A DNA stretch of 8,672 nt from Streptosporangiaceae bacterium. Lineage in GTDB: Bacteria; Actinomycetota; Actinomycetes; Streptosporangiales; Streptosporangiaceae. The notes under the pieces were generated by a model. That model was not told the origin of the DNA and did not search any database. It saw only the letters and a list, made by a program, of their open reading frames with translations. The position numbers and the translations under genes were made by a program. This document shows positions 1 to 8,672 of this stretch, piece by piece; positions within the stretch are counted from its first letter, which is position 1, and the number at the start of each line of letters is the position of its first letter. The DNA lies in assembly GCA_030041195.1 (NCBI GenBank), contig JASHOI010000764.1:1-8672 (forward strand), in the 5' to 3' direction.

Positions 1-1950
1 GGTGTTGACCTGGAGAAACTCCCCGGACATGGTCTCGCGCTTGAACAGGTTGGACACCTGCGGCTCGATGCACTCGTAGCATCCGACGATCGAGGCGATG
101 GTCGCGGTCGGGGCGATGGCGATCAGCAGCGAGTTCCGCAGCCCGGTTTGCCTGATCCGCTTGCGCAGCGCCTTCCACCGGGCCGCCTGCGTGCCCGGCA
201 CGCCCCACAGGTCCGGCTGCAGCTGGCCGGCGGCGGCGCGGGTCTGGCCGAACGCCGGGTGCGCGCCGTACTCCTTGGCCAGGTCGGCGGAGGCCTCGAG
301 CGCGGTCAGGCAGATCTCCTCGGCGATCCGCGCGGACAGCTCCCGCGCGTCGGGCGAGTCGAACGGCAGCCGCAGCGCGAAGAACACATCCTGCAGGCCC
401 ATCACGCCCAGCCCGACCGGGCGCCAGCGCGGGTTGGACGCGGCCGCCTGCTTGCTGGGGTAGAAGGTCAGGTCGATGACCCGGTCCAGGAACGGGACGG
501 CGGTCCGCACCGTGTCGCGCAGTTTGTCCCAGTCGACCCGCGGCGCGCCGCCAGGCCCGGCGCTCAGGTGGCGGGCCAGATTGATTGAGCCGAGGTTGCA
601 CACGGCCGTCTCCGCGTCCGTTGTCACCTCGGTGATCTCAGTGCACAGATTTGACAGATGCACCACGGTTCCTGGCTGGCCTGTCTGGTTGCACTTGGCG
701 TTGCAAGCGTCCTTGAACGTGATCCAGCCGTTGCCGGTCTGCGCCAGCGTGCGCATCATCTTGGCGTAAAGATCGCGCGCCTGCACCTGGCGGACGTACC
801 GGCCTTCGGCCTCGGCGGCCCGGTAGGCCGCGTCGAACGCCTCGCCCCACAGATCGGGCAGCTCGGGCACCTGGTCCGGGTCGATCAGCGACCACATCTG
901 GCCGGCCTCGACCCGGCGCATGAACTCGTCGGGGAGCCAGTTGGCGAGGTTCAGGTTGTGGGTCCGCCGGGCGTCCTCACCGGTGTTGTCGCGCAATTCG
1001 AGGAACTCCTCGATGTCGGGGTGCCAGGGCTCCAGGTAGACGCAGGCGGCGCCCTTGCGGCGCCCGCCCTGGTTCACGGCCGCGACCGACGCGTCCAGCG
1101 TCTTCAGGAACGGGACGATGCCGTTGGATTTGCCGTTCGTGCCGCGGATCAGCGCGCCGCGGGACCGCACCCGCGACCAGGAGATCCCGATCCCGCCGGA
1201 GAACTTGCTCAGCTGCGCGACCTGCGCGTACCGGGCGTAGATCGAGTCCAGGTCGTCCCGCGGGGAGTCGACAAGGAAGCAGGACGACATCTGCGGGTGG
1301 CTGGTGCCGGAGTTGAACAGCGTCGGGGAACTGGGCAGGTACGCCAGTGAGGACATCAGCCGGTAGAACCTGATCGCCTCGGCCGGTGTCTGCGACAGCC
1401 CGCAGGCCACCCGCAGCAGGAAGTACTGCGGGGTCTCGATCACCATCCGGGTGGACGGGTGCCGCAGCAGGTACCGGTCGTAGACCGTCTTGATGCCGAA
1501 GTATTCAAAGTCGCCATCGGCGTCGGCGTCGACGGCGTCATCCAGCTTGCGCGCGTTGTCCTTGACGAACCGGGCCGTCGCGTCGCCGATCAGCCCTTCG
1601 GCCTGGCCCAGCGCGACCGACTGGCTGAACGAGGCGATGCCCTGGCCGCGCACTTCCTTGCCGATGTAGCCGGCCAGCAGCCTGCCCGCCAGCCGCGAGT
1701 ACTGCGGCTCCTCCCCGGTCATCTCGGCCGCCGTCTGGATCGACAGCCGGTCCAGCTCCGCGGTGGTCGCCCCGTCGTACAGGCCGCTGATCGTCTTGGT
1801 CGCCACCCGCAGCGGATCGACCTCGTCCAGCCCGCCCGCGCACCGTTCCACGGCGCGGACAATCTTGTTTACGTCGACCGGCTCGGCGTCCCCGTTCCGC
1901 TTGCGAACCTGCATACGCGCCTGCGCGGGCCTGGCCTCGGTGACCGTCAT
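1..1950 (-). CDS. nrdA: Class I ribonucleoside-diphosphate reductase, large (alpha) subunit, 3'-truncated by the window edge
   Basis: Catalytic subunit that reduces ribonucleoside diphosphates to deoxyribonucleotides in the cytosol, using a radical supplied by a beta subunit (NrdB, not in the window). The first 650 residues are present without a stop; family members are usually about 750-950 residues, so the C-terminal redox cysteines are missing here. An ATP-cone allosteric domain occupies about residues 12-100 (VRKRNGDAEPVDVNKI). The three active-site cysteines are visible: C224 in MSSCFL, C436 in SNLCTEI with N434 and E438, and C451 in AVCNLGSINL. Near the cut end, GCYECIEPQVSNLFKRETMSGEF matches the class I pattern IEPxxSNxxxRxxxSGEF, which argues against B12-dependent class II NrdJ. 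The ATG at 1950 was chosen because GAGGAG lies 7 nt upstream and the ATP cone follows directly. A cobalamin riboswitch and an NrdR-box pair lie upstream, as in Streptomyces nrdABS. No frameshift was seen. Confidence 0.95.
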   Translation of the reverse strand, partial: MTVTEARPAQARMQVRKRNGDAEPVDVNKIVRAVERCAGGLDEVDPLRVATKTISGLYDGATTAELDRLSIQTAAEMTGEEPQYSRLAGRLLAGYIGKEVRGQGIASFSQSVALGQAEGLIGDATARFVKDNARKLDDAVDADADGDFEYFGIKTVYDRYLLRHPSTRMVIETPQYFLLRVACGLSQTPAEAIRFYRLMSSLAYLPSSPTLFNSGTSHPQMSSCFLVDSPRDDLDSIYARYAQVAQLSKFSGGIGISWSRVRSRGALIRGTNGKSNGIVPFLKTLDASVAAVNQGGRRKGAACVYLEPWHPDIEEFLELRDNTGEDARRTHNLNLANWLPDEFMRRVEAGQMWSLIDPDQVPELPDLWGEAFDAAYRAAEAEGRYVRQVQARDLYAKMMRTLAQTGNGWITFKDACNAKCNQTGQPGTVVHLSNLCTEITEVTTDAETAVCNLGSINLARHLSAGPGGAPRVDWDKLRDTVRTAVPFLDRVIDLTFYPSKQAAASNPRWRPVGLGVMGLQDVFFALRLPFDSPDARELSARIAEEICLTALEASADLAKEYGAHPAFGQTRAAAGQLQPDLWGVPGTQAARWKALRKRIRQTGLRNSLLIAIAPTATIASIVGCYECIEPQVSNLFKRETMSGEFLQVNT

Positions 1951-2066
1951 CGCACTCTCCTCGCGAGCTCGCTCCCCATGGCGCCGATCACGCGAAGACA
2001 GGGCAAGGCCAGCGGCGTGCACGCGGCAGGTCGCCGGGCCCGTCAGCCGTCCCGCGCGGCCGGAGC

Positions 2067-2091
2067 CGCCGCGCGCCCCTCGCGCGCGGCG
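2067..2091 (-). terminator. GC hairpin after the cobalamin aptamer (candidate expression platform)
   Basis: A perfect 10-bp inverted repeat (CGCCGCGCGC, 5-nt loop, GCGCGCGGCG) starts within 2 nt of the 3' strand of riboswitch helix P1. It has no U-tract, as is usual for actinobacterial terminators. Its position suggests that ligand binding permits or stabilises this stem and stops transcription before nrdA, 117 nt downstream. The mechanism is inferred; the inverted repeat is seen directly. Confidence 0.6.
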
Positions 2092-2092
2092 C

Positions 2093-2302
2093 GCTGGCAG
2101 GTCTTCGGACTCGCGGGCAGAGCGCGCACGCGCGCTTCCTACTGACCGTCGCTTCCCAGGCCGCAAGCCCAGTGCTGTCGGTGCCGCGCATCTTCGCGTG
2201 GCCCCGGACGGCTGTCGTTCCCGCTCACCGCTGCGGGGCAGTCCCGGAATTACACCGGGTTCCCTCTTGCCTCCGCGAACCTGGAGGGCCCGCGGAACCA
2301 GC
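2093..2302 (-). promoter_or_regulatory. Adenosylcobalamin (B12) riboswitch in the nrdA leader
   Basis: Read on the minus strand, this holds the conserved cobalamin-aptamer elements in the right order: GAGGGAACCCGGTG (2253-2266), GCCCCGCAGCGGTGAGCGGG (2220-2239), and the B12 box AGTCCGAAGACCTGCC (2096-2111). GCTGG at the 5' end (2298-2302) can pair with CCAGC at the 3' end (2093-2097) to close helix P1. The leader lies entirely between the nrdA promoter and the nrdA start. In Streptomyces the same arrangement lets coenzyme B12 shut off the oxygen-dependent class I reductase when the B12-dependent class II enzyme can work. By that parallel, this genome should also carry nrdJ elsewhere. Confidence 0.93.
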
Positions 2303-2310
2303 TGCGGGCA

Positions 2311-2357
2311 ACACCATATGTGGGTGACCCCGCAAGACCAAGCACCACATGTCGTGC
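2311..2357 (-). promoter_or_regulatory. nrdA promoter with a pair of NrdR boxes
   Basis: Two 16-bp sites resemble the NrdR consensus acaCWATATaTWGTgt: one starting at 2311 (ACACCATATGTGGGTG) and one starting at 2342 (GCACCACATGTCGTGC). Each matches about 10 of 16 positions. Their starts are 31 bp apart, three helical turns, which is the spacing expected for NrdR pairs. On the minus strand a -10-like TATGGT (2313-2318) lies inside the proximal box, with a weak -35 TTGGTC (2336-2341) at 17 nt. Transcription would begin just before the riboswitch. NrdR, a dATP/ATP-sensing repressor, is not encoded in the window. Confidence 0.55.
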
Positions 2358-2419
2358 CGGCGTGTCGCGCAAATTACTCGATGGATTCGCGCGCCTGCTC
2401 TCGCGGCGCCCCAACGAGA

Positions 2420-2434
2420 CGCGGCCTGGCCGCG
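2420..2434 (-). terminator. Candidate terminator after the Fur-family gene
   Basis: CGCGGCC-T-GGCCGCG is a perfect interrupted palindrome starting 14 nt after the stop codon of the Fur-family gene. It could form a short, very GC-rich hairpin (about 6 bp with a 3-nt loop). No U-tract follows. It would separate the sodF-fur transcript from the nrdA promoter downstream. Confidence 0.4.
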
Positions 2435-2447
2435 CCTGGGTTCGTCG

Positions 2448-2909
2448 CTACTGGCAGGAGGCGCACAGGCCGGTCACCGCGAACCGGTGCGGGGCGATGG
2501 CGAACCCGTACCGTGCGGCAACGACCTGGGCGAGGTCGTCGAACAGCTCGTCGGGCACTTCGGTCATCGCGCCGCACCGCTCGCAGACGATGTGGCCGTG
2601 GGCCGCGGAGGCGAGGTGATAGGCGGCCGGCCCGCCGCCCAGGTAGGTGCGGTCAACTATGCCGAGCCGGACGAGTTCGTCGAGGTTGCGGTAGATCGTG
2701 CTGATGTTGACGTCCGGCGCTTGGGCCTGCACAGCGGCGGCCAGTTCCTCGGCGCTGCGGTGGCTGCCCTCGCTGAACAGCACCTGTAGCAGGAGCCGAC
2801 GCGCCGGTGTGGCCCGCCCGCCTGCCTCGCGCATCCGGGCCAGAACCTGTTCGACGCCATCGCGGTCAGCGACCGCCGCCGACCGGCCGTTAGCCCGGGA
2901 CTGCTTCAT
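2448..2909 (-). CDS. Fur-family metal-dependent repressor, probably Nur-type
   Basis: A 153-residue protein of normal Fur-family length. Residues about 18-90 form the winged-helix DNA-binding domain; the recognition-helix stretch DVNISTIYRNLDEL (66-79) is highly typical. The C-terminal metal/dimerisation domain has H98, H104 and H106 (YHLASAAHGHIVCERC), plus two CxxC pairs, C109/C112 and C149/C152, expected to hold structural zinc. The pattern VNIST-YR-L...LG-G...YHLA...H-H-VC--C resembles Streptomyces Nur, but Zur shares much of it, so protein sequence alone does not fix the metal. The Nur assignment rests mainly on the four TTGCAA-N5-TTGCAA-type sites nearby and on linkage to sodF, a known Nur target. 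The ATG at 2909 has only a weak AGG ahead of it; a -10-like TATCCT lies 6 nt upstream, so the mRNA may be leaderless. It lies 68 bp downstream of the 86-residue gene and may also be read from the sodF promoter. Confidence 0.9.
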   Translation of the reverse strand: MKQSRANGRSAAVADRDGVEQVLARMREAGGRATPARRLLLQVLFSEGSHRSAEELAAAVQAQAPDVNISTIYRNLDELVRLGIVDRTYLGGGPAAYHLASAAHGHIVCERCGAMTEVPDELFDDLAQVVAARYGFAIAPHRFAVTGLCASCQ

Positions 2910-2915
2910 GGCCTA

Positions 2916-2974
2916 AGGATAGGCGGTTCGCCACGCATACGGACGACGCATACGCTGCTGCAACTCGCTCGCAC
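2916..2974 (-). promoter_or_regulatory. Fur-family gene promoter region with a weak Nur-like site
   Basis: The gap between the 86-residue gene and the regulator contains TATCCT (2916-2921), a possible -10 placed 6 nt before the ATG. It also has two exact copies of ACGCATACG (2933-2941 and 2946-2954, period 13), and CTGCAA-CTCGC-TCGCAC (2958-2974), a degraded version of the 6-5-6 operator found at the other promoters (9 of 12 half-site positions). No good -35 was found. Autoregulation is an inference. Confidence 0.3.
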
Positions 2975-2977
2975 AAG

Positions 2978-3238
2978 CTACAGATTCATGACCTGGGCCG
3001 CGATCTGCAGGCTGATGTCGGCAGCCACGTCATCGACGGAGCGGTTCTCGTAGCGGGCGAGCAGCGCAACCGCGAGGTCCGCGAGGAACATGAACCCGGC
3101 GGCCTTCGTCCTGTCATCGAGACCGCACAGCAAGGCGTCCGCGCTGGCCAGGTCCCCTCGGTGCCGGGCAGCGATGATCCCGGCCCCGGCCTGCGCCGCC
3201 TCGGCCGTGGCGAAGAACGATGCCGCGGCGTCGCTCAT
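2978..3238 (-). CDS. Small protein of unknown function, translationally coupled to sodF
   Basis: An 86-residue protein that I do not recognise. It is rich in alanine and predicted largely helical, has no convincing signal peptide, and has one moderately hydrophobic stretch (AAGFMFLADLAVALLARY, 46-63) with a central aspartate, so probably not a membrane segment. There is a single cysteine (C38). The start is the ATG at 3238-3236, which shares its A with the sodF stop codon (TGATG). No ribosome-binding site is visible inside the end of sodF, so translation probably depends on reinitiation after sodF. A longer reading from 3322 would overlap sodF heavily and is unlikely. The coupling suggests a role tied to SOD or to the same metal response; it would share the Nur-like control of sodF. 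Confidence 0.7.
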   Translation of the reverse strand: MSDAAASFFATAEAAQAGAGIIAARHRGDLASADALLCGLDDRTKAAGFMFLADLAVALLARYENRSVDDVAADISLQIAAQVMNL

Positions 3239-3864
3239 CAGCCCGCTGGCGAGGCCTGCGAACCAGCAGCCTTCGCGGCCTGATACCGACGGGCGACGTC
3301 GGGCCAGTTGACCACGCTCCACAGCCGGTCGACGTAGTCCGGGCGAACGTTCTTGTACTGCAGGTAGTAGGCGTGCTCCCAGGCGTCGAAAACCAGCACC
3401 GGCGTGGACGCGATGCCGACATTGCCGTGGTGGTCATAGAGCTGCTCGATGATCAGCCGGCCCGACACCGGCTCATAGCCCAGCACGCCCCAGCCCGAGC
3501 CCTGAACCCCGGTCGTGGCCGTCGTCAGCCGCTTGCTGAACGCCTCGAATGACCCGAAGTACTCATTGATCGCGTCGGCGAGCTCTCCGTCCGGCCGGTC
3601 GCCACCGTCAGGTGAGAGGTTCTTCCAAAAGATCGAGTGCAGTATGTGCCCGGAAAGGTTGAACGCGAGAGTCTTCTCCAGGCCCACCGTCGTCGTCGGG
3701 CTGGCCGACTCCCCGGCCTCGGCGAGCTGCTCGAGGGTGTCGTTGGCGCCCTTGACGTAGGCAGCGTGGTGCTTGTCATGGTGCAGTTCCATGATCTGGC
3801 CGATCAACGCCGGCTCAAGCGCGCTGTAGTCATAAGGAAGGTCGGGGAGGGTGTACACGGCCAT
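3238..3864 (-). CDS. sodF: Iron/manganese-type superoxide dismutase, SodF-like
   Basis: Cytoplasmic enzyme converting superoxide to oxygen and hydrogen peroxide; 208 residues, normal for the family. The alpha-hairpin domain covers about 1-85 and the alpha/beta domain about 90-200. The metal ligands are H28 (ELHHDKHH), H76 (GHILHSIFW), D160 and H164 ([11 protein letters not shown]); Y36 is the gateway tyrosine. H145 in YDHHGN sits where mycobacterial and Streptomyces iron enzymes have His and manganese enzymes usually have Gln, so iron is the likelier metal. The segments [16 protein letters not shown] and YEPVSGRLI closely resemble Streptomyces SodF. ATG 3864 is supported by AAGGAG 7 nt upstream. 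A TATAGT -10 overlapped by a Nur-type site lies about 115 bp upstream. In Streptomyces, Ni-loaded Nur represses sodF so that nickel SOD replaces it; the same logic is expected here. No nickel SOD gene is in the window. Confidence 0.93.
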
Positions 3865-3877
3865 GCGTGGCTCCTTA

Positions 3878-3905
3878 TCCGCCGTCTCGTTTGTCCGCCG
3901 TCTCG
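3878..3905. repeat. 12-bp direct repeat in the sodF leader
   Basis: TCCGCCGTCTCG occurs at 3878-3889 and again at 3894-3905, 16 bp apart. In the sodF mRNA this gives two CGAGACGGCGGA copies, the second adjoining the AAGGAG ribosome-binding site. It could be a leader element affecting translation or a chance duplication. Confidence 0.6.
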
Positions 3906-3971
3906 GTCACCCCGCGGGCGGGCTCGCGCCGCCGAGGTTGCGAGGAACTACCAGCTGCTTACAAGTACCAG

Positions 3972-3993
3972 TTGCAATATGGTCGCAACTATA
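3972..3993 (-). promoter_or_regulatory. sodF promoter with Nur-type operator (site A)
   Basis: TTGCAA-TATGG-TCGCAA at 3972-3988 matches 11 of 12 half-site positions of the Streptomyces Nur box tTGCaa-N5-ttGCAA. On the minus strand a TATAGT -10 (3988-3993) directly abuts and overlaps it by one base, so the site covers the transcription start region; a bound repressor would block RNA polymerase. No consensus -35 is visible. On the minus strand it differs from site B (plus strand) at only one of 17 positions. Confidence 0.75.
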
Positions 3994-4016
3994 CAGTCAG
4001 CCTGGCCGCGGGGGCA

Positions 4017-4047
4017 GGCCCGGCCGTCCATTAGCGATGGCCGGGCC
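4017..4047 (-). terminator. Hairpin terminator after the MucR-like gene
   Basis: GGCCCGGCC (4017-4025) and GGCCGGGCC (4039-4047) form a perfect 9-bp stem, extendable by about 3 further pairs into the 13-nt loop. It begins 13 nt after the stop of the zinc-finger gene and ends 24 nt before the sodF -10, so it would insulate sodF from readthrough. There is no U-tract. Confidence 0.6.
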
Positions 4048-4060
4048 GCGCGCCGGGCGG

Positions 4061-4621
4061 TCACCGCGCCCGCGCCTCGCGCAGAAGCCAGCGCGCCCAG
4101 TCGCTGCCCTGCCAGCCCGCGGCGGCGGTGACGATGATCGTCCAGCCTTCTGACCTGCCCGGCCGCAGGGCGAGGCACTCTTCGTCGGCGCCGCTCCGCG
4201 GCGCAATGCCGTGGCCGCCTGCACGCTGCTTCATGTCTCGGCTCTCGGCCGGGCCGCCGGGCCGGCCGGCCGGGCCGGTGCCAGCAGCGGTGGCGGCCTT
4301 TGGATCACCTGGATCACCTGGATCACCGGCCCGGCCCCCGCGCCGGGCCGGGCGCGCTGCGACCAGCGCGGTGGCCCGCGGCAGCCGCATGGCTTCCCGG
4401 TAGGTGCCGGCGGTGTGGCCGTGCACCCGCACATGGACGCCAAGCGAGACGAACCACTCACCGCAAAGGTGGCAGCACAGCCGGCCGGTCCCCTCCTCCG
4501 CGACCAGCCGGCCAGGAGGCGCGTGCAGGCCGGTTCCGTCCGGCAAGGACCACAGGTGCCCGTGCCGCCCCGGAGCCCCGGGCCGCGGCCACGGGCCGAC
4601 GGTGCCTGGCACGGCTGTCAC
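4061..4621 (-). CDS. MucR/Ros-like zinc-finger protein
   Basis: A 186-residue protein. The recognisable part is residues about 22-90, holding CHLCGEWFVSLGVHVRVHGH: C50-x2-C53-x9-H63-x3-H67, followed by TAGTYREAMRLPRATALVA. This matches the Ros/MucR-type finger seen in many actinobacterial putative regulators (C-x2-CG-x-F-x2-LG-x-H...HG-TA-YR). It may bind DNA, but the target is unknown. A proline/glycine linker with (GDP)3 follows at about 99-107, then a C-terminal segment with EGWTIIVTAAAGWQGSDWARWLL (158-180) that I cannot assign. The GTG at 4621 was chosen because GGAGG lies 5 nt upstream; the reading frame stays open to 4798, but a longer start would place the operator at 4663-4679 inside the gene. 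It stands alone on its transcript, divergent from the methyltransferase. Confidence 0.72.
   Translation of the reverse strand: MTAVPGTVGPWPRPGAPGRHGHLWSLPDGTGLHAPPGRLVAEEGTGRLCCHLCGEWFVSLGVHVRVHGHTAGTYREAMRLPRATALVAARPARRGGRAGDPGDPGDPKAATAAGTGPAGRPGGPAESRDMKQRAGGHGIAPRSGADEECLALRPGRSEGWTIIVTAAAGWQGSDWARWLLREARAR
4302..4327. repeat. Three tandem GGATCACCT units inside the MucR-like gene
   Basis: Three 9-bp copies of GGATCACCT (the last ends CC plus a diverging base) encode Gly-Asp-Pro three times on the minus strand. They sit in the linker between the zinc finger and the C-terminal segment. Being in frame, changes in copy number would alter linker length without a frameshift. Confidence 0.8.
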
Positions 4622-4662
4622 ACCCACCTCCGGAGCACGGGCGGCATGAGGGCCGCCCCTTA

Positions 4663-4693
4663 TTGCGACCACATTGCAACTACGTCGATTATG
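4663..4693 (-). promoter_or_regulatory. Promoter of the MucR-like gene with Nur-type operator (site B)
   Basis: TTGCGA-CCACA-TTGCAA at 4663-4679 is an 11-of-12 match to the Nur half-sites. On the minus strand a -10-like CATAAT (4688-4693) sits 8 bp upstream of the site, so the site would lie just past the transcription start, 42 bp before the GTG. No -35 consensus was found. On the plus strand the site is preceded by CTTA exactly as site C is, so it might also influence rightward transcription. Confidence 0.65.
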
Positions 4694-4829
4694 CAGTGAC
4701 ATCCGGCCCGCGGCTACAGGCAGGCCACGGGCGGGACGCGCGGCGACGCCGGGGCCAGTGCTACGCCAGCGGCCACAGCGCCGGGCCCCCGCCATCATCG
4801 GGAATGGCCGACACGACGCCCGGCGCTTA

Positions 4830-4869
4830 TTGCGACTTCTTTGCAGTTAGCGCTCGTGCACGTTATTTT
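4830..4869 (+). promoter_or_regulatory. Methyltransferase-CDF promoter with Nur-type operator (site C)
   Basis: TTGCGA-CTTCT-TTGCAG at 4830-4846 matches 10 of 12 Nur half-site positions. Its right half TTGCAG (4841-4846) can serve as -35, with a 17-nt spacer to TATTTT (4864-4869) and 7 nt to the ATG at 4877. That geometry predicts a leaderless mRNA and a repressor site covering the -35. Confidence 0.65.
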
Positions 4870-4876
4870 GAAGCGC

Positions 4877-5677
4877 ATGACGACCCGCGCAGAACGGTCA
4901 TCGGATAACCGCGAACCGGCGGCGGACGAAACGGGAGATGTCTCCGGCCAGATCCGTGCCTTCTGGGACGAGGACGCGACGGTCTATGACAGGTCGCCGT
5001 CGCACTATCCGAAGCGGCCGCAGGAGCAGGCCGCGTGGGCCGCGGCCCTGCGACGGCTGCTGCCGCCGCCACCGGCGACCATCCTGGATGCCGGCGCTGG
5101 CACCGGGTTCTTGTCGCTGCTGCTGGCTGGCCAGGGCTACGACGTCACCGCCGTGGATCTGTCCCCGGGTATGCTCGGCCGGCTGCAGGCAAAGGCCGCT
5201 GAGCGAGGGCTGAGCATTCGGGCCGTCGAGGCGGACGCACTGGCCCCGCCCCCCGGCAACTTCGACGCGGTGGTGGAGCGCCACTTGCTGTGGACGTTGC
5301 CCGATCCTGGAGCAGCGCTGGCCGCGTGGCACCAAGTGGCACCCCAGGGCCGCCTGGTGCTGATCGAGGGCACCTGGGGCGCCGCAGACGCGGTGAGCTC
5401 ACAGCGCTGGCGGGCGCAGGCACGTCGCCTGGTCGAGCGCGTCCGGGGCGCAGAACCCAGCCATCACGACCACTACAGCGACCGGATCCAGCGTGCGCTG
5501 CCGCACGGCCGCGGCCTGAGCACCGCCGACGCCGTCGCCCTGGTGCAAGCAAGCCCGTGGGGGCAGGCCCGCCTGGAGCGGCTGCGGGACGTCGAATGGG
5601 CGATCCTCGACGGGCGCGGGCTCCTGGACGAACTGCTCGGCACCCACCCCCGGTGGGCCGTGGTGGCCGGCCGCTAG
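4877..5677 (+). CDS. Class I SAM-dependent methyltransferase, substrate unknown
   Basis: A 266-residue soluble protein with a Rossmann methyltransferase core at about residues 30-170. FWDEDATVYDRSPSHYP (29-45) is the usual N-terminal entry motif. Motif I is ILDAGAGTGF (69-78), the ribose-binding acidic residue is D94 in AVDLSP, motif II-like EADAL covers 118-122, and FDAVVERHLLWTLPDP (129-144) is the post-I/motif III region. The C-terminal third carries a histidine-rich SHHDHY (195-200), which could bind metal or substrate. The start is ATG 4877: frames open upstream exist, but the operator and -10 lie immediately before this ATG. The CDF gene follows after 38 bp on the same strand and is probably co-transcribed. 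Nothing in the sequence fixes the substrate; placement under a Nur-type site suggests methylation of a small molecule or metallophore, or another job in metal starvation. Confidence 0.85.
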   Translation: MTTRAERSSDNREPAADETGDVSGQIRAFWDEDATVYDRSPSHYPKRPQEQAAWAAALRRLLPPPPATILDAGAGTGFLSLLLAGQGYDVTAVDLSPGMLGRLQAKAAERGLSIRAVEADALAPPPGNFDAVVERHLLWTLPDPGAALAAWHQVAPQGRLVLIEGTWGAADAVSSQRWRAQARRLVERVRGAEPSHHDHYSDRIQRALPHGRGLSTADAVALVQASPWGQARLERLRDVEWAILDGRGLLDELLGTHPRWAVVAGR

Positions 5678-5715
5678 AGCTTCCCAGGCCGGGCCGGCGC
5701 GGCCATGCTGGCTGG

Positions 5716-6642
5716 ATGCACAAGATCTCAGGACAGCGCGACCCGGCCGCGGCGTTCCCGCTCCCGGCCCGCCGTGACGATGCCAGCGAACGGCGGCAGG
5801 CCAATCGCGCGGTCGCGGTCAGCGCCGCCGGGCTCGCCGCCACCGGCATCACCGAGCTGCTGATCGCGGTGCTGACCGGATCGGTGGGCCTGCTCGGCGA
5901 CGCCATTCACAACCTGTCGGACGTGTCCACCAGCGCGGTGGTCTTCCTCGGCTTCCGGCTCTCGCGCCGCGGCGCGACCGAGCGCTACCCCTACGGCCTG
6001 GACCGGGCCGAGGACCTCGCCGGGATCGGTATCGCGGTTGTCATCTGGGCCAGCGCGGGGTTCGCCGGGTATGAGAGCGTCCGCAAGCTCCTCGACCACG
6101 GGGCCACCGCGCACGTCGGGATCGGCATCGCCGGTGCCGTGCTCGGCATCGCCGGCAACCTGGCCGTGGCCCGCTACAAGCTGGCCACCGGCAAGCGGAT
6201 CCGGTCGGCGACACTGGTCGCTGACGCCCGGCATTCCTGGCTGGACGCCCTGTCCTCGGCCGGCGCTCTGGCTGGGCTGATCGCCGTCGCTTTCGGCCAG
6301 CGGTGGGGCGACCCGGTCGCCGGCATCGCGGTGACCGCGCTGATATGCCATGTCGGGTACGACGTCAGCACCGACGTCGTACGCCGCCTGGCCGACGGCG
6401 TCGACCCGCAGGTCATCGCCGCGGCCGAGCGGGCAGCCGGGGACCTGCCCGGCATCGTGCACGCCCACGCCCGGGCCCGCTGGACCGGCCGCCGGCTGCA
6501 CGTTGAGATCGAAGCATGGGTCGACCCCGGGCTGACCGTCCAAGGGTCCGACGCGCTCGGCCGCGCCGCGGCGGCCGCCATCAGGGACCAGATCCCCGAC
6601 GTGGACAGCTTCACCTGGGCAACGCGCGGCGCACCAGCCTGA
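5716..6642 (+). CDS. Cation diffusion facilitator (CDF) family transporter
   Basis: A 308-residue inner-membrane transporter that normally exchanges a divalent metal for protons. Six membrane segments are expected at about 35-55, 58-80, 102-120, 131-152, 178-194 and 198-215. The transport site is made of two H-x3-D pairs, H65/D69 in GDAIHNLSDVS (TM2) and H173/D177 in ADARHSWLDALSS (TM5). This HD-HD site is common in zinc/cobalt/nickel-type CDFs but does not determine the metal. YPYGLDRAED (91-100) is the family's HPYG-RAE signature. Residues about 215-308 form the cytoplasmic ferredoxin-like domain with RLHVEIEAWVDP. There is no histidine-rich loop. ATG 5716 has no clear ribosome-binding site; the frame is open upstream into the methyltransferase gene but without family-like sequence. 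It would share the methyltransferase promoter (site C). Repression by a nickel-loaded regulator would be odd for a nickel exporter. Confidence 0.92.
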   Translation: MHKISGQRDPAAAFPLPARRDDASERRQANRAVAVSAAGLAATGITELLIAVLTGSVGLLGDAIHNLSDVSTSAVVFLGFRLSRRGATERYPYGLDRAEDLAGIGIAVVIWASAGFAGYESVRKLLDHGATAHVGIGIAGAVLGIAGNLAVARYKLATGKRIRSATLVADARHSWLDALSSAGALAGLIAVAFGQRWGDPVAGIAVTALICHVGYDVSTDVVRRLADGVDPQVIAAAERAAGDLPGIVHAHARARWTGRRLHVEIEAWVDPGLTVQGSDALGRAAAAAIRDQIPDVDSFTWATRGAPA

Positions 6643-6663
6643 CTGCCCCCAGCATGGAGCTTT

Positions 6664-6704
6664 TCGCAAATAGATTGCATTAGCGTGAGGAGCGCGCTTA
6701 GCCT
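6664..6704 (+). promoter_or_regulatory. ABC transporter promoter with Nur-type operator (site D)
   Basis: TCGCAA-ATAGA-TTGCAT at 6664-6680 matches 10 of 12 Nur half-site positions. The right half TTGCAT (6675-6680) could be the -35, with an 18-nt spacer to TAGCCT (6699-6704) and then 6 nt to the GTG at 6711. This repeats the geometry at site C and again predicts a leaderless mRNA with the repressor site over the -35. The -10 is weak. Confidence 0.6.
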
Positions 6705-6710
6705 GCGGCT

Positions 6711-8603
6711 GTGTCGGAGGCGAGTACGGCGGCCGGGCTGACCCCGGCTACGGGGTCGCGGCATGCGCGGGCGTTTGACCGGCGGTTGCTGGCCATGGCG
6801 GCACAGGAGCGGGGGCCGCTCGCGGTGTCGGTTGCGCTCGGCCTCGTCGTCGCCGCCACCCGGGTCGGCCAGGGCGTCACGCTGGCCTACGGCCTGGGCA
6901 GCATCCTGTCGACCGGCCGGTGGAGCGGCGCGCTGCCGTGGGTTGGCGCCGCGGTGGGCCTGGTCCTGGTTCGTGCCGCCGCGACCGTGGTGCAGGGCGC
7001 CGCGATGGCCGGGGCGTCGGTGCGGATCACCACGCGGCTGCGCGTGCGCCTGGTGTTGACGATCCTTGGGCTCGGGCCGGCCTGGGTGGGCCGGGAACGT
7101 TCCGGTGAGCTGGAAGCGGTCCTGGTGGATGGGGTGGAGCGGCTGGATGCGTACTTCCGGCTGTTCCTGGCGAAGGTCATCGCGGCGTCGGTGTCCGCTC
7201 TGGCGATCGTGGTTACGGTCATCGTCATCGACCCGCCCACCGGGGCGTGTGTCGCGGTCTTCGCCGCGGCGGTGATGTTCATCCCGTCGGGCGAGTACCG
7301 GGTGCTCGGCCCGCGGATGCGGTTCTGGTCGGACAGCTACCGGCCGTTGTCGGCTGAGTTCGTCGACAACCTGCAGGGCATGACCACGCTGAAGATGTTC
7401 GGCGTGGCGGGAGAGCGCGGCCAGGAACTCGCGGCCCGCTCCGCCCGCGTCAGGGATGCGGCCATCCGGCTGATCTCGGTATCGGGCCTGTTCACCGGGA
7501 TCATGGCGTTCGCCGCCGCGGCCGGGGCCGCCGCGGGGCTGGCGGTCGGCGGGTTCCGGCTCGCGGCCGGGGACCTGACCACCCAGCAGCTGCTGCTGAT
7601 CCTGCTGCTGGCCGCGGAGTGCTTCCGGCCCGCGCGGGAGATCCACGACGCGATGCACTCGGCTGTGTGGGGCATGTCGAAGGTCGAGCGCGCCTTCGAG
7701 ATCTTGCAGGTGACCCCGCCGGAGTCAGACGGCGCCCCCAGGCAGCGGGCGGCCACGGCGCCGACTGTCTCATTCGAGCAGGTCAGCTTCGGCTACCGGC
7801 CGGGCCGGATGGTCCTGGACGAGGTCAGCTTCACCGTCGGCGCGGGCGAGAGCCTGGCCATCGTCGGTTCGTCGGGCGCGGGCAAGACGACGATCGCTTC
7901 GCTGCTGCTGCGTTTCTTCGAACCGCAGGCTGGCCGGATCCGCGTTGACGGCGCCGATATCGCTGCGCTGCACCCGGATGAGGCCCGGCGGCTCATCGCG
8001 GTCGTCCCGCAGGACACCTTTCTTTTCCACGCTTCGATCCGCGACAACCTGACCATCGCCTGCCCCGGCGCGGGCGACGACCAGATGCGGGCGGCCCTCG
8101 CCGCGGCGGGCGCCGCCGGCTTCGTCGATGCCCTGCCGGACGGACTCGCGACGGTCGTTGGCGAACGCGGCCTGCGGCTGTCGGGCGGGCAGCGGCAGCG
8201 CATCGCCATCGCCCGCGCGCTGCTGAAGGATGCGCCGATCCTCATCCTCGACGAGGCCACCTCGAACGTCGACGTAGCAGCCGAGTCCTCGATCCTGGCG
8301 GCACTGGAGCCGCTGCGCCGCGGTCGCACCACGCTGCTGATCGCGCACCGGCTGTCCACCGTCCGCGACGCCGACCAGATCCTGGTGCTCGACGGCGGGC
8401 GCATCGTGGAGCGCGGCACGCATGAGGAGCTGTATGCGCTCGGCGGCCGCTATTGGGATCTCTACACGCGCCAGCACGGTCTGGAAGCGAATCTGTTCCT
8501 GGCGCCGGGTGAAGGCGACACCGTCGAAGAGAATGGCGCGAACAAAGGCGAACCCAAGGAAGCCGCGGCGATCACCCAGGCGATGCGCTTGATCCGCGGC
8601 TAG
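6711..8603 (+). CDS. ABC exporter half-transporter (fused membrane and ATPase domains), CydD-like
   Basis: A 630-residue protein: membrane domain at about 30-310 with six predicted segments, then an ATPase domain at about 350-590. All ATPase motifs are intact: Walker A GSSGAGKTT (386-394), Q-loop Q434, signature LSGGQ (490-494), Walker B LILDEA (511-516) and H546. The stretch FVDNLQGMTTLKMFG (217-231), followed by a conserved FRPAREIHDAMHSAVWG (305-321), resembles CydD-type half-transporters more than lipid or drug exporters. A charged tail of about 40 residues (591-630) follows the ATPase. An in-frame TAG at 6699 makes GTG 6711 the first possible start, and no ribosome-binding site precedes it; ATG 6795 is a less likely alternative. 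Such proteins work as dimers, often with a second half-transporter from the next gene; none is within the 69 bp left. Substrate unknown. Confidence 0.88.
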   Translation: MSEASTAAGLTPATGSRHARAFDRRLLAMAAQERGPLAVSVALGLVVAATRVGQGVTLAYGLGSILSTGRWSGALPWVGAAVGLVLVRAAATVVQGAAMAGASVRITTRLRVRLVLTILGLGPAWVGRERSGELEAVLVDGVERLDAYFRLFLAKVIAASVSALAIVVTVIVIDPPTGACVAVFAAAVMFIPSGEYRVLGPRMRFWSDSYRPLSAEFVDNLQGMTTLKMFGVAGERGQELAARSARVRDAAIRLISVSGLFTGIMAFAAAAGAAAGLAVGGFRLAAGDLTTQQLLLILLLAAECFRPAREIHDAMHSAVWGMSKVERAFEILQVTPPESDGAPRQRAATAPTVSFEQVSFGYRPGRMVLDEVSFTVGAGESLAIVGSSGAGKTTIASLLLRFFEPQAGRIRVDGADIAALHPDEARRLIAVVPQDTFLFHASIRDNLTIACPGAGDDQMRAALAAAGAAGFVDALPDGLATVVGERGLRLSGGQRQRIAIARALLKDAPILILDEATSNVDVAAESSILAALEPLRRGRTTLLIAHRLSTVRDADQILVLDGGRIVERGTHEELYALGGRYWDLYTRQHGLEANLFLAPGEGDTVEENGANKGEPKEAAAITQAMRLIRG

Positions 8604-8625
8604 TGTTCTCGAGAAACGCCGAGAC

Positions 8626-8672
8626 CTACTCGCTCAGCACGCAGATGTCGGGAAGATTGCGATAGTTTTCCG
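8626..8672 (-). CDS. Possible 3' end of a convergent gene
   Basis: On the minus strand a frame enters from the right edge and ends with the peptide ENYRNLPDICVLSE and a TAG at 8628-8626, 22 bp after the ABC gene stop. The peptide looks protein-like, but 14 codons are too few to decide. If real, it converges on the ABC gene and would rule out a partner half-transporter directly downstream. Confidence 0.2.
   Translation of the reverse strand, partial: ENYRNLPDICVLSE

What the first reader, a model, noticed from the sequence alone, without database searches (positions are those of the whole stretch)
3972..6680. Four near-identical Nur-type operators mark every transcription unit of the right half
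Sites at 3972-3988, 4663-4679, 4830-4846 and 6664-6680 all fit TTGCRA-N5-TYGCAR with exact 6-5-6 spacing, lie 30-120 bp before start codons, and overlap or adjoin -10/-35 elements. The first two differ at one base of 17 when aligned. Outside these promoters I saw only a degraded copy (2958). The form equals the Streptomyces Nur box, a Fur-family regulator is encoded in the window, and sodF is a known Nur target. Together this points to a compact nickel-responsive regulon of five or six genes.
Basis: partly seen in the sequence, partly recalled or inferred. Interest (0 to 1): 0.78.

Follow-up and report, generated by a model that had tools for sequence, protein, structure and literature searches.

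The report
Nickel-type operators around variant Nur gene
A soil actinobacterium carries a small set of genes behind near-identical switch sites of the kind used by the nickel sensor Nur, next to a gene for an unusual Nur relative that lacks one of Nur's two nickel-binding sites, which makes it a natural test of what that site is for.

Summary
The boxes are real and, as a group, not chance. A matrix built only from other genomes ranks five window sites first: 3972, 4830, 4663, 6664, 2958. Corrections: 6664 misses the stated pattern by two bases, and the 'degraded' 2958 site lies 48 nt before the Fur-family gene and is probably its operator. A box precedes sodF in 28 of the 30 relative loci examined. 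Orthologues of the window's Fur protein lie near a NicT nickel/cobalt transporter in 50 of 80 loci; 30 of 47 divergent pairs have a box before fur, against 3 of 697 control pieces. This supports a nickel (or cobalt) regulon. The regulator is not canonical Nur: it falls in a sister clade in which the window's group never keeps all three Ni-site histidines (0 of 7 proteins, 0 of 120 listed homologues), against 28 of 28 canonical Nur and 71 of 73 other sister-clade proteins. Seven of nine genomes with the variant also encode canonical Nur, so either may bind. CDF has no box in 7 relatives. Metal, binding and repression are inferred. Known operator, unusual regulator: new variant of a known kind.

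The parts
3972..3988 (-). Nur-type operator of sodF, TTGCGACCATATTGCAA on the - strand, 107 nt before the sodF start
   Evidence: box before sodF in 28 of 30 relative loci
4663..4679 (-). Nur-type operator of the zinc-finger ORF, 41 nt before its assumed GTG start
   Evidence: the 61% orthologue in L045 has a two-mismatch box 41 nt before its assumed start
4830..4846 (+). Nur-type operator of the methyltransferase; right half TTGCAG (4841-4846) is the suggested -35, TATTTT (4864-4869) the suggested -10, start codon 7 nt later (leaderless)
   Evidence: same layout in L003. Promoter reading is inference; generic scan found none
6664..6680 (+). Weaker operator of the ABC transporter (two mismatches); same 30-nt distance to the start codon as at 4830; suggested -10 TAGCCT at 6699-6704
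   Evidence: (0.005 expected per window)
2958..2974 (-). Degenerate operator GTGCGAGCGAGTTGCAG between the small ORF and fur, 48 nt before fur; probable autoregulatory site
   Evidence: (0.06 expected per window); boxes before fur orthologues
2448..2909 (-). Fur-family regulator of a clade sister to Nur, without the Ni-site histidines ('variant Nur')
2978..3241 (-). 87-aa ORF overlapping the sodF stop
   Evidence: no Pfam match
3238..3864 (-). sodF, Fe/Mn superoxide dismutase
   Evidence: PF00081, PF02777
4061..4621 (-). Ros/MucR-like zinc-finger ORF, assumed GTG start after GGAGG
   Evidence: PF05443, E 0.0016, 18.9 bits, below the 25.4 cut-off; 61% orthologue in L045
4877..5677 (+). SAM-dependent methyltransferase; relatives lie near NicT in G001, G152 and G190 (3 of 9)
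5716..6642 (+). CDF cation efflux protein, 38 nt after the methyltransferase, presumably the same operon
   Evidence: no box in 7 relatives
6711..8603 (+). ABC transporter with fused permease and ATPase, nearest models CydD and MsbA
   Evidence: 76% orthologue in G003; 47% relative after sodF and the small ORF in G131

Best explanation
The five boxes are operators of one small nickel (or cobalt) starvation regulon. A Nur-family repressor loaded with metal sits on the 17-bp box, over the promoter, and holds down sodF with the small ORF, the zinc-finger ORF, methyltransferase-CDF, the ABC transporter and the fur gene. When the metal is scarce the repressor leaves, and the Fe-SOD can stand in for Ni-SOD. 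The likeliest repressor is the window's own Fur-family protein, of a lineage sister to Streptomyces Nur that lost histidines of the second nickel site and keeps H33, H88 and H90 of the first. Shown: the boxes, their clustering, their conservation before sodF and at fur/NicT promoters, the clade, the residue loss. Inferred: binding, metal, repression, promoter elements, operon structure and which of two Nur-type proteins acts.
For: A matrix from other genomes picks the five sites. Box of at most 1 mismatch before sodF in 28 of 30 loci: 34 boxes in 6.6 kb upstream, 5 in about 101 kb elsewhere. Before fur orthologues: 16 in 23.7 kb against 7 in 1.2 Mb elsewhere, four of these 7 lying before NicT, methyltransferase or sodF. 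NicT near the orthologue in 50 of 80 loci, 47 divergent; box of at most 2 mismatches before fur in 30 of 47, against 2 of 30 loci classed without NicT (one of the two has a cut NicT), 0 of 3 codirectional, 3 of 697 control pieces. NicT within 2 kb of the window-type gene in 8 of 9 family genomes, the ninth contig being cut at the gene. sodF next to the gene in G002, G003, G131, G152. No box of at most 1 mismatch in 21 canonical-nur loci; one 2-mismatch site 1.1 kb away. NiSOD in 23 of 28 genomes.
Against: No NicT, nik or sodN in the window; own genome not held. 7 of 9 genomes with the variant have canonical Nur, which could own the boxes; sodF boxes are common in relatives where only canonical Nur was found. 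Ni-site histidines lost. A CDF exporter freed at starvation is odd and its 7 relatives have no box. Genome-wide counts near control. No box before sodF in L180 and L202, before the methyltransferase in 6 of 9 loci (in L133 the NicT promoter is off the contig), nor before sodN in 10 loci. 17 of 47 divergent loci lack a box.
Confidence: 0.64

Rival explanations
1. A canonical Nur encoded elsewhere in the genome reads these boxes in response to nickel; the window's Fur-family protein reads other sites or another signal and is only a neighbour.
For: Canonical Nur in 7 of 9 genomes with the variant; sodF boxes are conserved in relatives lacking the variant; canonical Nur keeps the full Ni-site in 28 of 28.
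Against: Boxes sit at the variant's own promoter and at its NicT partner, canonical nur loci have none within them at 1 mismatch (0 of 21); G004 and G006 have the variant and no canonical Nur in the sequence held.
Confidence: 0.25
2. Both proteins read the same box, the variant tuned to cobalt (or another metal), the canonical one to nickel.
For: NicT-type carriers can move Co as well as Ni (recalled); loss of H70 in 120 of 120 listed homologues; cobalamin riboswitch beside fur and CbiB near the G131 locus.
Against: No direct evidence of metal; B12 links are few (window and G131), and the RNR gene is not near the orthologue in any of 80 loci.
Confidence: 0.25
3. An ordinary Fe, Zn or Mn sensor (Fur, Zur or PerR type) with a similar operator.
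For: Fur-domain hit; closest named PDB sequence by score is a Fur protein; NCBIfam best hits are Fur and PerR models, all below cut-off.
Against: Tree joins it to Nur (98/91); NicT linkage; box is the printed Nur form.
Confidence: 0.1
4. Chance resemblance of unrelated sequences.
For: Genome-wide counts of exact and one-mismatch matches are close to control; 2958 and 6664 are weak.
Against: Matrix expectations of 0, 0, 0, 0.005, 0.06 per window and conservation of position in relatives.
Confidence: 0.02

Closest known systems
Nur of Streptomyces coelicolor (PDB 3EYY) and its box tTGCaa-N5-ttGCAA
   Same: Fur-domain protein joined with it in one supported clade; same box form (passage in PMC3919588); sodF a target
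   Different: Sister lineage; R, Y, R where Nur has H70, H72, H126; relatives pair it with NicT, whereas the review passage names nikABCDE for Nur; box at its own promoter
NicT (HoxN/HupN/NixA) nickel/cobalt transporter loci
   Same: This transporter type is the usual neighbour of the regulator lineage
   Different: No NicT in the window; methyltransferase-CDF, ABC and zinc-finger genes carry the boxes there
SrnR/SrnQ control of sodF in Streptomyces griseus
   Same: Nickel-dependent repression of sodF (seen only as a cited title in PMC4531530)
   Different: Another regulator; not tested here

Membership tests
Fur superfamily | FUR domain above the Pfam cut-off | tested here: met
   PF01475 85.3 bits, cut-off 23.1
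Fur superfamily | Two Cys pairs of the structural zinc site (role recalled) | tested here: met
   C109, C112, C149, C152 invariant in 27 of 27 aligned proteins
Nur (canonical) | Groups within the S. coelicolor Nur clade | tested here: not met
   Sister clade: joint clade 98/91, Nur clade 96/88, sister clade 99/99; 130 columns, bootstrap not settled
Nur (canonical) | Ni-site histidines H70, H72, H126 (numbers recalled; that the site has three His is in a passage read) | tested here: not met
   R, Y, R in the window; all three kept by 0 of 120 listed homologues (H70 by 0, H72 by 25, H126 by 17) and by 28 of 28 canonical Nur
Nur (canonical) | M-site histidines H33, H88, H90 (numbers recalled) | tested here: met
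   H50, H104, H106 invariant in 27 of 27. The fourth, H86, is A, E or S in the 28 canonical Nur examined, so it does not discriminate
Nur (canonical) | Nickel-dependent DNA binding | not testable with these tools
   needs purified protein
Nur regulon | Nur-type box at sodF | tested here: met
   3972 exact; 28 of 30 relative loci
Nur regulon | sodF 3' RNA complementary to the sodN leader | tested here: inconclusive
   Relatives G002 and G003 only: longest antisense match 11 and 9 nt, shuffle maxima 13 and 12; the window's sodN is not held
Nur regulon | Nickel transporter under a box | tested here: inconclusive
   In relatives yes; none in the window, own genome not held

The most novel reading that the evidence does not exclude
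A whole lineage of Nur-type regulators has dropped the second nickel site while keeping the Nur box, the NicT partner and sodF. Either that site is dispensable for nickel control, or the lineage has moved to another metal such as cobalt and shares one box with a canonical Nur in the same cell.
Probability: 0.4. Interest if true: 0.62.

Novelty: new variant of a known kind. Interest (0 to 1): 0.45.

Why it matters
Whether the second metal site of Nur is physiological is open: a review passage says it may be a crystallisation artefact (PMC7055735). A natural lineage that lost those histidines but kept operator, transporter partner and sodF lets that be tested without designing mutants. It also ties a methyltransferase, a zinc-finger protein, a small protein and an ABC transporter of unknown role to nickel/cobalt supply, and suggests one box shared by two Nur-type regulators.

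Tried and rejected
A single-protein scan of genome contigs found no relative; the alignment scan then gave 103 relatives, the best 80 of which were kept. A regulon was not called from genome-wide matches: with one mismatch, 44 places against 34 in the control; of the 16 places held as loci (L105-L120), five precede NicT, methyltransferase or sodF. Box near sodN: best 3-5 mismatches in 10 loci, rejected. s-SodF model: no support in two genomes. CDF as a conserved target: 0 of 7, downgraded. Sigma-70 scan negative. ABC search at 1e-170 found 1 of 200 genomes, but only 6 candidates per genome were scored; upstream of that gene lie two 2-mismatch sites, 11124 and 11158 in L045, noted as weak. The sodF count uses the 30 best loci; 106 of 200 genomes had a match and the rest, including the 55-64% group, was not examined. 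Some of the 30 are close kin (L183 and L189 have the same box). In one search the column for H88 read G in all 120 homologues; I take it for a one-residue gap shift, as the H-G-H pair is invariant, and dropped that count. Structure prediction was not run. Literature: listings and abstract starts (no paper); passages of PMC3919588, PMC7055735, PMC4531530. No Nur lineage without the Ni-site appeared in these; subscription journals are mostly missing.
Full report
Observation. The window holds a class I RNR large-subunit gene (cut, -; TIGR02506), a cobalamin riboswitch (2079-2317, -), a Fur-family gene (2448-2909, -), an 87-aa ORF (2978-3241, -), an Fe/Mn SOD (3238-3864, -), a zinc-finger ORF (4061-4621, -), a methyltransferase (4877-5677, +), a CDF (5716-6642, +) and an ABC transporter (6711-8603, +). 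Three boxes fit the stated pattern exactly, one with two mismatches. A matrix from 33 distinct boxes of other genomes makes the four plus 2958 the five best of the window. On the fur strand 2958 reads GTGCGAGCGAGTTGCAG, 48 nt before fur.

The box is a Nur-type operator. Nur's printed consensus is tTGCaa-N5-ttGCAA (PMC3919588, passage). Of 200 genomes drawn from the family of G001, 106 had a close SOD. In the 30 best loci, 28 have a box of at most one mismatch within 220 nt upstream; L180 (G003) and L202 do not. That is 34 boxes in 6.6 kb upstream and 5 in about 101 kb elsewhere.

The regulator's lineage is tied to nickel/cobalt uptake. Eighty loci with relatives of 48-69% identity were kept out of 103. 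A NicT-type transporter (PF03824; NicT model NF052500, one protein above and one just under the cut-off) lies near the gene in 50 of 80, 47 divergent, 3 codirectional. A box of at most two mismatches lies in the 300 nt before fur in 30 of 47 divergent loci, 2 of 30 others, 0 of 3 codirectional, 3 of 697 control pieces. Exact boxes occur in 3 of 20 genomes, all beside the fur/NicT pair; the reversed-pattern control hits 3 of 20 as well. In seven of eight NicT promoters shown, TTAGCGT or TTACCGT follows the box at nearly fixed distance, so that the left half-site could be the -35; G004 differs. In the methyltransferase promoters of window and L003 and the window's ABC promoter the right half-site would be the -35, and the start codon follows the box by 30-32 nt. 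These elements are my reading; a generic scan found none.

Which regulator. A tree of 72 proteins joins canonical Nur (S. coelicolor, Nonomuraea, and genes of G001, G002, G003, G005) and the window's lineage as sister clades; it has few columns and its bootstrap had not settled. The Ni-site triad is complete in 28 of 28 canonical Nur, in 71 of 73 sister-clade proteins outside the window's group (exceptions L048, L070), in 0 of 7 proteins of the window's group (loci L001, L002, L003, L018, L025, L045) and in 0 of the 120 listed of 553 homologues. H70 is gone in all 120; 25 keep H72 and 17 keep H126. Residue numbers are recalled. The variant occurs in 9 of 200 family genomes, set apart by a wide E-value gap (8e-45 to 3e-29). 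Seven of the nine encode canonical Nur; in G004 and G006 none was found in the sequence held.

Members of the regulon. sodF: strong. NicT: strong in relatives, absent from the window. fur: moderate. Methyltransferase: own box in G001; next to NicT in G152 and, with a box before NicT, in G190; in L138 two 2-mismatch sites; no box in six of nine loci. Zinc finger: in G003 a 61% orthologue with a two-mismatch box 41 nt before its assumed start, as in the window; in L195 an exact box at 555 precedes a 47% match at 596. ABC: 76% orthologue in G003 with two weak sites upstream; in G131 two ABC genes follow sodF and the small ORF on one strand. CDF: by position only; 0 of 7 relatives have a box.

Mechanism. 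Most likely a metal-loaded repressor covers the promoter, and metal scarcity frees the genes, with Fe-SOD standing in for Ni-SOD. NiSOD is encoded in 23 of 28 related genomes tested. Metal, binding and direction of control are inferred from Nur and were not tested.

Verdict. The operator is of a known kind. The regulator beside it is a variant that lost a metal site otherwise conserved in its kin.

Noticed in passing
window 1-1950 (-) and 2079-2317 (-): Cobalamin riboswitch before a class I RNR gene, close to sodF: possibly iron-dependent back-ups for cobalt- and nickel-dependent enzymes side by side. The RNR matched none of the 80 loci.
   Followed up: partly
window 2978-3241 (-): 87-aa ORF overlapping the sodF stop, found after sodF in G002 (73%), G131 (65%) and L193 (43%), without family match.
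   Followed up: partly
L219 (G131) 2466-11790: ABC-ABC-small ORF-SOD on one strand, then fur and divergent NicT, a protein with weak BtuF matches and CbiB.
   Followed up: partly
L045 5178-9104: Two variant regulators in one locus, one near sodF, one beside NicT.
   Followed up: partly
window 3938-3954: Weak box-like site TTGCGAGGAACTACCAG in the sodF leader; 0.24 expected by chance.
   Followed up: no
window 4301-4327: Three exact copies of TGGATCACC inside the zinc-finger ORF.
   Followed up: no
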